A DNA stretch of 64,000 nucleotides from Haloarcula marina (lineage in GTDB: Archaea; Halobacteriota; Halobacteria; Halobacteriales; Haloarculaceae): NCBI RefSeq assembly GCF_024218775.1, contig NZ_CP100404.1, positions 744,001 to 808,000 of the forward strand. The letters are read 5' to 3'. A model generated the notes under the pieces. It did not search any database. It worked only from the letters and a program-made list of their open reading frames with translations, and was not told the origin of the DNA. The position numbers and the translations under genes were made by a program. Every line of letters begins with the position of its first letter. Position 1 is the first letter of the stretch. Shown piece by piece: positions 1 to 64,000 of this stretch.

Positions 1-2561
1 GAGAGCGTGGTCGAGGGCTGTCCGAGCGTCATGTAGTCCAGTCCCACGTCCTTCAGGAGTTGGAGGCGGCGGCGGATGCCGGGGTGGCTCTCGAAGAAGT
101 CGTAGGCCTCCTCGACGCTCATCTCCAGCACGTCCGCGATGGTCGCGCCCTTGTAGGTCACGTCCAGCGTCTCGTCGTTGTAGCGCGCGCCGTCGCACTC
201 CTCGCAGGGCACCTCCACGTCCGAGAGGAAGTTCATGTCGATGGTCACAGTGCCTTGGCCGCCGCAGGCCTCACAGCGGCCGCCTTTGACGTTGAAGGAG
301 AACCGACCCTTCTCGTAGCCTCGCTGTTTGGCGAGGTTCGTCTCGGCGAACAACTCGCGGATGTGGTCGAAGACGTTGGTGTAGGTGGCCGGATTCGACC
401 GCGGCGTGCGGCCGATAGGCGACTGGTCGATGAGACGGACCGTCTCTATCTGGTCGATGCCCTCGATGTCGTCGTGTTCGCCGGGGTTCACGTCGGTGTC
501 GTTCATCCGGCGGACGAGGCCCTTGTACAGGATGTCGTGCATCAGCGTCGATTTCCCGGACCCGGAGACGCCCGTGATGGCGGTGAACGTGCTGAGCGGG
601 AACTGCACGTCGAGGTCCTTGAGGTTGTGCTGACGTGCCCCTTTGACCGTGAGGTGGCCGTCGGCCTCGCGGCGCTCCTCGGGGACCGGAATCGTCCGCT
701 CGCCAGCGAGGTAGTCGCCGGTGACCGACGCCTCGGCGGCCATCAGTTCCTCCTGGGGGCCGTTGACGACGACTTCGCCGCCGCGCTTGCCCGGTCCCGG
801 CCCCATGTCGATTATCTGGTCGGCCCGCCGCATCGTCTCCGTGTCGTGCTCGACGACCAGCAGGGTGTTCCCGAGGTCACGCAGTTCCTCTAAGGTGTTC
901 AGCAGGCGGTCGTTGTCGCGCTGGTGGAGGCCGATGGAGGGTTCGTCGAGGACGTAGAGGACGCCCACTAGCCCGGACCCGATTTGGGTGGCGAGGCGGA
1001 TGCGCTGGCTCTCGCCGCCCGAGAGCGTCGACGCCTCGCGGTCCAGCGTCAGGTACTCCAGTCCGACCTCCTGCATGAACCCGAGGCGGGCGCGAATCTC
1101 TTTGAGAATCTCCTCGGCTATCTTCCGGTCGCGCGCCGAGAGGTTCCCTTCGAGTCCCTCGAAGTGTTCGAGAGCGTCGCCGATGGACATCTCGTTGACC
1201 TCGGTGATGGCCGTGCCGTCGACGAGGACGGCCCGCGATTCGGCCTTCAGGCGCGTCCCCTCACAGGCGGGACAGGTGGTCGTCGCCATGAACTCCTCGA
1301 TGTGTTCGCGGGCGCGGTCCGAGTCCGTCTCGACGTGGCGACGTTCGAGGTTCGGGATGACTCCCTCGAAGCGCTCGGTCTTCTCGCGCGTGCCGTTCTT
1401 GGTGCGCCACTGGAAGTGGACGAGGCCGTCCGTGCCGTAGAGGAACTGTCGCTGTATCTCCTCGTCTAACTCCTCGAACGGCGTCGACAGCGAGACGCCG
1501 AAGTGCTCGGCGACGTTGTCCAGTTGCCGGGAGTAGTAGGTCCGGTCGTAGCTCCACGGCTCGAAGACGTGTTTCAGCGGCTTCGAGCGGTCCTGAATCA
1601 CGAGGTCCTCGCTGACCTCCTTCGTCTCGCCCAGTCCCTCGCACTCGGGACACGCGCCGTGGGGCGAGTTGAACGAGAACGACCGGGTCTCGACCTCGCT
1701 GATGTCGATGCCGCAGTGCGTGCAGGCGAGGTCCTCCGAGAGTTCGACGACGAGGCGGTCTTCCTCGTCGGCCTCCGCGAGGTCACCGGTCGCCCGCGCC
1801 GTCGACCCGCCCAGCGCGTCGGCCGCGCCCTCCGGCGGGTCCGGGAGGATGACCTTCAGCGTGCCGTCGGCCTCCTCCAAGGCCGTCTCGACCGAGTCGG
1901 TGAGGCGCGACCGGGCTTCCGTCGACACCTTCACGCGGTCGACCACCACGTCGACGGTGTGGTCGAAGTTCTCGTCTAACTCCGGCCGGTCCATCGTCAG
2001 GTCGAACTCCTCGCCGTCGACTTCGACGCGACTGTACCCGTCGGAGACGAGGTCGTCGAACAGGTCCTCGAAGGCTCCTTTCTGGTCGCGGACGACCGGC
2101 GCGGCCAGTTTCGCGCGGGTCCCCTCGGGGAGTTCGAGCAGGCGCGTCACCATGTTCTGAGCCGATTGCTCGCCCACCTCGCGGCCACATTCGGGACAGT
2201 GCGGGACGCCGGTCCGGGCGTACAGCAGGCGGAGGTAGTCGTGGAGTTCCGTGACGGTCCCGACCGTCGACCGGGGGTTGTTGGCGGCGTTCTTCTGGTC
2301 GATGGAGATAGCGGGGGAGAGGCCCTCGACGTTCTCGACCTGGGGCTTGTCCATCTGACCGAGGAAGTTGCGGGCGTAGGCGGACAGCGACTCGATGTAG
2401 CGCCGTTGTCCCTCCGCGTACACCGTCTCGAAGGCGAGCGACGACTTCCCCGACCCCGACAGCCCCGTGACGACGGTGAGTTCCTCGCGGGGAATCTCCA
2501 CGTCGACGTCCTTGAGGTTGTGTTCCTCTGCACCCGTGACCTCGATGACGTCCTTGCTCAT
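1..2561 (-). CDS. uvrA: UvrABC excinuclease subunit A, C-terminal end missing (window edge)
   Basis: Damage-recognition ATPase of nucleotide excision repair, an ABC-type protein acting in the cytoplasm. The reading frame starts at the ATG at 2559-2561 and is open to base 1, giving 853 codons before the edge. Visible landmarks are a first P-loop GLSGSGKS (residues 33-40), zinc-finger Cys pairs near CPECG and CEACGG, an ABC signature LSGGESQR, and a second P-loop [10 protein letters not shown]. The last visible residues, GQPSTTL, lead into the second ABC signature, so only roughly the last 100 residues are missing. It diverges from the LURP-one-like gene across 113 bp. Family identity is certain; completeness cannot be judged. 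Confidence 0.97.
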
Positions 2562-2674
2562 GTATGGGTTCCCCAAGGATTCGGTCGGTGAAACCCTGTC
2601 GGTTGGCCACAGTACGGACATTCAGTTGACAGGTGGCACCAACGTTGAAGTTCCGTTCGGCAGGAGACCCGTGT

Positions 2675-3256
2675 ATGTCGACGCCCTCCACCTACGACAT
2701 CCGCGGCATCGAACTCACGGACGACGAGTACACCGTCGAACAGAGCCTCATCCGGAACAAGTACAAGGCGATGGACGCCACCGGGGACGTGGTCCTCCGC
2801 GGGAAACAGAAGCTGTTCAAACTCAAAGAGCAGTTCCCGTTCGTCGACGGGGACGGCGAGGAAGTGTTCGAAGTCAACGCGGGCGGTATCATCGACGTGG
2901 CCGGGAACTACGTCCTCACCGACTCCCGGACCGACGAGGAAGTCGTCGTGCTCGACAACGACTTCTCGCTGTTGCAGGACACGTGGCGGGTCCGTGACCC
3001 CGACACCGGCGAGGAACTCGCGCGCATCGACTCCCGCGGTGCACTCGTGACCGTCGCCCGCAACGTCCTCCCGTTCGGCGCGCTCATCCCGCACAAGTAC
3101 GAAATCACCGACGCCGAGGGCGGCCACGTCGGCCGCGTCGACGGCCAGTTCTCCCTGCGCGACCGGTACGAGATAACTATCGACGACGCCCGGTCCGTCC
3201 CCAAAGAGCCAATCGTCGCCGCCGCCATGGTCATCGACGCGATTCAGGGCAACTGA
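2675..3256 (+). CDS. LURP-one-related (tubby-like fold) protein
   Basis: 193 residues starting [14 protein letters not shown] at 2675; an upstream in-frame start at 2633 adds an unconvincing 14 residues. The pattern of paired beta strands ([17 protein letters not shown], then a repeat of the form '[17 protein letters not shown]') and the overall length match haloarchaeal LURP-one-related proteins, which share the tubby/scramblase fold. No biochemical role is established for archaeal members. A potential role in membrane-lipid binding is inference from the fold only. It is transcribed away from uvrA and followed after 43 bp by an exported protein. Confidence 0.75.
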
Positions 3257-3299
3257 ATCCACCGGAAGGCTTCTGGCCGTCGCGTCCCGACTGTGCGGC

Positions 3300-4685
3300 A
3301 TGCGCCGTCGCACCTTCCTCCGGTCGCTCGGCCTCGGTGCGAGTGCCGGTGCTGTCGGCACGAGCGCCGCACATCCCACGCCGACCGGCGACGGTACGGG
3401 CGCGACGCCCGCCGAGACGCCGACTGGGACGGACCCGCTGGGAACGCTGGACCTCCCCGGGGCGCGCGAACTCGTCACGAGTCCGGACGGCCACACGGCC
3501 TACGTCGCCACGGGCGCGGGCGTCGCGTTCGTGGACGTGACCGACCCGACCGCCCCTCGACTCCTCGAACACCGGACCGGCTTACTGGCCGACAGCGACG
3601 AGGGGCCGATGCAGATAGTGCAGGACCTCGCCGTGGTCGGGGACCGACTGCTCGTCGCCGGTCCGGCCCACCCCACCGAGGGCGCACGGGGGTTCGTCCT
3701 CTTCGACGTGAGCGACCGGCAGAACCCCGACCGTATCGTCGGCTACGAGACGGACTCGCAGATTCACAACTGCGACTTCGACGGCCGCTACGCCTACCTC
3801 ACTGCCAACGCCCGCGAGGGGAACCCGCTCCTCGTGGTCGATACGGAGACAGCGCAGGAGGTCGGCACGTGGTCCGTCCTCGACGCCGACGACGCGTGGG
3901 CCGATGTCCCGTCGGCGCTCAGACCGCTCCACGACGTGTGGGTTCAGGACGGCTACGCCTATCTGGCCTACTGGGACGGCGGAACGTGGATACTCGACGT
4001 GTCGGACCCCGCGGACATCTCGCTCGTCTCGCGCGTACGCGGGCAAGACCCGGACACCCTGGCCGCAGTCGAAGACGTGAGCCTCGAACGCACCGAACCG
4101 CCGGGGAACGACCACTTCGTCACGGTGAACGACGACGCGACCTTGCTGGGCGTCGGCGGCGAGTCGTGGGACCGCGGCGGCGACGGGTCGGGCGGCCCTA
4201 GCGGCGTCGAACTGTTCGACATCAGCGACCCCGCCGCGCCCGAGTCGGTCGCGACCATCGACCCGCCGCCGACCAGCGACGCCACGCCCGGCGGCGTGTT
4301 GACGACGGCGCACAACTTCGAACTCACCGACGGGCGCTGTTACTCGTCGTGGTACAACGGCGGCGTGAAGGTCCACGACGTGCGGGACCCCGCCAACCCA
4401 CGAGAGGTGTTCGCGTGGCGCGACTCCGAGACCACCTCGTTTTGGACCGCCCAGCGCGGGAACGGGTGTTTCCTCGGCGCGAACACGAACGCCAACCGCG
4501 GGTCGGACGTGACTCCGGGCGTCTACACGTTCCCGGACCCGGACATCGCGACGCCGACGGCAACGGAGTCGCCTTCGGCGGCCGATGGGGGACAGAGCGT
4601 CGTCGGGGCGGCCGGTCCCGGGTTCGGAGTGGCCGCGGTGCTCGCGGCGCTCGGACTCGCGGCGTGGCGACGGGACGCCGACTAG
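3300..4685 (+). CDS. Exported LVIVD-repeat beta-propeller protein with PGF-CTERM anchor
   Basis: 461 residues. The N-terminus MRRRTFLRSLGLGASAG is a twin-arginine signal. The mature part carries at least five repeats containing D-[VI]-[TSR]-D-P-x-x-P/x-P (DVTDPTAP, DVSDRQNP, DVSDPAD, DISDPAAP, DVRDPANP), the signature of LVIVD-repeat propellers. The last 26 residues hold a PGF motif (about 440-442), a hydrophobic helix and an Arg-Arg-Asp tail, which is the PGF-CTERM signal processed by archaeosortase A for lipid anchoring. A Thr/Pro/Ala-rich stalk (about 410-435) precedes it. Expected location is the cell surface. Ligand and role are unknown. It converges on the fau-1 gene, overlapping its end by 4 bp. 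Confidence 0.85.
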   Translation: MRRRTFLRSLGLGASAGAVGTSAAHPTPTGDGTGATPAETPTGTDPLGTLDLPGARELVTSPDGHTAYVATGAGVAFVDVTDPTAPRLLEHRTGLLADSDEGPMQIVQDLAVVGDRLLVAGPAHPTEGARGFVLFDVSDRQNPDRIVGYETDSQIHNCDFDGRYAYLTANAREGNPLLVVDTETAQEVGTWSVLDADDAWADVPSALRPLHDVWVQDGYAYLAYWDGGTWILDVSDPADISLVSRVRGQDPDTLAAVEDVSLERTEPPGNDHFVTVNDDATLLGVGGESWDRGGDGSGGPSGVELFDISDPAAPESVATIDPPPTSDATPGGVLTTAHNFELTDGRCYSSWYNGGVKVHDVRDPANPREVFAWRDSETTSFWTAQRGNGCFLGANTNANRGSDVTPGVYTFPDPDIATPTATESPSAADGGQSVVGAAGPGFGVAAVLAALGLAAWRRDAD

Positions 4686-6079
4686 GGTTCGAGCGCGTTC
4701 GCCACCGCCGCCGCGACGCTCCGGGCGCGGTCGGCCAGCGCTTCGGGCACGTCGCCGCGCGCCTCGGCCGCGTCGAGTTCGTCGTCGTCGACGCGTTCGA
4801 CCGTCCCGTCGGCGTACTTCAGCACGTCGACGTGTAAGTCGACGTAGCGGGCGGTGTCGGGGAATATCTCGACGGGCGTACAGACGTTGACGTACGTCCC
4901 CTTTCGCTTCCCGTCGCGGTCACGGTAGACGGTTGGGTACCACCAGCGCCCTTCCTTCAGTTTCGTCTCGGCGACGTCACCGGCCTCTTTCGGGACGCCG
5001 AGGCCGTCGTACTCGCCGCCGCCGGACATCTCTCGTTCGACGGTGACGCTCCCGTCGACGTCGACGGACTGCACGTCGGCCCGACCCAGCGTGATGAGTC
5101 GGCCGTCCGGTTTCCCGTGGCCGAGCGTGAGCGACCCGCCCTCCACAGGCCCGAACTGCCGGGCCGTCACGGCGAAGGGAAAGTCGGCGTCCCCCGAGGG
5201 CGTCGGGTCGTCGCACAGCGCCTCGACGTAGTCGACGGCCGCGCTGGCGGCGTTCGACCCGGCCTTGACGCGATGGTGGCCCTCCATCGTCGCCGTCACC
5301 GCGCGGCGGTGGCCGTCGAGGGCGAAGCGACTCTCGCGGCCGAACCAGACCCACACGGTCGCACCGCCGTCGTGGCGTCGGGCGGGCGTCTCCTCCCCCA
5401 GTTCGCCGTCGAGGTCGGCGTCGAGGTCCGCGGCCCGGTCGTTGGCGGCTTCCAGTGCGTTCGCGAGTGCGTCGAAGTCCGCCTCGTCGCTCGCTCGCTC
5501 CCACGAGACGCCCCACCCGTCGCGCGGGTCCGCCGCGATGACGTCGAGCATCGCCGGCCCGCCCGCCGTCGCGGCGTTCGAACCGCCGCGTTCCAGCGTC
5601 AGCACCTCGCCGCGGACCGCGAGGGTGGTATCGAGGACCGGCCGACCGTCGGTCCACGGCGCGCTCCCCTCGACGACCTGTACGCGCACGCGGTCACCCG
5701 TCTCGACTCGCTCGTCGGCGTTGCGGTACGGGAGAAACCCCTCGCCGTCGCCGCAGTCGACCACCGCGCCGCTCCCGAGCGTCTCGGTCACTTCCCCGTC
5801 GTACACTGCACCCTCGGGGAGGGGGTCGGCCCACGAGAGCGTGTCGCGGCCGAGGTCCGTGAGGCAGTCGACGACCGCCTCGACTGCGTCGCTGTCGCCG
5901 CTGACGCCGACGCCCTGCCGGTCGTCCGTGGTCGCGACTGTGGCCCCCGCGCGCTCGACCCGGAACTCGGACTCGAAACGGTCCTCGATGGGGCCGGACG
6001 CCTGTACCACGTCCATCCCGGCGTCGGTCAGCAGTCGGGTCAGCGCCGTCGCGTAGATGCCCCTGATGCGGACCGTCAT
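4682..6079 (-). CDS. fau-1: RNA-binding protein FAU-1 / AU-1 (probable ribonuclease)
   Basis: 465 residues starting MTVRIRGIYATALT (ATG at 6077-6079); longer in-frame starts run into Arg-rich sequence and are rejected. The middle resembles an S1-like RNA-binding module (about 100-160, 'GSGAVVDCGDGEGFLPY'). The C-terminal third is a DUF402-type domain with KEGRWWYPTVYRDRDG and the acidic/aromatic pattern 'YVDLHVDVLKYADG'. Characterised relatives bind AU-rich RNA and are implicated in 5S rRNA processing as RNase E/G-like factors. Its start overlaps the stop of the upstream 124-aa gene by 4 bp (ATGA), so the pair is probably one transcript. Confidence 0.87.
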   Translation of the reverse strand: MTVRIRGIYATALTRLLTDAGMDVVQASGPIEDRFESEFRVERAGATVATTDDRQGVGVSGDSDAVEAVVDCLTDLGRDTLSWADPLPEGAVYDGEVTETLGSGAVVDCGDGEGFLPYRNADERVETGDRVRVQVVEGSAPWTDGRPVLDTTLAVRGEVLTLERGGSNAATAGGPAMLDVIAADPRDGWGVSWERASDEADFDALANALEAANDRAADLDADLDGELGEETPARRHDGGATVWVWFGRESRFALDGHRRAVTATMEGHHRVKAGSNAASAAVDYVEALCDDPTPSGDADFPFAVTARQFGPVEGGSLTLGHGKPDGRLITLGRADVQSVDVDGSVTVEREMSGGGEYDGLGVPKEAGDVAETKLKEGRWWYPTVYRDRDGKRKGTYVNVCTPVEIFPDTARYVDLHVDVLKYADGTVERVDDDELDAAEARGDVPEALADRARSVAAAVANALEP

Positions 6080-6450
6080 AGCGCGTCTTTCTCGCCCGCG
6101 AAGCGGACCCGGGCGTCGACGGTCGGCCCCAGCGTCAGTTCGACCACGCCGTCGCTCAGGACGCGCCCGCCCTCGACGGGGACGCCCCACGTGTCGAACC
6201 GGAGGTAGCCGCGGATGTCGTCGGCGTGGGTAAAGAGGTCCAGATACTCGACCGTGTGGGTCTGTACGTCCGAACTGCTGTGGGCCATCTCCATGTCGGA
6301 GTACACCGTCTCGCGGTCGGCGAAGAACGCTTCGAGGTCGGCGGCCGCGTCTGCGGTGGCCTCGACGACTGCTTCGGAGGCGGCCGCGATGGTCGCTTGG
6401 TCGACCCCGGCCTCACGGAGCGCCTGCTGCTCGCGCTGTGTGAAGTGCAT
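6076..6450 (-). CDS. Conserved haloarchaeal protein of unknown function
   Basis: 124 residues starting MHFTQREQQALREAG. The N-terminal half is a predicted Ala/Glu-rich helix; the C-terminal half has beta-strand character and ends in VRFAGEKDAL. No catalytic motif, membrane segment or signal peptide is seen. Its stop overlaps the start of fau-1, suggesting translational coupling and a link to RNA metabolism, but that is inference from position only. I do not recognise a named family. Confidence 0.7.
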   Translation of the reverse strand: MHFTQREQQALREAGVDQATIAAASEAVVEATADAAADLEAFFADRETVYSDMEMAHSSSDVQTHTVEYLDLFTHADDIRGYLRFDTWGVPVEGGRVLSDGVVELTLGPTVDARVRFAGEKDAL

Positions 6451-6493
6451 AGCCGGTCTTGGTGACCGGGGATAGAAAACGTCGCGGACTCGT

Positions 6494-6649
6494 TCAGGCC
6501 ATCGCGTTCAGGACCAACACGAGGCCGCCGAACAGGACGCCGAAAGCGACGATGGTTCGCGGGTCGATACGGATGGTGTTGGTGTCCTCGGCGTCGAAGT
6601 ACCGGACCAGTCCGGCGCTCGACATCAGCCCACCGCTGTCGCTGCTCAT
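6494..6649 (-). CDS. Preprotein translocase subunit Sec61-beta
   Basis: 51 residues, start [19 protein letters not shown] short polar N-terminus containing the conserved '[10 protein letters not shown]' stretch and 'IRIDPRTI' is followed by one C-terminal transmembrane helix (about 33-50, [17 protein letters not shown]). Length and layout are typical of the archaeal Sec61-beta subunit, a peripheral component of the SecYE protein-conducting channel. It is monocistronic by position, 43 bp downstream of the next minus-strand gene, and faces the thioredoxin gene across a 117-bp divergent promoter region. Confidence 0.92.
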
Positions 6650-6673
6650 ACTCGACAGTCGCGACTGCCGGGG

Positions 6674-6686
6674 AGTAAGCCTTTCC
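6674..6686 (-). promoter_or_regulatory. Promoter of Sec61-beta (TATA-like GGCTTACTC)
   Basis: On the minus strand an AAGG-GCTTACTC segment lies about 27 nt before the ATG at 6649 and is preceded by an A/G-rich GAAAGGGAAA stretch that could act as the TFB-recognition element. The spacing implies a leaderless or nearly leaderless mRNA. Confidence 0.4.
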
Positions 6687-6730
6687 CTTTCTTCCGGCCC
6701 GCGTGTCCTCGCCGCACCCACATGGACAAT

Positions 6731-6739
6731 CCTTATCTG
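6731..6739 (+). promoter_or_regulatory. Promoter TATA element of thioredoxin gene
   Basis: CCTTATCTG is centred about 32 nt before the ATG at 6767, which puts the transcription start about 5 nt upstream of the start codon. The sequence GAGAGGAACC just before the ATG could serve as a weak Shine-Dalgarno site. Confidence 0.45.
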
Positions 6740-6766
6740 CCCCCACAGATTAGCTGGAGAGGAACC

Positions 6767-7033
6767 ATGACGGTCACGCTCAAGGATTTCTACGCCGACT
6801 GGTGCGGCCCTTGTAAGACGCAAGACCCCATCCTCGAAGACCTGGAGGAACAGTGGGGCGACGTGGAGTTCGAGAAAATCAACGTCGACGAGGAACAGGA
6901 CATCGCCAACGAGTATCAGGTCCGCTCGCTTCCGACCCTCATCGTCGAGAACGACGACGGCATCGTCGAGCGCTTCGTCGGCGTCACGCAGGCGGACGAC
7001 ATCGAGGACGCGCTTTCGCAGGCCGGGGCCTGA
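6767..7033 (+). CDS. Thioredoxin-family protein
   Basis: 88 residues beginning [23 protein letters not shown] redox motif lies at residues 12-16, followed by [24 protein letters not shown], which includes the cis-proline loop typical of thioredoxins. The protein is shorter than canonical thioredoxin (about 105 aa) because the first strand is trimmed; the earlier in-frame start at 6722 adds a Pro-rich stretch that overlaps the promoter and is disfavoured. It is a cytoplasmic disulfide reductase by family. It converges on the ferredoxin fusion gene across a structured non-coding region. Confidence 0.92.
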
Positions 7034-7084
7034 GGACCACTTTTTCGTCGCCTTTCCTCGGCCGCCGACGGTGGCCTGCGGGAA

Positions 7085-7277
7085 GGCTCCTCGCAAAAAC
7101 GTCCTCAGAAATCGGAGATTGCTGCTGGGCTGTCCTCGGGAGTGCACAGCACTTCCGATGTGCATGGAAGACGCATCGCGTCTTCCACACTGCGTTAGCG
7201 CTTCGCTCTACCGAACGTGAGGAAAAACGCGGAACGCGGCGACACCGCGTCCCGTGAACCGGCGGCGAACCCGCCGG
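7085..7277. repeat. Intergenic element made of successive short palindromes
   Basis: The 277-bp gap between the convergent thioredoxin and ferredoxin genes has no credible coding sequence but contains a series of inverted repeats. AGTGC/GCACT lies at 7141-7153 with a 3-nt loop. TGGAAGACGC/GCGTCTTCCA lies at 7165-7187 (10-bp stem, loop ATC). ACGCGG/CCGCGT lies at 7234-7250. CCGGCGG/CCGCCGG lies at 7259-7277. An imperfect AGAAATC/GATTGCT pair precedes them near 7109-7126. A short run of T directly after the thioredoxin stop (7043-7048) may end that transcript. The cluster looks like a dispersed haloarchaeal intergenic repeat, but I cannot check for other copies. Confidence 0.5.
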
Positions 7278-7310
7278 ATGTCCGTCGCTACCGCCCGGCA
7301 CAGCGACCGC

Positions 7311-8003
7311 TCAGTCCGTCGACGACGAGGCCTGTTCGAACCGACTCGCGGGCAGGAGCAGGTCGTGGACTTCGGGCAGGTGCTTGACGTTGTAGACGAT
7401 TTTGGCGTCGCTCGTGGGTGCGACGATACAGGAGAGGCGGATGCCCTTATCGTGGAGTTCCTGCGGGAGGATGTGGCTCTTCGGCGAAGGCATCTCGCCC
7501 TCGACGACGGCGACGGCGCAGTTCGTACAGGCCCCGCCCCGACAGGCGAACGGCCACGTGTACCCCTCGTCCTCGGCGGCCTCCAGCAGTGATTCGTTTT
7601 CCGCGACGTGGAACCGGCCGTAGTCCTCGGGGTCGAACCCGCCGTCGGCGGCCTTCTCGAACAGGTCCTCGTCGTCGAGCGACCACCCCTCGTCGGCCAG
7701 CACTTCGTAGTTCAGGTACTCGACTTCGACGCCCTCGGGTTCCGGTTCGGGTTCTGGCTCCGGTTCTGGCTCAGGCCGGGGTCGTCTCGGGCCGCGATGG
7801 CCCCTCGGCCCGGTTGGAGAGATGGGGTCGCCGGGTCGCCACCCGTCCTCGATGCGCTCGTAGGCGTCTTGGACGGCTTGAAACGCCTCGGCGGACCCGC
7901 CTTGGTCGGGATGGGTCTCCTTGACCCGTTCGCGATACGCGTCGACGATTTCGGCCTCGTCCGCGTCGGGGTCGACGCCGAGAATCTCGAATGGAGACGC
8001 CAC
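7311..8003 (-). CDS. J-domain / [2Fe-2S] ferredoxin fusion protein
   Basis: 230 residues from a GTG start at 8001-8003. Residues 1-55 form a DnaJ-type J domain with the HPD tripeptide at 31-33. A linker (about 60-92) contains Pro-Arg and a run of Pro-Glu repeats. Residues 93-230 are a plant-type [2Fe-2S] ferredoxin with cluster cysteines C154, C159, C162 and C192 (CRGGACTNC plus a distal SC). Such ferredoxins are the main soluble electron carriers of haloarchaea. The J domain could recruit DnaK/Hsp70 for cluster loading or folding, but that is inference. The linker is rich in rigid repeats, so the two parts are probably spatially separate. Confidence 0.88.
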
Positions 8004-8049
8004 ATCCGGAGGTAGGACTGCGCGTTGAAAAACCCCTCTCTGCCGGCCG

Positions 8050-8715
8050 TTACTGGAAGCGAACGCCCAGGTCGTGGAGGCCGTCGTTGTGGCGGGCGAC
8101 GTTGATGAGCAGCGGGGTCAGCCCCTCGACTTCGGCGGCGTTCGAGAGCGGGCCGCCGTCGAGTGCGCGGAGTCCTTCGATGCCTTCGGCGAGTTCCGAC
8201 ACGGTGTCTTTGGCGTCGCCGTCGTCGCCGACGACGATGGTGTCCCAGTCGAGTTCGGCGTCCAGATTCGCCAGCCGACCGGCCGCGAGGTTGTGGAACG
8301 CGCCGACGACGGGCGTGTCTTCGGGGACGGCCTGCGCCGCCAGTTCGGTGACGCTGCCGACGCCGGGACGGTTGTAGTGGAACCCGTCTTCGTCGCGCTT
8401 CATGCCGACGGCGGGCGAGACGAGGATTGCGTCGTCCAGGTGGTCGGCGACGGCTTCCACGGTATCCGTGAGGTGATAGGCCGGGACGGCCGCGACGACG
8501 ACGTCGGCGCGCGCCGTGGCGTCCTCGTTACTCAGTCCGGCGATGTCGACTTCCTGGCCGCGACTGTCGAGTTCCGTCTCGTACTCCTCGGCTTTCTGCT
8601 CGGCCTTTCCGGCGTCGCGTGACCCGACGATGACCGTGTGGTTCGTGTCGTACGCCCAGCGGAGGGCGAGGCCTTCGCCGATGTCGCCCGTGCCACCGAG
8701 TAGTGCGATGTCCAT
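8050..8715 (-). CDS. npdG: F420H2:NADP oxidoreductase
   Basis: 221 residues starting [20 protein letters not shown]. The GGTGDIG motif (7-13) is the NADP-binding fold of the F420-dependent NADP reductase family, and the following '[16 protein letters not shown]' matches the region that contacts the NADP phosphate. It transfers hydride between reduced coenzyme F420 and NADP in the cytoplasm. Length is normal for the family. It lies 46 bp downstream of the ferredoxin fusion start in the same orientation, so both redox genes might share a transcript. Confidence 0.93.
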
Positions 8716-8769
8716 GTCTACGCGGTGGGCCGAACCGCGAATAAGCGTTGTGCGACCGGTGGCGTTTGC

Positions 8770-9159
8770 CTACGTGTATTCGTCCCAGAGGTAGTCGAAG
8801 CCGCCGCCGTAGGCGAGGTACAGCGCGGTCCCGAGTCCCGCGACGTAGGCGAGCAGTTGGGCGGCGATGCCCAGCGGACTCGTGTAGCCGAGCAGGAACT
8901 CGAAGAGCGTCGCGAGGACGACGGTGACGACGAAGATGGTGACGATGAACAGACCGACGCGGCCGGGGCGGTGGGCCGACGCGAACACGTCGGGATGGGT
9001 CGAAATCGTCCAGTAGGCGAGCGGAAACGCGACGGCCGCGAAGCCGACGGTGTACAACTGGATGTATTCGAGTGCGGGTTGGGCGACCGCCGCGCCGCCG
9101 ACCATCCCGGCCCAGAAACTCACCAACAGCGCCCACGCGACCATCGACGCACGTCCCAT
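8770..9159 (-). CDS. Small integral membrane protein of unknown function
   Basis: 129 residues. Four hydrophobic segments are apparent (about 5-25, 34-50, 67-90 and 96-115), separated by short polar loops such as STHPDVFASAHRPGR. Acidic residues at the very C-terminus (DYLWDEYT) suggest a cytoplasmic tail. No motif linked to a transport or enzyme family is seen. It is co-oriented with npdG (54 bp away) and with the HAD phosphatase gene. Confidence 0.7.
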   Translation of the reverse strand: MGRASMVAWALLVSFWAGMVGGAAVAQPALEYIQLYTVGFAAVAFPLAYWTISTHPDVFASAHRPGRVGLFIVTIFVVTVVLATLFEFLLGYTSPLGIAAQLLAYVAGLGTALYLAYGGGFDYLWDEYT

Positions 9160-9207
9160 GTCACTTCGTTCAGACTCGCTCGGGAAATCCCTGCCGTTCT
9201 CGCTGGC

Positions 9208-10074
9208 TCACTCCAGCAGGTCGACCAGTTCGTTGACCGACTCGACGACTGCGCTCGCGCCCGCCGCGGCGAACTTCTCTCGCCCTGCCTCGCCGGTCAG
9301 GCCGCCGGTGAGGACGCCGATACCGTAGTACACTCGCTCGTCGTCCTCGGCGTCGGCGTTGACGGCCGTCGTCACGTCGTCTAAGGTGTCGCCCGCGAAC
9401 GCGATTCGCTCGGCGTCGAAGCGCTCGCCCAACACCGTCAGCGCGTGCGGGTGGGGTTTCCCCTGCTCCCAGTCGTCCATCGTGAAACGGTGGTCGGCGG
9501 GGAGTTCGAGGCCGACCCGCTCCATCGCGATGTCGGCCTCCGCGGCGGGACGGCCGGTGACGACGCCGACGGCGTAGCGCTCGTGCAGGGCCGTCAGCGT
9601 CTCGCTGTCGACCAGCACGGGTTCGTCGTTGATGTAGCCCGGCGCGTCGAACGGCGGGTCGCCGCCTTCGAGTTCGCGGTACAGGTCACTGCCGAGGTAC
9701 AGCGTCTGGAACACGTCGCGCAACTGGTCGGGGTCCCAGGCGTCGAGGACGCGGTCGGCCGCGTCGTCGGCGAGTCGGTCTTGGGCGACGGCTTTCGCCG
9801 CGTCGAGGCCGCCGCCCCGTTCGGCGATAGCGTCGGTGAAGGTCACGAGGTCGAACGACTCGTCCTCTCGACGGGCCAGCACCAGTAGGGCCGCCGCGTC
9901 GGTGACTTCCCAGTCGTTGTTGAACCCGCCCGCGTCCTTGAACCGCTGGATGTCATCCTTCTCGATGGTCTCGCCGTACACTCGGTCGACGGACTCAACG
10001 ACGGCCCGTCGGTAGGAGTCGGCGACGTCCACGAGGACGCCGTCGATGTCCAGTACGACCGCGTCGACTTGCAT
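9208..10074 (-). CDS. HAD-superfamily phosphatase (TIGR01548-like)
   Basis: 288 residues starting [16 protein letters not shown] at 10074; the longer start at 10101 is unlikely. HAD motif I is D9-x-D11 (LDIDGVLVD), motif II is VVTGRP, the motif III lysine lies in 'GKPHPHAL', and motif IV is FAGDTLDD. A large cap region with '[15 protein letters not shown]' separates motifs I and II, as in the TIGR01548 subgroup, whose members are predicted phosphatases of unproven substrate. Cytoplasmic. Confidence 0.85.
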
Positions 10075-10119
10075 ACGCGTCCCGTCGGCGCGCCCGTTCA
10101 AGCCCCTTGCTATCTCTCG

Positions 10120-10518
10120 CTACCGCACGTCCTCGCGCGCCCGGTACAGCGTCTCGCCGCCGTCGAGTTGCTCCCGGTCGACGGGAACCGCTGGCTGGTC
10201 GCCGCCGAGGGTCGTGAACCAGCAGGCGGCGTCGACCCGGCGGGCGATAACACGAAGGGGCCGGTGGAGTTCCGGCGGGAGGTTCCGCGCGAACACGATG
10301 TCGGCGTCCTCGTACACCGAGAGGGTCGGGTCGGTCACGTCGTCGACGACGAAGGTGACGCCGTCCGGAACCGGCCGTTCGTGGATGTCCGTCGCGGTCA
10401 CGCTGACCCCGCGGGCGGCGAGTTCGGCGGCCACCGACGGACGGTTGCCGACCCCGACTTCCACGACGCCGTCGGCGTCAGACAACCGACCGACGAGGGC
10501 ACGGTCGGCGTCGTTCAC
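10120..10518 (-). CDS. UPF0146 family protein
   Basis: 132 residues from a GTG at 10516-10518 (MNDADRALVG). The Rossmann-like glycine motif VVEVGVGNRP is followed by VTATDIHERP, the arrangement seen in UPF0146 proteins, a small archaeal family that resembles a truncated methyltransferase fold. Substrate and role are unknown. Further upstream in-frame GTG codons exist, but they overlap the promoter of the divergent archaemetzincin gene. It ends 45 bp from the start of the HAD gene in the same orientation. Confidence 0.75.
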   Translation of the reverse strand: MNDADRALVGRLSDADGVVEVGVGNRPSVAAELAARGVSVTATDIHERPVPDGVTFVVDDVTDPTLSVYEDADIVFARNLPPELHRPLRVIARRVDAACWFTTLGGDQPAVPVDREQLDGGETLYRAREDVR

Positions 10519-10524
10519 GGCGGG

Positions 10525-10533
10525 ATATTTATG
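10525..10533 (+). promoter_or_regulatory. Promoter TATA element of archaemetzincin gene
   Basis: ATATTTATG is centred 28 nt before the ATG at 10558, indicating a leaderless transcript. The AT-rich block interrupts otherwise GC-rich sequence and lies between the divergent UPF0146 and amzA starts. Confidence 0.6.
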
Positions 10534-10557
10534 CGCCACCGTCTCATACGTTTCGCC

Positions 10558-11079
10558 ATGCACGTCGACATCGTACCGGTGGGCGAAGTCTCCGCCCAAG
10601 TGAAACGCGAGGCGTCGGACGGCCTCCGCGGGACCTACGACTGTGAGGTCACGATGCACGAACCCCAGTCGATTCCCGCCGGTGCGTACGATGGCGACCG
10701 GGACCAGTACCGCGCCGAGGAGTTCATCGACCTCGCGAGGCGCGTCGGGTCCGGCGAGAAGAACATCGCCATCACGCCGAAAGACCTCTTCTACCGCCGC
10801 CGCAACTACGTCTTCGGACTCGCCTACCTCGGCGGGTCCGGTAGCGTCATCTCCACGTACCGCCTCCAGACGTCCTCCGACGGCGGCTTTTCGAACCGCT
10901 CGGCCGGGGAGATTTTCGCCGCCCGCGTCCGCAAGGAAGTCGTCCACGAAATCGGCCACACGCTCGGACTGGAACACTGCGACAACAAGCGCTGCGTGAT
11001 GAACTTCTCGCCGACGGTCCGACAGGTCGACGTGAAGGAAGCGTCCCTGTGTGGGTCCTGCCAGCGCCACGTCCTCTAA
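10558..11079 (+). CDS. amzA: Archaemetzincin, zinc metalloprotease
   Basis: 173 residues. The catalytic zinc motif HEIGHTLGLEHC spans residues 130-141 (HExxHxxGxxHC), followed by C146 and a CxxC at 165-168 that with C141 forms the structural zinc site, and by the Met-turn VMNF at 147-150. This is the complete archaemetzincin signature. The enzyme is a cytoplasmic aminopeptidase-like metalloprotease with poorly known physiological substrates. Length agrees with archaeal members. The start is fixed by the TATA element 28 nt upstream. Confidence 0.93.
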   Translation: MHVDIVPVGEVSAQVKREASDGLRGTYDCEVTMHEPQSIPAGAYDGDRDQYRAEEFIDLARRVGSGEKNIAITPKDLFYRRRNYVFGLAYLGGSGSVISTYRLQTSSDGGFSNRSAGEIFAARVRKEVVHEIGHTLGLEHCDNKRCVMNFSPTVRQVDVKEASLCGSCQRHVL

Positions 11080-11114
11080 CGGCCGCACCTCCCCGAGGAC
11101 CGGCCCCCAACTTA

Positions 11115-11133
11115 GTTAGGTAGAGTATCTAAC
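11115..11133. promoter_or_regulatory. 19-bp palindrome before a small acidic-protein gene
   Basis: GTTAGGTAGAGTATCTAAC has arms GTTAGGTA and TATCTAAC with one mismatch and a 3-nt centre. It ends 28 nt before the ATG at 11161, so it covers the expected TATA position of that gene and could be a repressor site as well as a promoter. Confidence 0.35.
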
Positions 11134-11160
11134 ACGCACTATCGCATACCTCCGAGTGCG

Positions 11161-11376
11161 ATGAGTAAGAGTCAGTCCAGCGACCGAGTTGCGGAGTTAG
11201 GTGACATCTTCGTCTCGGTCACCGGCGACGAATCGGTCACCGAACAGCAAGACGGCGACTCCCCCGACCGCGAACTCCGCCCGGACGAGGAGTTCGACCC
11301 GGCGGAGGTCGCGGACGGACTCGACGACGCCGTCGCCGGGTCCGAGACCGGCGACACGTCCGACCCCGCTGCGTAA
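11161..11376 (+). CDS. Small acidic protein of unknown function
   Basis: 71 residues, very rich in Asp and Glu, beginning MSKSQSSDRVAELGDIFV and continuing with 'ELRPDEEFDPAEVADGLDDAV'. The N-terminal segment could form a short amphipathic helix; the rest looks disordered. No known motif. The ATG start, the position after a palindromic promoter region and the codon bias support it as a real gene. Confidence 0.6.
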   Translation: MSKSQSSDRVAELGDIFVSVTGDESVTEQQDGDSPDRELRPDEEFDPAEVADGLDDAVAGSETGDTSDPAA

Positions 11377-11445
11377 GGTCCTGCGGCAATCGTTATCGTC
11401 CACCGTTTCAGTTTTCAGCGCGCGTCGCCGCACGTCTCGCGTCGC

Positions 11446-11670
11446 TCAACTGCTGTCGATTCCGGAACGATTGAACGCGGCCGCGAGCGTGTAGCCACCG
11501 TAGAAGCCGAGCGTGTGAATCCCCACCTCGGTAGCGAAGTCGGCGACGGTCTGGATGTCCTTGAAGTGGATGAACAGCGCGTCGGTGCCCACGACGACAG
11601 TCGTGAGGACGAGACAGACCAGCAACCGCCGCACGCTGAACAGATAGCTCGACCGGAGGAAACTGCGCAT
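11446..11670 (-). CDS. Small membrane protein of unknown function
   Basis: 74 residues starting MRSFLRSSYLFSVRR at 11670. One strong hydrophobic segment (about 16-34, LLVCLVLTTVVVGTDALFI) and a second weaker one (about 50-64, HTLGFYGGYTLAAAF) give a likely two-helix membrane protein with an Arg-rich cytoplasmic N-terminus. I recognise no family. It is transcribed in the same direction as the ABCE1 gene, 71 bp after its stop. Confidence 0.6.
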   Translation of the reverse strand: MRSFLRSSYLFSVRRLLVCLVLTTVVVGTDALFIHFKDIQTVADFATEVGIHTLGFYGGYTLAAAFNRSGIDSS

Positions 11671-11741
11671 GGAGGTGGTCGTGCTTGTGACGGCACAGCG
11701 AATAGGCTTTCTCACGTCGTCGTGCCGGTCCACCGCCTCGT

Positions 11742-13577
11742 CTACTGGTTCGGACTGTAGTAGTACTCGCCCGCGTTCTTCTGCTTGCGGTCGAGTTGGG
11801 ACCCGGGCTTGTTGATGCGCGGCCGGGACGTGCGCTCGTCGCGACGGAACGTGATGTCGAGGTTCGAGAGGAACTCGTTCATCCCCTCGCGCATCCCCTG
11901 TGGCGGCGCGGCGTGGCCGCTCTTGGCGGGTTCGCCGTCGAAGACGAGCAAGCGGTCTGCCAGCAGGTCGATCATGTAGATGTCGTGGTCGATGACCATC
12001 GCCGTGGCGTCGTGGTTCTCGGCGTAGCGGCGAATCGCCGACGTGGCGAGCACACGCTGTTCGACGTCGAGGTGGGCCGACGGTTCGTCGAGCAGGTAAA
12101 GGTCGGCCTCCTTCGAGAGGCAGGCCGCGATGGCGACGCGCTGGCGCTCCCCGCCCGAGAGGTCGGTCAGTTGCTGCTCCATCACGGCGTCGAGTTGGAG
12201 CGGTTGGGCGATTTCGGTGTTCCAGTACGAGGAACCGAAGTCGTCGGTAATCGTCGAGAGGAACGCGTCGACGCGCATCTGCTGGTCGATGTCGATGTAC
12301 TGGGGCTTGTAGGCGATGTCGAGGTCCGCCTCGACGCTACCCGCGGTGGGTTCCAGACGCCCGGCCAGCATCTTCGCGAACGTCGACTTCCCGATACCGT
12401 TCGGGCCGACTACGCCGAGGACTTCGCTCTCGCGGATGGTCCCGGCCTCGACTTCCAGCGAGAACTCGCCCTCGCCGTAGCTCTTGGCGAGGTCGGGGTA
12501 CTCGATGACCACGTCGCCGGTCGACTCGGTCCGGGGCGCGTGTTCCTCGAACTCGATTTCGGTCTGCCGGATGCGCATGTTCTCGTTCTCCAAGTACCCG
12601 GAGAGGTACTCGTTGATGCCGTTCTTCGTGGACTTCGGCGAGGTGATAATACCGAACGCGCCGGGCGACCCGTAGGCGACGTTGATGTTGTCCGCGAGCA
12701 AGTCGAGGATGGCGAGGTCGTGTTCGACGACCAGCATCGAGCGGTCGCCCTCCTCGGCGAGTTCGCGGATGAGGCGGGCGGCGGTCATCCGCTGACCGAT
12801 GTCCAGATACGGCGTAATCTCGTCGAGGAAGTAGAAGTCCGCGTCCCGTGCCAGCGTCGCCACCAGCGCGACACGCTGGAGTTCGCCGCCCGAGAGGTCG
12901 TCGATGTGATTGTCGACGACCGGGCGGATGCCCGTCCGCTCGATGAGGTAGTCGAGTTCGCCGCGCTCGTCGGTCCGTTCGAGCAGTTCGCGGGCCTTCC
13001 CGTCGAACTGGTCGGGGATGCGGTCGACGTACTGCGGCTTGCGGGCGACGGTCACGTCGCCGTCGCGCATCTGTTCGAGGTAGTCCTGCAGGGCGGTCCC
13101 GCGGTACTCGTCGAGAATCTCGTCCCAGCCCGGTTGCTCGCCGTACCGGCCGAGGTTCGGGGCCATCTCGTCGGCGAGGATGCGGACGGCGGTGGTCTTC
13201 CCGATGCCGTTCGGCCCGAGAATCCCCGTGACCTGCCCCTCTTGGGGGGTGGGGAGGCCGTACAGCGCGAAGGCGTTCTCCCCGTAGCGGTGGACCGGTT
13301 CCTCGGTCAACTCCTGTGGGAGGTTGATGATTTCGATGGCGTCGAAGGGGCACTTGTTGACGCAGATGCCGCAGGACTCGCCCAGACATATCTCCTCGGA
13401 GATGCGGACCTGGTCGGGTTTCCCCTCGAACTCCTCGTCTTCCTCGTAGGCGTCGCCGCGCTTGACGATGCACTCTTTCCCGCTCCGGTTGGGCGGGCAG
13501 TAGTTCATACACTCGTAGTTACAGCGGTCGGGTTGGCACCGCTCTAAGTCGACGACTGCGATACTGTCCTCGGCCAT
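11742..13577 (-). CDS. abce1: Ribosome-recycling ATPase ABCE1 (RNase L inhibitor homologue)
   Basis: 611 residues starting MAEDSIAVVDLERCQPDRC. The N-terminus contains two [4Fe-4S] ferredoxin-like cysteine clusters (CQPDRCNYECMNYCP and CLGESCGICVNKCPF). Two ABC ATPase domains follow, with P-loops GPNGIGKTT and GPNGIGKST and signatures LSGGELQR and LSGGERQR. ABCE1 splits ribosomes after termination in all archaea and eukaryotes. Length is typical. The stop of the upstream 98-residue membrane-protein gene is 2 bp away, suggesting one transcription unit. Confidence 0.97.
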   Translation of the reverse strand: MAEDSIAVVDLERCQPDRCNYECMNYCPPNRSGKECIVKRGDAYEEDEEFEGKPDQVRISEEICLGESCGICVNKCPFDAIEIINLPQELTEEPVHRYGENAFALYGLPTPQEGQVTGILGPNGIGKTTAVRILADEMAPNLGRYGEQPGWDEILDEYRGTALQDYLEQMRDGDVTVARKPQYVDRIPDQFDGKARELLERTDERGELDYLIERTGIRPVVDNHIDDLSGGELQRVALVATLARDADFYFLDEITPYLDIGQRMTAARLIRELAEEGDRSMLVVEHDLAILDLLADNINVAYGSPGAFGIITSPKSTKNGINEYLSGYLENENMRIRQTEIEFEEHAPRTESTGDVVIEYPDLAKSYGEGEFSLEVEAGTIRESEVLGVVGPNGIGKSTFAKMLAGRLEPTAGSVEADLDIAYKPQYIDIDQQMRVDAFLSTITDDFGSSYWNTEIAQPLQLDAVMEQQLTDLSGGERQRVAIAACLSKEADLYLLDEPSAHLDVEQRVLATSAIRRYAENHDATAMVIDHDIYMIDLLADRLLVFDGEPAKSGHAAPPQGMREGMNEFLSNLDITFRRDERTSRPRINKPGSQLDRKQKNAGEYYYSPNQ

Positions 13578-13579
13578 GA

Positions 13580-13876
13580 TTAGACCCCTGCCGTCAGGAG
13601 GATGCCCCACGAGACGAACCAGAGCGCGAAGGTCATGAACGCGATGTAGAGCACGTCTTTCGTGGAGAGGTCGTCGGGCCCGATGCCGATGACGCGAAGA
13701 ATCGGGAACTGTGCGAGGACGGCGGCCGCCACGACGAGGACGCCCGTGACGTCCGCCGCACCCGATGCGACGGCATTCGACACGAACGCCGCCGCGATGC
13801 CCGCGACAGCCGTGATGGTCGTGACAGTGAGCCCCCGCATGTGAGAGCTCATGCCGTCCGCCGTATCCGTAGCCAT
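13580..13876 (-). CDS. Small membrane protein, EMC6-like
   Basis: 98 residues starting MATDTADGMSSHMRGL at 13876. Three hydrophobic segments are visible (about 18-38, 40-60 with VLVVAAAVLAQFPIL, and 75-95 with FMTFALWFVSWGILL). The size, three-helix layout and position next to abce1 match haloarchaeal proteins described as EMC6-like. EMC6 is a subunit of the eukaryotic membrane-protein insertase complex; function in archaea is not established. The family call is from memory of this gene arrangement and should be tested by profile search. Confidence 0.6.
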   Translation of the reverse strand: MATDTADGMSSHMRGLTVTTITAVAGIAAAFVSNAVASGAADVTGVLVVAAAVLAQFPILRVIGIGPDDLSTKDVLYIAFMTFALWFVSWGILLTAGV

Positions 13877-14020
13877 ACCCTGTGTTCGTCCACCCTCCAC
13901 CAAAAGGGGCGCGGTTCAGTACGTCCCTCGGGGACTGGCCATCGTCTGCAGGCGCCGAAACCCACCCGACAGCCCCCGTGTGCCGCCGCGAGCGCCCGTC
14001 TGTCGACCCAACTCCTCAAT

Positions 14021-14029
14021 CTTTATGCA
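14021..14029 (+). promoter_or_regulatory. Promoter TATA element of winged-helix regulator
   Basis: CTTTATGCA is centred 28 nt before the ATG at 14053, predicting a leaderless mRNA. Confidence 0.5.
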
Positions 14030-14052
14030 TCCGGCGACACTCGGTGGGAGTA

Positions 14053-14319
14053 ATGACGGAATCCGACGGGGAGGCAATCGCAGACCTTCCACCGAGCGCG
14101 AAGCTCGTTTACAAGGTGTTGGAGTACGACGGTCCGCTGACCCAGAAAGGTATCGTGGAGGAGTCGATGCTCTCTGCACGTACCGTCCGCTACGCGCTCG
14201 AACGACTCGACGAGGTCGGTGTCATCGAAGAAGACGTGTACTTCGCCGACGCGCGACAGAACCTCTACGAGATAACCGAACAACCGGCCGAACAGGCCGA
14301 CGCCCCCGTCTCCGACTGA
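14053..14319 (+). CDS. Winged helix-turn-helix transcriptional regulator (MarR-like)
   Basis: 88 residues. The segment 'SAKLVYKVLEYDGPLTQKGIVEESMLSARTVRYALERL' (in pieces: helix, turn at GPLT, recognition helix around SARTVRYAL) followed by a wing 'VGVIEEDVYFADARQNLYEI' is a minimal winged-HTH domain with no effector domain. Haloarchaeal chromosomes encode many such single-domain DNA-binding proteins. Target genes are unknown. It is divergently placed relative to the ABCE1/membrane-protein pair (176 bp apart) and convergent with two zinc-ribbon genes. Confidence 0.82.
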   Translation: MTESDGEAIADLPPSAKLVYKVLEYDGPLTQKGIVEESMLSARTVRYALERLDEVGVIEEDVYFADARQNLYEITEQPAEQADAPVSD

Positions 14320-14326
14320 CCCGGGG

Positions 14327-14473
14327 CTACTTCGCTTCTCTCACGATATACCCGCAGGCCGGACAGTCCTGCCGTTCGTCGTCGAACCGCAGACCGCAGA
14401 GCGCACACTCGTAGACTGTTCCTCGGTCGAACCGGTCCCGGAACCGGTCTCTGAGTTGTTGCTGGAGGCGCAT
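14327..14473 (-). CDS. Small zinc-ribbon protein (48 aa)
   Basis: Starts ATG at 14471-14473: MRLQQQLRDRFRDRF, then two CxxC knuckles, CALC and CPAC (about residues 23-26 and 36-39), ending YIVREAK. The form CxxCGLRFDD...CPxCGY is a typical rubredoxin-like/zinc-ribbon fold preceded by an amphipathic helix rich in Arg and Gln. It follows the next zinc-ribbon gene by 3 bp in the same direction, so the two form a mini-operon. Role unknown; a nucleic-acid- or protein-binding adaptor is plausible. Confidence 0.7.
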   Translation of the reverse strand: MRLQQQLRDRFRDRFDRGTVYECALCGLRFDDERQDCPACGYIVREAK

Positions 14474-14476
14474 CGC

Positions 14477-14638
14477 TCAGGCGAGTTCGCCGCAGGTCCG
14501 ACAGCGGGGTCGTTCGGCCCCGGGGTCGAACGCCAGCGCGATTTCGTGGCAGTGCTTGCAGTAGCGGTCGTCGGTGCTGTGTAGGGGGTGGGCGTCGGCG
14601 TCGACGGACGAGACGGTGACGCGTGAGTTCGTCGCCAT
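14477..14638 (-). CDS. Small zinc-ribbon protein (53 aa)
   Basis: Starts ATG at 14636-14638: MATNSRVTVSSVDADAHPL, followed by CKHC and CRTC (about residues 28-31 and 46-49), ending GELA. Two CxxC knuckles separated by about 14 residues suggest one zinc-binding ribbon. It is the first gene of a two-gene unit with the 48-aa protein. A TATA element sits 28 nt upstream. No known family recognised. Confidence 0.7.
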   Translation of the reverse strand: MATNSRVTVSSVDADAHPLHSTDDRYCKHCHEIALAFDPGAERPRCRTCGELA

Positions 14639-14661
14639 GTCAACTACCAGCACGGACTCGT

Positions 14662-14670
14662 ACTAAAGGA
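14662..14670 (-). promoter_or_regulatory. Promoter of the two-gene zinc-ribbon unit
   Basis: On the minus strand TCCTTTAGT is centred 28 nt before the ATG at 14638, again a leaderless arrangement. The remaining 265-bp gap up to moeA at 14904 holds a further AT-rich TATACCTTATA (14690-14700) and no gene. Confidence 0.5.
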
Positions 14671-14872
14671 TTCTGCGCATACGTCTGGATATACCTTATA
14701 CACTGCACCATTTGGAGCACTCTGTGTGGTACTATCGTAGAAACGTAGCACGAATCTCGGAATTGTGGGAGATGCGAACTTCGAAATCGGTCTCCCGTCT
14801 GCGCTGTCCACTCCGGCCGACGCCGGGCGAAAGCACGCTCCGCCGAGACAGTTCTCCGGCCGACCACACAGA

Positions 14873-14881
14873 TGTTTTTGT
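14873..14881 (+). promoter_or_regulatory. Promoter element of the moeA operon
   Basis: TGTTTTTGT lies 23-31 nt before the ATG at 14904, the position expected for the TATA box of a leaderless haloarchaeal transcript. Confidence 0.45.
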
Positions 14882-14903
14882 GGGGCGACGAGTAGGTCTG
14901 GGT

Positions 14904-16121
14904 ATGAGTGACGAGGCACGCCGGACCGAGGGATTCAAACGGCGAACGCGGCTCGACGAGGCCCGCGAGACGCTGTTGGACGCGGTGACGCCCCACGACC
15001 GAACGGAACGGGTCCCGCTCCGGGCGGCCGACGAACGCGTCGTCGCCTCGCCCGTCGCGGCCGACCGCCCGGTTCCGCACTACCGCCGGGCGGCGATGGA
15101 CGGCTACGCGGTCCGCGCCGAGGACACGTTCGGCGCGACCGGTCGCTCGCCCGAGCAGTTGCGAGTCGGCGAGGACGTGGGACCGGGCACGGCGGTTCGC
15201 GTCCACACCGGGAGCGAACTCCCGAGCGGCGCAGACGCCGTCGTGATGGTCGAGGACGCCGACCGGCGCGGTGACGCCCTGAGCGTCTTCGACGCGGTGG
15301 CGGGCGGCGAGAACGTCGCTCCCATCGGCGAGGATGTGGAGGCGGGACAGACGCTGTACGAGGCCGGTCACCGACTCAGGCCGTCGGACCTCGGCCTGCT
15401 GAAAGCCGTCGGGTTGGACGCCGTCTCCGTGTACGAACGGCCGCGCGTCGCCGTCGTTCCGACCGGCGAGGAACTCGTCCAAGACGACCCCGACCCGGGC
15501 GAAGTCGTCGAGACGAACGGGCAGACCGTCACGCAGTACGTCGAGCGGTGGGGCGGCGAGGCTACTTACCGCGACGTGGTCACCGACGACGAGGACGCCC
15601 TCCGAGCGGCCGTCGAGCGCGACCTGGACCACGACATCGTGGTCACCACGGGCGGGTCGTCGGTCGGGGAGCGCGACCTGATTCCCGAAGTCGTCGAGGA
15701 GTTGGGCGAGGTGTTGGTCCACGGCGTCGCGCTGAAACCCGGGCATCCGGTCGCACTCGGTCGGGTCGCCGAGACGCCGGTGGTGATGCTGCCGGGCTAT
15801 CCCGTCGCCTGTATCGTCAACGCGGTCCAGTTCCTCCGCCCGGCGCTCGAACGCGCGGGCCACCTTCCACGGACGACGCCGCCGACGACCGAGGCCCGAC
15901 TGACCCGCAAGATAGCGAGCGACCCCGGTACGCGGACGTTCGCCCGGGTCCGACTCGACGCGGACGACGAGGGGCCCGCGGCGACCCCGACCCGCGCCAG
16001 CGGTTCGGGGGTCCTCTCCAGCGTCGCCCTCGCCGATGGGTGGGTCGTCGTTCCCGAGGGACTGGAGGGGTACGACGCGGGCGAGACGGTGGCCGTCGAG
16101 AACTGGGAGTGGTCCCGATGA
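14904..16121 (+). CDS. moeA: Molybdopterin molybdenumtransferase MoeA (first copy)
   Basis: 405 residues. It contains the MoeA hallmark AAMDGYAVRAEDTFG near residues 60-74, the PTGEEL motif of the nucleotide-binding domain III, TTGGSSVGERD, and the C-terminal beta-barrel domain IV. The enzyme inserts molybdate (or tungstate) into adenylylated molybdopterin to make the active cofactor. The start MSDEARRTEG is fixed by the upstream promoter; an in-frame upstream extension covers the promoter and is rejected. Its stop overlaps the ATG of the second moeA by 4 bp (ATGA). Confidence 0.93.
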   Translation: MSDEARRTEGFKRRTRLDEARETLLDAVTPHDRTERVPLRAADERVVASPVAADRPVPHYRRAAMDGYAVRAEDTFGATGRSPEQLRVGEDVGPGTAVRVHTGSELPSGADAVVMVEDADRRGDALSVFDAVAGGENVAPIGEDVEAGQTLYEAGHRLRPSDLGLLKAVGLDAVSVYERPRVAVVPTGEELVQDDPDPGEVVETNGQTVTQYVERWGGEATYRDVVTDDEDALRAAVERDLDHDIVVTTGGSSVGERDLIPEVVEELGEVLVHGVALKPGHPVALGRVAETPVVMLPGYPVACIVNAVQFLRPALERAGHLPRTTPPTTEARLTRKIASDPGTRTFARVRLDADDEGPAATPTRASGSGVLSSVALADGWVVVPEGLEGYDAGETVAVENWEWSR

Positions 16122-17965
16122 GCGACCGCCGGGAGTTCCGCGACCTCGCCTCGCCCGCCGAGGCCCGCGAGATTCTGGCGGGATTGGACCTCGCGCCCGA
16201 CCCCGAACGGGTCCCGTTGGCCGAGGCCCGCGACCGCGTCCTCGCCGAGCGAATCGACGCCGAACTCGACGTGCCGGGGTTCGACCGGGCGAGCATGGAC
16301 GGCTACGCGGTGCGGGCCGCCGACACCTTCGGCGCGGACGAGGCCGACCCGACGACGCTGTCGCTCGCCGGGGCAGTCCACGCTGGCGAGGAACCCGCGG
16401 TGGCAGTCGAATCGGGCACGGCCGTCGAAGTCTCGACGGGCGCGGTCATGCCGGAAGGTGCGGACGCCGTCGTCGTCGTCGAACGCACGACAGAGGTCGA
16501 CGGCGGCGACGCCGTCGAGGTTCGCACCGCCGTCGCGCCCGGCGACAGCGTGATGCTCGCGGGGGCGGACATCGCCGCTGGCGCGCGGGCGCTCGGCCCC
16601 GGGACGCCGCTCACCGCCCGCGAAATCGGTCTCCTCTCGGCGCTCGGCGTCGACGAGGTGCCCGTCCGCGGGACGCCGACGGTCGGTATCGTCTCGACGG
16701 GCGACGAACTGGTCAGACCGGGCGACTCCCTCGACAGCGGCGCGGGCGAGATATACGACGTGAACAGCTACACGCTCGCGGCCGCCGTCGCGGAGGCCGG
16801 TGGCGACCCGGTCCTGTACCCGCACGCGGGCGACGACTACGCGGAGATGGAGCGGTTGCTCCACGAGGCCGCCGACGAGTGTGACCTCGTCCTCTCCTCC
16901 GGGTCCACGAGCGCCAGCGCCGTCGACGTCATCTATCGGGTCATCGAGGACCGCGGCGAACTCCTGCTCCACGGCGTCGCCGTCAAACCGGGCAAGCCGA
17001 TGCTCGTCGGGACCGTCGGCGAATCGGCGTACGTCGGCCTCCCGGGCTACCCCATCTCGGCGCTGACTATCTTCCGCGTGTTCGTCGCGCCCCTCGTCCG
17101 CGAGGCCGCTGGGCGCGAGGAACCGTCGACGGCGACGGTCACCGGGGAGATGGCCGTCACCGAACGCTACGCGGAGGGTCGCCAGCGGTTCATGCCGGTC
17201 GGTCTCGTGGAAGACGGCGACGGCGCGCTGCTCGTCTATCCGGTGGACAAGGGGAGCGGCGCGACCACCACGCTCGTCGACGCCGACGGCACGGTCACCG
17301 TCCCCGCAGACACTGACTACATCGCCGAGGGCGAGGCGGTCGAAGTGGACCTGTTCTCGCCCGACGTGCGCCCGCCGACACTCCTTGGTGTGGGTGAGGA
17401 CGACCCGACGCTCTCGGAACTGCTCGATACCGTCGACCGTCCGCGCTACCTCCCCCTCGGGACCGTCGAAGGAGTCCGACGACTGGCGGCCGGAACGCCG
17501 GACCTCGCCGTCGTCGCCGGACCGTCGGACCCGCCCGAGAACGCCGTCGAACTCGGTGGGTGGGACCGCGACTGGGGCCTCGTCGTCGCGCCCGACGCCG
17601 ACGTGGATTCGCTGGCGGCTCTCGTGGACGGGGACTACCGGTTCGTCAACCGCGACACCGGGTCGGGCCTGCGACGGAGTTTCGACGACGCCCTCGACGC
17701 TCTCGCGACCGAACGCGACACCGACCGAACGGCGCTCTCGGACGCCGTCGACGGCTACGACCTGACGACGAAGGCCCACGAGAGTCCCGCGCGCAAGGTC
17801 CTCGGTGGGCGGGCCGACGCCGGACTCGCCCTCCGGTCGACCGCCGAGAAACTCGGGCTGGAGTACGTCTCGCTCGGGAGCCAACGCGTCCGCGTACTCG
17901 CCAACCCGGACCGAACGGAAAAGCCGGGCGTCCGGGCGTTCGAGCGCGCGCTGGACGGCCTGTAG
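16118..17965 (+). CDS. moeA: MoeA fused to a C-terminal periplasmic-binding-protein-like domain
   Basis: 615 residues. Residues 1-400 are a complete MoeA (RASMDGYAVRAADTFG, STGDELVRPG, SSGSTSASAVD, GLPGYPISALT). Residues from about 420 to 615 form an extra domain resembling type 2 periplasmic substrate-binding folds (LPLGTVEGVRRLAAG, 'FVNRDTGSGLRRSFDDAL', 'DLTTKAHESPARKVLGGRADAGLAL'). The RDTGSGLR stretch resembles the ligand loop of LysR/ModA-like domains, so it may sense or hold molybdate, tungstate or an intermediate. Tandem with a plain MoeA, one copy may serve tungsten and the other molybdenum; this is inference. The stop abuts that of moaA, which converges. Confidence 0.92.
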   Translation: MSDRREFRDLASPAEAREILAGLDLAPDPERVPLAEARDRVLAERIDAELDVPGFDRASMDGYAVRAADTFGADEADPTTLSLAGAVHAGEEPAVAVESGTAVEVSTGAVMPEGADAVVVVERTTEVDGGDAVEVRTAVAPGDSVMLAGADIAAGARALGPGTPLTAREIGLLSALGVDEVPVRGTPTVGIVSTGDELVRPGDSLDSGAGEIYDVNSYTLAAAVAEAGGDPVLYPHAGDDYAEMERLLHEAADECDLVLSSGSTSASAVDVIYRVIEDRGELLLHGVAVKPGKPMLVGTVGESAYVGLPGYPISALTIFRVFVAPLVREAAGREEPSTATVTGEMAVTERYAEGRQRFMPVGLVEDGDGALLVYPVDKGSGATTTLVDADGTVTVPADTDYIAEGEAVEVDLFSPDVRPPTLLGVGEDDPTLSELLDTVDRPRYLPLGTVEGVRRLAAGTPDLAVVAGPSDPPENAVELGGWDRDWGLVVAPDADVDSLAALVDGDYRFVNRDTGSGLRRSFDDALDALATERDTDRTALSDAVDGYDLTTKAHESPARKVLGGRADAGLALRSTAEKLGLEYVSLGSQRVRVLANPDRTEKPGVRAFERALDGL

Positions 17966-19027
17966 TTACTCGTCGGCGTACTCGTAGGGGGTTCGGTCCC
18001 CCTTGCTGTCGAGATACGCCTCGTTCATCGTCCAGCCGCCCTCGTCGTCTTCGACCAGATACTCGCCGTAGTAGGGCACTCGCTCGGCGACGGTCTTCTC
18101 GAAGGCATCGCGCATCGCTGCCTTCGTCTCGCCGATGGCGACGAGGTCGTCGTTGCGGTTGAGACACCCCTTCAGGTAGCCGTCGTGAGCTAGCCGAACC
18201 CGGTGGCAGTTCGCGCAGAACTCGGCGTTGCCGACGGGGTCGACGATTTCGACCATGCCGAGGCCGTCCCCCGCGCGGACGCCGCCGTCGGTCGCCGCGG
18301 TCTGTGCCGCTTCGGCCGTCTCGGCGTCGCTGCTGACGAAGTAGCGCTTGCGGTCGTGCATCTCGCGCGTCTCGACGTGGTCCGCGCGGTCCTCCAGCCA
18401 GTCGTGGACCCGCTGGATGTCGATGGCCCACTCGGGATGGCCCGCCAGTTCCGGCATGTACTCGATGAGTTGCAGTTGGAGGCCGTCGTTCGCGGCGACG
18501 TGGTCGACCATCCCCGGTACGTACCCCGCCGTCGGTTCGAAGACGACCATGTTCAGTTTCACCGGGGCGAGACCGGCGTCCAGCGCCGCCTCGACGCCCT
18601 CCAGCACTCGCTCGTACGCGCCGCTCTGGGTCAGTTCGGCGAAGGCGTCGGCGTCGAGGGCGTCCTGGGAGACGTTGACGCGTTCGAGGCCCGCGTCGAC
18701 GAGGGCCTCGGCGCGACCGGGCAGAAAGGTCCCGTTGGTCGTCATCGACACCGCCATGTCATCGGGCGCGCGCCGGACGATTTCTTCGAGGTCGTCGCGG
18801 AGCATCGGTTCGCCGCCCGTGAACTTCACGGCCTCGACGCCGTACTCCCGAGCGACCTCCAGAAATCGAACGACGGTGTCGGTCGAGAGTTCGTCGTCCT
18901 GCGGGTCCATTGGGCCGCGCGTATCCCCCAGTCCCTCGTTGTGGCAGTAGACGCAGTCGAAGTTACACCGGTCGGTCAGCGAGACGCGGACCCCGGACAC
19001 TTCTCGACCGAACTCGTCCTCCAGCAT
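17966..19027 (-). CDS. moaA: GTP 3',8-cyclase MoaA
   Basis: 353 residues. The radical-SAM motif C21-x3-C25-x2-C28 is followed by the SAM-binding '[10 protein letters not shown]'. A C-terminal second cluster motif CANC plus a distal Cys in 'GYLKGCLN' binds the [4Fe-4S] cluster that holds GTP. The enzyme performs the first step of molybdopterin synthesis. MoaA usually ends in Gly-Gly; here the C-terminus is YEYADE, so that the terminal GG, important in characterised MoaA with MoaC, is not visible. A TATA element lies about 32 nt upstream of the ATG. Confidence 0.94.
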
Positions 19028-19053
19028 TTGCTTGCCGGGTGTTCACACTCCGC

Positions 19054-19064
19054 GAATTTAAAGG
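19054..19064 (-). promoter_or_regulatory. Promoter TATA element of moaA
   Basis: The minus-strand sequence CCTTTAAATTC is centred about 32 nt before the moaA ATG at 19027, giving a leader of a few nucleotides. Confidence 0.55.
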
Positions 19065-19185
19065 GTCGTTTTGTACGAACTCACGGAGCGCTTCGCCGTC
19101 GTGTGGCCCCGTCTCGGTGCGAATATTCTCGCGGACTCGATACCGACATGGGAACGACAGCGGACCTCGTGTCGGTCGCCGCGGC

Positions 19186-19893
19186 TCACTCGGTCGGAAT
19201 CGCTCGGGTCGCGGTCGCCTTGAACGAGGCGACGACGCGACTCCCCGGGCGCAGGCCCAGTCGGTCGAGGCTGTCCCGAGTGAGCAGCGCCGACAGCGGG
19301 TCCGAAGTGCCGATGTCGATGCGTGCGACGACGATGGTCGCCCCCTCGTCGACGGCCAGCACCTCCCCCTCGAAGCGGTTCCGGGCGCTCGTGCTCTCTC
19401 CCGCTGGCGCGTCCGTGGGCGCGTGTAGCGTCACCGCGTCCGACCGGACGCTCACTTGCACGGCCGTCCCGACGGTCGGCGTCTCACCCGAGGGCCCGGC
19501 CACCAGTCGCGCCCGCACGTCACCGGCGTCGGTCGCCACCACCCCGAGTTCGCCGTCCCGGCCGGTCACGCGGCCGGACAGCACGCACTCCTCGACGCTG
19601 GCGGTGCTGGCGACGGTCGCCTGCAACCGCGCGAAGCGGCGTAGCAGGTCCTCGGCCGCCGGGGTGAGTTCGCTCCCGCCGCCGCTCGCGCCGCCGCGCT
19701 GTCGGTCGACGAGCGGTCCGAACGCGCCGTCGAGCGTCTCGATGCGGTCGAGTGCGCGCGCTCTGGACCGACCGAGGGCCGCCGTCGCGCCGCTGACAGA
19801 CCCCTCGGCACGGACCGCACGGAGGAGGTCGGCGTCCGCCGCGGTGAAGGCGACGCCGTCGGCCTGTAACTGCACCGTGACGCTGGCGTCCAT
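19186..19893 (-). CDS. modE: ModE-family molybdate/tungstate-responsive regulator with TOBE domains
   Basis: 235 residues. The N-terminal part (about 15-85) is the LysR/ModE-type winged HTH: 'DADLLRAVRAEGSVSGATAALGRSRARALDRIETL'-like helices and the ModE-typical 'SGGGSELTPAAEDLLRRF'. The C-terminal half carries two TOBE-like segments ('NRFEGEVLAVDEGATIVVARIDIG' and 'SVEECVLSGRVTGRDGELGVV' in order), which bind oxyanions. It lies divergent to wtpA across only 65 bp, so it most likely controls the importer and perhaps its own gene. Confidence 0.85.
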   Translation of the reverse strand: MDASVTVQLQADGVAFTAADADLLRAVRAEGSVSGATAALGRSRARALDRIETLDGAFGPLVDRQRGGASGGGSELTPAAEDLLRRFARLQATVASTASVEECVLSGRVTGRDGELGVVATDAGDVRARLVAGPSGETPTVGTAVQVSVRSDAVTLHAPTDAPAGESTSARNRFEGEVLAVDEGATIVVARIDIGTSDPLSALLTRDSLDRLGLRPGSRVVASFKATATRAIPTE

Positions 19894-19917
19894 ACGACCA
19901 CTGCCGGTCCTGAAGGG

Positions 19918-19929
19918 AAAATCGTTATG
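19918..19929 (+). promoter_or_regulatory. wtpA promoter, AAAATCGTTATG
   Basis: The element lies 30-41 nt upstream of the wtpA ATG at 19959 within the 65-bp divergent modE/wtpA region. The core AAATCGTTA followed by A/T and G recurs upstream of the AOR gene at 23103-23113, suggesting shared control or a shared basal promoter form. Confidence 0.45.
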
Positions 19930-19958
19930 AACTACCGGGGCCCAACAGCGATGTATCC

Positions 19959-21035
19959 ATGTCGGAACACCGGCTCAGACGACGCGCGTTCCTCGGGAGC
20001 GTCGGTGCGACGGCCGCGCTCGGACTCGCTGGCTGTCGCGGCGGCGGCGGTGGCGGCGGGACCGGTAGCGGCGGGAGTGACGACGGCGACAGTGGCGGGA
20101 CAACCGACACTACGTCGGGGGGGCAACTCGGTGATTCGATGACCATCTTCCACGCCGGGTCGCTGGCCCCACCGTTCAGCGAGGCCGAACCGGGGTTCGA
20201 GGCGGAGTACGGCGTCGACGTGACCCGCGAGGCGAAGGGGTCGGTCGCCTCCACGCAGAAGATAACCCAGCAGGGTCGCCGGGCCGACGTGCTGGGCGTC
20301 TCGGACTTCCGACTCATCCGGAACCGGATTCTCCCCGACTTCGGCGGTTGGTACGCCATCTTCACGACCAACTCGATGTCCATCCAGTACCGCGAGGACT
20401 CGCCGGGGGCCGACGATATCTCGGCGGACAACTGGTGGGAGGTGTTGACCCGCGACGGCGTCACCATCGGGCACTCGGACCCGGCGGTCGACCCGGGCGG
20501 CTACCGAGCGGTGATGACCCAGCAACTCGGCAAAGAGACGTTCGACGGCGAGCGACTGTACGACGAGTCGACCTATCAGGCGCTCCGTGACAACTCCGTG
20601 GCCCCGACGGGCACGGAGACGAATCTGGAGGGCCAACTGGAGAGCGGCGAACTGGACTACGTGATGTACTACCAGTCCATCTCCAGCACCTCGGGCAAGC
20701 CCTTCATCGACCTGCAACCCGAAGTCGACCTCTCGCAGGCCACCAGCGAGTACGCCCAACACTACGCGAAGGCCGAGGTGGAGACGAACAGCGGGACGTT
20801 CACCGGCGCGCCCATCGCCTACGGTATCACCGTCCCGGACGTGGCACAGGCGTCCGGCGGGGGCGCGCAGTGGGTCGAGTACTTCGCCACCGACCCCGGT
20901 CGGACCATCCTCGAAGAACAGGGGCTGGTGCCGGTCGACCCCGTCGTCGTCCCCGACAGCGGGTCCGACGCGGTCCCCGACAACGTCATGAACGTCGCCA
21001 GTGCCCAGTCTTCCCTCGGGCCGCTGGAGTTGTAG
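19959..21035 (+). CDS. wtpA: Tungstate/molybdate ABC transporter substrate-binding lipoprotein
   Basis: 358 residues. MSEHRLRRRAFLGSVG is a twin-arginine signal, with a lipobox LAGC giving lipidated C26, then a Gly/Ser/Asp-rich linker. The mature domain begins TIFHAGSLAPPF, the oxyanion-binding loop typical of WtpA/ModA-like proteins, followed by 'GSVASTQKI' and 'ADVLGVSDFRLI'. It binds tungstate or molybdate at the outer face of the membrane and hands it to the permease. With the downstream permease and ATPase it forms a complete importer. Metal preference cannot be read from sequence alone, but the neighbouring AOR favours tungstate. Confidence 0.88.
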   Translation: MSEHRLRRRAFLGSVGATAALGLAGCRGGGGGGGTGSGGSDDGDSGGTTDTTSGGQLGDSMTIFHAGSLAPPFSEAEPGFEAEYGVDVTREAKGSVASTQKITQQGRRADVLGVSDFRLIRNRILPDFGGWYAIFTTNSMSIQYREDSPGADDISADNWWEVLTRDGVTIGHSDPAVDPGGYRAVMTQQLGKETFDGERLYDESTYQALRDNSVAPTGTETNLEGQLESGELDYVMYYQSISSTSGKPFIDLQPEVDLSQATSEYAQHYAKAEVETNSGTFTGAPIAYGITVPDVAQASGGGAQWVEYFATDPGRTILEEQGLVPVDPVVVPDSGSDAVPDNVMNVASAQSSLGPLEL

Positions 21036-21080
21036 TGTTCGACGCGTCCGCGGTCACCGACGGCGGCCACTTCTCCACAC

Positions 21081-22058
21081 ATGGCGACAGGTACTGACAC
21101 GCGACTCACGCTGGCGGCGGTCAGCCGTCGCTCGCTCGTGGCGACGTTCGGCCTCCTGCAGGCGACGGCGTTCGTCGCCGCGTACTCGCTGGACCGGCCG
21201 ACGTGGTACGCCTACTTCCTCGTTGGGAGCGTCGCCGTCACCGCCTACGCGCTCGACGGGTCGCCGTTCACCGTGGCGACGGCCACCGTCGGGAGTCTCC
21301 TCGTGGTCGCACTGGGCCTGCCGCTGTTCATGTTCGTCGCCCGGCAGTCGCCCTCGCTAATCGTCGAGAAGGCGCTTTCCTCGGAGGTCCATCGGGTGCT
21401 GTATCTGGGCGTCTACGGGCCGCTGCTGGCCGCGGTGGTGAGTCTCGTGCTGGGAGTCCCCCTCGCGCACCTGCTCGCGGAGGGCTTTCCGGGACAGCAG
21501 TTCGTCGAGAGTCTCGTGGACCTGCCGCTGGTGGTTCCCCACTCCGTGGCGGGCATCATCGTCCTCTTCGGCTTCGGGCGGGGCGGGGCGTTCCCGAGCG
21601 TCTCCGTCCTCGGGTCGATGGTCGGGATGGTGCTGGCGATGACGTTCGTCGCCGCGCCCTACGCCGTCAACACCACCCGCGAGTCGTTCGAGACAATCGA
21701 CGACAGGCTCTCGTACGCCTCGCGCATCCACGGCGCGAACCGGTGGGAGACGTTCCGCCGGGTCACCGGACCGCTGGCGGTCCGGGGGATGATTACCGGC
21801 GGCGTCCTCGCCTGGGCGCGGGCCGTCTCGGAGTTCGGGGCCGTCGCCGTCGTCGCCTACAGCGTCCAGTTCTTCTATCCGCCCGCCGGGCAGCGCGTGA
21901 CCGCACAGCACGCGCCGGTGTTCGTCTACAACACGTACCTGCAGGGCGGACTGGACGAGAGCGGGGCCGTGGCCTTCCTCCTGCTGGCCGTCTCGGCGGT
22001 CATCTTCCTCGCCGTCCGGTACCTGACCGACGACGGCGGCGTGGGAGGGATGCCCTGA
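21081..22058 (+). CDS. wtpB: Tungstate/molybdate ABC transporter permease
   Basis: 325 residues. An N-terminal region has several extra hydrophobic helices, then a standard ABC permease with six helices and an EAA-type loop ('SYASRIHGANRWETFRRVTGPLA'). The segment 'LPLVVPHSVAGIIVLFGFGRGG' is characteristic of the ModB/WtpB permeases. It lies 45 bp after wtpA and overlaps the ATPase start by 1-3 bp (TGATG). The N-terminal extension (about 65 residues with two helices) makes it longer than bacterial ModB. Confidence 0.9.
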   Translation: MATGTDTRLTLAAVSRRSLVATFGLLQATAFVAAYSLDRPTWYAYFLVGSVAVTAYALDGSPFTVATATVGSLLVVALGLPLFMFVARQSPSLIVEKALSSEVHRVLYLGVYGPLLAAVVSLVLGVPLAHLLAEGFPGQQFVESLVDLPLVVPHSVAGIIVLFGFGRGGAFPSVSVLGSMVGMVLAMTFVAAPYAVNTTRESFETIDDRLSYASRIHGANRWETFRRVTGPLAVRGMITGGVLAWARAVSEFGAVAVVAYSVQFFYPPAGQRVTAQHAPVFVYNTYLQGGLDESGAVAFLLLAVSAVIFLAVRYLTDDGGVGGMP

Positions 22059-23035
22059 TGACGCTCGACGCGGACGTGAGCGCGACGTTCACCGCCGAGG
22101 GCGCGGACGCGTTCACCGTCGAGGCGACCCTCGACGTGGCGGCGGGCGAGACGCTCGTCGTCCTCGGTCCCAGCGGGAGCGGCAAGACGCTCTTGCTGGA
22201 GAGCGTGGCGGGCTTTCACCCTCACGACGGGCACGTGCGCTTCGACGGCCGCCGACTCGACGGCGTCCCTCCTGAGGAACGCGATTTCGGGTTCGTCTTT
22301 CAGGACTACGCGCTGTTTCCGCACCTCTCGGTGCGGGAGAACGTCGAGTACGGTGTGCGCTACCACGAGGAGACGCGCGAGGCCGATTCGCTCCTCGAAG
22401 AACTCGGCGTCGAAGAACTGGCCGAGCGCTACCCGCCGACGCTGTCCGGCGGAGAGAAACAGCGAGTCGCCCTCGCCCGGGCGCTCGCGGTGAAGCCGTC
22501 GGTGCTGTTGCTCGACGAACCGCTCGCGGCGCTCGACGTGCCGACGCGGCAGGCGCTTCGGGACGACTTGGCGGACGTGCTCGCGGACGTGACGGCCGTC
22601 TACGTCACGCACAACCGCACGACCGCTCGCGCCGTCGCGGACCGTATCGCGGTGATGCGAGACGGGCAGGTGATTCAGTCAGGCACGCCCGAGGCGGTGT
22701 TCGAGCGCCCGGCCACGCCCGTCGTCGCGTCGTTCACCGGTGCGAACGCCCTCCCGCTCTCGGCGGTTCCGTCCCTGCGAGACGCCGTGGACGGTTCGCC
22801 GGAGTACGTCTCGTTCCGTCCCGACGCGGTCCGACTGGTCGAGACGGGCGGGGCGTTCGAGGCGACGGTCGAACGCGTCGTCCGTGAGGACGCCGCCACC
22901 CGCGTCGTCCTCTCGCTGGCGGGCCACCGCCTCGACGCTTTCACCGACGACCCGCCCGCCGTCGGAACCGACGTGGGGGTGGCCGTCGACAGCGACAGAG
23001 TCCATCCCTGCTCGGCGGGGACCACAGCGGACTGA
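22058..23035 (+). CDS. wtpC: Tungstate/molybdate ABC transporter ATP-binding protein
   Basis: 325 residues starting MTLDADVSATFTAEG at 22058. Walker A is GPSGSGKTLL, the signature is LSGGEKQRVALARA, Walker B is LLLDEPLAALD, and the C-terminal third ('PEYVSFRPDAVRLVE') is an oxyanion-sensing TOBE-like domain as in ModC/WtpC. It energises import through the permease. The start overlaps the permease stop. It completes the wtpABC operon. Confidence 0.9.
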   Translation: MTLDADVSATFTAEGADAFTVEATLDVAAGETLVVLGPSGSGKTLLLESVAGFHPHDGHVRFDGRRLDGVPPEERDFGFVFQDYALFPHLSVRENVEYGVRYHEETREADSLLEELGVEELAERYPPTLSGGEKQRVALARALAVKPSVLLLDEPLAALDVPTRQALRDDLADVLADVTAVYVTHNRTTARAVADRIAVMRDGQVIQSGTPEAVFERPATPVVASFTGANALPLSAVPSLRDAVDGSPEYVSFRPDAVRLVETGGAFEATVERVVREDAATRVVLSLAGHRLDAFTDDPPAVGTDVGVAVDSDRVHPCSAGTTAD

Positions 23036-23102
23036 AGCGGGTAAAACCCCGCGAGACGGATGAAAACGGGGAATCAGTGGTGACTCTGGGGGACGCTAGC
23101 AC

Positions 23103-23113
23103 AAATCGTTAAG
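23103..23113 (+). promoter_or_regulatory. AOR promoter, AAATCGTTAAG
   Basis: The element begins 43 nt before the ATG at 23146 and matches the wtpA upstream element in 10 of 11 positions. A further AT-rich stretch TCTATTTTACACA (23126-23138) lies too close to the ATG to be the TATA box unless translation starts farther downstream. Confidence 0.45.
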
Positions 23114-23145
23114 TGAGTACGCTCCTCTATTTTACACAGATATTC

Positions 23146-25089
23146 ATGACTGAACTCGGCGGCTTCCAAGATCACGTGGCGAGAATCGACCTCGGCGAGG
23201 GTGATGTATCCTACGAGGGTATCAACGACGCGGACGCGAGGAAGTACATCGGTGCGCGCGGACTCGGGGTGAAGTACGTCTTCGAGCAAGGTCCGGACGT
23301 CGACCCGCTCGGCCCGGACAACCTGCTGGCGTTCATGACCGGTCCGCTGACGGGGACGCAAGTGACGATGAGCGGCCGTATCGCCGTCTGCACGAAGTCG
23401 CCGCTGACCGGGACAGTGACAGATTCCCACCACGGTGGCTGGTCGGGCGCGCGCCTCAAGTGGGCCGGATTCGACGGCCTCCTCTTCGAGGGGCAGGCCG
23501 ACCACCCGGTGTACGCCGTCGTCGAAGACGGCGAGGTCGAACTCCGCGACGCCTCGCATCTCTGGGGCTGGGGCGTCCACGACACCGTCGAGGAACTCGA
23601 AGACGAGGTAGAGGGGTCCTACGGGAAGAACCTCTCGACGATGGCTATCGGCCCGGGTGGCGAGAACGAGGTGAAGTACGCCTGTATCATGAACGAGGAC
23701 GACCGGGCCTCGGGGCGGGGCGGTACCGGCTGTGTGATGGGCAACAAGAACCTGAAGGCCGTCGTGGTCAAGTCGTCCACTCGGATGCCGAAGCCAGAAG
23801 ACAAGGAGACGTTCCAGAAGGGACACAAGCAGGCGATGCAGGTCATTCAGGAGTCAGACATCACCGGGCCGAACGAAGGCGGCCTCTCGCTGTACGGCAC
23901 CAACGTCCTGATGAATCTCACGGAGGAGATGGACGGCCTGCCGACGAAGAACGCGAAGTACTCTTCGACCCGGTCGATGTCCGACGCCGAGGGCGACGGC
24001 GAGCGAATCCTCGACTCCGAGGACGTCTCCGGAGAGAACGTCCGAGAGAACATCCTCGTCGACGAACCGACGTGTCACTCCTGTCCGGTCGCCTGCAAGA
24101 AGGAAGTCGAGGTGCAGGCGATGCACAAGGGCGAGGAGATGAACGTCCGCACCGAGTCCTACGAGTACGAGTCGGCGTGGGCGCTCGGCCCGAACTCCGG
24201 CCACGTCGAACGCGACAAGATAGCGGTGATGCTCGAACGGTGTAACGACGTGGGCATCGACACCATCGACGCGGGCAACACGATGGCGATGACGATGGAG
24301 ATGACCGAACAGGGCAAACTGGACGGACTCGGCGACGGCATCGACTGGGGGGACGCCGACACCATGATAGACATGATAGACGCCATCGGCGACCGCGAGA
24401 CGGAACTCGCGGACCACCTCGCCGAGGGGCCGTCCCACCTCGCCGCGGAGTTCGACGCCGCCGGGAATTCGCTGGCCGTGAAGGGCCAGACGATGGCCGC
24501 CTACGACCCGCGCTGCATGAAGGGGATGGCTATCGGCTACGCGACCTCCAACCGCGGGGCCTGCCACCTGCGCGGGTACACCCCGGCCGCCGAGATTCTC
24601 GGCGTCCCGGAGAAGGTCGACCCCCGCGAGTGGGAGGGGAAAGGCGAACTGTGCGCGCTCTTCCAGGACCTCCACGCCATCAGCGACTCGTTCGACATCT
24701 GCAAGTTCAACGCCTTCGCGGAGGGCATCGAGGAGTACGTGCTCCAGTACAACGGTATGACCGGACTGGACGTGAGCGAGGAGGAACTGATGGAGGCTGG
24801 CGAGCGCGTCTACAACCTCGAACGGTACTACAACAACCTCGCGGGCTTCGACGGCGACGACGACAGCCTCCCGGACCGCTTCGTCGAGGGCCACGAGGAC
24901 GCCATCCCCGCACAGGGCGGTTCGGAGGGCGAACTGGCGGAACTGGACAAACTGAAGGCGGAGTACTACGAGGTCCGTGGCTGGGAGGACGGCGTCGTCC
25001 CCGACGAGAAACTCGCGGAACTGGACATCGACATCGGCCCCGGGACGGGCGTCAGTTCCGGCGGCGCGGCCGCACCGAGCGACGACTGA
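23146..25089 (+). CDS. aor: Tungsten aldehyde:ferredoxin oxidoreductase (AOR family)
   Basis: 647 residues starting MTELGGFQDHVARIDLG; an upstream GTG at 23113 overlaps the promoter. AOR N-terminal domain motifs are present ('KYIGARGLGVKYVFEQ', 'MTGPLTGTQVTMSGR', 'SHHGGWSGARLKWAGFDG'). The [4Fe-4S] cluster is bound by C310-x2-C313-x3-C317 and C519, the classic AOR spacing. The bis-molybdopterin tungsten centre oxidises aldehydes to acids and reduces ferredoxin. Haloarchaeal relatives exist, but the substrate of this one is unknown. It sits directly behind the importer and is followed after 23 bp by a small conserved gene. Confidence 0.93.
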   Translation: MTELGGFQDHVARIDLGEGDVSYEGINDADARKYIGARGLGVKYVFEQGPDVDPLGPDNLLAFMTGPLTGTQVTMSGRIAVCTKSPLTGTVTDSHHGGWSGARLKWAGFDGLLFEGQADHPVYAVVEDGEVELRDASHLWGWGVHDTVEELEDEVEGSYGKNLSTMAIGPGGENEVKYACIMNEDDRASGRGGTGCVMGNKNLKAVVVKSSTRMPKPEDKETFQKGHKQAMQVIQESDITGPNEGGLSLYGTNVLMNLTEEMDGLPTKNAKYSSTRSMSDAEGDGERILDSEDVSGENVRENILVDEPTCHSCPVACKKEVEVQAMHKGEEMNVRTESYEYESAWALGPNSGHVERDKIAVMLERCNDVGIDTIDAGNTMAMTMEMTEQGKLDGLGDGIDWGDADTMIDMIDAIGDRETELADHLAEGPSHLAAEFDAAGNSLAVKGQTMAAYDPRCMKGMAIGYATSNRGACHLRGYTPAAEILGVPEKVDPREWEGKGELCALFQDLHAISDSFDICKFNAFAEGIEEYVLQYNGMTGLDVSEEELMEAGERVYNLERYYNNLAGFDGDDDSLPDRFVEGHEDAIPAQGGSEGELAELDKLKAEYYEVRGWEDGVVPDEKLAELDIDIGPGTGVSSGGAAAPSDD

Positions 25090-25112
25090 GCGAGACACGT
25101 TTTCACTGACTG

Positions 25113-25475
25113 ATGCACAGAGACGAGTTCGAGGACTTCGAGTTCCAGGTCGAGTCGCGGCTGACGAGTCACGGCGTCTACGTACAGACGTTCGAAGAGC
25201 GCACCGAGGAGAACACCTACGCGGTCACCTACGAGTCTATCGCCGCGGAACCGGGGTCGGTCCCGCACCGCGAAATCGGACGGGTCATCAACGTTCTGCG
25301 TGACCTCCACGCCGACGACTGGTCGGGCGCGGACGTGGAGGCGACGGTCCTCGACTTAGAGGAGGAGGTCCGCGGCTACTGGTACGTCGACGCCGAGTGG
25401 TTCGACCGCCTCCACAACGGCGACCTCTCGGAGACCGACTTCTCGCAGAAGGTGCTGGAGACGCTCAGCGTGTAG
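25113..25475 (+). CDS. AOR-linked acidic protein of unknown function
   Basis: 120 residues, MHRDEFEDFEFQVES. Mixed alpha/beta, acidic (many Asp and Glu), with aromatic-rich 'GYWYVDAEWFDRLHNGD' and no cysteine. It starts 23 bp after the aor stop in the same direction, so it is probably co-transcribed. Position suggests a chaperone or partner for AOR, comparable in place though not in sequence to the small accessory genes beside other molybdo/tungstoenzymes. I do not recognise the family. Confidence 0.7.
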   Translation: MHRDEFEDFEFQVESRLTSHGVYVQTFEERTEENTYAVTYESIAAEPGSVPHREIGRVINVLRDLHADDWSGADVEATVLDLEEEVRGYWYVDAEWFDRLHNGDLSETDFSQKVLETLSV

Positions 25476-25827
25476 CGCCGACGGCGACCACCGAGCGGAT
25501 TTCGAGGGTCGATTCGAACTCCCCCTCGCGGTCGAGGCGGCGGCCGTCTCTGCTGAACTGCGCCTCGTGGGCGCGGCGAACCGCCTCCCACTCCCGGCGG
25601 TTGAAGCCCAGCGTCTCGCCCGCCGCTTCCCAGTACTCCGGGCCGACGCAGTAGTAGTCGGCGTCTCGCGCCCCCGAGATGCGCTCGTAGCGGCGCTCGA
25701 ACTCTTCGCGGCGGGTCTCGATATGTGTCTGAGCGCGCTCCAGTAGGTCGGGGAGGCGGTCCAGCGGGACGCTGGCCTGCGTCCCGGCCAGCAGAACGAG
25801 TTGGGCCTCGATGGGATGGTCGCCCAT
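25465..25827 (-). CDS. Conserved haloarchaeal protein of unknown function (third of a three-gene unit)
   Basis: 120 residues, MGDHPIEAQLVLLAGTQASV. Mostly helical, with heptad-like 'DLLERAQTHIETRREEFERRYERI' and 'GFNRREWEAVRRAHEAQF' and a single Cys in DYYCVGPEYW. It overlaps the end of the converging AOR-linked gene by 11 bp and starts 2 bp after the stop of the next minus-strand gene. No named family recognised; the helices suggest a protein-binding adaptor. Confidence 0.65.
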   Translation of the reverse strand: MGDHPIEAQLVLLAGTQASVPLDRLPDLLERAQTHIETRREEFERRYERISGARDADYYCVGPEYWEAAGETLGFNRREWEAVRRAHEAQFSRDGRRLDREGEFESTLEIRSVVAVGATR

Positions 25828-25829
25828 CG

Positions 25830-26087
25830 CTACCCGCCGGCACGCATCGCCTTCTGGGCGAACCGCTCGACCACCGAGTCCAGCGTCTCCGCCTCGCCCT
25901 CGAAGACGACAGTCACCTCGGTCAGTTCGATGGTCGGGCCGATGCCGACCTTCTCGGCGGAGAGGTCCGCCCGCCAGTCGTCGGCGACGACGGTGGTTTC
26001 GTCGCGTTCCTCGCCACCCAGGCCCGTCAGGTAGTGACGGGCCAGTCGCATCGAGATGCCACGAAAGCGCCGCTCGCGTCGGCTCAT
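25830..26087 (-). CDS. Small conserved protein of unknown function (second of a three-gene unit)
   Basis: 85 residues, MSRRERRFRGISMRLARHYL. After a basic N-terminus it has 'TGLGGEERD' and a beta-rich half, 'VGIGPTIELTEVTVVFEGEAETL', ending FAQKAMRAGG. The C-terminal Gly-Gly is noteworthy in a locus with two MoaD-like proteins, but the fold is not obviously ubiquitin-like. The start overlaps the stop of the first gene (ATGA). Confidence 0.65.
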   Translation of the reverse strand: MSRRERRFRGISMRLARHYLTGLGGEERDETTVVADDWRADLSAEKVGIGPTIELTEVTVVFEGEAETLDSVVERFAQKAMRAGG

Positions 26088-26452
26088 CCCGGGCGGATGC
26101 CGTCGTCGACGATGCGGGCGTTTCGCTCGCGGCCGATGCGGTCGGCGAGGTCGGCGTGGTCGTATATCTGCTGGATAATCGACGCCAGCAGGTCCCGCCA
26201 CGCCATCGCGTAGATGGGCGATTGGCCCCACGCGCGCAGTTCGACGACGTATTCGTCGTATGCCTCCCAGCGCTGTTCGAAGTACTCGACGAGGTCCACG
26301 ACGGCGCTCGCGGGGTCGTCACTGTCGAGCGCCGCGTTCACGTCGGTCTCCCACCCGGCGACGGCCCGTTGGATGTCCTGTTTCGCGTCCTCGCCGTCGG
26401 CGGGCAGAGCGTCGACGATGGCCGACGGAATGCCCAGTTCGATGTCTTCCAT
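26084..26452 (-). CDS. Conserved protein of unknown function (first of a three-gene unit)
   Basis: 122 residues starting MEDIELGIPSAIVDALP at 26452. All-helical and acidic, with 'DPASAVVDLVEYFEQRWEAYDEYVVEL' and a conserved-looking 'AMAWRDLLASIIQQIYDH'. No cysteine, signal or membrane segment. It leads the three-gene minus-strand unit that lies between the AOR genes and the MoaD-like genes, and faces the MoaD-like gene across a 91-bp divergent region. Confidence 0.65.
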   Translation of the reverse strand: MEDIELGIPSAIVDALPADGEDAKQDIQRAVAGWETDVNAALDSDDPASAVVDLVEYFEQRWEAYDEYVVELRAWGQSPIYAMAWRDLLASIIQQIYDHADLADRIGRERNARIVDDGIRPG

Positions 26453-26543
26453 ACCCGCTACTGGGGCCGCGGGCAATTAAAATCGGTCCCGCCCGAACGT
26501 GTTCGCACCCACCGTCTTAGCCACGCTTGCCGTAGTCCTCCGC

Positions 26544-26939
26544 ATGAGTGGGACGACTCAAACGGCCGCCGAGCGAACGCAGACGACCGTCGAGGTGCAC
26601 TGCACGGGCCACGTCAGGGGCGTGGTCGGAGAACCGTACGTCGAATTCACCTTCGAAGGCACGACGCTCAGAGCGTTCCTCGACGCGTTCTGTGCGCGCT
26701 ACGACGTCGCCGACCTCCTCATCGCCGAGACTGAGTCCGACGCCGCGACGACGGGGTGGGCCCCGGAACTGGAGTCGCTACCCGGGACGTGGGAGAAGAA
26801 CCCCGAGGGTGACCAGACCCGCTGTTACGCCCGCGTCACCGTCGACGGGCAGTTCAACGAGTGTCTGGCCGGCCTCGACACCGAACTCGACGGCGGCGAG
26901 CGAATCGGCCTCCTGTACCCGTTCATCTTCTGCTGTTAG
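26544..26939 (+). CDS. MoaD-like beta-grasp protein ending in Cys-Cys
   Basis: 131 residues starting MSGTTQTAAERTQTTVEV. The layout of a first strand pair (VEVHCTGHVRGVVGEPYVEFTFEGTTLRAFLDAFCARY), a helix, and a last segment 'VTVDGQFNECLAGLDTELDGGERIGLLYPFIFCC' follows MoaD/ThiS-type ubiquitin-like proteins, including the 'DG..I.LLYP' last strand. The terminal dipeptide is C130-C131 rather than the Gly-Gly needed for adenylylation, and five other Cys are present. It is convergent with a normal MoaD (4-bp overlap) and near aor, so a role in tungstopterin assembly or sulfur transfer is inferred. The fold assignment is by eye. Confidence 0.65.
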   Translation: MSGTTQTAAERTQTTVEVHCTGHVRGVVGEPYVEFTFEGTTLRAFLDAFCARYDVADLLIAETESDAATTGWAPELESLPGTWEKNPEGDQTRCYARVTVDGQFNECLAGLDTELDGGERIGLLYPFIFCC

Positions 26940-27211
26940 CCGCCAGCGACGGGCGGGAACACGCTGAGTTCGTCGCCGTCTTCGAGCGTCGTCTCCAGTC
27001 CGTCCAGATGCTCGATGTCCTGCCCGTTGCGCAGGATGGTCAGGTACTGCCGTAGTTCGTCGTCGGACTCGAAGAGGTCCATCTCGGGGAATTCCTCGGG
27101 CAGCGACCGCAGGATGTCGCCCGCCCGCGCGTCGTCGTCGAACTCCCGGTGGAGAATCTTCTGCCCGACGGCCGCACGGAAGTTCGCGAAGAAGCGCAAC
27201 TCGATTTCCAT
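26936..27211 (-). CDS. moaD: MoaD-family ubiquitin-like small archaeal modifier protein
   Basis: 91 residues, MEIELRFFANFRAAVGQKIL. A beta-grasp fold with the conserved 'VFPPVAGG' C-terminus. The terminal Gly-Gly is activated by the E1-like enzyme UbaA (a copy lies at 50184-50999). In haloarchaea this protein class (SAMP1-like) serves both as sulfur carrier for molybdopterin synthase and as a covalent protein modifier. It overlaps the convergent Cys-Cys-ending paralogue by 4 bp. Confidence 0.88.
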   Translation of the reverse strand: MEIELRFFANFRAAVGQKILHREFDDDARAGDILRSLPEEFPEMDLFESDDELRQYLTILRNGQDIEHLDGLETTLEDGDELSVFPPVAGG

Positions 27212-27305
27212 ACCGGGAGCCTAGGGCCAGCGGCGTATAGACGTTTGTGGCGGACTGGCGGTGGAGCCGTCACTCGAGGGCCGACGAGGGAAGTCCCGGT
27301 TCAAC

Positions 27306-27356
27306 CTACGACGGAACGACGGTAATCGTCATTCCGCGGTCGATTGCTCGCTCCAG
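27306..27356 (-). repeat. Duplicated 3' end of the PINA gene (copy 1)
   Basis: 51 bp identical in 50 positions to 27490-27540. Read on the minus strand it encodes the same terminal peptide and stop codon as PINA. It stands alone, with no gene attached, 184 bp from the functional copy. The only mismatch is a silent C/T difference. Confidence 0.85.
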
Positions 27357-27489
27357 CCCCTCCACCTTTTTCCCGCTCGGGTGGCCTACGGCCACCGCTC
27401 ACGGCAACAACGTGGGCGAAAAAGACCGAACTCGCGGCGCGGCCGCGAGTTCGGTAGGACCTCGGTTTCCGCTAACCGAACCGTACGGT
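27357..27489 (-). terminator. PINA terminator hairpin region between the repeats
   Basis: Directly after the PINA stop, on the minus strand, a perfect 14-bp stem (27425-27438 with 27442-27455, 3-nt loop) is followed by a T-run (CTTTTTC), which is the form of an intrinsic terminator. A second inverted repeat GGTGGCC/GGCCACC lies at 27380-27396, followed by a further A/T tract near 27366-27372. No coding sequence is seen. Confidence 0.65.
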
Positions 27490-27540
27490 CTACGACGGGA
27501 CGACGGTAATCGTCATTCCGCGGTCGATTGCTCGCTCCAG
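27490..27540 (-). repeat. 3' end of PINA gene, repeat copy 2
   Basis: Functional copy of the 51-bp direct repeat, covering the last 16 codons and the stop of the PINA gene. See the copy at 27306-27356. The pair has the form of the left and right attachment sites left by an element inserting into the 3' end of a gene. Confidence 0.85.
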
Positions 27541-29367
27541 TTCCTCGGCGATGCCCGACCCGCGGGAGACCTGAATCTCGCCGCCGCGGGAGACGGTGGC
27601 GGTAAAGAGGTACTCGCCGTCGGCCTGCACCTCGACGGTGTCGCCCGCATGGCCGTCGAGCGGGACGATGACGTGCCGCGAGGTCACTTCGGGCGTGACG
27701 ATTTCGCCCGGCTTGCCGCCGCTGTCGGTCTCCGGGCCGCCGGAGGGGCCGGTCGGTCGGTCGGCGAAGGTCCGCACGTCGATGTCGATACCGAGGCGGT
27801 TCTCCACGTCGGAGATACGGCCGCCGCCCTTCCCGATAACCTGCGAGATATCGTCGTCATCGACCCACACGACGGCGGTGTTGGGGCCGCGGAGTTCGAC
27901 TTCGACGTGGCCGCGGGCGATGGAGCGAATCTCGCGTTCGACCTCCTGTTTCGCGAGGCGGTCGACGCCCGAATCCGGTTCGTCCTCGTCCTCGTTCAGC
28001 GGGACGGTGACGACCTGCCGGTTGAACGTGTAGATTTCGTACTCGGGGCGGCCGGTCTCGAAGTCCTTGACGACGATGACCGGGCGCGCGAGGTCCTCCT
28101 CCATGAGGCCCTGCGGGACCTTCACCTCCGTCGAAACGTCGTACACCGTGTGGACCTCACCGGCCTCGATGTAGACGACGGTGTCGACGATTTGCGGGAT
28201 GAGGCCCAACTCGACGCGGCCGATGAGTCGCTGGAGGGCGTCGACGGCCCGCGTTGCGTGGACGACGCCGACCATTCCGACGCCCGCCATCCGCATGTCG
28301 GCGAACACCTCGAAGTCGTCGGTCTTGCGAACCTCGTCGTAGATGGTGTAGTCCGGCCGGACCATCAGCAGCGAGTCGGCCGTCTTCTCCATCGACCCGC
28401 CCAGCGCGGTGTACTGGGTGATGTTCGGGCCGACCTGCAGGTCCCGCGGTTTCTCCATCGTCTTCACCGAGTAGTCGGCGTCGACGAGGAACTCCCCGAC
28501 GGCCTGTGCGAACGTCGACTTCCCGGCCCCGGGCGACCCGGAGATGAGGACGCCGCGCTGGTGTTCGGTGAATCGCTCGCGGAGTTCGTCGGCGTGGTCG
28601 TAGTCGTCTAAGTCGGTCTTGACGATGGGTCGCACCGCCGTAATCTCCATCGCGTCCGAGAACGGCGGTCGGGCGATGGCGATACGCAGGTCCCGGAACT
28701 GCACGATGTCCATCCCCGGTTCGGAGAGTTCGAAGAAGCCGTCGGGCGAGGACCGGGCCGCGTCCTCGATGTCGTCGGCGTACTGCCGCAGTTCCGACTC
28801 GGTGGCGATGTCGTCCCGAATCGGCTGATAGTGCATGTCGCCGATAGAGCCCTTCTTCGCGTAGGGCTTGACGCCCACCTTCAGGTGGAGGCTCATCGTC
28901 GACTCGTCGAAGAAATTCTCTATCTGGAGGCGCTCCACGTCGCGACCCCGCGGTTCGATGTACTCGACTTTCAGCCCCTTCGCGCGGGCGACCTCTGCCT
29001 GTACGTCGTCGCTGGTGACGAGCGTCGCCCCCCGATTCTGGGCCACGTCGCGGATGAGCGCGTCTATCTCGCCCTCGCCCGCGTCGCGTTTCTCGACGGC
29101 GTCGGGGCGGCGGCCGACGTACTCCAGGTCGACGGTGCCCTCGTCGGCGAGGTCGACGAGGCGCTGGAGTTCTTCCAGTCCCTCCCACCCGGTGTCGCGA
29201 CCGTCGTTGGCCTGTGCTTCGAGTTCGCCGACGACGGCCTCGGGGACGATGACCGTCGCGCCAGCGAATCCCATGCCGTCCGCCTCTCCCTCGGGAGCGG
29301 CGTCGGCCGCTATCTGGGCGGACACGCGGCCGTCGATGACCACGCTCGTGTCCGGTACGATTTCCAT
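27490..29367 (-). CDS. PINA-type ATPase (PIN domain, VirB11/PilT-like ATPase, KH domain)
   Basis: 625 residues. Residues 1-140 form a PIN nuclease-like domain (VPDTSVVIDGR with acidic residues D6, E45, E100 and D120). Residues about 150-480 are a secretion-type ATPase with Walker A SGSPGAGKST (276-285), 'TIYDEVRKTDD' and a 'GVVHATRAVDALQRL' box. A KH domain with GKGGGRI lies near 510. Sulfolobus PINA forms hexamers and stimulates Holliday-junction processing; related archaeal proteins associate with aRNase J and Ski2-like helicase. It is cytoplasmic despite the PilT-like ATPase. A hairpin terminator follows the stop. Confidence 0.9.
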   Translation of the reverse strand: MEIVPDTSVVIDGRVSAQIAADAAPEGEADGMGFAGATVIVPEAVVGELEAQANDGRDTGWEGLEELQRLVDLADEGTVDLEYVGRRPDAVEKRDAGEGEIDALIRDVAQNRGATLVTSDDVQAEVARAKGLKVEYIEPRGRDVERLQIENFFDESTMSLHLKVGVKPYAKKGSIGDMHYQPIRDDIATESELRQYADDIEDAARSSPDGFFELSEPGMDIVQFRDLRIAIARPPFSDAMEITAVRPIVKTDLDDYDHADELRERFTEHQRGVLISGSPGAGKSTFAQAVGEFLVDADYSVKTMEKPRDLQVGPNITQYTALGGSMEKTADSLLMVRPDYTIYDEVRKTDDFEVFADMRMAGVGMVGVVHATRAVDALQRLIGRVELGLIPQIVDTVVYIEAGEVHTVYDVSTEVKVPQGLMEEDLARPVIVVKDFETGRPEYEIYTFNRQVVTVPLNEDEDEPDSGVDRLAKQEVEREIRSIARGHVEVELRGPNTAVVWVDDDDISQVIGKGGGRISDVENRLGIDIDVRTFADRPTGPSGGPETDSGGKPGEIVTPEVTSRHVIVPLDGHAGDTVEVQADGEYLFTATVSRGGEIQVSRGSGIAEELERAIDRGMTITVVPS

Positions 29368-29754
29368 ACGCGGAATACGTCACCGTCGAGTGATAAGGCT
29401 CCTGATGCCCGCGCTAGCGAGTGGCGTGCTAGCCGCGATTGCTGTTGATAGTATACTCTCGCGAACGAGTCACGTTGTGAACGACCAGAAAGCCCCAGGC
29501 GCGCCGCTCCCGAGACTCGTTGCGCGCTCACTCCGTTCTCGCGCTTACTTCGCCGGTGTTCCAGGCGTGCGGCCCCGTTCAGTCCTGCCTGTGTCGGCTA
29601 TGTCGTCAGCTACGGGACGGGCGTCTCTGGGTCCGTACCGACCACTACCGTCGCTGGCCGGTCAGAACGGGTATGGATGGGCCGCCGCGTGGGCAAGAGA
29701 GCGGGTCGCGGCGGCCCCGCACGAAAAGGATGTCGGACGTTCAGTCGCGGGGAC
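29368..29754. other. 387-bp gap without a gene; probable dispersed repeat
   Basis: No open frame here has haloarchaeal coding character or a start supported by a promoter. At 29440-29456 a TATA-like GATAGTATACTCTC stands out. From about 29488 to 29560 the sequence GAAAGCCCCAGGCGCGCC followed by alternating CTCGC/GCGAG-type steps resembles a repeated intergenic sequence found in several haloarchaeal genomes. GCTAGC occurs twice in 21 bp (about 29408-29428) as an inverted repeat. A non-coding RNA is possible but unproven. No RNase P or SRP RNA signature was found on either strand. Confidence 0.4.
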
Positions 29755-30864
29755 TCAGTCGTCGGCGGGCGTCTCCGTCGTCTCCGTCGGGCCGAGGGGT
29801 TCCTTCGGTTTGATGGGGTCACCCGAGTCCAGTCCCTTCTCGGCCAGTGCCATGCTCCCCATCACCTCGATGATGAGGCGGTTGGCGAACCCGCTGGTGA
29901 TGCCGCCGTTGTACGAGGAGGAGTCGCTCACGTCGTAGGCGGGCGAGACTTCGACCACGTCGAACCCGAAGTTCTCGGGGTCCAGCGCCTTCACGACTTC
30001 GCGGACCATGTAGATGGCCTCGCGGGGGATGAGGCCGCCGGGTTCGGGTTCGCCGGTCCCCGGCGCGTAGGCCGGTTCCATCACGTCCACGTCGAAGGAG
30101 ACCCAGACGGCGTCGGTCCCGTCGGTCGCCCGCTGGACGGCGTCTTTCACGATGTCGTCTAGGTCCATCGTCCCGACTTCCATCGCGGTGTACCACTTCA
30201 TGCCCGCCTCGCGCATGTCCTCGTAGGTGTCGGGGCCGGGCCAGAACCCGCGCGGACCGATGAGCGTGTAGTTCTCGCCGGCCATGATGTCCTCGTCGTA
30301 GACCCGCTTGACCCACGCGCCGTGGTCGTACTCGAACCCGGTGAGGCCGTCCTCGCCGGTGTCGGCGTGGCAGTCGAAGTGGATGAGGCCGATGTCCTCG
30401 TAGCCGTTCGCCTCGGCCCAGCCCTTGATGTCCGGGTAGGAGATGGAGTGGTCGCCGCCGATGACGATGGGCGTCGCCTGCTCGCTGATCTCGTAGACGG
30501 CGTCCTCGATGTTCAACTGGCTCTGTCGCGTGTCGCCGGGCGAGACGGCGGCGTCGCCGGTGTCGGCCACGCTGAAGCTGTCGAACGGGTCGACGCCAGT
30601 CTCGATGTTGAAGTGCTCGTACGGCGGCGAGGGGACCGTGGAGGCGGCCCGCACCGCGCGCGGCCCGTAGCGCGTCCCTGGACGGATGGTCGTCGCCGTG
30701 TCCAGCGGCGCGCCGAGGATGCCGATGTCCACGTCTTCCTCGTCCAGTTCGTCCCGGTCTACCTCGGGCAGTTTCAGGAACGTCGGGATGCCGCTGAAGA
30801 TGGGTTCGTTCGCTTCCTTGTACGCGTCGCCGTAGATATCTTCGCCTGAACGTTCGTCAGTCAT
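29755..30864 (-). CDS. Agmatinase-family ureohydrolase (releases urea from a guanidino compound)
   Basis: 369 residues starting MTDERSGEDIYGDAY at 30864. All manganese/nickel ligands of the arginase fold are present: H139 in GGDHS, D164, H166 and D168 in HFDCHAD, and D258 and D260 in SFDVD. The N-terminal segment 'PIFSGIPTFLKLP' and the total length exceed classical agmatinase (about 306 aa) and resemble guanidinobutyrase, guanidinopropionase or guanidinase-type members. Substrate is therefore open: agmatine, 4-guanidinobutyrate and guanidine are candidates. Location beside urea uptake and urease genes argues that the urea it releases is used as a nitrogen source. Confidence 0.85.
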   Translation of the reverse strand: MTDERSGEDIYGDAYKEANEPIFSGIPTFLKLPEVDRDELDEEDVDIGILGAPLDTATTIRPGTRYGPRAVRAASTVPSPPYEHFNIETGVDPFDSFSVADTGDAAVSPGDTRQSQLNIEDAVYEISEQATPIVIGGDHSISYPDIKGWAEANGYEDIGLIHFDCHADTGEDGLTGFEYDHGAWVKRVYDEDIMAGENYTLIGPRGFWPGPDTYEDMREAGMKWYTAMEVGTMDLDDIVKDAVQRATDGTDAVWVSFDVDVMEPAYAPGTGEPEPGGLIPREAIYMVREVVKALDPENFGFDVVEVSPAYDVSDSSSYNGGITSGFANRLIIEVMGSMALAEKGLDSGDPIKPKEPLGPTETTETPADD

Positions 30865-31090
30865 GTGTTTGTCTCGTTTTGGCGGGTTGTGCCCGCGAAT
30901 CACGTCGTTTTCTTCGACATAACTGGGTGGTTGACCAATACTGAAAAGCGTTCCTTCGGATGTGTAATACCCTTTCTGGGGAACTGGTGCGTGCATGGAC
31001 CGTTGCAGTCTCCTTTAGGTGTTTAAGGTCCCCGGCAACCGCAGGACTGCGCTGTCGCTCGGTGGCCTGCGCTCCGAAAAGATGGACGGG

Positions 31091-32134
31091 TCACTCGCTG
31101 TCGACGAGGTCCGGCGAGGCGCGGAACGCGAGGTGGGTCGCGACGGCGAGGCTGTCCCGCGCGTGTTGAGCACACCGCTCCAGCAGGACGACCGCCCGCT
31201 GGAGTTCCAGCAGGGGTTCGGGTCGCTCGTCGGCGAGGTGGTCGTTGCACGCGTCGACGTGGTCGTCGACCGCGTCGAACCGGTCGCGGGCGGTCTCGGC
31301 CGCGTCGTAGTCGGGCGTCGTGACCGCCGCGATAGTCGCACTGACCGCGTCGTCGATGGCCCCGCCCAGTGCGCGGAGGTGGTCGGCGGTGTCGTCGTCC
31401 GGCACGGTCCCGTCGCTCTCGACGACGATGTCGGCGATGTCGCGGGCCAGACCCGCCATCAGGGACACGTCCTGTGCGACCGAGCGATAGCCGATGAGCG
31501 GGAAGCCGGTGTCGAGGCCTACCTCTTGGTTGAGTCGCGGGTTCCGGTACGTGGCGAAGACGAGGCGCAAGAAGAGGTAGAACAGTTTCTCGACCTGTTC
31601 GTACCGGCGGGCCGCGGTCCGGGCGCGGTCGGCGTCGCCCTCGACCAGCGCCGTAATCGCTTCCGTCCGAATCGTCGCTTCCGTTCGGCTGAGACGACCC
31701 AGCAGGGTCGGCAGGTCGAAGTCGCCGGGCGCGACGGAGCAGCGGACGGTGACCGTCTGAGTCGCCTGTTCGACGATGCCGAGACCCATGAGCTGTCGTT
31801 CCGCGTCGAAGACGGCGTCGTGGTGCTCGGGGGTCAGCGGCGTCTCGGACTCGATGCGGACGAGTTGCCGACCCAGCACGTACTGGGTGACGACGGCCCG
31901 GCCCAGCGCCTCCGGCGAGAGCGTTTCCGCGTTGACGACGGCGTCGGTGTCGTCGACGTTCGGTTCCTCCGGGACCAACAGCAGTGACCCGCCGTTCTCG
32001 TCGCGTTGGACGATGACCTCGTCGCCTTTCTCGATGTCGTGGTGGCGCGCCCACTCGGCCGGGACGGTCACCGCCAGCGTCGAGGAGCCGAGTTGCTGCA
32101 CCTTCCGCTTGACGCGGACGTAGTCGGTGTTCAC
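31091..32134 (-). CDS. PhoU-domain regulator with N-terminal AbrB/SpoVT-like domain
   Basis: 347 residues from a GTG at 32132-32134. Residues 5-50 ('RKVQQLGSSTLAVTVPAEWARHHDIEKGDEVIV') are an AbrB/MazE-type swapped-hairpin DNA-binding domain. The rest holds two three-helix PhoU-like repeats ('TEAITALVEGDADRARTAARRYEQVEKLFYLF', 'LQRAVVLLERCAQHARDSLA'). Haloarchaeal proteins of this type are called phosphate uptake regulators, but here no pst genes are nearby; the neighbours are a ureohydrolase and an SSS symporter. A nitrogen-related role is inference from location. Confidence 0.82.
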   Translation of the reverse strand: MNTDYVRVKRKVQQLGSSTLAVTVPAEWARHHDIEKGDEVIVQRDENGGSLLLVPEEPNVDDTDAVVNAETLSPEALGRAVVTQYVLGRQLVRIESETPLTPEHHDAVFDAERQLMGLGIVEQATQTVTVRCSVAPGDFDLPTLLGRLSRTEATIRTEAITALVEGDADRARTAARRYEQVEKLFYLFLRLVFATYRNPRLNQEVGLDTGFPLIGYRSVAQDVSLMAGLARDIADIVVESDGTVPDDDTADHLRALGGAIDDAVSATIAAVTTPDYDAAETARDRFDAVDDHVDACNDHLADERPEPLLELQRAVVLLERCAQHARDSLAVATHLAFRASPDLVDSE

Positions 32135-32262
32135 TGTCGGCCCCTCGCGCCGACAATCGATCGGTGGGCGTTCATTTGTACTCTGGTATGATACACGATA
32201 TGGCTGTAAATCGGGGTTATGGTTGGAACAATACGTGCGAATCGGTCGGAAAATCGGACGTG

Positions 32263-32361
32263 TCAGGCTGTGCCGACGATGACGAGCGTCACGGCCAACA
32301 GGAGGACGACGAGGCCGAGGCCGAACAGGAAGAACCGGTCGCCCCCGGAGAACTCACTCAT
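32263..32361 (-). CDS. 32-residue membrane peptide, symporter small accessory protein
   Basis: Starts ATG at 32359-32361, which lies inside the last codons of the SSS symporter gene (8-bp overlap, different frame). The sequence MSEFSGGDRFFLFGLGLVV continues as one hydrophobic helix (about 11-31) ending VIVGTA. Small single-helix proteins are encoded behind SSS symporters in many prokaryotes and are described as symporter accessory subunits. The overlap implies translational coupling and near-equal synthesis. Confidence 0.75.
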   Translation of the reverse strand: MSEFSGGDRFFLFGLGLVVLLLAVTLVIVGTA

Positions 32362-33904
32362 CGTCGTCGCCGCCCGCGACGATGGTGCGCTGGCCCTGCC
32401 GGTCGAGGCTCCGCACGCCGTAGCTCTCGCGGGTGGCGTAGCCGACGGCGAGGAACACGAGGAGGCTCACCGCGGGCGCGATGAACGTCGGAATGCCGTC
32501 GAACGCCGCCGTGAAGATGTCGTTCTGGATGTACAGCAGCGAGTTCTCGTAGCCGTAGGTGACCGGAATCAGGACGAAGAAGCCGAGACGCGTGAGCGAC
32601 CCGGTGACCATCGAGGCCAGCGCCGCGGGCGTCGTCGCCACGTCCGGCCAGTAGAGGCCGAGCGCCAGCGGAACGAGCGCACCGGCGAACATGATGTCGA
32701 ACGCGAGGACGAGCAACATCCCCGTCGCCGGGACGCGCAGGGCGAAGAACACGCCCAGCAGAGTGATGGGGACGGCCATCATGCGAGTGACCTTCAGGAG
32801 TTTGTCGCTCTTGTGGCTGAACAGGCCGCCGTCGGCGGCGACCGGTTCGGCCTGTTGCTTCTCGTCGATGCGGATGTCGCCGATGTTGCGTGCGATGACC
32901 GAGGACGTGCCGAGAATCGCGCCGTCGCCGGTCGAGAACGAGGCGGCGACGATGCCACCGAGGACGAGCGCCGCCAGCCACGGCGGGACCGCGTTCTGCA
33001 AGAGGACGTACAGCACGGCCTGATTGCCCGCCTCGACGCCGAGCGACTGGAGAATCGCGCCCGAGGAGAGCGCGACCATCGAGAACGGGAGGCCGATGAC
33101 GAGCGTTCCGAGACTGCCGATGAAACACGCCTTCTGGGCCGTCTCGGGGTCTTCGGCGGCGAACACGCGTTCCATGAAGTCGATGGCGACGATGTCGCCC
33201 AGGCCGAGGGCGGCGATGGTCGCGAGGTTGACGTACGCGCCCTGCGAGGGGTCGGTGAGTTGGCCGAACGCCATCGGTCCCATGCCGTCTGGGATGGTGA
33301 TGCCGTAGTTCGTCGCGACGAAGACGACGAGCGCCAGCGACCCGACCAGCGCGACGAACGCCTGAATCACGTCGGTGTAGGCCACCGCGAACAGGCCGCC
33401 CGCGATGGTGTAGGCGAAGATGATGGCCGCGATGACGAAGACGCCGGTGAAGTACGACATGCCGACGAACGTCTGGAAGAGGTAGCCCCCGGCGACGAGG
33501 TTCCCCGCCAAGAGGAAGGCGTAGCTCAACACCATGATGAGGCTGGCGAGCACCTCGACGCTGCGGCCGTACTTGCGTCGGTAGAAGTCCGGAAGCGTGA
33601 TGAGGTCCATCCGGTTCATCGGCTTGGCGAAGAACAGACCGGTGATGAACAGACACAGCGCCAGTCCGATGGGCAGTGCGGCCCCGGCCCAGAACCCGAA
33701 CGAGGAAGTCAGGTCGGTGTTGCCGAGCGTCGCGTTCGCGTCGAGCGACTGGGCCATCAGCGTCGCCGCCGCGAGCGGAAGTATCAGGCCTCGGCCCGCG
33801 ATGATGTAGTTGACGCTGTCGCCCTTGACGTACTTCGAGACGTAGAGGCCGATGCCGAGCATCACGAGGACGATGGCGGCCAACCCGTAGACGATGAGGC
33901 TCAT
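32354..33904 (-). CDS. Sodium:solute symporter (SSS family)
   Basis: 516 residues, about 13 hydrophobic helices. Family features include 'GRGLILPLAAATLMAQSLDA', 'MNRMDLITLPDFYRRKYG', 'YTIAGGLFAVAYTDVIQAF' (the SSS signature region) and 'GGIVAASFSTGDGAILGTSSVIARNI'. It imports a solute with sodium across the cytoplasmic membrane. The substrate is not determinable; location between the ureohydrolase and urea-transport genes makes a nitrogen compound such as urea or a guanidino compound plausible. A promoter with CTTTTAATC sits about 130 nt upstream, predicting a leader of about 100 nt. Confidence 0.9.
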   Translation of the reverse strand: MSLIVYGLAAIVLVMLGIGLYVSKYVKGDSVNYIIAGRGLILPLAAATLMAQSLDANATLGNTDLTSSFGFWAGAALPIGLALCLFITGLFFAKPMNRMDLITLPDFYRRKYGRSVEVLASLIMVLSYAFLLAGNLVAGGYLFQTFVGMSYFTGVFVIAAIIFAYTIAGGLFAVAYTDVIQAFVALVGSLALVVFVATNYGITIPDGMGPMAFGQLTDPSQGAYVNLATIAALGLGDIVAIDFMERVFAAEDPETAQKACFIGSLGTLVIGLPFSMVALSSGAILQSLGVEAGNQAVLYVLLQNAVPPWLAALVLGGIVAASFSTGDGAILGTSSVIARNIGDIRIDEKQQAEPVAADGGLFSHKSDKLLKVTRMMAVPITLLGVFFALRVPATGMLLVLAFDIMFAGALVPLALGLYWPDVATTPAALASMVTGSLTRLGFFVLIPVTYGYENSLLYIQNDIFTAAFDGIPTFIAPAVSLLVFLAVGYATRESYGVRSLDRQGQRTIVAGGDDDE

Positions 33905-34001
33905 CGCGATTCCCCCGAGTTGACGAACAACGCGGTTTCGTCGGCAGTGATGTGTGAAACACGAACCCTATCTCGCGATGCGTGTACGTGTGGTCGCATA
34001 T

Positions 34002-34128
34002 TGGTTACAGAACTGTCGAACCATTCGGGATTAAAAGGCCTTATCCTGTGATTGTTTATCGTCTCTGGTTACACTTTGACGTGTTCGAACCGTTCCAGCC
34101 TGTCGGTGCACACTCGAACACCTTTGAC
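34002..34128. promoter_or_regulatory. AT-rich region with repeated TGGTTACA and TTCGAAC elements upstream of the symporter
   Basis: The 244-bp gap between the JAMM and symporter genes contains two copies of TGGTTACA (34002-34009, 34066-34073), each followed by a CGAACC-containing half (GTCGAACCATTC at 34015-34026, TTCGAACCGTTC at 34084-34095), and CTTTGAC twice (34074-34080, 34122-34128). On the minus strand CCTTTTAAT (about 34030-34038) is the likely symporter TATA box, lying between the copies. The arrangement suggests a regulator binding both sides of the promoter. Confidence 0.4.
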
Positions 34129-34148
34129 AGTATAATGGTGTCTAGACG

Positions 34149-34601
34149 CTAGACGAGTCGGGGCAGTCGCGACCGGTTCTCGGCCGCGTCGGTCTCGCCG
34201 GTCTCGACCGGCAGTTCGCGCCACGGGAGGAGGCCGCGCTTGAACAGGCGATAGCTGTACGGGTCGCCGTGGGGTGCGAAGACGACGAGCGCGAACTGTT
34301 CGGGGATGTGCCGCCGGTCCGTCTGCGTCAGGCCCGACGGCGACGCTGGCGAGGTGTGCGAGTGGTAGAACACGCGCGGGCGCGGGGGTGCCCGCTCGTC
34401 GACGGTCGTGACGTACCGCCGCCGGGGTTCGCTGGCCTCGTTGTCGAGTTCTACGTGGTCGGTGGCGTACAGGCGGTCGCCGCGGCGCTCGCAGGCGAGA
34501 AAGCCCCCGGCTTCGCGCGGATGTGCGGCGGCCACCGTCGCCGCGACGCGTTCACGAACCGTGGGGGCAACGACAAGTCCACGAATCCGGCGGGGGAACA
34601 C
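34149..34601 (-). CDS. JAMM/MPN-family metalloprotease (possible desampylase)
   Basis: 150 residues from a GTG at 34599-34601. The zinc-binding set is E30 (REAGGF), H80-x-H82 in FYHSHTS, and D95 in LTQTDRR. In the usual HxHx7Sx2D pattern the Ser appears as Thr here, or the spacing is shifted by the 'SPSG' insertion. Haloarchaeal JAMM proteins cleave ubiquitin-like SAMPs from targets and release sulfur carriers. The gene lies 48 bp after urtE with its own possible TATA (CCTATTTTT, minus strand, about 34619-34630). Confidence 0.78.
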   Translation of the reverse strand: MFPRRIRGLVVAPTVRERVAATVAAAHPREAGGFLACERRGDRLYATDHVELDNEASEPRRRYVTTVDERAPPRPRVFYHSHTSPASPSGLTQTDRRHIPEQFALVVFAPHGDPYSYRLFKRGLLPWRELPVETGETDAAENRSRLPRLV

Positions 34602-34649
34602 GTTCGGACCGTCGGCGGCGGCAAAAATAGGTGTGTCCGTTTCGGACGG

Positions 34650-35351
34650 TCAGACCGCGAGGTACTCGGCGATGGCGTCCTCGTCGGCCAGCGTCGTCGG
34701 GCCGACTTCGTCGACGATTTCGCCGCGCTCCATCGCGTAACAGCGGTCGGCCATCTCGCGGATGACCCCGAGGTTCTGCTCGACGAACAGAATCGTCGTC
34801 CCGAGGTCCTCGTTGATGGTCTGCATGTCGCGGCTGATCTGGTCGACGATGGAGGGCTGGATGCCCTCGCTGGGTTCGTCGAGTAGGAGGAGGTCCGGGT
34901 TCGACACCAGCGCCCGCGCGATGGCGAGCATCTGCTGTTGGCCGCCCGAGAGCGTCCCGGCGTCCTGACTCGCCCGCTCCTCCAAGACCGGGAAGTAGTC
35001 GTAAATCTGGTCGTACAGCGTTTCGTCGCTGGCGGCGTTGACCGTCTCGCCCATGCGGATGTTCTGCTCGACCGTGAGTTTCGGGAACACGTCCCGGCCC
35101 TGCGGGATGTAGCCCATCCCGGCCCGGGCGCGTTCGTCGGCCGCGGCGTCGGTCACGTCCTGCCCGGCGTAGGTGATGGTCCCGCGGGTGGGTTCCAGCA
35201 GGCCGATGATGGTCTTCATCAGCGTCGACTTCCCGACGCCGTTCTTGCCCATCACGCCGACGATTTCGCCCTCGTCGACGGTGAGGTCCACGTCCCGGAG
35301 GATGGGCGTCGAGTCGTAGGCGGCGGTGACGCCGTCGAGTTCGAGCATCAC
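34650..35351 (-). CDS. urtE: Urea ABC transporter ATP-binding protein UrtE
   Basis: 233 residues. Walker A GKNGVGKSTLMKT is the sequence form characteristic of UrtE; signature LSGGQQQMLAIARAL; Walker B LLLDEPSEGIQPSIV. Together with UrtD it energises urea import. It overlaps the urtD stop by 4 bp; either of the two initial Met codons (35351 or 35348) could be used. It ends the urt operon before the JAMM gene. Confidence 0.92.
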   Translation of the reverse strand: MMLELDGVTAAYDSTPILRDVDLTVDEGEIVGVMGKNGVGKSTLMKTIIGLLEPTRGTITYAGQDVTDAAADERARAGMGYIPQGRDVFPKLTVEQNIRMGETVNAASDETLYDQIYDYFPVLEERASQDAGTLSGGQQQMLAIARALVSNPDLLLLDEPSEGIQPSIVDQISRDMQTINEDLGTTILFVEQNLGVIREMADRCYAMERGEIVDEVGPTTLADEDAIAEYLAV

Positions 35352-36160
35352 TGCTCACCTCCGAGATAGATGCGCTGGACCTCGGGGTCGGACTCGATGT
35401 CCTCGATGGGGCCTTCGCGGAAGATGCCGCCGTTGTGCAGCACCGTCACCTCGTCGGCGATGTTCGCCACGAACTCCGTGTCGTGTTCGATGACGACGAA
35501 GGCGATGCCTTCCTCCTCGTTGAGGCGAGTGACGCGTTCGGCGATGGCCTCCCGTTCGGCCACGTCCAGTCCCGCGACGGGTTCGTCCAGCAGGAGCAAG
35601 TCGGGTTCGAGCGCGGCGGCCATCCCGATTTCGAGTTGCTGCTGTTGGCCGTGGGAGAGTTGGCTCGCATCGGCGTCTTCGTATCCCGACAGACCGGCCG
35701 CGGTGATGGCCTCGTCGACGCGCTTGCGCCGTTCCTCCCCGTCGGCGAACCGCTGGATGGGGAGGCGGGCGTTCTCTCGCACCGTAAGGTCGCCGTACAC
35801 CGACGGCACCTGGAACTTCATGCTGATGCCCTTCCGAACCCGCTCGTGCGGTTCGAGGTCGGTGATGTCGTGCCCGTCGTAGTAGATGCTCCCGGCGGTG
35901 GCGTCGTACGTGCCGGTGATGAGTTTCAGCAGCGTCGACTTCCCGGCCCCGTTCGGACCGATGAGACACCGCAGTTCGCCCTCGGCGACGCTGAAGTCCA
36001 CGTCGTCGGTGGCGGTGAACCCGCCGAACTCCTTGCGGAGTCCGTCGGTCGACAGCAGGGTGTCGGTTCGGTCGCCCGTGGCCAGTTCCGCGGCCGTCTG
36101 TCGGACGTTCGGACTGCTCGCCGCGTCTCGGTTCGCCTTCGCGTCAGTGTCTGAACTCAT
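35348..36160 (-). CDS. urtD: Urea ABC transporter ATP-binding protein UrtD
   Basis: 270 residues starting MSSDTDAKANRDAAS at 36160, with a polar N-terminal extension of about 45 residues before the ATPase. Walker A GPNGAGKSTLLKL, 'TDLEPHERVRKGISMKFQVPSVY' typical of UrtD/LivG, Walker B LLLDEPVAGLD. The ATG overlaps the urtC stop (ATGA), showing translational coupling. Confidence 0.92.
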   Translation of the reverse strand: MSSDTDAKANRDAASSPNVRQTAAELATGDRTDTLLSTDGLRKEFGGFTATDDVDFSVAEGELRCLIGPNGAGKSTLLKLITGTYDATAGSIYYDGHDITDLEPHERVRKGISMKFQVPSVYGDLTVRENARLPIQRFADGEERRKRVDEAITAAGLSGYEDADASQLSHGQQQQLEIGMAAALEPDLLLLDEPVAGLDVAEREAIAERVTRLNEEEGIAFVVIEHDTEFVANIADEVTVLHNGGIFREGPIEDIESDPEVQRIYLGGEQ

Positions 36161-37275
36161 GGGTCGCTCACCTCTGCAGCCGTCTCGGGCGGGTCCGGCG
36201 CACTGCCGTCGTCGCGCATGTCGAGGTACGTCTGGTGGACCCACGGCACGATACCGCCCGGCAGGCCGAGGATGAACACCAGCAGGAGTGCGCCGACGAT
36301 GATGAAGGCCAGTTCGCCGCCCAGCGAGTTCCGGAAGAACTCGATGCCGACGGTCGCACCGACCGCACCCAGCAGGGTCTTCCGGCCGCCGACGCTCACC
36401 CAGATGACCGGCAGCGAAGCGAACGTGAGTTCGAACACGCCGGGGCTCATGTAGTTGCCCCACGAGGCGTACAGCACGCCCGAGAGGCCCGCCAGCGCGC
36501 CGCCGAGGGTGAAGACGGCGAGTTTCACGCGCTTGACGTCGTAGCCGAACATCCGCGTCCGGTCCTCGTCCTCTCGCACCGCGACCATCACGCGCCCGTA
36601 GTCGGAGTTGACCAGCACGCGGAGACCGAGGTACGTCGCCACCAGCAGGCCCAGGACGAGGTAGTAGAAGGTCACGCTGTCGAACATAATCGCGGCCCCG
36701 CCGACGCCGAAGGCGAGGTTCGGGATGGTCGGCATCCCGTTGAACCCGCCCAGCGCGGCCTGGCCGATGGTCCACTCGTCACCGGCCGTCTGGGCCATGA
36801 ACGTGTGCAGGACCAGCGTCGAGACGAGCGTGATGATGGTGACGTAGACGTTGCGGACGCCGCCGTAGAACATGAAGTAGCCCAGCACGAACGCCATCAC
36901 CGCGCCGCCGAGAATGCCGACGGCGAAGGCGGCGGTGATGCCCGCGGGCGTCGCGAAGTTCACGGAGACGACGCCGAACGTGTAGCCCGCGACGCCGAAG
37001 AAGACGACCTGTCCGAACGACAGGACGCCCGCGTAGCCCCACACGACCGACAGCGAGAGGCCGAGGAAGGCGTACACCAGGAACAGCGAGAACCGCGAGG
37101 CCTGATAGGACCCGACGGCGAGGGGGTACGCCGACAGGGCGACGACGGCCACGAGGAACCCTATCCAGAACCCTTTCGAGTTCCCGACGGTGTTCGGTCC
37201 CTCGACGTAGTCGCGCAGGCGGGCGAGGCCCGTCGGGTCGGCGGTCGGGCCGCCGGAACCGGTTTCGGCGGTCAT
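36157..37275 (-). CDS. urtC: Urea ABC transporter permease UrtC
   Basis: 372 residues with about ten hydrophobic helices, LivM/UrtC type: 'GLSLSVVWGYAGVLSFGQVVFFGVAGYTFG' and the coupling-loop segment 'VREDEDRTRMFGYDVKRVKLAVFTLGGALAGLSGVLYA'. It forms the membrane channel with UrtB. It starts directly next to the urtB stop with no intervening base. Confidence 0.92.
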   Translation of the reverse strand: MTAETGSGGPTADPTGLARLRDYVEGPNTVGNSKGFWIGFLVAVVALSAYPLAVGSYQASRFSLFLVYAFLGLSLSVVWGYAGVLSFGQVVFFGVAGYTFGVVSVNFATPAGITAAFAVGILGGAVMAFVLGYFMFYGGVRNVYVTIITLVSTLVLHTFMAQTAGDEWTIGQAALGGFNGMPTIPNLAFGVGGAAIMFDSVTFYYLVLGLLVATYLGLRVLVNSDYGRVMVAVREDEDRTRMFGYDVKRVKLAVFTLGGALAGLSGVLYASWGNYMSPGVFELTFASLPVIWVSVGGRKTLLGAVGATVGIEFFRNSLGGELAFIIVGALLLVFILGLPGGIVPWVHQTYLDMRDDGSAPDPPETAAEVSDP

Positions 37276-38211
37276 CTACGCCTCCTCCCGGCGCTCGCGC
37301 AGGCGCTCGACGAAGCCCGTGATGCCGTCCGGCAGGAACCGAATCATCACGATGGCGGTCACCAGCAGGGCGATGCGGCCGAAGAACGTCCCGACGAGGT
37401 TCGAGAACAGGGCGTTGATGGCCCCCAGCAGGCCGCCCGCCAGCGTCGTCCCGAGCACCACGCTCGGGCCGCCGACGACGACGGCGACGAACGCCTCGAC
37501 GAGGAACGAACTCCCCAGACCGGGGACCATCGTCACCGTCGGGGCGTACAGCGCGCCCGTCAGTCCGGCCAGTCCGGACCCGAAGGCGAACGTCGTCATG
37601 TACGTGCGCTCGGTGTCGACGCCGAGTGCGCGGGCCGTGTCCTCGTCCTGAATCGTCGCGCGGGCGCGCATCCCGTACTCGGTGCGGGTGAACACGTAGT
37701 AGGTGAACCCGAGCACCGCGAGAGCGACACCGGCGAGCAGGACCCGATAGGTGGAGTACGAGAAGCCGCTGTAGGCGATTTTGCCCAGCGGCGTCCCGAT
37801 TTGGTCGAGCGAGTTGCCCAGCGTGACGCGGATGCCCTGCACCATGATGAGCGAGAGGCCCCACGTCGCGACCATCGAGTCGGCCAGTCGGTCGTACAGC
37901 GGTTCGATGACGTTCCGACCGAGGGTCCGCTGGGCGACGAGGTTGGGGAGCCACCCCGAGATGACGACGCGTTCGACCAGCAGGCCGAACAGCGCCGTCA
38001 CGACCACGCCGACGAGCATCGCGGCCGGGAGCGGCAGCCCGAGGCGGATGTTCGCCAGCGTCGTCGCGTACGCGCCGACCATGATGAACTCCCCGTGGGC
38101 GAGGTTGATGACGCCCATGATGCCGAAGATGATGGCCAGTCCCCCCGCCGCCAGCACGATAAAGGCGAAGCTATCGAGGAACTGGAACAGCAGGTTCAGG
38201 CCGTTGACCAT
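37276..38211 (-). CDS. urtB: Urea ABC transporter permease UrtB
   Basis: 311 residues starting MVNGLNLLFQFLDSF at 38211; longer in-frame starts overlap urtA and are rejected. Eight or so hydrophobic helices, LivH/UrtB type: 'IIFGIMGVINLAHGEFIMVGAYATT' and 'GMRARATIQDEDTARALGVDTERTYMTTFAFGSGLAGLTG' (coupling helix). It pairs with UrtC. One base separates it from the urtA stop. Confidence 0.92.
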   Translation of the reverse strand: MVNGLNLLFQFLDSFAFIVLAAGGLAIIFGIMGVINLAHGEFIMVGAYATTLANIRLGLPLPAAMLVGVVVTALFGLLVERVVISGWLPNLVAQRTLGRNVIEPLYDRLADSMVATWGLSLIMVQGIRVTLGNSLDQIGTPLGKIAYSGFSYSTYRVLLAGVALAVLGFTYYVFTRTEYGMRARATIQDEDTARALGVDTERTYMTTFAFGSGLAGLTGALYAPTVTMVPGLGSSFLVEAFVAVVVGGPSVVLGTTLAGGLLGAINALFSNLVGTFFGRIALLVTAIVMIRFLPDGITGFVERLRERREEA

Positions 38212-38212
38212 C

Positions 38213-39490
38213 TCACCCCGCCTCCTCGTAGAAGTCCTGTGGGGTGTATTGCGTCTCTTCGTCTTCTTGGGTGAGGTCACAGCCGACCGTCTCCGAGAGG
38301 AACGTCTCGGGGATGACCCGGTCGTCGACGGCCTCGACGTTGTGGTTCTCGTCGGCGCGCATCACCCACATGTGGTGGTCCACGTGGTGGGTCGCGCCGT
38401 CGATGGCGATGGACTCGCCGTCGGGGGCTTCGGGGGCCTCGTAGGTGATGCCCGTTTCGAGGGCCTCCTTGACGGCCTCCATCTCCGTGGTTCCGGCCTG
38501 CTCGACGGCCTTCTTGTACATGTAGATGGAGAAGTAGTTGTTCTCGGCCTCCTCGTTGAGGTACGGGGCGTCCGGGAACATCTCGTAGTACCGGTCGACG
38601 AACCCGCCCTCGCTGGTGTTGCGGTTCGTCGGTATCTCTTCCATGTAGTTGACCCCGGCGTAGATGTTCGCCATCGCGGGCGGGTCCAGACGCAGGTGTT
38701 CGTAGCCCTGGGCCATCGCCGTCGACGTGCCGATGGGCACGTCCAGTCCCGCGGAGGCCTTCTGCTCGTAGAAGGAGGTGTGGTTCGCGCCGACGAGCAT
38801 CGACATCACGAAGTCGGGGTCGGCCTCCTGAATCCGGTTGATGGTCGACCCGAACTGGGAGTTCGACAGCGGGATGAACTCCTCGCCGATGACCTCCGCA
38901 CCGTTCTCGTTCGCGAGCACCTTCACCCAGTCGGCCGACAACTGACCGAAGTTGTAGTCGGCGGCGATGGTGTAGATTTTCGGGCCGTACTCTTCGACGA
39001 GATACGGGAGCACGCTCCCCAACTGCTGGCGGGCCGTCGGGCCGACGGCGAAGACGTTGTGGTCGCAGACGCCGCCCTCGTACTGGGTGGTGTAGAAGTA
39101 CAGTTGGTCCTCCCGGTCGATGATGGGGCGGATGGCCTCACGGGTCGCCGAGGAGTACCCCGCCCAGAGCGCGTCGACGTTCTCTTGGTTGATGGCGCGG
39201 CGGGTGAGTTCCTGATAGCGCTGATTGTCCGACTGCGGGTCCGGGTCGAACACTTCGATTTGCTTGCCGTCGATGCCGCCGTCGTTGTTTATCTCCTCGA
39301 TGGCGAGCATCGACGCCTTGTGCTTGGGGTCGCCGACGAGCGCGAAGTTGCCCGACCGGTCCTCCAGCACACCGAGCTGAATCGTGTCGTCGCTGGAGGC
39401 GGAGCCACCGGAACACCCGGCGAGCGCCGTCCCGGCGAGGGCGGCCGTCGACCCGAGGAAACCGCGACGGCTGATGGGACCGCGGCTCAT
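38213..39490 (-). CDS. urtA: Urea ABC transporter substrate-binding lipoprotein UrtA
   Basis: 425 residues. SRRGFLGSTAAL is the twin-arginine signal and LAGC is the lipobox, with Cys near residue 26. The mature sequence shows the type 1 periplasmic fold of amide/urea-binding proteins: 'ALWAGYSSATREAIRPIID' and 'LYFYTTQYEGGVCDHNVFAVGPTARQQ', the latter typical of UrtA. It captures urea (or short amides) at the cell surface. First gene of urtABCDE; the upstream gap has several AT-rich boxes and a probable leader of 100 nt or more. Confidence 0.92.
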   Translation of the reverse strand: MSRGPISRRGFLGSTAALAGTALAGCSGGSASSDDTIQLGVLEDRSGNFALVGDPKHKASMLAIEEINNDGGIDGKQIEVFDPDPQSDNQRYQELTRRAINQENVDALWAGYSSATREAIRPIIDREDQLYFYTTQYEGGVCDHNVFAVGPTARQQLGSVLPYLVEEYGPKIYTIAADYNFGQLSADWVKVLANENGAEVIGEEFIPLSNSQFGSTINRIQEADPDFVMSMLVGANHTSFYEQKASAGLDVPIGTSTAMAQGYEHLRLDPPAMANIYAGVNYMEEIPTNRNTSEGGFVDRYYEMFPDAPYLNEEAENNYFSIYMYKKAVEQAGTTEMEAVKEALETGITYEAPEAPDGESIAIDGATHHVDHHMWVMRADENHNVEAVDDRVIPETFLSETVGCDLTQEDEETQYTPQDFYEEAG

Positions 39491-39819
39491 ACGTCTCCCT
39501 CCACTGCAACAACTTCGTTCACTTCGGTCCGCAGTTTACTACACGAATCTGCATTACTGGTCCCACATTCCGAACGTGCGTCCATGATTTCGTTCACATC
39601 ATGGCCGATTAGCAGGATGTAAATAAGGGTTACCAATCGAATCTTATACTATCCTTCAGATGGGTGGTAGTGTATAAGGTAGTTCAAGGATATGGTGGAA
39701 TAACGGGATATTCGAACAATAGTTGCGAGAATTAGTGGATAGTAACAGAATTACGGGTCGCCGACCGGAGTGGCGGCCAGCGTTGCCGATTCGTGCCACC
39801 GACCGCGTGGGCCGTGGTA
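39491..39819 (-). promoter_or_regulatory. 329-bp AT-rich regulatory region upstream of urtA
   Basis: This is the most AT-rich non-coding stretch of the nitrogen island and holds no gene. It contains an inverted repeat CTTATAC (39643-39649) / GTATAAG (39672-39678) with a 22-nt spacer, plus CCTTATTTAC on the minus strand (about 39619-39628) as a likely urtA TATA box. The spacing of the repeat is compatible with a dimeric regulator such as NikR, encoded just upstream, or a nitrogen regulator, but no operator consensus can be confirmed by eye. Confidence 0.45.
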
Positions 39820-40230
39820 TCATTCGCCGACGACGACGACTTTCACCTGCTGGACGCCGCTGAGCGCGCGGAGTCGGTTGGCGAGTTCGGTGATGTCGCG
39901 CGCCGCGCCCTCGACGACCAGCGTCTCCATACAGGTGTCGTGCGAGAGGTGGATGTGCTGGACCGAGGTGATGGCGTCGGCCATCTCGTGCTGGATTGTC
40001 TGGAGGTCGTCGGCGATGCCCGAGACGTGGTGGTCGTGGACGATAACGATGGTCCCGTGGTGACGCTCCTCGCCACCCGTCTCCCACTCGTAGTTCGCGA
40101 AGAAGTCCCGCAGGGAGTCCCGAATCGCCTCTGACCGGCTATCGTACTCCCAGTCGTCGACGATGCCGTCCAGTCGGTCGACCATCGACGAGGGAAGCGT
40201 GAGGCTGATGCGGTCGATGTCGTCGGTCAT
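39820..40230 (-). CDS. nikR: Nickel-responsive transcriptional regulator NikR
   Basis: 136 residues. Ribbon-helix-helix N-terminus (RISLTLPSSMVDRLD, 'SRSEAIRDSLRDFF'), and C-terminal ACT-like domain with the four nickel ligands H81, H92, H94 and C100. These have the same spacing as H76, H87, H89 and C95 of E. coli NikR. It represses nickel uptake when nickel is plentiful. It lies between the urea importer and the nickel permease/urease genes, a sensible place for nickel-urease control. Confidence 0.93.
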   Translation of the reverse strand: MTDDIDRISLTLPSSMVDRLDGIVDDWEYDSRSEAIRDSLRDFFANYEWETGGEERHHGTIVIVHDHHVSGIADDLQTIQHEMADAITSVQHIHLSHDTCMETLVVEGAARDITELANRLRALSGVQQVKVVVVGE

Positions 40231-40277
40231 GGCGGGGTCTAGGACGGTGGGCGTGATATGGCTGGCTCACCCGTGGG

Positions 40278-40997
40278 CTACAGGAGCGCCGGAACGGCGT
40301 CGACGAGCAGGGACCCGGCGAGGGCCGTGACGGCGATGCCCGCGACGGTCTGTGCGAGGCCGTGGACGGTTCTGCCGCGGCCGGCGGTCAGCCCGAACAA
40401 CGCCCCAGCGCCCGCGCCCAGCAGGCTCATCGTCGCCGTGATTGAGACGCCGTAGGTCAGGACGGCGAGCGCGACCACGTCGGCCCCGTAGTCGGGGAGC
40501 AACGTGGAGGCGAACACTATCATCGACACCGGCGGGGACAGGGTAAACAGCGCCCCGACCAGGCCGGTCTTGAGGTACGAGACGGTGTCGTGGCCGTGGT
40601 CCGCGCCGTCGAACCCCGGCAACGGGAGGCGAAGGTGCGGGTGGCTGTGGGTCACGTCGCCGTGACCGTGCTCGTCGTCTCGGACGATTCGGCGGAGACC
40701 GCCGACGGCCATCACTGCGCCGAAGCCGCCCAGCAGCACACCGACGCCCAGGGTGCCGACCTGTCCGTACACCGCGGGAAACGACGTCTGTCCGAGGAGG
40801 ACGTACGCGACGCCCAGCCAGACGGCCACGAGGGCCACGTGGCCGACGCTGAAACACGCGCCAGCGAGCGCCGAGAGGCGCGAATCGCCGTAGTCGCTCG
40901 TCAGGGAGGAGATACCGGCGACGTGGTCCGGTTCTATCGCGTGGGTGACGCCGAGGACGCCCGCGGTCACGAGCGCCGGCAAGAGTGCGCCGGTCAT
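40278..40997 (-). CDS. Predicted nickel permease (NiCoT/UreH type)
   Basis: 239 residues starting MTGALLPALVTAGVLGV at 40997. The metal-selectivity motif HX4DH (H19 to H25, in THAIEPDHV) is in the first helix, and a His-rich loop (HGHGDVTHSHPH, about 120-131) and a second His cluster lie between helices. About six hydrophobic helices follow. The family imports Ni2+ or Co2+ (some members export). Its position next to nikR and the urease operon favours nickel import. Confidence 0.85.
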   Translation of the reverse strand: MTGALLPALVTAGVLGVTHAIEPDHVAGISSLTSDYGDSRLSALAGACFSVGHVALVAVWLGVAYVLLGQTSFPAVYGQVGTLGVGVLLGGFGAVMAVGGLRRIVRDDEHGHGDVTHSHPHLRLPLPGFDGADHGHDTVSYLKTGLVGALFTLSPPVSMIVFASTLLPDYGADVVALAVLTYGVSITATMSLLGAGAGALFGLTAGRGRTVHGLAQTVAGIAVTALAGSLLVDAVPALL

Positions 40998-41404
40998 CGC
41001 TTCACACCGTCGCAACTCTGGCGAATGAGGGTTTCGGTCCCGTCGCCGCGCGGGAGCGTCGGTTGGTCCATGCGGGGACGATAGACGGAACGCGAATAAA
41101 CTGCTTCCCCACCGCGCAAATATTGTGCGGCCGGTGAGCGTTTCCCACCAGACCGCCGAACCACGCCGAAGACGACGCTGATTCGTCACCGACCTGTCGC
41201 TGGTGGTTTCCGGTTTTCGGCCCCGCCGAGTGGACAATTGAGTGGACGCTCGTCCAGTCGTCCCGGGCCAATCGTGACGAACTGGTGGAAGTAAAGAACG
41301 ACGCGGCGCTATTTGCGCCGAGAGGAAGGCGCTTATTACACCTGTCCAAACTGAATCCCATATGTTGGACAAACAGCCGAAAGTACGGAGTCCGGTGGTC
41401 TACC
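40998..41404. promoter_or_regulatory. Divergent promoter region of nickel permease and urease operon
   Basis: 407 bp without a confident gene. It holds the palindrome CCGCGCAAATATTGTGCGG (41112-41130), symmetric except at one pair and the centre. It also holds a hairpin GGCGC-TATTT-GCGCC (41305-41319) and a urease TATA element CTTATTACA (41332-41340) about 27 nt before an ATG at 41362. That ATG opens a 16-codon reading frame (41362-41412) whose TGA overlaps the ureB start. The palindrome is about 115 bp before the nickel-permease start and could be the NikR or nitrogen-regulator operator. Confidence 0.5.
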
Positions 41405-41412
41405 GTGGCTGA
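41362..41412 (+). other. Putative 16-codon upstream reading frame overlapping ureB start
   Basis: ATG at 41362 to TGA at 41410-41412 encodes [21 protein letters not shown] element about 27 nt upstream would place this ATG at the 5' end of the transcript, while the ureB GTG lies 43 nt farther on in another frame. Translation of this frame would bring ribosomes to the ureB start. It may be a coupling or regulatory uORF, or chance. Confidence 0.35.
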
Positions 41413-41872
41413 GGACCTCGTTCCCGGCGAGGTCATCGCTGGCGAAGGGACCGTAACGTTGAACGAGGGCCGCGAGACGGTCGAGGTGACCGTCGGCAAC
41501 ACGGGCGACCGACCGGTACAGGTCGGGTCGCACTTCCACTTCTTCGAGGCCAACGCGGCGCTTCGCTTCGACCGCGAGGCGGCCTTCGGGATGCGACTGA
41601 ACATCCCCGCGGGCACGGCCGTCCGGTTCGAACCCGGCGACGAACAGACCGTCGAACTCGTCGACATCGGGGGCAAGCGCGTCGCCCACGGGATGAACGG
41701 GATGGTCAACGGGAGCGTCGACGCCGACCCGACCGAGGCGCTGGAGCGACTTCGCGCGGCCGGATTCGAGGACAGCGAGGCGCGCTCGGAGAGCGGGCCT
41801 CGGGACGGCGAGCAGGGAGCGGACGCGACCCGCGAGCAGGCGGCCGAAGACGACGAGGGGGCGGAGGAATGA
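41405..41872 (+). CDS. ureB: Urease beta subunit
   Basis: 155 residues, start GTG at 41405 ([15 protein letters not shown]); frames from earlier starts are not credible because they cross the promoter. The conserved core '[23 protein letters not shown]' and '[31 protein letters not shown]' identify the urease beta chain. The C-terminus is extended by about 40 acidic residues compared with bacterial UreB, as expected for a halophile. First structural gene; its stop overlaps ureC (ATGA). Confidence 0.93.
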
Positions 41873-43575
41873 CCCGCGAGATAGACCGCGACGCCTACGC
41901 GGATCTCTACGGCCCGACGACGGGCGATAAGGTCCGACTCGGTGACACGGAACTGTTCGCCGAAGTCGAGGACGACCTGCGGACACACGGCGACGAGGCC
42001 GTCTTCGGCGGCGGAAAGACCCTGCGGGATGGCCTCGGACAGGCCCCCGGTGTCACGCAGGAGGAGGGCGCGATGGACTGGGTCCTGACGAACGCGACAA
42101 TCATCGACCCGGTCCTCGGGATTATCGCCGCCGACATCGGCATTCGCAACGGCGAAATCGCCGGTATCGGGAAGGCGGGCAACCCGGACACGATGGACGG
42201 CGTCGACATGGTCGTCGGCCCGTCGACGGACGTGTATCCCTGCGAGGGGAAGATTGCGACGGCGGGTGCGCTGGACATCCACGTCCACTGGAACTCGGCG
42301 CAACTGCACGAACACGCCCTCTCGTCGGGCGTGACGACGATGCTCGGCGGCGGGTACGGCGGCGGTGCGACCACCTGTACCACCGGCCCAGAGAACGTCA
42401 AGCGCCACCTCCAAGCCGCCGAGGAGTGGCCGGTCAACGTCGGGTTCTACGCGAAGGGGAACGCCTCGAAACCCGAACCCCTGCGCGAGCAAATCGAGGC
42501 CGGGGCCTGTACCCTCAAGCTACACGAGGACTGGGGGTCGATGCCCGACGCCATCGACACCGCCCTCGACGTGGCCGAGGAGGAGGACGTGCAGGTCTGC
42601 ATGCACACGGACACGCTCAACGAGGCGGGGTTCGTCGAGAACACCTTCGACGCCGTCGACGGCCGGACGATGCACCTGTTCCACATCGAGGGGGCTGGCG
42701 GGGGCCACGCGCCGGACATCATGGAGATGGTCGGCCAACCGAACATGCTCCCCTCGTCGACGAACCCCTCGATGCCGTACACGGACAACACGTTCGACGA
42801 GCATCTGGACATGGTGATGGTGTGTCATCACCTGAACCCGGACGTGCCCGAGGACGTGGCCTTCGCCGAGTCCCGCGTGCGCGCCGAGACCATCGCCGCC
42901 GAGGACGTGCTCCACGACATGGGCGCTATCTCGATGATGACCACCGACTCACAGGCGATGGGGCGGATGGCCGAACTCGTCCCGCGGACGTGGCAGACGG
43001 CCTCGAAGATGAAGTCCCAGCGCGGCCCCCTCCCCGAGGACGAGGGGACCGGCGCTGACAACTTCCGCATCAAACGGTACGTCGCGAAGTACACCGTCAA
43101 CCCCGCCATCTCGGCGGGCATCGAACCGTACGTCGGGACGCTCGAACCGGGCAAGATGGCCGACGTGGTGCTGTGGGACCCCGCCTTCTTCGGCGTCAAG
43201 CCCGCGATGACGTTCAAGGGCGGGTTCCCGGTCCACTCGGAGATGGGCGAGGCCAACGGGTCGCTGATGACCTGCGAACCAATCGTCCAGCGCGAACGCG
43301 CCGGGGCCGTCGGCAAGGCCAAGCACGCGCTCTCGCTCTCGTTCGTCTCGCCCGCCGCCGCCGAACGCGGCGTCGGCGAGGAGTACGGCTTGGACACCCC
43401 CGTCGTCCCCGTCGAGGGGACCCGGACGCCCGGCAAGGACGACATGGTGCACAACGACTACTGTCCCGACGACATCGAAGTCGACCCCGAGACGTTCGAA
43501 GTCACGGTCGACGGCGAACACGTCACCTGCGAACCGTCCTCCGAGATACCCCTCGCACAACGCTACCTGCTATGA
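41869..43575 (+). CDS. ureC: Urease alpha subunit (catalytic)
   Basis: 568 residues. Nickel ligands and catalytic residues are all visible: H138 and H140 (DIHVH), K217 ([10 protein letters not shown], the carbamylated lysine), H246 (CMHTD), H272 ([14 protein letters not shown]), D360 (MTTDSQAMG), and the mobile-flap pair C319-H320 (VCHHLNP). It hydrolyses urea to ammonia and carbamate in the cytoplasm. Length is usual. It overlaps ureB and ureA by 4 bp at each end. Confidence 0.97.
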
Positions 43576-43916
43576 AACTCACCGCCAAAGAACAGGAACG
43601 ACTCACGGTCTTTACCGCCGCAGAGGTCGCGCGACGCCGCAAGGAACGGGGCGTCCCGCTGAACCACCCCGAAGCCGTCGCCTACATCAGCGACTGGTGC
43701 ATCGAACGCGGCCGCGACGGCCAGTCGGTCGCCGAGATTCGCGCCGGGGCGTCGAAACTGCTGGGCCGCGACGACGTGATGGACGGCGTCCCGGAGATGA
43801 TAGACATGATTCAGGTCGAACCGGTGTTCCCCGACGGGACGAAACTCGTCACCGTCCACGACCCGATTCGCTCCGACAGCGTGGGCACGGCCGACCAAGA
43901 GGCAGACGACGCATGA
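43572..43916 (+). CDS. ureA: Urease gamma subunit
   Basis: 114 residues, [27 protein letters not shown], with '[13 protein letters not shown]' and '[18 protein letters not shown]' typical of the urease gamma chain. The order beta-alpha-gamma differs from the common bacterial gamma-beta-alpha. Both ends overlap neighbouring genes by 4 bp. Confidence 0.95.
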
Positions 43917-44536
43917 GTCTCACACACCGGGACGTGGCGACGGTCGGTATCGGCGGTCCGGTCGGGTCCGGCAAGACCACGCTCCTGACCGAACTGGTCC
44001 CGCGCCTCCGCGACGAGGGGTTAGACGTGGGCGTCATCGCCAACGACATCCTCACCCAGGAGGACGCCGACCGACTCCGCGAACGCTTCGCGGGCGTCGT
44101 CCCCGAGGACCTCGTGGCGGGCGTCGAGACGGGCGCGTGCCCGCACACCGGCATCCGCGAGGACCCGTCGATGAACCTCCAGCAGATAGACGCCTTCCTC
44201 GCCGACCACCCGGACCTCGACCTCGTGTTGGTCGAGAGCGGGGGCGACAACCTCGCGGCGACGTTCAACCCCGAACTCGCCGACTACTCGCTGTACGTCA
44301 TCTCCGTCGCCGAGGGTGACGACATCCCGCGCAAACGTGGCCCCGGCGTCGTCGACTGCGACTTGCTGGTGATGAACAAGACGGACCTCGCGCCCTACGT
44401 CGGCGCGGATTTGGACGTGATGGAACGGGACGCCGCCGAGGTCCGCGACGGCCCGTTCGTCTTCACGGACTGCAAAGCGAAGGAGGGTATCGACGAGGTG
44501 CTGGAGCACGTCCGCGAAGGGGTGCTGTTCGCCTGA
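43913..44536 (+). CDS. ureG: Urease accessory GTPase UreG
   Basis: 207 residues. P-loop [11 protein letters not shown] (14-24), the nickel-binding CPH motif at 76-78 ([13 protein letters not shown]), and the guanine-specificity motif NKTDLAP. It delivers nickel to the active site in a GTP-dependent complex with UreD, UreF and UreE. Start overlaps the ureA stop. Confidence 0.96.
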
Positions 44537-45483
44537 TGGCGACGGAGGTCCCGGACACCACTCGGTCGAGCGACGACGAAGCGACGGACGCACCACACCC
44601 TGCCTTCGAAGGCTACGCGGCGGAGTCGCCGCCACAGGCCGCCGTCGGCGCGCCCGGCAAGGACGGCGTGCTGGAACTTCGCTTCGCGCCGACCCGCGGC
44701 GGGACGAAACTCGTCCACGACTACGCGACGGTGCCGTTCCACGTCTCGGGGACGCTCGGCCACGACCCGCACCCAGACGCCGAGACGGTGTTCCTCCAGT
44801 CGCCGACGGGCGGTATCGCGCAGGGCGACCGCCACGACGTGACGATTGCCGTCGAAGGCGACGGGGTCGCACACGTCTCCACGCAGAGTTCCACGAAGGT
44901 CCAGTCGATGAACGCCAACTACGCCGCCGCCGACGCGACGCTCTCGGTCGGTGCGGGCGGGCATCTGGACTACGTGCCGGAACCGACCATCCTGCACGCC
45001 GACTCGCGGTACTATCAGGACCTCACACTCGAACTCGCGGACGACGCGACGGCCGCTCTCGGCGATATCGTCGTCCCGGGGCGTCTCGCCCGCGGCGAGC
45101 GCTTCGAGTTCGAGCGATACCTCTCGCGGGTCCGCGTCCACGGGCCGGACGGACTCCTGTTCGAGGACGCGACGCACCTCACGCCTGCGGAATCGGACCC
45201 GACGGCCCCCGGCGTCCTCGGCGAGTTCACCGTCTACGGGACGCTGTTCGTCGTCGCGCCCGACGCCGACACGGCGGCGCTCTCTGACGCCCTCCACGAG
45301 GTGGCCACAGAGGCAGACGCCGAGGGGCGGGCCGCGGCGACCGAACTCCCGAACGAGTCGGGGGTCGTGGTCCGAGCGCTGGCCGACCGCGCCGAGACGG
45401 CCCAGTCCGCGCTCCACGCCGCGTGGGACCACGCCCGCCGCGACCTACTGGACGCGCCCGCGCCGTCGGGGAGGAAGTACTGA
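44536..45483 (+). CDS. ureD: Urease accessory protein UreD
   Basis: 315 residues. Contains 'ELRFAPTRGGTKLVHDYATVPFHV', 'TVFLQSPTGGIAQGDRHDVTIAVEGDGVAHVSTQSSTKV' and 'HLDYVPEPTILHADSRYYQDLTLEL', the UreD/UreH core. It scaffolds the UreF-UreG complex on apo-urease. An acidic N-terminal extension of about 45 residues is added. Overlaps the ureG stop by one base. Confidence 0.94.
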   Translation: MATEVPDTTRSSDDEATDAPHPAFEGYAAESPPQAAVGAPGKDGVLELRFAPTRGGTKLVHDYATVPFHVSGTLGHDPHPDAETVFLQSPTGGIAQGDRHDVTIAVEGDGVAHVSTQSSTKVQSMNANYAAADATLSVGAGGHLDYVPEPTILHADSRYYQDLTLELADDATAALGDIVVPGRLARGERFEFERYLSRVRVHGPDGLLFEDATHLTPAESDPTAPGVLGEFTVYGTLFVVAPDADTAALSDALHEVATEADAEGRAAATELPNESGVVVRALADRAETAQSALHAAWDHARRDLLDAPAPSGRKY

Positions 45484-46088
45484 TGCTCGTCGCCGACACT
45501 TACCTCGGACACGAGGACGACGACGGCCTCGCCGACCGACTGGCCGAGGCCGACACCGTCACCGTCGTCCTCTCGGACACCGACCGGCGACGCTCTCGGG
45601 TGCGGACCGAGACGACCGACGGTGAGGACATCGGCATCGTCGTCGCCCGCGACTTGGGAGACGGCGACGTGCTTGAAACCGAGGACGGGACGCTCGTCGT
45701 GGTCGAACTCGCCGCAATCGACGCGCTCGTACTGGACTTCGCGGCGGCCGACGTGTCGCCGACGGCCGCGCTGGAACTGGGCCACGCGCTCGGTAACCGC
45801 CACTGGGACCTCGCGATGCGCGACGGCGAGGCGCTGTTTCCCGTGCCGGACACCCGCGAGCGGATGCTGGCCGCCGTCGAGGAGGACCTGCCGCCCGGTG
45901 TGACGACCCGCTTCGAGGACGTGCCGCCGACCACGTTCGACGACGACGGGGCGGACCACAGGCACGGCGGCGAGGGGCACACTCATTCGCACGACGACCA
46001 CGGACACAGTCACGCCGACGGCCACGCGCACTCGCACAGCCACGACCACGGCCACGGCGTCCGCACTATCGACGGGGACGAGCGATGA
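45483..46088 (+). CDS. ureE: Urease nickel metallochaperone UreE
   Basis: 201 residues starting MLVADTYLGHEDDDG at 45483. The N-terminal peptide-binding domain and the 'ALELGHALGNRHWDLAMRDGEALFPV' nickel-binding domain are present. The last 45 residues include a run with about 14 His (GHTHSHDDHGHSHADGHAHS and following), a nickel store as in Klebsiella UreE. It passes nickel to UreG. Stop overlaps the ureF start. Confidence 0.94.
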   Translation: MLVADTYLGHEDDDGLADRLAEADTVTVVLSDTDRRRSRVRTETTDGEDIGIVVARDLGDGDVLETEDGTLVVVELAAIDALVLDFAAADVSPTAALELGHALGNRHWDLAMRDGEALFPVPDTRERMLAAVEEDLPPGVTTRFEDVPPTTFDDDGADHRHGGEGHTHSHDDHGHSHADGHAHSHSHDHGHGVRTIDGDER

Positions 46089-46774
46089 GCGACGACGCCA
46101 CCCTCGAAGCGTTCCGCCTCGCCGACTCGTTCCTGCCGGTCGGGACCTACACCGTCTCCTACGGCCTCGAACAGTTCGTCGCGGACGACCGCGTGACCGA
46201 CGCCGAGGAGTTGCACGCGCTACTGGAGACGTACCTCCGTCGGCAGGTCGGTCCGGCGGAACTGGTGGCGCTTCGCACCGCACACGCCGCCGCCCGAACG
46301 GGCGACCTCGACACTATCTGCGCGGCCGACCGCCGCCTCGCGGCGGTGACGCTGGCCGCGGAGTTCCGGGAGAGCGCCCAGCAGTCGGGCGACCGCCTGC
46401 TCTCGCTCCAACGGGACCTCCGCGAGGACGACCTGTTGGAGTCGTACGCGGAGGCCGTTACCGACGGCGACGCGCCCGGCAACTACGCCGTCGTCCTCGG
46501 CGTCACGACGGCACTGGCGGGCATCGACGCGCGGCAGGCGTGTCTGCTGTGCTGTCACGGCTTCGTCACCGGACTGCTGGGGGCGGCCCAGCGACTCCTC
46601 TCGCTCGGCCACACCGACGCCCAGCGAATCTTGGACGACCTGCGACCGGTGATGGCCGACGCCGTCGAATCGAGTGCCGACCGCTCGATTGACGACATGA
46701 CACCGTTCGCCCCGCTACTCGACGTTCTCGCCGCCGACCACGAACGGGCCGAGCGCAGACTGTTCGCGAGCTAA
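46085..46774 (+). CDS. ureF: Urease accessory protein UreF
   Basis: 229 residues, all helical. 'LADSFLPVGTYTVSYGLEQFV' is the UreF N-terminal signature (here TYTVSYGLE in place of the common AFSHSNGLE). It works with UreD and UreG in nickel insertion. Last gene of ureBCAGDEF; the following 173 bp contain no gene until the promoter of the next membrane protein. Confidence 0.92.
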   Translation: MSDDATLEAFRLADSFLPVGTYTVSYGLEQFVADDRVTDAEELHALLETYLRRQVGPAELVALRTAHAAARTGDLDTICAADRRLAAVTLAAEFRESAQQSGDRLLSLQRDLREDDLLESYAEAVTDGDAPGNYAVVLGVTTALAGIDARQACLLCCHGFVTGLLGAAQRLLSLGHTDAQRILDDLRPVMADAVESSADRSIDDMTPFAPLLDVLAADHERAERRLFAS

Positions 46775-46911
46775 TCCGGTTCGCTGGGGATTCGCGTTCG
46801 GGACGCGTTCGACGGCTACGCTGGCGCTAACTGGCACCCGAGTGACGACCAGCGTCCGGTTCGATACTTCAAACTACCGGGGCAGTGTGCGGACCGCGCC
46901 CCTTCAAGTTA

Positions 46912-46920
46912 GATATTTGA
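46912..46920 (+). promoter_or_regulatory. Promoter TATA element of the 150-aa membrane protein gene
   Basis: GATATTTGA is centred 32 nt before the ATG at 46948 and supports that start over the upstream GTG at 46927. Confidence 0.5.
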
Positions 46921-46947
46921 TAGATAGTGGCGAACGTTTCAGATGCG

Positions 46948-47400
46948 ATGGCAACACAGACTCCAACAGACACCGGCGTCGTCCTCGAGGACTGGCAGGC
47001 CGGTGTCGTCGGTGGTATCGCTGGCGCGGCGGTCATGGCGGTCCTCATCTCGGTGATGAACCCAGGCGTGCTGACGGGCGCGATTCCCGGCCTGTACGGC
47101 CTCTCCGGTGGTGTCGCGGGCTGGGCGGTGCACCTCTCGCACGGCGCGGTTCTCGGCGTGGTCTTCGCGGCCGTCGTCGAGTCCGGCGTCGTCGACCGGT
47201 CGGTCGGGTCCACGGTCGGCCTCGGGATTCTCTGGGGCGTCGTGACGTGGGTGGTCCTCGCCGCCCTCGTGATGCCCGTGTGGCTGAGCGCCGTCGGATT
47301 CCCGGCGGCCCCGCCGTTCCCGAACTTCGCGATTCCGAGCCTCCTCTGGCACGTCGTCTACGGCGGCGTCTTGGGCGTAGCGTACGCGGCGCTTCGGTAA
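46948..47400 (+). CDS. Membrane protein of unknown function
   Basis: 150 residues starting MATQTPTDTGVVLEDW. Four hydrophobic segments (about 17-38, 55-85, 90-112 and 128-148), glycine-rich ('GGIAGAAVMAVLISVM', 'GGVLGVAYAALR'), giving a pattern common to haloarchaeal proteins often mislabelled as histidine kinases because they are fused to kinases elsewhere. No kinase motif is present here. Not linked to the urease genes by orientation spacing (173 bp). Confidence 0.68.
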   Translation: MATQTPTDTGVVLEDWQAGVVGGIAGAAVMAVLISVMNPGVLTGAIPGLYGLSGGVAGWAVHLSHGAVLGVVFAAVVESGVVDRSVGSTVGLGILWGVVTWVVLAALVMPVWLSAVGFPAAPPFPNFAIPSLLWHVVYGGVLGVAYAALR

Positions 47401-47482
47401 TCGGTAACCACGGCAGCCGAGACGCCGAGTGACGGCGCGTTTTTCGAGCAAGACACAAACCCCTCGCCCGACACCGTCAGGT

Positions 47483-48565
47483 ATGCACGTCGCGGACCTC
47501 ACGCGCGAACTGGTCGCGATTCCGAGCCACGAGGGCGAGTCGGCCGCCGCCGACTTCCTCGTCTCGTGGCTCGAGTCGAACACCGACGCCGCCGTCTCCC
47601 GAGACGACCACGACAACGTGGTCGCGCGGAAGGGCGCGGGCGACGAGTCGCTGGCTCTCGTGGGTCATCACGACGTGGTTCCGCCGGACGACGCGCAGGT
47701 CGACGCCGACGGCGGGTACGTCGTTCGAGAGGCAGACGGCCGCCTCTACGGCCGCGGGACCGCCGACATGAAGGGATGCGTCGCGGCCGCGATGTTGGCG
47801 TTCGCCGACGCGGACACGCCCGACGAGGGGGAACTCGTCTTCGCCTCTTTCGCCGGGGAAGAGCAGGGCGGCGTGGGTTGTCGGGCCGCTATCGACGCGG
47901 GGTTCGCACCGGACTACGCCGTCGTCGGCGAGGGGTCGACGGGCTACTCCGGGCCGGGGGTCACCGACGTGGCCGTCGCCCACAAGGGCCGCCGCGGGTC
48001 GACCATCGTCGCCGAGGGCGCGGCCGCCCACGCCAGCGAACCGGAAGCAGGTGAGAACGCCATCTACCGCGCGACGGACGCCGTCGACGTGGTCCGGGCC
48101 CTCGACTTCCCGTCGACGGACGTGCTGGGACACGAACTCTCGGGGAGCGTCGCCGTCACGGAAATCGAGGGCGGGTCGGCGTGGAACGTGATTCCCGAAC
48201 GTTGCGAGGCGACCGTCGACGAGCGGACGGTCCCGGGCGAGCGCGCACCCATCGAGCGGGCAGAGGACATTCCGGGCGTCTCCGTCCGCGTCGACCAAGA
48301 CCTGCCGCCGATGGCCTGCGGGGACGCGGACTTCGCGGACGCCGTCCTCGACGCGGCCGCCGACGCACAGGACGGCGCGCCCGAACACGTCGTCAAACCG
48401 CACGCGACGGACGCCGGATGGCTGGCCGAGACCGGCACGGACTGCGTGGTCGTCGGCGCGGCCGAACCCGGCGAGGCCCACACCGCCACCGAGAGCGTCG
48501 CTGTCGACGTGCTGGAGCGATGCCAGCGAATCTACGCGGGCGTCGCCGCGTCGTGGCTGGCGTGA
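47483..48565 (+). CDS. M20-family metallopeptidase (ArgE/DapE-like deacylase)
   Basis: 360 residues starting MHVADLTRELVAIPSHE at 47483. Metal ligands are visible in LVGHHDVVPP, GRGTADMKG and ASFAGEEQGG, and a dimerisation domain with 'GRRGSTIVAEGAAAHASEPEAGENAI'. The first metal His is in HHD (ArgE usually has HxDxV: GHHDVVP). Members cleave N-acyl amino acids or small peptides in the cytoplasm; the exact substrate is not readable. Next gene is the M32 carboxypeptidase, 55 bp on. Confidence 0.85.
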   Translation: MHVADLTRELVAIPSHEGESAAADFLVSWLESNTDAAVSRDDHDNVVARKGAGDESLALVGHHDVVPPDDAQVDADGGYVVREADGRLYGRGTADMKGCVAAAMLAFADADTPDEGELVFASFAGEEQGGVGCRAAIDAGFAPDYAVVGEGSTGYSGPGVTDVAVAHKGRRGSTIVAEGAAAHASEPEAGENAIYRATDAVDVVRALDFPSTDVLGHELSGSVAVTEIEGGSAWNVIPERCEATVDERTVPGERAPIERAEDIPGVSVRVDQDLPPMACGDADFADAVLDAAADAQDGAPEHVVKPHATDAGWLAETGTDCVVVGAAEPGEAHTATESVAVDVLERCQRIYAGVAASWLA

Positions 48566-48590
48566 GCGACAGATTTCCGCCTACGCTGTC

Positions 48591-48599
48591 CCTTTAGGA
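48591..48599 (+). promoter_or_regulatory. Promoter TATA element of the M32 carboxypeptidase gene
   Basis: CCTTTAGGA lies 22-30 nt before the ATG at 48621, so the gene is probably transcribed on its own as a leaderless mRNA. Confidence 0.45.
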
Positions 48600-48620
48600 A
48601 CGCCGTCCCAACGGCGAAGT

Positions 48621-50120
48621 ATGGCAACGACTAGCGAGACAGAGTCGACCTACGAGCAGTTCATCGACCACGTCAAGCGCCTCCACTACGTCGGCGACGC
48701 CGGTGGCGTCCTCCAGTGGGACCAGCAGGTGATGATGCCCTCCGGTGGCACGCCCGCCCGCGCCAAGCAGTCCTCCGCGCTGTCGACGGTCCACCACGAC
48801 ATGCTGACCGACGACCGGTTGGGCGAGTGGTTGGACGAACTCGACGACGCCGACCTCGAACCCGAACAGGAAGCCGTCGTTCGCGAAGTCCGCCGGGACT
48901 ACGAGCGAGCGGTGCGGGTCCCATCCGACCTCGTCGAGCGCATCTCCGAGGCGTCCTCGAACGCCCTCCCGGTCTGGGAAGAGGCGAAGGCCGAGGACGA
49001 CTTCGAGATGTTCGCCGACACCCTCGAAGAGATGGTCGAACTCCGCCGTGAGTACGCCGCGGCCATCGACCCCGACCGCGACCCCTACGAAGTCCTCTTC
49101 GAGGAGTACGAGCCGTATCTGGGCATCGATACCGCCGAGGAGATTCTGACCCGCCTGCGCGACGAACTCGTCCCGCTCATCGACGACATCGCCGACAGCG
49201 ACGTGACGCTCGCAGACCCCTTCGAGGGGACCTACGACGACGACACCCAGCAGGAACTCGTCGAGGAAGCCCTCGATACGCTCGGGTACGACTGGGACCA
49301 CGGCCGACTGGACACCGCGCCCCACCCGTTCTCGACGGGGACGCAGTTCGACGCCCGCGTGACGACGCGGTTCGAACCGGACGACCCGATGGGCGCAATC
49401 GGGTCGACCATCCACGAGTTCGGCCACGCCACCTACACGCTCGGCCTGCCACAGGAACAGTACGGAACGCCGCTGGGCGACAACCGCGACCTCTCTGTCC
49501 ACGAGTCACAGTCGCGGTTCTGGGAGAACCACGTCGGCCGCTCCCGGCCGTTCTGGGACCTGTTTACCGACACCGCGAACGAGCATCTGGGGACCGACGC
49601 CACGCCGCGGGAGTTCTACGAGGCCGCCAACGAGGTGTACGAGGACAACCTGATTCGGGTGGAAGCGGACGAACTCACCTACCACATGCACATCATCCTC
49701 CGCTTCGAAATCGAACGCGACCTCATCCGCGGCGACCTCGCCGTAGAGGACGTGCCCGAAGTCTGGAACGAGAAGATGGCGGAGTATCTGGGCATCCGCC
49801 CCGACACCGACGCCGAGGGCTGTCTGCAGGACATCCACTGGACCAACGGCGCTATCGGCTACTTCCCGACCTACACGCTCGGGTCGGTGCTGGCCGCCCA
49901 ACTGGACCACCACCTCCGCGCGGACGTGGGCGACGTGGACTCGCTCGTCCGCGAGGGCGACTTCGGCCCCGTTCACGAGTGGCTGACGGAGAACGTCCAC
50001 CGCCACGGCGCGCGCTACGAGACGGACGACCTGATTCGCGAGGCGACCGGCGAGTCGTTCACGGCCGACTACTTCTTGGAGTACGCCGACGCGAAGTACC
50101 GGGACCTCTACGACTGCTGA
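48621..50120 (+). CDS. Thermostable carboxypeptidase 1 (M32 family)
   Basis: 499 residues. The zinc motif HEFGH is at residues 265-269 (STIHEFGHATYTLG), followed by the M32 signatures HESQSRFWENHVGRS (third ligand E in HESQSR) and 'GLPQEQYGTPLGD'. N-terminal 'GDAGGVLQWDQQVMMPSGG' is also typical. It removes C-terminal residues from peptides in the cytoplasm. Length matches the family. Confidence 0.95.
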   Translation: MATTSETESTYEQFIDHVKRLHYVGDAGGVLQWDQQVMMPSGGTPARAKQSSALSTVHHDMLTDDRLGEWLDELDDADLEPEQEAVVREVRRDYERAVRVPSDLVERISEASSNALPVWEEAKAEDDFEMFADTLEEMVELRREYAAAIDPDRDPYEVLFEEYEPYLGIDTAEEILTRLRDELVPLIDDIADSDVTLADPFEGTYDDDTQQELVEEALDTLGYDWDHGRLDTAPHPFSTGTQFDARVTTRFEPDDPMGAIGSTIHEFGHATYTLGLPQEQYGTPLGDNRDLSVHESQSRFWENHVGRSRPFWDLFTDTANEHLGTDATPREFYEAANEVYEDNLIRVEADELTYHMHIILRFEIERDLIRGDLAVEDVPEVWNEKMAEYLGIRPDTDAEGCLQDIHWTNGAIGYFPTYTLGSVLAAQLDHHLRADVGDVDSLVREGDFGPVHEWLTENVHRHGARYETDDLIREATGESFTADYFLEYADAKYRDLYDC

Positions 50121-50150
50121 GCGGCCGGGTCGGGGTTTTCGTCCAGCACA

Positions 50151-50160
50151 CCGCTTATCT
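50151..50160 (+). promoter_or_regulatory. Promoter element of ubaA
   Basis: CCGCTTATCT is centred 28 nt before the ATG at 50184, fixing the start at MRPDLDPEQ and predicting a leaderless mRNA. Confidence 0.45.
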
Positions 50161-50183
50161 CCTTGGGCGGCCAACCGCCGACC

Positions 50184-50999
50184 ATGCGACCGGACTTAGA
50201 CCCCGAACAACTCGACCGCTACTCCCGGCACATCATCATGGACGATGTGGGACCGGCGGGACAGGCGGCCCTGCTCGATTCGTCGGTGCTCGTCGTCGGC
50301 GCGGGCGGTCTGGGGTCGCCGGTCCTCCAGTATCTCGCGGCCGCCGGAATCGGGACGCTGGGTATCGTCGACGACGACGTGGTCGAGCGGTCGAACCTCC
50401 AGCGACAGGTGATTCACGCCGACGCCGACGTTGGACGGCCGAAAGTCGAGAGCGCCCGCGAGTTCGTCACCGACCTGAACCCCGATGTGACCGTCGAGAC
50501 GCACGAACTGCGCCTCGCGAGCGACAACGCCGCCGGACTCGTCGCGGAGTACGACGTTGTCGTCGACGCCTCCGACAACTTCGCGACCCGATTTCTGGTC
50601 AACGACGCCTGCACGCTCTCCGGGACGCCCTTCTCGCACGGCGCGGTGTTCCGGTTCGAGGGACAGGTGACGACGTTCACCGGCGACGGGCCGTGCTACC
50701 GCTGCCTGTTCCCCGAAGCGCCGCCGGAGGGGACGGTCCCGGACTGCTCGACGGCGGGCGTCCTCGGCGTCCTCCCCGGCACCGTCGGATGCATGCAGGC
50801 CACCGAAGTCGTCAAACTCGTGATGGGCTACGGCGAGACGCTGGACGGCCGCTTACTGGCCTACGACGCCAGCGCGATGACCGTCGACGAGGTACCCGTC
50901 GCCCCCAATCCCGACTGCCCAGTCTGTGGTGACGACCCGGCAATCGACGGGGTCGCGGACGCCGCCTACGAGGGGCGCTGTTCGCTGGCCGACGACTGA
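50184..50999 (+). CDS. ubaA: E1-like SAMP-activating enzyme UbaA (MoeB/ThiF family)
   Basis: 271 residues. Adenylation domain glycine motif VVGAGGLGSP (38-47), the RSNLQRQ loop (69-75), zinc cysteines C171-x2-C174 and the CPVCG pair, and the conserved cysteine C188 in VPDCSTAG, the same number reported for the active Cys of the Haloferax enzyme. It adenylates the C-terminal Gly of SAMPs for protein conjugation, molybdopterin synthesis and tRNA thiolation. The MoaD/SAMP at 26936-27211 is a likely client. Confidence 0.93.
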   Translation: MRPDLDPEQLDRYSRHIIMDDVGPAGQAALLDSSVLVVGAGGLGSPVLQYLAAAGIGTLGIVDDDVVERSNLQRQVIHADADVGRPKVESAREFVTDLNPDVTVETHELRLASDNAAGLVAEYDVVVDASDNFATRFLVNDACTLSGTPFSHGAVFRFEGQVTTFTGDGPCYRCLFPEAPPEGTVPDCSTAGVLGVLPGTVGCMQATEVVKLVMGYGETLDGRLLAYDASAMTVDEVPVAPNPDCPVCGDDPAIDGVADAAYEGRCSLADD

Positions 51000-51002
51000 G
51001 TG

Positions 51003-51914
51003 TCAGGCCCGTAGTGTGGAGAAGGCCTGCACCGCGTCCCGCGGCGGCGCGTCGAACAACTCGGGGTGGACCAAAGCCGCCAGAAACTCCAGCGTATCCA
51101 CCAATCGCGGCCCCGAGCGGTTGACGTAGTGGTGGCCGTCCATCACGAAGGCACGTCCGTCTCGGACCGCCGAGAGGTCGTCGAATCCCGGGCGTTCGGT
51201 CAGGTCGTCGAGGTTCTCGCGGGTCTGTGCGATGTCGAAGCCACAGGGCGCGGCCACGAGTACGTCGGGGTCGTACTCGCGCACTTCGTCCCACTCGCGC
51301 GGGCGGGAGTGTGCGCCCCGTTCGGCCATGCCGTACGCGCCGCCCGCCATCTCGACCATCTCGGGTATCCAGTGGCCCGCGACCATCACCGGGTCCAGCC
51401 AATCGAGGACGGCGACGGTCGGCGTCGCCTCGGCCCGTGCGGCCGTCGTCTCGACGGCGGCCACTCGTTCGCGGAGGGTCGCGACGAGGTCGGTCGCTTC
51501 CTCGTCGCGGTCGATTGCCGCGCCGACGCGGTGGATAGACTCGAACAGGTCCTCGAGGCTGTGGACGTCGAGCGTCAGCACCTCCGCGTCGAGGCCGAGG
51601 TCCGCGACTGCCTCGGCCACTTGGACGTGGTCGACGGCGCACACGTCACAGACGCCCTGTGTGATGACTACGTCCGGGTCGAGGGTCGCCAGCGCCTCCC
51701 GGTCGATTGCGTAGACGCCGTCGCCGCTCTCGGCCTCCGCGACCTGTTCGTTTATCTCACCGCTCGACGCTTCCGGGTCGACGCGCGAGCGGTTGACCGA
51801 CGGTTGCTCGCGGGCCGCCGGGGGATAGTCGCATTCGTGGGAGACGCCGACGGGTTCCATCCCGAGGGCGTAGACGATTTCCGTGGCCGAGGGGAGCAGG
51901 GTGACGACGCGCAT
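51003..51914 (-). CDS. Cobalamin-binding protein, BtuF-like, without signal peptide
   Basis: 303 residues starting MRVVTLLPSATEIVYALG. Type 3 substrate-binding fold: 'CDYPPAAREQPSV', 'VITQGVCDVCAVDHVQV', and the long central helix. The absence of a signal or lipobox means it is likely cytoplasmic, unlike transport BtuF. Haloarchaeal genomes commonly carry such a protein; role uncertain (corrinoid binding inferred). It converges on ubaA with 3 bp between stops. Confidence 0.82.
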   Translation of the reverse strand: MRVVTLLPSATEIVYALGMEPVGVSHECDYPPAAREQPSVNRSRVDPEASSGEINEQVAEAESGDGVYAIDREALATLDPDVVITQGVCDVCAVDHVQVAEAVADLGLDAEVLTLDVHSLEDLFESIHRVGAAIDRDEEATDLVATLRERVAAVETTAARAEATPTVAVLDWLDPVMVAGHWIPEMVEMAGGAYGMAERGAHSRPREWDEVREYDPDVLVAAPCGFDIAQTRENLDDLTERPGFDDLSAVRDGRAFVMDGHHYVNRSGPRLVDTLEFLAALVHPELFDAPPRDAVQAFSTLRA

Positions 51915-52004
51915 ACCCGTGGTTCGGCGTGCCCGCTGAAAAAGTTCGCTCCCGCGCTCTCGTCCTTCGTTACGCTTACCGTCGGGGGCCGCCCACTCGC
52001 ACGT

Positions 52005-52484
52005 ATGAACGTCAAATCGCGGCATCACCTCCGGTCGGACGAGGTCGACGCCATCGCGACGGCCCTGACCGACAACCTCGGCGTCGAACTGGACGCCGAC
52101 AGTTTCGAGAAGGTCGAGTTCGACGACAGCGACTGGAACGTGGTCCTCGTCGACGGGGAACCGCTCGTCCTCTACGTCGACGACGACCCCTTCCTCACCG
52201 TCCGGGGGGCCAACGAGTATCCTCCGGAGAAACACGTCGTCACGGTCGACACCGGCGCTATCTCGTTCGTCTCGGACGGCGCGGACATCATGCGGCCGGG
52301 CATCACCGAGGCCGACGACGACATCGCCGAGGGTGACCTCGTCGCCATCAACGAGGAGTCCCACGGGAAGTTCCTCGCCATCGGCCGCGCGATGGCCGAC
52401 GGCGACGACATGGTCGGGGACTCGGGGAAAGTTGTCGGGTCCATCCACCACGTCGGCGACGACCTGTTCGAGTTCTCGGTGTAG
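52005..52484 (+). CDS. PUA-domain RNA-binding protein
   Basis: 159 residues starting MNVKSRHHLRSDEVD at 52005. N-terminal pre-PUA segment, then a C-terminal PUA domain ('HVVTVDTGAISFVSDGADIMRPGITEADDDIAEGDLVAI' and 'GKFLAIGRA') as in the MCT-1/Tma20-like group and archaeosine/pseudouridine enzymes. No catalytic domain is attached, so a stand-alone RNA- or ribosome-binding protein is most likely. An element CGCTTACC lies 27 nt before the start. 136 bp separate it from sepF. Confidence 0.88.
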   Translation: MNVKSRHHLRSDEVDAIATALTDNLGVELDADSFEKVEFDDSDWNVVLVDGEPLVLYVDDDPFLTVRGANEYPPEKHVVTVDTGAISFVSDGADIMRPGITEADDDIAEGDLVAINEESHGKFLAIGRAMADGDDMVGDSGKVVGSIHHVGDDLFEFSV

Positions 52485-52583
52485 TCCGCGGCCGTTTCTG
52501 TGCTCCACGCGCCGACGAGTCGGCCGTCGCCAGCGCGGTGACGACCGACAGTGCACGCCGCGTGGCCTCGAAACTGCGTCTGA

Positions 52584-52598
52584 CGAAAAGTTGAAACC
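52584..52598 (+). promoter_or_regulatory. sepF promoter (CGAAAA TFB element plus GTTGAAACC)
   Basis: A BRE-like CGAAAA (52584-52589) directly precedes GTTGAAACC (52590-52598), centred 27 nt before the ATG at 52621. This is one of the clearest BRE/TATA pairs in the window. Confidence 0.55.
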
Positions 52599-52620
52599 GG
52601 TAGCGAACACCGTAGGGGAT

Positions 52621-52974
52621 ATGGGACTCATGAGCAAGATTCTCGGTGAGTCGGGGACCTCCCGCAAGACCGACGACTACGTCGAACTCAACGCCGACGA
52701 CTTCGAGGCCGCCGCCACCGAGACGGAGCGCCAGGTCCGAATCGCCCAGATAAGCGGCAAGCAAGACGTTATCGAAATCAAGGACGCCGTCTACGACGGC
52801 GACATCGTCATCGCCGACATCACGCGCCACTCCACGCAGGACCGGACGATGGAACACATCAGCGACGAACTCAAACAGGTCGCCAACGAAGTCGGCGGCG
52901 ACATCGTCCAGAAAGACGACGACCAACTCATCATCACGCCCGCGGGCGTCGGCATCGCTCGCGAACGGCTCTGA
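52621..52974 (+). CDS. sepF: Archaeal SepF, FtsZ membrane anchor
   Basis: 117 residues. The N-terminal MGLMSKILG is the amphipathic membrane-binding helix, followed by an acidic linker 'TSRKTDDYVELNADDFE' and the SepF core domain ('VRIAQISGKQDVIEIKDAVYDGDIVIADI', 'GGDIVQKDDDQLIITPAGVGIARERL'). In archaea with FtsZ, SepF links the FtsZ ring to the membrane at division. Length normal. The second Met (52630) is a possible alternative start but would shorten the helix. Confidence 0.93.
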   Translation: MGLMSKILGESGTSRKTDDYVELNADDFEAAATETERQVRIAQISGKQDVIEIKDAVYDGDIVIADITRHSTQDRTMEHISDELKQVANEVGGDIVQKDDDQLIITPAGVGIARERL

Positions 52975-53082
52975 CGATAGCCCGCTGTCGCTCCGACTCA
53001 CGCTCACTCTCGCGCGCTGTGCCGAGCGGCCCGAGCCGCCGCGTTCAACGTCCTTTTCGGTGTCGACCGGGTACGGTGAGTA

Positions 53083-54027
53083 ATGACAGCCCCGGCGATA
53101 CGCGCCCGAGACGTACGGAAAAGCTACGGTGACGTGCAGGCGCTCGGCGGTCTGAATCTGACCGTCGAGCGCGGCGAGTTCTTCGGTCTGCTCGGCCCGA
53201 ACGGCGCGGGCAAGACGACGTTCATCAACACGCTGGTCGGCCTGGTTCACAAGGACAGCGGCACGGCCGAGGTGTTCGGCTACGACGTGGAAGACGACTA
53301 CCGCGAGGCCCGGGACCGCATCGGACTGGCTCCACAGGAGTTCAACGTCGACCGCTTCTTCCCTATCATCGAAGTCTTAGAGCACAAGGCGGGCTACCAC
53401 GGCATCGGCAGCAAAGAGGCCCGTCGCCGCGCCGAGGAGGCGCTCAAGACGGTGGGAATCTGGGACAAGCGCGACACCCGATTCGACTGGCTCTCCGGCG
53501 GGATGAAGCGCCGCTTCGTCCTCGCGCGCGCCCTCGTCTCGAATCCGGACCTGCTGATTCTGGACGAACCCACCGCGGGCGTCGACGTGCAGTTACGCCA
53601 CGACCTCTGGGACATCATCAACCGGATGAACGACGCCGGGACGACCATCGTCCTGACGACCCATTACATCGAGGAGGCCGAACGCCTCTGTGACCGCGTC
53701 GCCATCATGGACTCCGGGCAAAAGGTCGAAGAGGCCGCCCCCGGCGAGCTGATGGACCGCGGCACCGACACCATCGACATCGGTCTAGCCGACCCACCCC
53801 GGACCGCACCCCGACTCGACGTGGAGGGCGTCACCGACGTGTCGGTCACCGACGACGGCCTCTCGGTCACCGCCGCGGGCGGGAGTCAGACCGCGCCGGA
53901 ACTTCTGCGTACACTCGAACGCGCGGGCCACCACGTCACTTCGCTGGACATCCGCCGGGCCTCGCTCGAAGAGGTGTTCGTCGACATGACTCGCGACGAC
54001 CGCGAGTACGCGGAGGTGTCCGCATGA
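53083..54027 (+). CDS. ABC transporter ATP-binding protein (DrrA/ABC-2 type)
   Basis: 314 residues. Walker A GPNGAGKTT, signature LSGGMKRRFVLARAL, Walker B LILDEPTAGVD, and an acidic C-terminal extension 'LEEVFVDMTRDDREYAEVSA' typical of DrrA-like exporter ATPases. It pairs with the permease whose start overlaps its stop by 4 bp. Substrate unknown. An element TCCTTTTCGG lies 27 nt upstream of the ATG. Confidence 0.9.
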   Translation: MTAPAIRARDVRKSYGDVQALGGLNLTVERGEFFGLLGPNGAGKTTFINTLVGLVHKDSGTAEVFGYDVEDDYREARDRIGLAPQEFNVDRFFPIIEVLEHKAGYHGIGSKEARRRAEEALKTVGIWDKRDTRFDWLSGGMKRRFVLARALVSNPDLLILDEPTAGVDVQLRHDLWDIINRMNDAGTTIVLTTHYIEEAERLCDRVAIMDSGQKVEEAAPGELMDRGTDTIDIGLADPPRTAPRLDVEGVTDVSVTDDGLSVTAAGGSQTAPELLRTLERAGHHVTSLDIRRASLEEVFVDMTRDDREYAEVSA

Positions 54028-54884
54028 GCCTCGACGCCGACGACGGGAACGTCGCGCCGGGACCGGACTCGCCGGACGAACGGACCGCACCGACCGGTAT
54101 CGGCGCGCGCCTCGTCGGCCTCTGGACACTGCTCCACCGGGAGATTCTCCGGTACGTCCGCCGACCGCGAAACACGTTCCTGCCGCCGATGATTACGAAC
54201 GTGCTCTACTTCACCGTCTTCGGCGTCGTCCTCGGCGAGCGAATCAGCGGGGGCGACCCCGACGCGTTCGGCGGCGCGGGGTACATCCTGTTCATCCTGC
54301 CCGGCCTCGTCGTCCTCGGGATGATATCTAACGCCTTCGAGAACGCCTCGTTCTCCATCTTCCACGGCCGCTGGAACGAGTACATCCACGAGGTACTGAC
54401 CTCGCCGCTGTCCCACACCGAGATGGTGCTGGCCTACGTCGCCGCCTCGTCGCTCCGGGGTATCGTCGTCGGGGCCATCATCTGGGGCGTCGGACTCGTC
54501 TTCACCCCGGTCACCGTCTCGAACCCGTTCTATCTGGTGGCCTTCATGCTCGTCATCCCGACGCTGTTCGCCGCGTTCGGCGTCATCGGCGGCCTCTGGG
54601 CGAGCGACTTCGACTACCTCACGGTGCTGAACCAGTTCATCATCCGACCGCTGGTGTTCTTCGGCGCGGTGTTCTACCCGCTGTCGGCGCTGGAGGGCAT
54701 CTGGCGGCAGGTCACCCTGCTGAATCCGATGGTGTACATGGTCAACGGCGTCCGCTACGGCGTCATCCCGCAGGCGACGGACCTCTCGCCGAACCTCTCA
54801 CTGCTCGTCCTCACCGGCCTCACTATCGTCGTCGTCGCTGTCGATATCGAACTCGTGCGGCGCGGCTACGGACTCGTCGACTGA
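54024..54884 (+). CDS. ABC-2 type transporter permease
   Basis: 286 residues. Six hydrophobic helices after a short acidic N-terminus; 'HREILRYVRRPRNTFLPPMITNVLYFTVFGVVLG' and the 'FEN...SFSIFHGRWNEYIHEVLTSPLSHTEMVL' segment are typical of ABC-2 exporters (DrrB/NodJ-like). It forms an exporter with the preceding ATPase. The 217 bp that follow contain no gene. Confidence 0.9.
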   Translation: MSLDADDGNVAPGPDSPDERTAPTGIGARLVGLWTLLHREILRYVRRPRNTFLPPMITNVLYFTVFGVVLGERISGGDPDAFGGAGYILFILPGLVVLGMISNAFENASFSIFHGRWNEYIHEVLTSPLSHTEMVLAYVAASSLRGIVVGAIIWGVGLVFTPVTVSNPFYLVAFMLVIPTLFAAFGVIGGLWASDFDYLTVLNQFIIRPLVFFGAVFYPLSALEGIWRQVTLLNPMVYMVNGVRYGVIPQATDLSPNLSLLVLTGLTIVVVAVDIELVRRGYGLVD

Positions 54885-55101
54885 CAGAAGCGGGCGGACG
54901 TGCCCGGTGTCGGATTAGGGCCGCCTCCGACGGGGCGGACAAACTATGACAGGGGTGCCCGGTGGACGCCACAGGGCGACACGGGAGTCCGTGACCCGAA
55001 TACTTCTGTTCGCCTTCGGGCGGGGCGTATGTGAACGTATGACACGAGGGTACTTAGACGTGACGGCAGAATCACACCATCCGGGAAAAAGCGCGCCGCG
55101 G

Positions 55102-55494
55102 TTAGACGTTGTCTGGCGCGTCGGCGTCGTCCTCGACGTCGCGTTTCAGCGACTCACGTCGGGCTTTCGCGTCCCGACCGGTCGCCGATTCGAGGAAGTC
55201 GTTCTTTACGGAGACGGCGTCTTCGGCGGCGTCGACGTGTCCTTCGGCGATGACCTCTTCGGCGGGTTTCTCGTCGATGTGGAGCGCGAGCTTGTCCTTC
55301 TTGCTCCCGTACCCGACGGTTCCGGCGACGACTCGTTCGAACACCGGGTTGTCCGGTTCGTCGACGACGAGCAGGTCGCTTCCGTTGTGTTCCTCCGTGC
55401 CAGTCACCGGACCGAAGTGTTCCTCGACGAACGCTTCCATGTCGGGGACGCGGTCTTCGAGATGCTCGCCCCGTCGCATCTTGTACTCTCGCAT
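55102..55494 (-). CDS. DUF5611-family conserved protein
   Basis: 130 residues starting MREYKMRRGEHLEDRVP at 55494. A conserved archaeal core 'FGPVTGTEEHNGSDLLVV', 'VAGTVGYGSKKDKLALHIDEKPAE' suggests a small alpha/beta domain; the C-terminal tail is acidic and helical. The family (DUF5611, from memory) has no known function. It follows a zinc-ribbon gene in the same direction (38 bp apart). Confidence 0.75.
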   Translation of the reverse strand: MREYKMRRGEHLEDRVPDMEAFVEEHFGPVTGTEEHNGSDLLVVDEPDNPVFERVVAGTVGYGSKKDKLALHIDEKPAEEVIAEGHVDAAEDAVSVKNDFLESATGRDAKARRESLKRDVEDDADAPDNV

Positions 55495-55532
55495 GCCCGA
55501 CGTTTTGCGAGGGCAGGTCTTACCCTTTGCGT

Positions 55533-56372
55533 TCACTCGGTGTTCGTGACCAACGACCCCTTGTGACACTCGGGACAGAAGTCGCCCGCGCGCAGCGAAC
55601 TCGCCTCGATGTCGGTCGTGAACTCACACTCCGGACAGTAGAACTGGTCGTCCGGCACCGTCACGGCCGCGCTCTCGCCTGATTCGGCTTCTGCCGCCGC
55701 GTCGCCGTCGCCGCCCAACACCGTCTCGGGCCGCCAGTCGTCCTCGTCGCCCGCCGGTTCTTCGGGCCACGCGCCGGGTTCCCGGTCGTCGTCGACCAGA
55801 CCGGCGTCCTCCTCACCGTCGATAATTAGAGCGTCGTCCTCCTCGGGGTCGTCCGCCGCCGCCGCGCCTTCTTCCTCTGCGTCCGGGACGTCGACGTGCG
55901 TCGTCGGATTATCGAGTTCGCTGTCGGTGACCGCTTCCTCGTCGTCTTCGTCGCTGTCGTCCAGTATCTCCGCGTCGTCGTCGTCCGGGTCGACCATTTC
56001 GGCGGACGTCTCGACGCCGGATTCGGCCGTGTCTCCCGCCGTCGAGGCGTCGCCGTCAGCCTCCTCGTCGTCCGTCTCGTCGACGGGGTCCGTCCCCTCG
56101 TCGGGGTCCTCCGTCGCCGCCGCTTCGTCGTCGTTCTCGTCGTCCGAGGGTGGACCGTCGGCTTCGTCGTCGAGCATATCGCCCGCGATGTCCGACGGCG
56201 TCTCGATGGACGTTACTTCCTTGTTCTCGGAGACGACGCGCGTCTGTCCACACCGTTCGCAGGTCTCCAGTTCCTGGATGGTGATGACGACTTCGCTCCC
56301 CTGTTCTTCGCGCTCGCGCTCGACGGTGGTCTCACCGTACGTATGCCCGAGGACAGAACACTTGAGACCCAT
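55533..56372 (-). CDS. Acidic zinc-ribbon protein, haloarchaeal conserved
   Basis: 279 residues, MGLKCSVLGHTYGETT. N-terminal zinc-binding part with 'ETCERCGQTRVV' and strands, a very acidic low-complexity middle (about 65-225, dominated by Asp and Glu), and a C-terminal ribbon 'YCPECEFTTDIEASSLRAGDFCPECHKG' with two CPEC knuckles. No catalytic motif. It may be a nucleic-acid- or protein-interaction factor; function unknown. Confidence 0.78.
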   Translation of the reverse strand: MGLKCSVLGHTYGETTVEREREEQGSEVVITIQELETCERCGQTRVVSENKEVTSIETPSDIAGDMLDDEADGPPSDDENDDEAAATEDPDEGTDPVDETDDEEADGDASTAGDTAESGVETSAEMVDPDDDDAEILDDSDEDDEEAVTDSELDNPTTHVDVPDAEEEGAAAADDPEEDDALIIDGEEDAGLVDDDREPGAWPEEPAGDEDDWRPETVLGGDGDAAAEAESGESAAVTVPDDQFYCPECEFTTDIEASSLRAGDFCPECHKGSLVTNTE

Positions 56373-56497
56373 TGTCAGTTCTTCCCGCCCTGTCCTACTT
56401 AAACCCTCCCCGTCGGTGCCCGGCCACGCGACGCCCCCGACGCTCCGCCACTAATTCTTATTCACAATCAATTTGATTTTCTGAATCTGAAAGCGTA

Positions 56498-56506
56498 ATT
56501 TTATAC
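56498..56506 (+). promoter_or_regulatory. Promoter TATA element of exported PKD protein
   Basis: ATTTTATAC is centred 30 nt before the ATG at 56532 within a 100-bp AT-rich stretch, giving a leader of only a few bases. Confidence 0.6.
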
Positions 56507-56531
56507 ACGGGCGAGCACCCACCATCACGCG

Positions 56532-57938
56532 ATGCGTCCCCTCGGGTTGGCCGTCGTCGCAGTGCTCGCCGTCACCGCAGCCACCGGTGGGGTCGCCGCG
56601 TCGGACAACGCAGCCCCGTTGGCAGAGGCTGGCCTCGACCAGACCGTTACACAGGGAACGACGGTGTATCTCGACGCCAACGGTTCGCGCGACCCGGACG
56701 GTGCGATTTCGGCGGTTTCGTGGACCATCCACGAACCGGACGGCGACGCCGTCGCGCCGGACTGCCGGACCTGCCGACAGACCCGATTCCGACCGGACGC
56801 CGTGGGCCGGTACACCGTCTCTCTCAGTGTCACAGACGACGACGGCGCTACCCGCTCAGACTCGATGTACGTCACCGTCGAGGCCACCTCGTCGCTCGCG
56901 GTGGCGCTCTCGACACCCGCCACGACTCGTCGCGGCCGCGCGACGACTCTCTCGGTCGACGCGACGGCCACCGACGCCGACCTCGCGACGCTGGCGTGGG
57001 TGGTCGACGGCGCAGTCGTCAACCAGTCCGCCCTGTCCGGACACCGGGCGACGACGAGTACGACTCACTCGTTCGATTCCGGCGGCCCCCATTCGGTGCA
57101 AGCGGTGGTCTACGACACCCTCGGACGTCGTGGAAACGCCACCCAGACAGTCACCGTCGTGGGCCGAACCAATCGCCCGAGCGGGCGGTCCCAATCGACG
57201 TGCCCCGACGGGTCCCAACCCCACTGGTTCGCCGACGGCAACGGCGGCCACACCCCGCTATGTAGCGATGCCGCGGATATCCAGTATCAGCCCGAACCCG
57301 GCGGTGAAACCGTGATTCTGGACGCCAACGGTCGTGAGGGGGTGCAGCTATACGTCGACGGGCAACTGCGGTCGAGTGATGCGCTGAATATCGACCTCGA
57401 CACCCATCGTACCAGTGGTGGTGCGATTAGTCGGGGGAGTGTTGTTGAGGCGATGAGACAGGAATACCGAGAAAAAGAGTCGCAGAGCGAACGGGAAGGA
57501 ACCCAAAGGCAATCTAGTAGTAATAGTCGCTCTGGCTCATCCAGCGGCAACCCGTTTAGCGGAGATGACATAAGTGACTATTACGAGAACCTCGGTTCCG
57601 ACAGCAGTCCAAGTCATAACGGCTGTACACCGACATGCGGCGAACGAAACGGTGGTCGGTCCGATTCACGGGGAGATACTTCCGGTAGCTCTGGTGACTC
57701 CAACAGTCCGAGCGGTGATGACTGTACGCCAACGTGCGGTGACCGGAACAGCGGTGATACTTCCAGCTCAGCTGACCGTGAGTCTGATGCTTCTAATGGC
57801 TTTAACGGTGGTCCAGTTGACGACCATTATCGCAACCTCGGCAGCTCTCATTCGGATGGTTCTGATAGTAGCTCAAGCGATAGCAGCTCCAGTAGCTCTA
57901 ACAGTTGCCCATGGCCTAATCATCCCATTATGTGTTAG
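56532..57938 (+). CDS. Exported PKD-domain protein with Ser- and Cys-rich variable tail
   Basis: 468 residues. Sec-type signal MRPLGLAVVAVLAVTAATGGVAA, then a PKD-like domain ('LDANGSRDPDGAISAVSW', 'YTVSLSVTDDDGATRSDSMYVTV') and a second Ig-like segment (about 115-205). A Cys pair (CPDG...LCSD, about 220-240) precedes a linker. The last 150 residues are Ser/Gly/Asp/Asn-rich and hold two internal repeats (YENLGS/YRNLGS and CTPTCGERN/CTPTCGDRN) and a final CPWPNHPIMC. The 3' third is clearly lower in GC and uses different codons (TCT, AGT, GGT, AAT) from the first two thirds, suggesting a chimeric gene. Surface or secreted protein; partner unknown. Confidence 0.75.
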   Translation: MRPLGLAVVAVLAVTAATGGVAASDNAAPLAEAGLDQTVTQGTTVYLDANGSRDPDGAISAVSWTIHEPDGDAVAPDCRTCRQTRFRPDAVGRYTVSLSVTDDDGATRSDSMYVTVEATSSLAVALSTPATTRRGRATTLSVDATATDADLATLAWVVDGAVVNQSALSGHRATTSTTHSFDSGGPHSVQAVVYDTLGRRGNATQTVTVVGRTNRPSGRSQSTCPDGSQPHWFADGNGGHTPLCSDAADIQYQPEPGGETVILDANGREGVQLYVDGQLRSSDALNIDLDTHRTSGGAISRGSVVEAMRQEYREKESQSEREGTQRQSSSNSRSGSSSGNPFSGDDISDYYENLGSDSSPSHNGCTPTCGERNGGRSDSRGDTSGSSGDSNSPSGDDCTPTCGDRNSGDTSSSADRESDASNGFNGGPVDDHYRNLGSSHSDGSDSSSSDSSSSSSNSCPWPNHPIMC

Positions 57939-58024
57939 TACTCGATTTAGCTCCTCCTCTGAAAATAATGTCAAATCGACGCCCTGGCTGTGGGGGTATA
58001 TTTCAGACTATGACCTATGAAAAA

Positions 58025-58033
58025 GTTTTAAAT
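58025..58033 (+). promoter_or_regulatory. Promoter TATA element of low-GC exported protein
   Basis: GTTTTAAAT is centred 29 nt before the ATG at 58058, predicting a leaderless mRNA separate from the PKD gene (119-bp gap). Confidence 0.6.
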
Positions 58034-58057
58034 GCGGGAGAAAACGAGTGATATATA

Positions 58058-59125
58058 ATGGATCTCCGTTTTCTCCCAAACCTTGGAATAGGGCTCTCAG
58101 CAGTTCTACTCACTATTCTTCTTGTGACTGCAGGGTACTACGGTTTCATGGCCGAAGAAAGCGACCCCAGTGCTAGTGGAGACATAGGCATACCTGCCTC
58201 CGAACCGACTCTAACGTCGACTGCGACGGCCACACCGACTCCAACTAACGCAGGGGAGGGGACGGATTTACGGAATATCAGTCTCGAGCAAGACGGCGGA
58301 CAAATTACTCGTGGAGAAATAGACAGGGATGACCCACAGAACGAGAACGGTTATTACGAGCCTGTTCAGTTCGTGGCTGAAGCCAATACGAGCGTCAATA
58401 TCACAATGGGTGCACGAAATGGTGATCCTCAGATCCGCCTACTTGCGCCGAACGGTAGTACCGTTGACGCCGACGATAACGGTGGTTTCGGCAACAGCGC
58501 GGCAATTGAGGAAGCCACGCTTCCCCAAACTGGCAGATACACACTCATCGCGGGGTCCAGCGAACCCAATACAACTTTCGGGTATCTATTGACTGTTGAA
58601 GAGCATACTGAGTCGATTAACGAGAGTAATCCCGCGAACTGGAACAAACGTGCAAAGCTCACCGAGTTCGCCTACGATTTCCGTTCTGCGGCGAACGCCA
58701 CCGACAACCACACGCAAGTCACCAACTATACTGTGTTTCCCAAGGAAAACTACATTTCTCTCACTTACGAGAGAATCCCGGAGAATACGACTGACCTACA
58801 AAATACGCAGGTATCTGTACTGATAACCTACGCAAACCTCGGAACTGCATACCGAGAATCTTCCGGTCCATTCAACGAGTCGTTCATTCCCGACCGAATT
58901 TTCCTCAGGGCAGAGACGACCGACGGCCAACTATACCGGACAGCGTACCTAACCGACGAGTGGGCAAAAGAACACGAACGAACAGACGATTTCGAGACTT
59001 ACTGGTACAAGTTCCTCTACGCGACGCGATGGGGCCCTGCCCACGAGAGCTACGTCGAGGGAGCGGACAATTCCACGAGCGTCGGGCTCGCCGTCTACGA
59101 CGAGTACAACAGTTCGGCGAAGTAA
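58058..59125 (+). CDS. Membrane-anchored exported protein with PPC-like domain
   Basis: 355 residues. An N-terminal hydrophobic helix (about 12-31, LSAVLLTILLVTAGYYGFMA) acts as an uncleaved anchor or signal, followed by a Thr/Pro stalk (TLTSTATATPTPT). Residues about 75-175 match the bacterial pre-peptidase C-terminal (PPC) fold: 'ITRGEIDRDDP', 'NTSVNITMGARNGDPQIRLLAPNGSTVDADDNGG', 'LPQTGRYTLIAGS'. The rest is unrecognised. At least 14 N-x-S/T sequons suggest a heavily N-glycosylated surface protein. Lower GC than the chromosome, like the neighbouring gene tail. Confidence 0.72.
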   Translation: MDLRFLPNLGIGLSAVLLTILLVTAGYYGFMAEESDPSASGDIGIPASEPTLTSTATATPTPTNAGEGTDLRNISLEQDGGQITRGEIDRDDPQNENGYYEPVQFVAEANTSVNITMGARNGDPQIRLLAPNGSTVDADDNGGFGNSAAIEEATLPQTGRYTLIAGSSEPNTTFGYLLTVEEHTESINESNPANWNKRAKLTEFAYDFRSAANATDNHTQVTNYTVFPKENYISLTYERIPENTTDLQNTQVSVLITYANLGTAYRESSGPFNESFIPDRIFLRAETTDGQLYRTAYLTDEWAKEHERTDDFETYWYKFLYATRWGPAHESYVEGADNSTSVGLAVYDEYNSSAK

Positions 59126-59194
59126 CCGGTTTCGTTCCCGCTGACCGTCGCACTGAGGGACAAAGCCAAGAGTCGGGCGGGTTTAGAGGAGGGT

Positions 59195-59488
59195 ATGAGA
59201 GCGAAGCCGGAGTACCGCAACCGGGACGAGACAGAGGTTGCGGTGCTCGACGCGCTCGCCGACCGGCACACCGAGGGCATGACGGTGTTCGAGATACGCT
59301 CGCGGGCGGACGTGAACATCGACCAGATAGAGGACGCGTTGGCGGCGCTGAAAGCCGACGACCTCATCGAGGTCGAGAATAACGGCGAGGAGACGGTCAT
59401 CGTCCCCGACGAGGACGTTATCGGGCCGGAGGCGACGGAGGCGGACGAATCGCTGTTCGACCAGATTCGCAGGCGACTTCCGTTTTAG
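59195..59488 (+). CDS. Small winged-helix protein (DUF6432-like)
   Basis: 97 residues, MRAKPEYRNRDETEVAVLDALADRHTEGM. Helix-turn-helix in 'TVFEIRSRADVNIDQIEDALAALKADDLIEVE' with a wing 'NNGEETVIVPDE', then an acidic tail ending FDQIRRRLPF. A single-domain transcription regulator or adaptor common in haloarchaea (family number from memory). GC content is back to normal here. Stop overlaps the convergent rhodanese gene stop by 4 bp. Confidence 0.75.
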   Translation: MRAKPEYRNRDETEVAVLDALADRHTEGMTVFEIRSRADVNIDQIEDALAALKADDLIEVENNGEETVIVPDEDVIGPEATEADESLFDQIRRRLPF

Positions 59489-60666
59489 GGGATGTCCATC
59501 GGCGCGGCGGCGCAGTTGTTCGGGCCGAGTTCGAGTTCGAACGCGGTGTCGTCGTCGGCCGATTCGGTGCCGAGGTTGATGGCGATGATTCGCTCGAAGT
59601 TGGCGGGTCGCGGTGGGATGTCGCCGCAGATACGGTCGACGAAAGCGGTCTCGTCGAGTCGGAACGCGGCGAGTCGCTCGCGGAGGGTACCGAGGGTGGC
59701 GGTGTAGGTGCGGTCGCTGGCGGGGGCGGTCGTCTCGGCGTAGTGGCCGGGCGCGACCAGCATCGTCGACGGGAGCGCGGCGAGGCGGTCGGTCAGCGTC
59801 TCGTAGAGGTCGCGCGCGAGTTCGGGCGCGCCGTCGTCGCCCGCTTCGAGGTCCGGGCGGGCGACGCTGTCGAGGAAGAGGCTGTCTCCGGCGAGGAGGA
59901 CGTCACCGACGCGGAGGCCGGTCATGTCGGTGGTGTGGCCCGGGAGCGGAACGGCGTCGAGCGTCGTCGCTCCGACGGAAAGCGCGCCGTCGTGGGGCAG
60001 TTCCGTCGGTTCGAAGGCGACACCGCGGTCGACGGCGCGTGCGGGGAGGACGGATTCGACGCCGTACTCGTCGGCGAGTCGACGGACGCCGCTGACGTGG
60101 TCGGCGTGAACGTGCGTGTCGACGGCATAGCGGAGCGACGCGTCGTGGTCGGCGGCGTCTGCGACGTACCGGTCGGCAAACGCCCGGAGGGGGTCGACGA
60201 CGGCGGCCTCGCCGTCGCTGACGACGAGGTAGGCGAGACAGCCAGAGGACGGGCGTTGGTACTGAACCAGCGTGGCGCCGTCGCACTCGACGACGTGGCC
60301 CTCGTAGAGGCGCGCCCAGCCTTCCATGCCGTCGGCGAGGTTGTGGGCCTCGTAGCCGTTGTCGACGAGGAGTCCGGCGACGAAGGCGCTGGACTCGCCG
60401 CGGGCGCAGACGACGGTGATGGGCCCTTCTCCGGGGATGTCTTCCGCGAGGTCGTCGACCGAATCGGTGACCTTCGCTTGCAGGAACTTGTTGAACGGCC
60501 GCTGTGTCGCGGTGACCGTCGGACCGCTAACGCGCCACTGCTCGAACTCGTCGCGGTCGCGGATGTCGAGGATGCGGACCGACTCGCCGCGGTCCAGCCG
60601 CGCTTTCAGGTCGACGGCGGACAGCGAGGGATGGTCCGCGGGCGGGTCGGGTGGGTCTCGGCTCAT
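59485..60666 (-). CDS. Rhodanese and metallo-beta-lactamase fusion (persulfide dioxygenase-like)
   Basis: 393 residues. N-terminal rhodanese domain (about 15-125) with the persulfide-forming cysteine C87 in VVCARGES. The metallo-beta-lactamase domain (about 130-393) has the motif THVHADH at 184-190, plus LPGHTTDM and APGHYAET for the other metal ligands. ETHE1-like domains oxidise glutathione or other low-molecular-weight persulfides. In most known fusions the rhodanese part follows the lactamase part; here it comes first. Probably cytoplasmic sulfide/persulfide detoxification. Confidence 0.85.
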   Translation of the reverse strand: MSRDPPDPPADHPSLSAVDLKARLDRGESVRILDIRDRDEFEQWRVSGPTVTATQRPFNKFLQAKVTDSVDDLAEDIPGEGPITVVCARGESSAFVAGLLVDNGYEAHNLADGMEGWARLYEGHVVECDGATLVQYQRPSSGCLAYLVVSDGEAAVVDPLRAFADRYVADAADHDASLRYAVDTHVHADHVSGVRRLADEYGVESVLPARAVDRGVAFEPTELPHDGALSVGATTLDAVPLPGHTTDMTGLRVGDVLLAGDSLFLDSVARPDLEAGDDGAPELARDLYETLTDRLAALPSTMLVAPGHYAETTAPASDRTYTATLGTLRERLAAFRLDETAFVDRICGDIPPRPANFERIIAINLGTESADDDTAFELELGPNNCAAAPMDIP

Positions 60667-60737
60667 ACGTCAACTAAGTGTCGGGAGCCGATAAATCGGG
60701 CGGGGGTTCTATGCCTCGTGCGGTCGTCGATTCGGGT

Positions 60738-61349
60738 ATGGACGCCGCGGATACACTCGATGCGGTGCGGGAGGCGAAGCGGACGGAACTGGACCGACTC
60801 GGCTCGGACAAGCTCCTCGTCGCCGTAACGGGGGCCGACATGAGGGCGGAGACGATTCGGTCGGCGGCCGCCGCGCGTGAGCGCGGTGTGGCAGGCGCAC
60901 TCTCGGCGTGGGCGGACGAGGTGACCGAGTCCCAGGGACCGGTCGCGGCGGCGTTCGAGCGGGCCGGGGCCGCGGCTCGCGACAGGGCAGGCCGAATCGA
61001 CGCCGCGCCCGCCGAACCGGACGCGCTCTCGGCGCATCTCGACACCGTCGAGGGGACCGCGGCGCGCGTCGGTGCGGGACTGGTGGCCGTTCCGCTGGTC
61101 CTCGACAGGTTCTACCTACAGGCGGTGGGCTTCTTCGTCAACGAGGCCGACGAGGCCATCGCCGAGACGTTCCGAGCGTTGCGGAGCGGTGCAGCCGACC
61201 TGGACCCGGCTGGCGAAGCGCTGGACGCGCTCGGCGAAGACGAACGCGGAGCCGCGCGGGAGGCCGCGATGGACGCCGTCGACGTGGCCTACGACGACTA
61301 CGCCGCGACGCTCGACGGGATGGGGCTGGACCCGCGCCCAATCTGCTGA
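60738..61349 (+). CDS. Haloarchaeal conserved protein (rubrerythrin-like by annotation habit)
   Basis: 203 residues starting MDAADTLDAVREAKRTE at 60738; earlier in-frame starts are less likely. All-helical with 'DRLGSDKLLVAVTGADMRAETI' and Ala-rich helices. Relatives in haloarchaea are often labelled rubrerythrin family, but I see no clear ExxH metal-ligand pairs, so a ferritin-like diiron site is doubtful. Function unknown. Confidence 0.6.
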   Translation: MDAADTLDAVREAKRTELDRLGSDKLLVAVTGADMRAETIRSAAAARERGVAGALSAWADEVTESQGPVAAAFERAGAAARDRAGRIDAAPAEPDALSAHLDTVEGTAARVGAGLVAVPLVLDRFYLQAVGFFVNEADEAIAETFRALRSGAADLDPAGEALDALGEDERGAAREAAMDAVDVAYDDYAATLDGMGLDPRPIC

Positions 61350-61355
61350 GGCCGG

Positions 61356-61541
61356 TCAGTCGAGGCGGTAGGTCCCGACCCGGTTGGCGGCGTAGAGGAA
61401 GCCAGCGACGGCGACTGTCGCCGGGGCGATGGCGACGCCGAGGACGACGAAGGACAGTGCGAGGACGAGGCCGGAGACGGCGACGGCGTCACCGTCACGC
61501 TTCGTCAGGTCCTCGGTGACGATGGCGGGCGGGGGGCTCAT
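61356..61541 (-). CDS. Small membrane protein of unknown function
   Basis: 61 residues, MSPPPAIVTEDLTKRDGD, with two hydrophobic segments (about 20-38, AVSGLVLALSFVVLGVAIA, and 40-54) and C-terminal RVGTYRLD. Too little to assign. It follows the RNase gene in the same direction (87 bp apart) and converges on the preceding plus-strand gene. Confidence 0.6.
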   Translation of the reverse strand: MSPPPAIVTEDLTKRDGDAVAVSGLVLALSFVVLGVAIAPATVAVAGFLYAANRVGTYRLD

Positions 61542-61628
61542 CCCCCCTCTGGCGGACGACGCGGCAATAGGTGTTCGCCAGCGGTTGCGAGACGACCGCC
61601 TCGCGTCGAGTGGGAGGCGTCGCCCGAC

Positions 61629-62951
61629 TCACTCCTCGTCGTCGTCGTCGACGATTTCGAGGCCGCGGTTGTTCACCGCGGCGGCGTCCAAACCGACCTC
61701 CTCCAAGAACTGCTTGTACTCGCGTTCGCACTGCTCGGCGTCTTTCTGCCGGTCGCTGGCGCGGTCACACAGCGCCACGAGGTCCTCGGGCACGTCGTTC
61801 GTGTAGACGATCCAGTGGTTGATGAGGTCCGAGAGGCGGCGGATGGGCGAGGTGAAGTGGCCGTAAATCTCGAAGTTCAGGGCGTGGTGGCCGCCGAAGG
61901 GGTCGTTCATGTACTTCGCGCGGGGCATCACCTTCATCACGGCCCATTGAATCTTGTCGAGTTGGCGGCCGGGGGCCTGTTCGAGGGTAGCGTTGACGGC
62001 CTTCCGGGGGTCGTCCCACGCCGACCCGGGGATGGAGACGCCGTCGAGTTCCTGAATCTCCATCAGCGCCTTGTCCCACTCGTCGGGGCTGGGCTGCGGG
62101 TGGACTCGGTACATCGCCTCGACGCCGCGGTCCCACATGAGTTCGTGCGTGACGGCCTTGTTGGCCTTCAGCATGCACTCCTCGATGATGGTGTGAGCGC
62201 GGTCCCGCGCGGGGTTGAGGACGAGCGACCCGTCCTCCTTTCGCTGCTGGTGCATCCGGTCGGCCAACTCCCAGACGAGTTCCGTCTTCTCGGCGAGGTC
62301 GACGCTCGTGTCCTCTAAGAGGTCGTCGGCGCTGTCGGGGTCGTCGAGCAGGTTCTCGGCCTCGGTGTAGGTGAGGCGGGCGTCGCTCTCGATGACGGAC
62401 TTGTAGATGTCGATGGTCTCGTAGGAGAGCGTCTCCTTGTCGAGGTGCATCTCGACGGTGTGGGCCAGTCGGTCCTCGTTGGGGACCAGCGAACAGACGG
62501 TTTCGGCCAGCACCGGCGGGAGCATGTGGATAGTGTAGCCCGGCAGATACACCGTATTGCCCCGCTCGACGGCCTCGGTCCACATCGCCGTCTCGGGGTT
62601 GACGTAGTGAGTCACGTCCGCGATGTGGACCCAGAGGACGTACTCGTCGTCGTGTTCCTCGACCGAAATCGCGTCGTCGAAGTCCTGCGCGTCGATGGGG
62701 TCGGTCGTCCACGTCGTCATGTCCCGCAGGTCGCGACGCTCGTCGACTTCGTCGGCTATCTCCTGTTGCACGTCGGTCGTCCGTTCCTCGGCCTCGTCGA
62801 GCACTTCCTGCGGGAACTCGTCGCGGATGTCGAACTTCTCGAACAACTCCTCGCGCTTGTTCGCCATGTGGCGGGCCAGTTCCTCGTCGATTTCGACCGG
62901 CCCTTGGCCTTCGGCGGTTCCCGCCGCCGACTGGGCGTCCTCGGTAGTCAT
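61629..62951 (-). CDS. rnr: RNase R/RNase II-family exoribonuclease (RNB domain)
   Basis: 440 residues starting MTTEDAQSAAGTAEG at 62951. The RNB active-site motif is D84, D90, D92 and D93 in TTDPIDAQDFDDAIS, followed by 'VHIADVTHYVNPETAMWTEAVERGNTVYLPGYTIHMLPPVL' typical of RNase R. The N-terminal cold-shock and C-terminal S1 domains of bacterial RNase R are absent, leaving a compact archaeal form. It degrades RNA 3' to 5' in the cytoplasm. Confidence 0.92.
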   Translation of the reverse strand: MTTEDAQSAAGTAEGQGPVEIDEELARHMANKREELFEKFDIRDEFPQEVLDEAEERTTDVQQEIADEVDERRDLRDMTTWTTDPIDAQDFDDAISVEEHDDEYVLWVHIADVTHYVNPETAMWTEAVERGNTVYLPGYTIHMLPPVLAETVCSLVPNEDRLAHTVEMHLDKETLSYETIDIYKSVIESDARLTYTEAENLLDDPDSADDLLEDTSVDLAEKTELVWELADRMHQQRKEDGSLVLNPARDRAHTIIEECMLKANKAVTHELMWDRGVEAMYRVHPQPSPDEWDKALMEIQELDGVSIPGSAWDDPRKAVNATLEQAPGRQLDKIQWAVMKVMPRAKYMNDPFGGHHALNFEIYGHFTSPIRRLSDLINHWIVYTNDVPEDLVALCDRASDRQKDAEQCEREYKQFLEEVGLDAAAVNNRGLEIVDDDDEE

Positions 62952-63020
62952 GCCCCGGGCTACGCCCACGGTGTAGTTAGGACTGTCGGGGTGGCCGCCG
63001 AGGCGGGCCGGGACCGTCGA

Positions 63021-63305
63021 TTACTCGCGGCCGACGCCGCGGTCTTCGGCGAGTTCGCGATAGCGGCGGAGGAAGGTCTCGCGGTCGGTCTCTCCGGCCC
63101 CGGCGGCGTCCAACGTCGCTTCGAGGTCGTCCCGTGGCTGTCTGGAGATGTCGCCGAAACAGGCCTTACAGAGGAATTCGAACTCCTTGTCCCGGCGGTC
63201 CCACCGGTCGCCGTGCTTGTCGTACTCGCGGGCGTCCGACCGGGCGAGACGGTCGCCGCAGGCGATGCAGGTCACCGTCTCCCGGTCCGTCCGGGACCCG
63301 AACAT
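63021..63305 (-). CDS. Small zinc-finger protein of unknown function
   Basis: 94 residues starting MFGSRTDRETVTCIACGDR at 63305. CIAC (residues 13-16) and CKAC pairs form one zinc-ribbon, and the second half ('PRDDLEATLDAAG...ETFLRRYREL') is helical. No family recognised. It is separated by 157 bp from the divergent PAS-domain gene. Confidence 0.72.
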   Translation of the reverse strand: MFGSRTDRETVTCIACGDRLARSDAREYDKHGDRWDRRDKEFEFLCKACFGDISRQPRDDLEATLDAAGAGETDRETFLRRYRELAEDRGVGRE

Positions 63306-63430
63306 ACGTACCGGTAGCGGGGGCCACGGTATAGAGTGTTGTGCCGACTCGTCGCCCGGACCCGACCGACTCCGATACCGATTTGTTTCGGGTGTAAGCC
63401 ACACGCTTATGCGGACGCCGCCGCTATCTC

Positions 63431-63448
63431 GTGTAACGGCGGTTACAC
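63431..63448. promoter_or_regulatory. Inverted repeat GTGTAAC-GGCG-GTTACAC upstream of PAS regulator
   Basis: A perfect 7-bp inverted repeat with a 4-nt spacer, ending 14 bp before the ATG at 63463. A related half GTGTAAG lies at about 63391-63397, and CTTATGC (63407-63413) resembles a TATA box. The position around the transcription start suggests an operator, possibly for autoregulation by the downstream protein. Confidence 0.5.
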
Positions 63449-63462
63449 GCCGGGGAAACCGA

Positions 63463-64000
63463 ATGAAGCCACCACAGACGCTCGCGCACTCGACGCTCGA
63501 TACGCTCCCCATCAACATCGCCGTTCTCGACGAGTCGGGGACGATTCTGTTCACGAACCGGGCGTGGCGTGAGTTCGCTGGCGTCGACCGCGGCGAGATG
63601 CAGGGCGTGAACTACTTCGAGACGAGCGACGTGGAAGCAGACGAGTACGCCGGTCGTGCCGTCGAAGGGATCAAAGCCGTCATCGACGGCGAGCGGGACC
63701 TGTTCACGCTGGAGTACCCCTGTCACTCGCCCGAAGAGAAGCAGTGGTTCCTGATGCGAGTCGCGCCGCTCCCCGAGGAAGAGGCCGGGAGCGTCGTCGT
63801 CGCGCACATCGACATCACACAACGGAAACTGGCCGAACTGGCGGCCGAACGACGCAGCGAGCAGTTACAGGCCGAACGCTCGAACCTCCGGCACCTCGTC
63901 GACCGACTCGACGGACTGGTCACGGCGGTCATGGCCGACGTGCTGACGGCGGACTCGCGGGCGGCTATCCAGCAGTTAGTCGTCGACCGACTGGCGACCG
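63463..64000 (+). CDS. PAS-domain protein, probably bacterio-opsin-activator-like regulator (3' end missing)
   Basis: Frame open from the ATG at 63463 to the window end (179 codons). Residues about 8-125 form a PAS domain ('LDTLPINIAVLDESGTILFTNRAWREFAG', 'WFLMRVAPLPEEEAGSVVVAHIDITQRKLAE'), then a coiled-coil-like helix ('ERRSEQLQAERSNLRHLVDRLDGL') leading into the next domain. The PAS-to-linker pattern is that of haloarchaeal Bat-type HTH-10 regulators or PAS histidine kinases; the deciding C-terminus lies outside the window. Confidence 0.75.
   Translation, partial: MKPPQTLAHSTLDTLPINIAVLDESGTILFTNRAWREFAGVDRGEMQGVNYFETSDVEADEYAGRAVEGIKAVIDGERDLFTLEYPCHSPEEKQWFLMRVAPLPEEEAGSVVVAHIDITQRKLAELAAERRSEQLQAERSNLRHLVDRLDGLVTAVMADVLTADSRAAIQQLVVDRLAT

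Follow-up and report, generated by a model that had tools for sequence, protein, structure and literature searches.

In the window, by which we mean the whole 64-kb stretch of DNA that was analysed, positions 26544..26939 of the forward strand carry a gene for a Cys-tailed, MoaD-like (beta-grasp) protein of 131 aa, referred to below as the CC gene and the CC protein. Inspection of the open reading frame (ORF) found an intact frame, with ATG at the start and TGC TGT TAG at the end, and the product ends in YPFIFCC, which bears out the C-terminal FCC in place of Gly-Gly described in the initial annotation. Convergent with the CC gene lies a SAMP1-like MoaD of the normal type (26936..27211, reverse strand; 91 aa, ending in FPPVAGG), which scores 92.4 bits against the NCBIfam SAMP1 model (cut-off 60). 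The 4-bp overlap that had been noticed between the two convergent genes is confirmed by the ORF coordinates; it spans 26936-26939 and includes the stop of the CC gene.

The same region encodes an aldehyde ferredoxin oxidoreductase (AOR, of the tungstopterin enzyme family; 23146..25089, forward strand) and, 3' of aor, the 120-aa protein hyp25113 (25113..25475, forward strand), which has no Pfam match above cut-off and whose presence pattern within the genus equals that of AOR and of the CC gene. A divergent operon on the reverse strand is opened by m26084 (26084..26452), a conserved protein of 122 aa that serves as our marker of the AOR module and is probably one of arCOG06307/06309. It continues with m25830 (25830..26087), a protein of 85 aa with an invariant A-x-R-A-G-G end, and is closed by the conserved protein m25465 (25465..25827). 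The model of m25830 (pLDDT 93.5) matches the Thermus MoaD-related protein 1v8c with an E value of 1.5e-5, and m25830 is probably arCOG06308, a GG-ended TBP-like protein reported in a paper of 2010 (PMC2948915). At one locus (L186 of genome G134, 2477-3025, reverse strand), the MoaD ORF continues in frame into m25830 (FPPVAGG...KAMRAGG), forming a natural fusion of MoaD with the GG domain. Some AOR-linked MoaDs carry residues past Gly-Gly (VAGGASEVR, VAGGSDAVTAEG and VAGGNR; L170 5788-6066, L185 3291-3557 and L187 4198-4473), so that in these the GG would need to be exposed by a protease.

The CC gene is a real, conserved gene, since 63 of the 146 genomes of its family and 243 of the 391 in an order sample encode a homologue, mostly free of stops. 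Apparent decay is seen at two loci, one in Natronosalvus hydrolyticus (L047, 1249-1644), where the CC gene has an in-frame stop at residue 25, and one in genome G002 (L055, 6868-7179), where it has a frame change and a stop.

Fold and descent of the CC protein

Compared as a single sequence with Pfam, NCBIfam and the PDB sequences, the CC protein gave sub-threshold matches only (moaD_arch, E 0.0066); its homology becomes clear once the family alignment is used instead. The Pfam ThiS model matches 46 of 47 family members (best E 1.4e-7), and the hhalign comparison of the CC family with the neighbouring MoaD family (97.4%, E 1e-11) covers the entire length of MoaD and places the YPF strand of the CC protein on the FPPV of MoaD. 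Furthermore, the AlphaFold model of the CC protein, built from 47 sequences with a mean pLDDT of 73.6, is a beta-grasp, and its top matches in the PDB are M. acetivorans SAMP1, HVO_2177, H. volcanii SAMP1, mycobacterial MoaD, CysO and Urm1. Thus, the CC protein descends from MoaD and has the ubiquitin/MoaD fold, as the initial annotation had proposed.

By fold and by sequence homology, the CC protein stands among the MoaD/ThiS/SAMP carriers, but it lacks their C-terminal Gly-Gly. With SAMP1, MoaD and HVO_2177 (SAMP3) it shares the fold, the order of the elements, the final strand and the LYP/FPP motif; different from them, it has Cys-X where they have Gly-Gly, as well as a conserved insertion of about 34 aa between the helix and the third strand. 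This insertion (about residues 61-95; 26724..26828, forward strand; AETE...GWAP...LPGTW.KNPEGDQTR) is not present in MoaD, is of low confidence in the AlphaFold model, and accounts for the length of 131 aa compared to the 91 aa of MoaD. It may provide a partner-specific surface beside the tail.

A MoaD look-alike of this kind could be a non-activatable decoy or regulator, which would bind MoaE, UbaA or AOR under anoxia and compete with the GG-ended MoaD, the thiol tail serving as an anchor or plug. The retention of the MoaD fold at full length in the hhalign comparison, with the loss of GG, is consistent with such a function, as are the normal MoaD encoded by the neighbours and the probably conditional expression suggested by the promoter motif described below. 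However, a pure decoy would have no need of an invariant Cys at a single position of the tail, and the conserved insertion suggests that the CC protein has a partner of its own; we consider this explanation unlikely.

The C-terminal tail

The tail codons Cys130-Cys131 lie at 26931..26936 on the forward strand. We retrieved 131 distinct homologues, of which 122 have the penultimate Cys, with the ends FCC (86), YCC (10), FCL (14), FCF (4), FCV (2), YCF (2), YCV (2), FCM (1) and FCY (1). The remaining 9 of 131 are tandem paralogues (LTC, LTV, FAP, FAPRS), truncated or differently read ends, and one degenerate FRC copy. Taking as orthologues the sequences with the penultimate Cys and the FRC copy, Cys130 is kept in 121 of 122, a figure that depends on that selection; loci with stops or frame changes (L055 of G002, L047 and one copy in L169) were left out of the evidence on the tail. 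At residue 131, the 122 orthologues have Cys (96), Leu (14), Phe (6), Val (4) or another residue (2), all the non-Cys cases being Leu, Phe, Val, Met or Tyr, and none of the intact orthologues has a terminal Gly. Second or tandem copies of the CC gene without the FCX tail (LTC, LTV, FAPRS, FAP) were observed at L051, L052, L053, L044 and L113, and the LTC and LTV copies are also without the NPEG stretch and the palindrome at -50.

The CC end is thus not invariant across the homologue alignment, the check that the initial annotation had called for. Of the thiol pair it proposed for the tail, the penultimate Cys stands as a fixed residue and the second does not, being either Cys or hydrophobic. 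In a tree inferred with the tail columns excluded, the final residue goes from Cys to non-Cys or back at least 12 times and the penultimate residue changes once, a difference which points to a single penultimate thiol as the unit under selection. As judged from the alignment, this unit is one thiol that takes the place of the first Gly in Gly-Gly, with either Cys or a hydrophobic residue after it.

The variability of the last residue also argues against an obligatory vicinal disulfide or two-thiol metal site. It is possible to hypothesize that the two vicinal Cys residues bind a metal or NO, or form a disulfide for redox sensing or relay, and the occurrence of CC in 96 of 122 orthologues, together with the anoxia/denitrification-type promoter motif, would be in keeping with a site of this type. 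Nevertheless, 26 of the 122 orthologues have L, F, V, M or Y in place of the last Cys, the tree shows at least 12 changes at this residue, and no further Cys is invariant (Cys20 occurs in 93 of 122), all of which makes a two-thiol redox or metal site quite unlikely. Cys20, which lies in the CTGHVR motif, had also been considered as a second active Cys and was ruled out, as it is Ala in 20 of 122 orthologues.

Association with the AOR gene set and the promoter palindrome

Among the 146 genomes of the family, 61 have both the CC gene and AOR, 2 have the CC gene only, 13 have AOR only and 70 have neither, counts that take in related, non-independent genomes. The two genomes with the CC gene and no AOR are assemblies that are 67% and 75% complete. 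Within the window's genus, where the genes form one physical cluster, the sets of genomes with the CC gene and with AOR are identical (19 with, 13 without). AOR was scored in the family alone, and m26084 serves as its proxy at the level of the order, where the CC gene is present in 243 genomes and m26084 in 290 of the 391-genome sample. The CC gene never occurs without m26084, either in the family (0/63) or in the order sample (0/243), and across the family its phi coefficient is 0.86 with m26084, 0.80 with AOR, 0.45 with CGCGG, 0.27 with nirK and 0.26 with norZ.

The arrangement of these genes varies. In the genus of the window and in a few more, the CC gene is divergent from the m26084-m25830-m25465 operon and near aor and the small aor-associated gene, with MoaD at the end of the CC gene opposite to the divergent operon; other genera have an m26084-MoaD-m25830-m25465 operon, often close to aor, with a CC gene that is often distant. 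The divergent arrangement of the CC gene and the m26084 operon, mostly less than about 400 bp apart, recurs in families f1, f4, f9 and f11. Outside the window's genus, 37 of 42 scored genomes have 70 kb or more between the CC gene and aor, or have the two on separate contigs, and physical linkage therefore does not account for the co-occurrence with AOR. The CC gene thus occurs only with AOR or m26084, without always being adjacent to aor: of the check on whether the gene always sits beside aor, the position fails and the co-occurrence with the AOR set holds. Across the order, the CC gene is strictly dependent on the AOR gene set, a strong link to the module, and the association with AOR read from the initial locus is stronger than a single window could reveal. 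Conversely, 47 of the 290 genomes bearing the marker have no CC gene, from which it follows that AOR is not strictly dependent on the CC protein.

Exactly 50 bp before the start codon of the CC gene lies the palindrome CGAACGTGTTCG (26494..26505), the one occurrence of CGAA....TTCG within the 64-kb window, which matches the denitrification motif CGAAYATDKTYG at 11 of 12 positions. The latter motif precedes nirK, nor and nosZ of H. mediterranei (PMC10062603; PMC11218638), and in that organism its mutation reduces the activity of the nos and nor promoters (PMC10062603). About 100 of the 131 members of the CC gene family carry a palindrome of the type CGAACATGTTCG 49 to 51 bp before the start codon, and a best site matching CGAAYATDKTYG at 11/12 or better is present in 60 of 65 CC upstream regions compared to 59 of 2000 random 200-bp windows. 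As regards its promoter motif, the CC gene falls within the denitrification regulon defined by CGAAYATDKTYG. In genomes with a distant CC gene, the palindrome is absent from the promoters of aor and m26084; it is thus a feature of the CC gene, and common regulation of this gene with aor need not be assumed.

In the window's genome, the same palindrome stands 50 bp before two DUF2249-like genes and the gene of a 439-aa membrane protein, and is also found near CGCGG and norZ-like genes. A denitrification-type cluster at L089, 6521-16096 (contig C1 of G000, about 3,114,500-3,124,100), carries at least six palindromes, several of them 50 bp before starts; it contains a nirK match (C1:3118770-3119561), norZ-like, CGCGG RiPP family (TIGR03995), radical SAM and DUF2249-like genes and a regulator, and is readable by bioinformatics as an anoxic regulon.

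The motif and some of the neighbourhoods had first suggested a denitrification enzyme as the partner, a candidate judged weak on the presence of nirK, norZ and CGCGG. A function as an accessory of denitrification (the nirK/norZ/CGCGG RiPP region) and not of AOR would agree with the upstream motif and with the several families in which the CC gene adjoins nirK, norZ, halocyanin, CGCGG rSAM-modified RiPP family protein or radical SAM genes. It is improbable, however, in view of the phi values of nirK and norZ (0.27 and 0.26) compared to those of AOR and m26084 (0.80 and 0.86), of two genomes (G011 and G023) that have the CC gene and no nirK or norZ match, and of several congeners that have nirK and norZ without the CC gene.

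Proposed role and relation to known sulfur carriers

We suggest, with a probability of about 0.4, that the CC protein is an anoxia-induced accessory of the haloarchaeal tungsten AOR, in which a thiol tail replaces the E1-activated Gly-Gly tail. The activator of the denitrification genes would bind the palindrome, and the CC protein would be induced without oxygen. UbaA would not adenylate it as it does MoaD, since the terminal Gly carboxylate is known to be needed: the terminal Gly is essential in MoaD, ThiS and ubiquitin. The chemistry, as we infer it by analogy, would rely on one tail thiol, perhaps a persulfide, instead of a thiocarboxylate. Most simply, the tail Cys would act as a thiol carrier whose persulfide serves the maturation or sulfuration of the AOR tungsten site; alternatively, the thiol (persulfide) would be carried to the operation of AOR.

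An ordinary sulfur carrier, with the terminal carboxylate adenylated by UbaA and converted to a thiocarboxylate, might be expected of a MoaD homologue within a cofactor gene set, but a tail that ends in Cys, Leu, Phe, Val, Met or Tyr, and never in the essential Gly in intact orthologues, makes it very improbable. Least probable of all is the tail Cys as a lipidation site for membrane anchoring, which a C-terminal Cys-X with a hydrophobic X would permit and which would resemble the -CC and -CXC ends of eukaryotic Rab proteins. Among the rival explanations, direct evidence stands against the two-thiol and the denitrification ones only.

The proposed accessory of AOR has a partial parallel in T. 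kodakarensis, where a MoaD-type ubiquitin-like protein (Ubl) is required for the tungsten cofactor (PMC11323500), which makes an Ubl accessory of AOR plausible. UblB and UblC of that organism (TK2118, TK1065) are likewise MoaD-type Ubls tied to AOR-family enzymes; different from the CC protein, they have a Gly-Gly end and act via the carboxylate (PMC11323500). DsrC is persulfurated only at its penultimate Cys (PMC3397948), and the sulfur-carrying Cys of DsrC/TusE is, like Cys130 of the CC protein, the last but one residue of a C-terminal arm (PMC3397948). This is an analogy of tail position and design alone: the CC protein has neither the fold nor the sequence family of DsrC, and no sign of common descent with DsrC/TusE appeared in the Pfam, NCBIfam and PDB sequence searches or in the PDB matches of the AlphaFold model. 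That the Ubl fold works here as a DsrC/TusE-type persulfide carrier, bringing sulfur to the AOR tungsten site under anoxia, is possible, though we hold it doubtful.

The CC protein almost certainly belongs to arCOG00539, a haloarchaeal beta-grasp family whose CC C-terminus was reported in 2010 by Makarova and Koonin, whose account of the family gives no function (PMC2948915). We infer the identity with the arCOG number from shared features, both being MoaD-type beta-grasp proteins of Halobacteria with a double-Cys end. A literature search of incomplete coverage found no later work on arCOG00539. The odd tail is thus already in print (PMC2948915), and that account does not appear to describe the rule for the penultimate Cys, the strict dependence on AOR or the promoter site.

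Sulfur carriers are usually split into two classes, persulfide proteins on the one hand and, on the other, ubiquitin-like proteins with a Gly-Gly end that form a thiocarboxylate (PMC11323500). If the proposed role is true, an Ubl with a fixed active thiol end would cross this divide and show the Ubl fold leaving E1 activation. The strict AOR dependence and the promoter site make a 15-year-old unexplained annotation a hypothesis open to gene deletion, and point towards a tungsten-enzyme accessory that had gone unrecognised.
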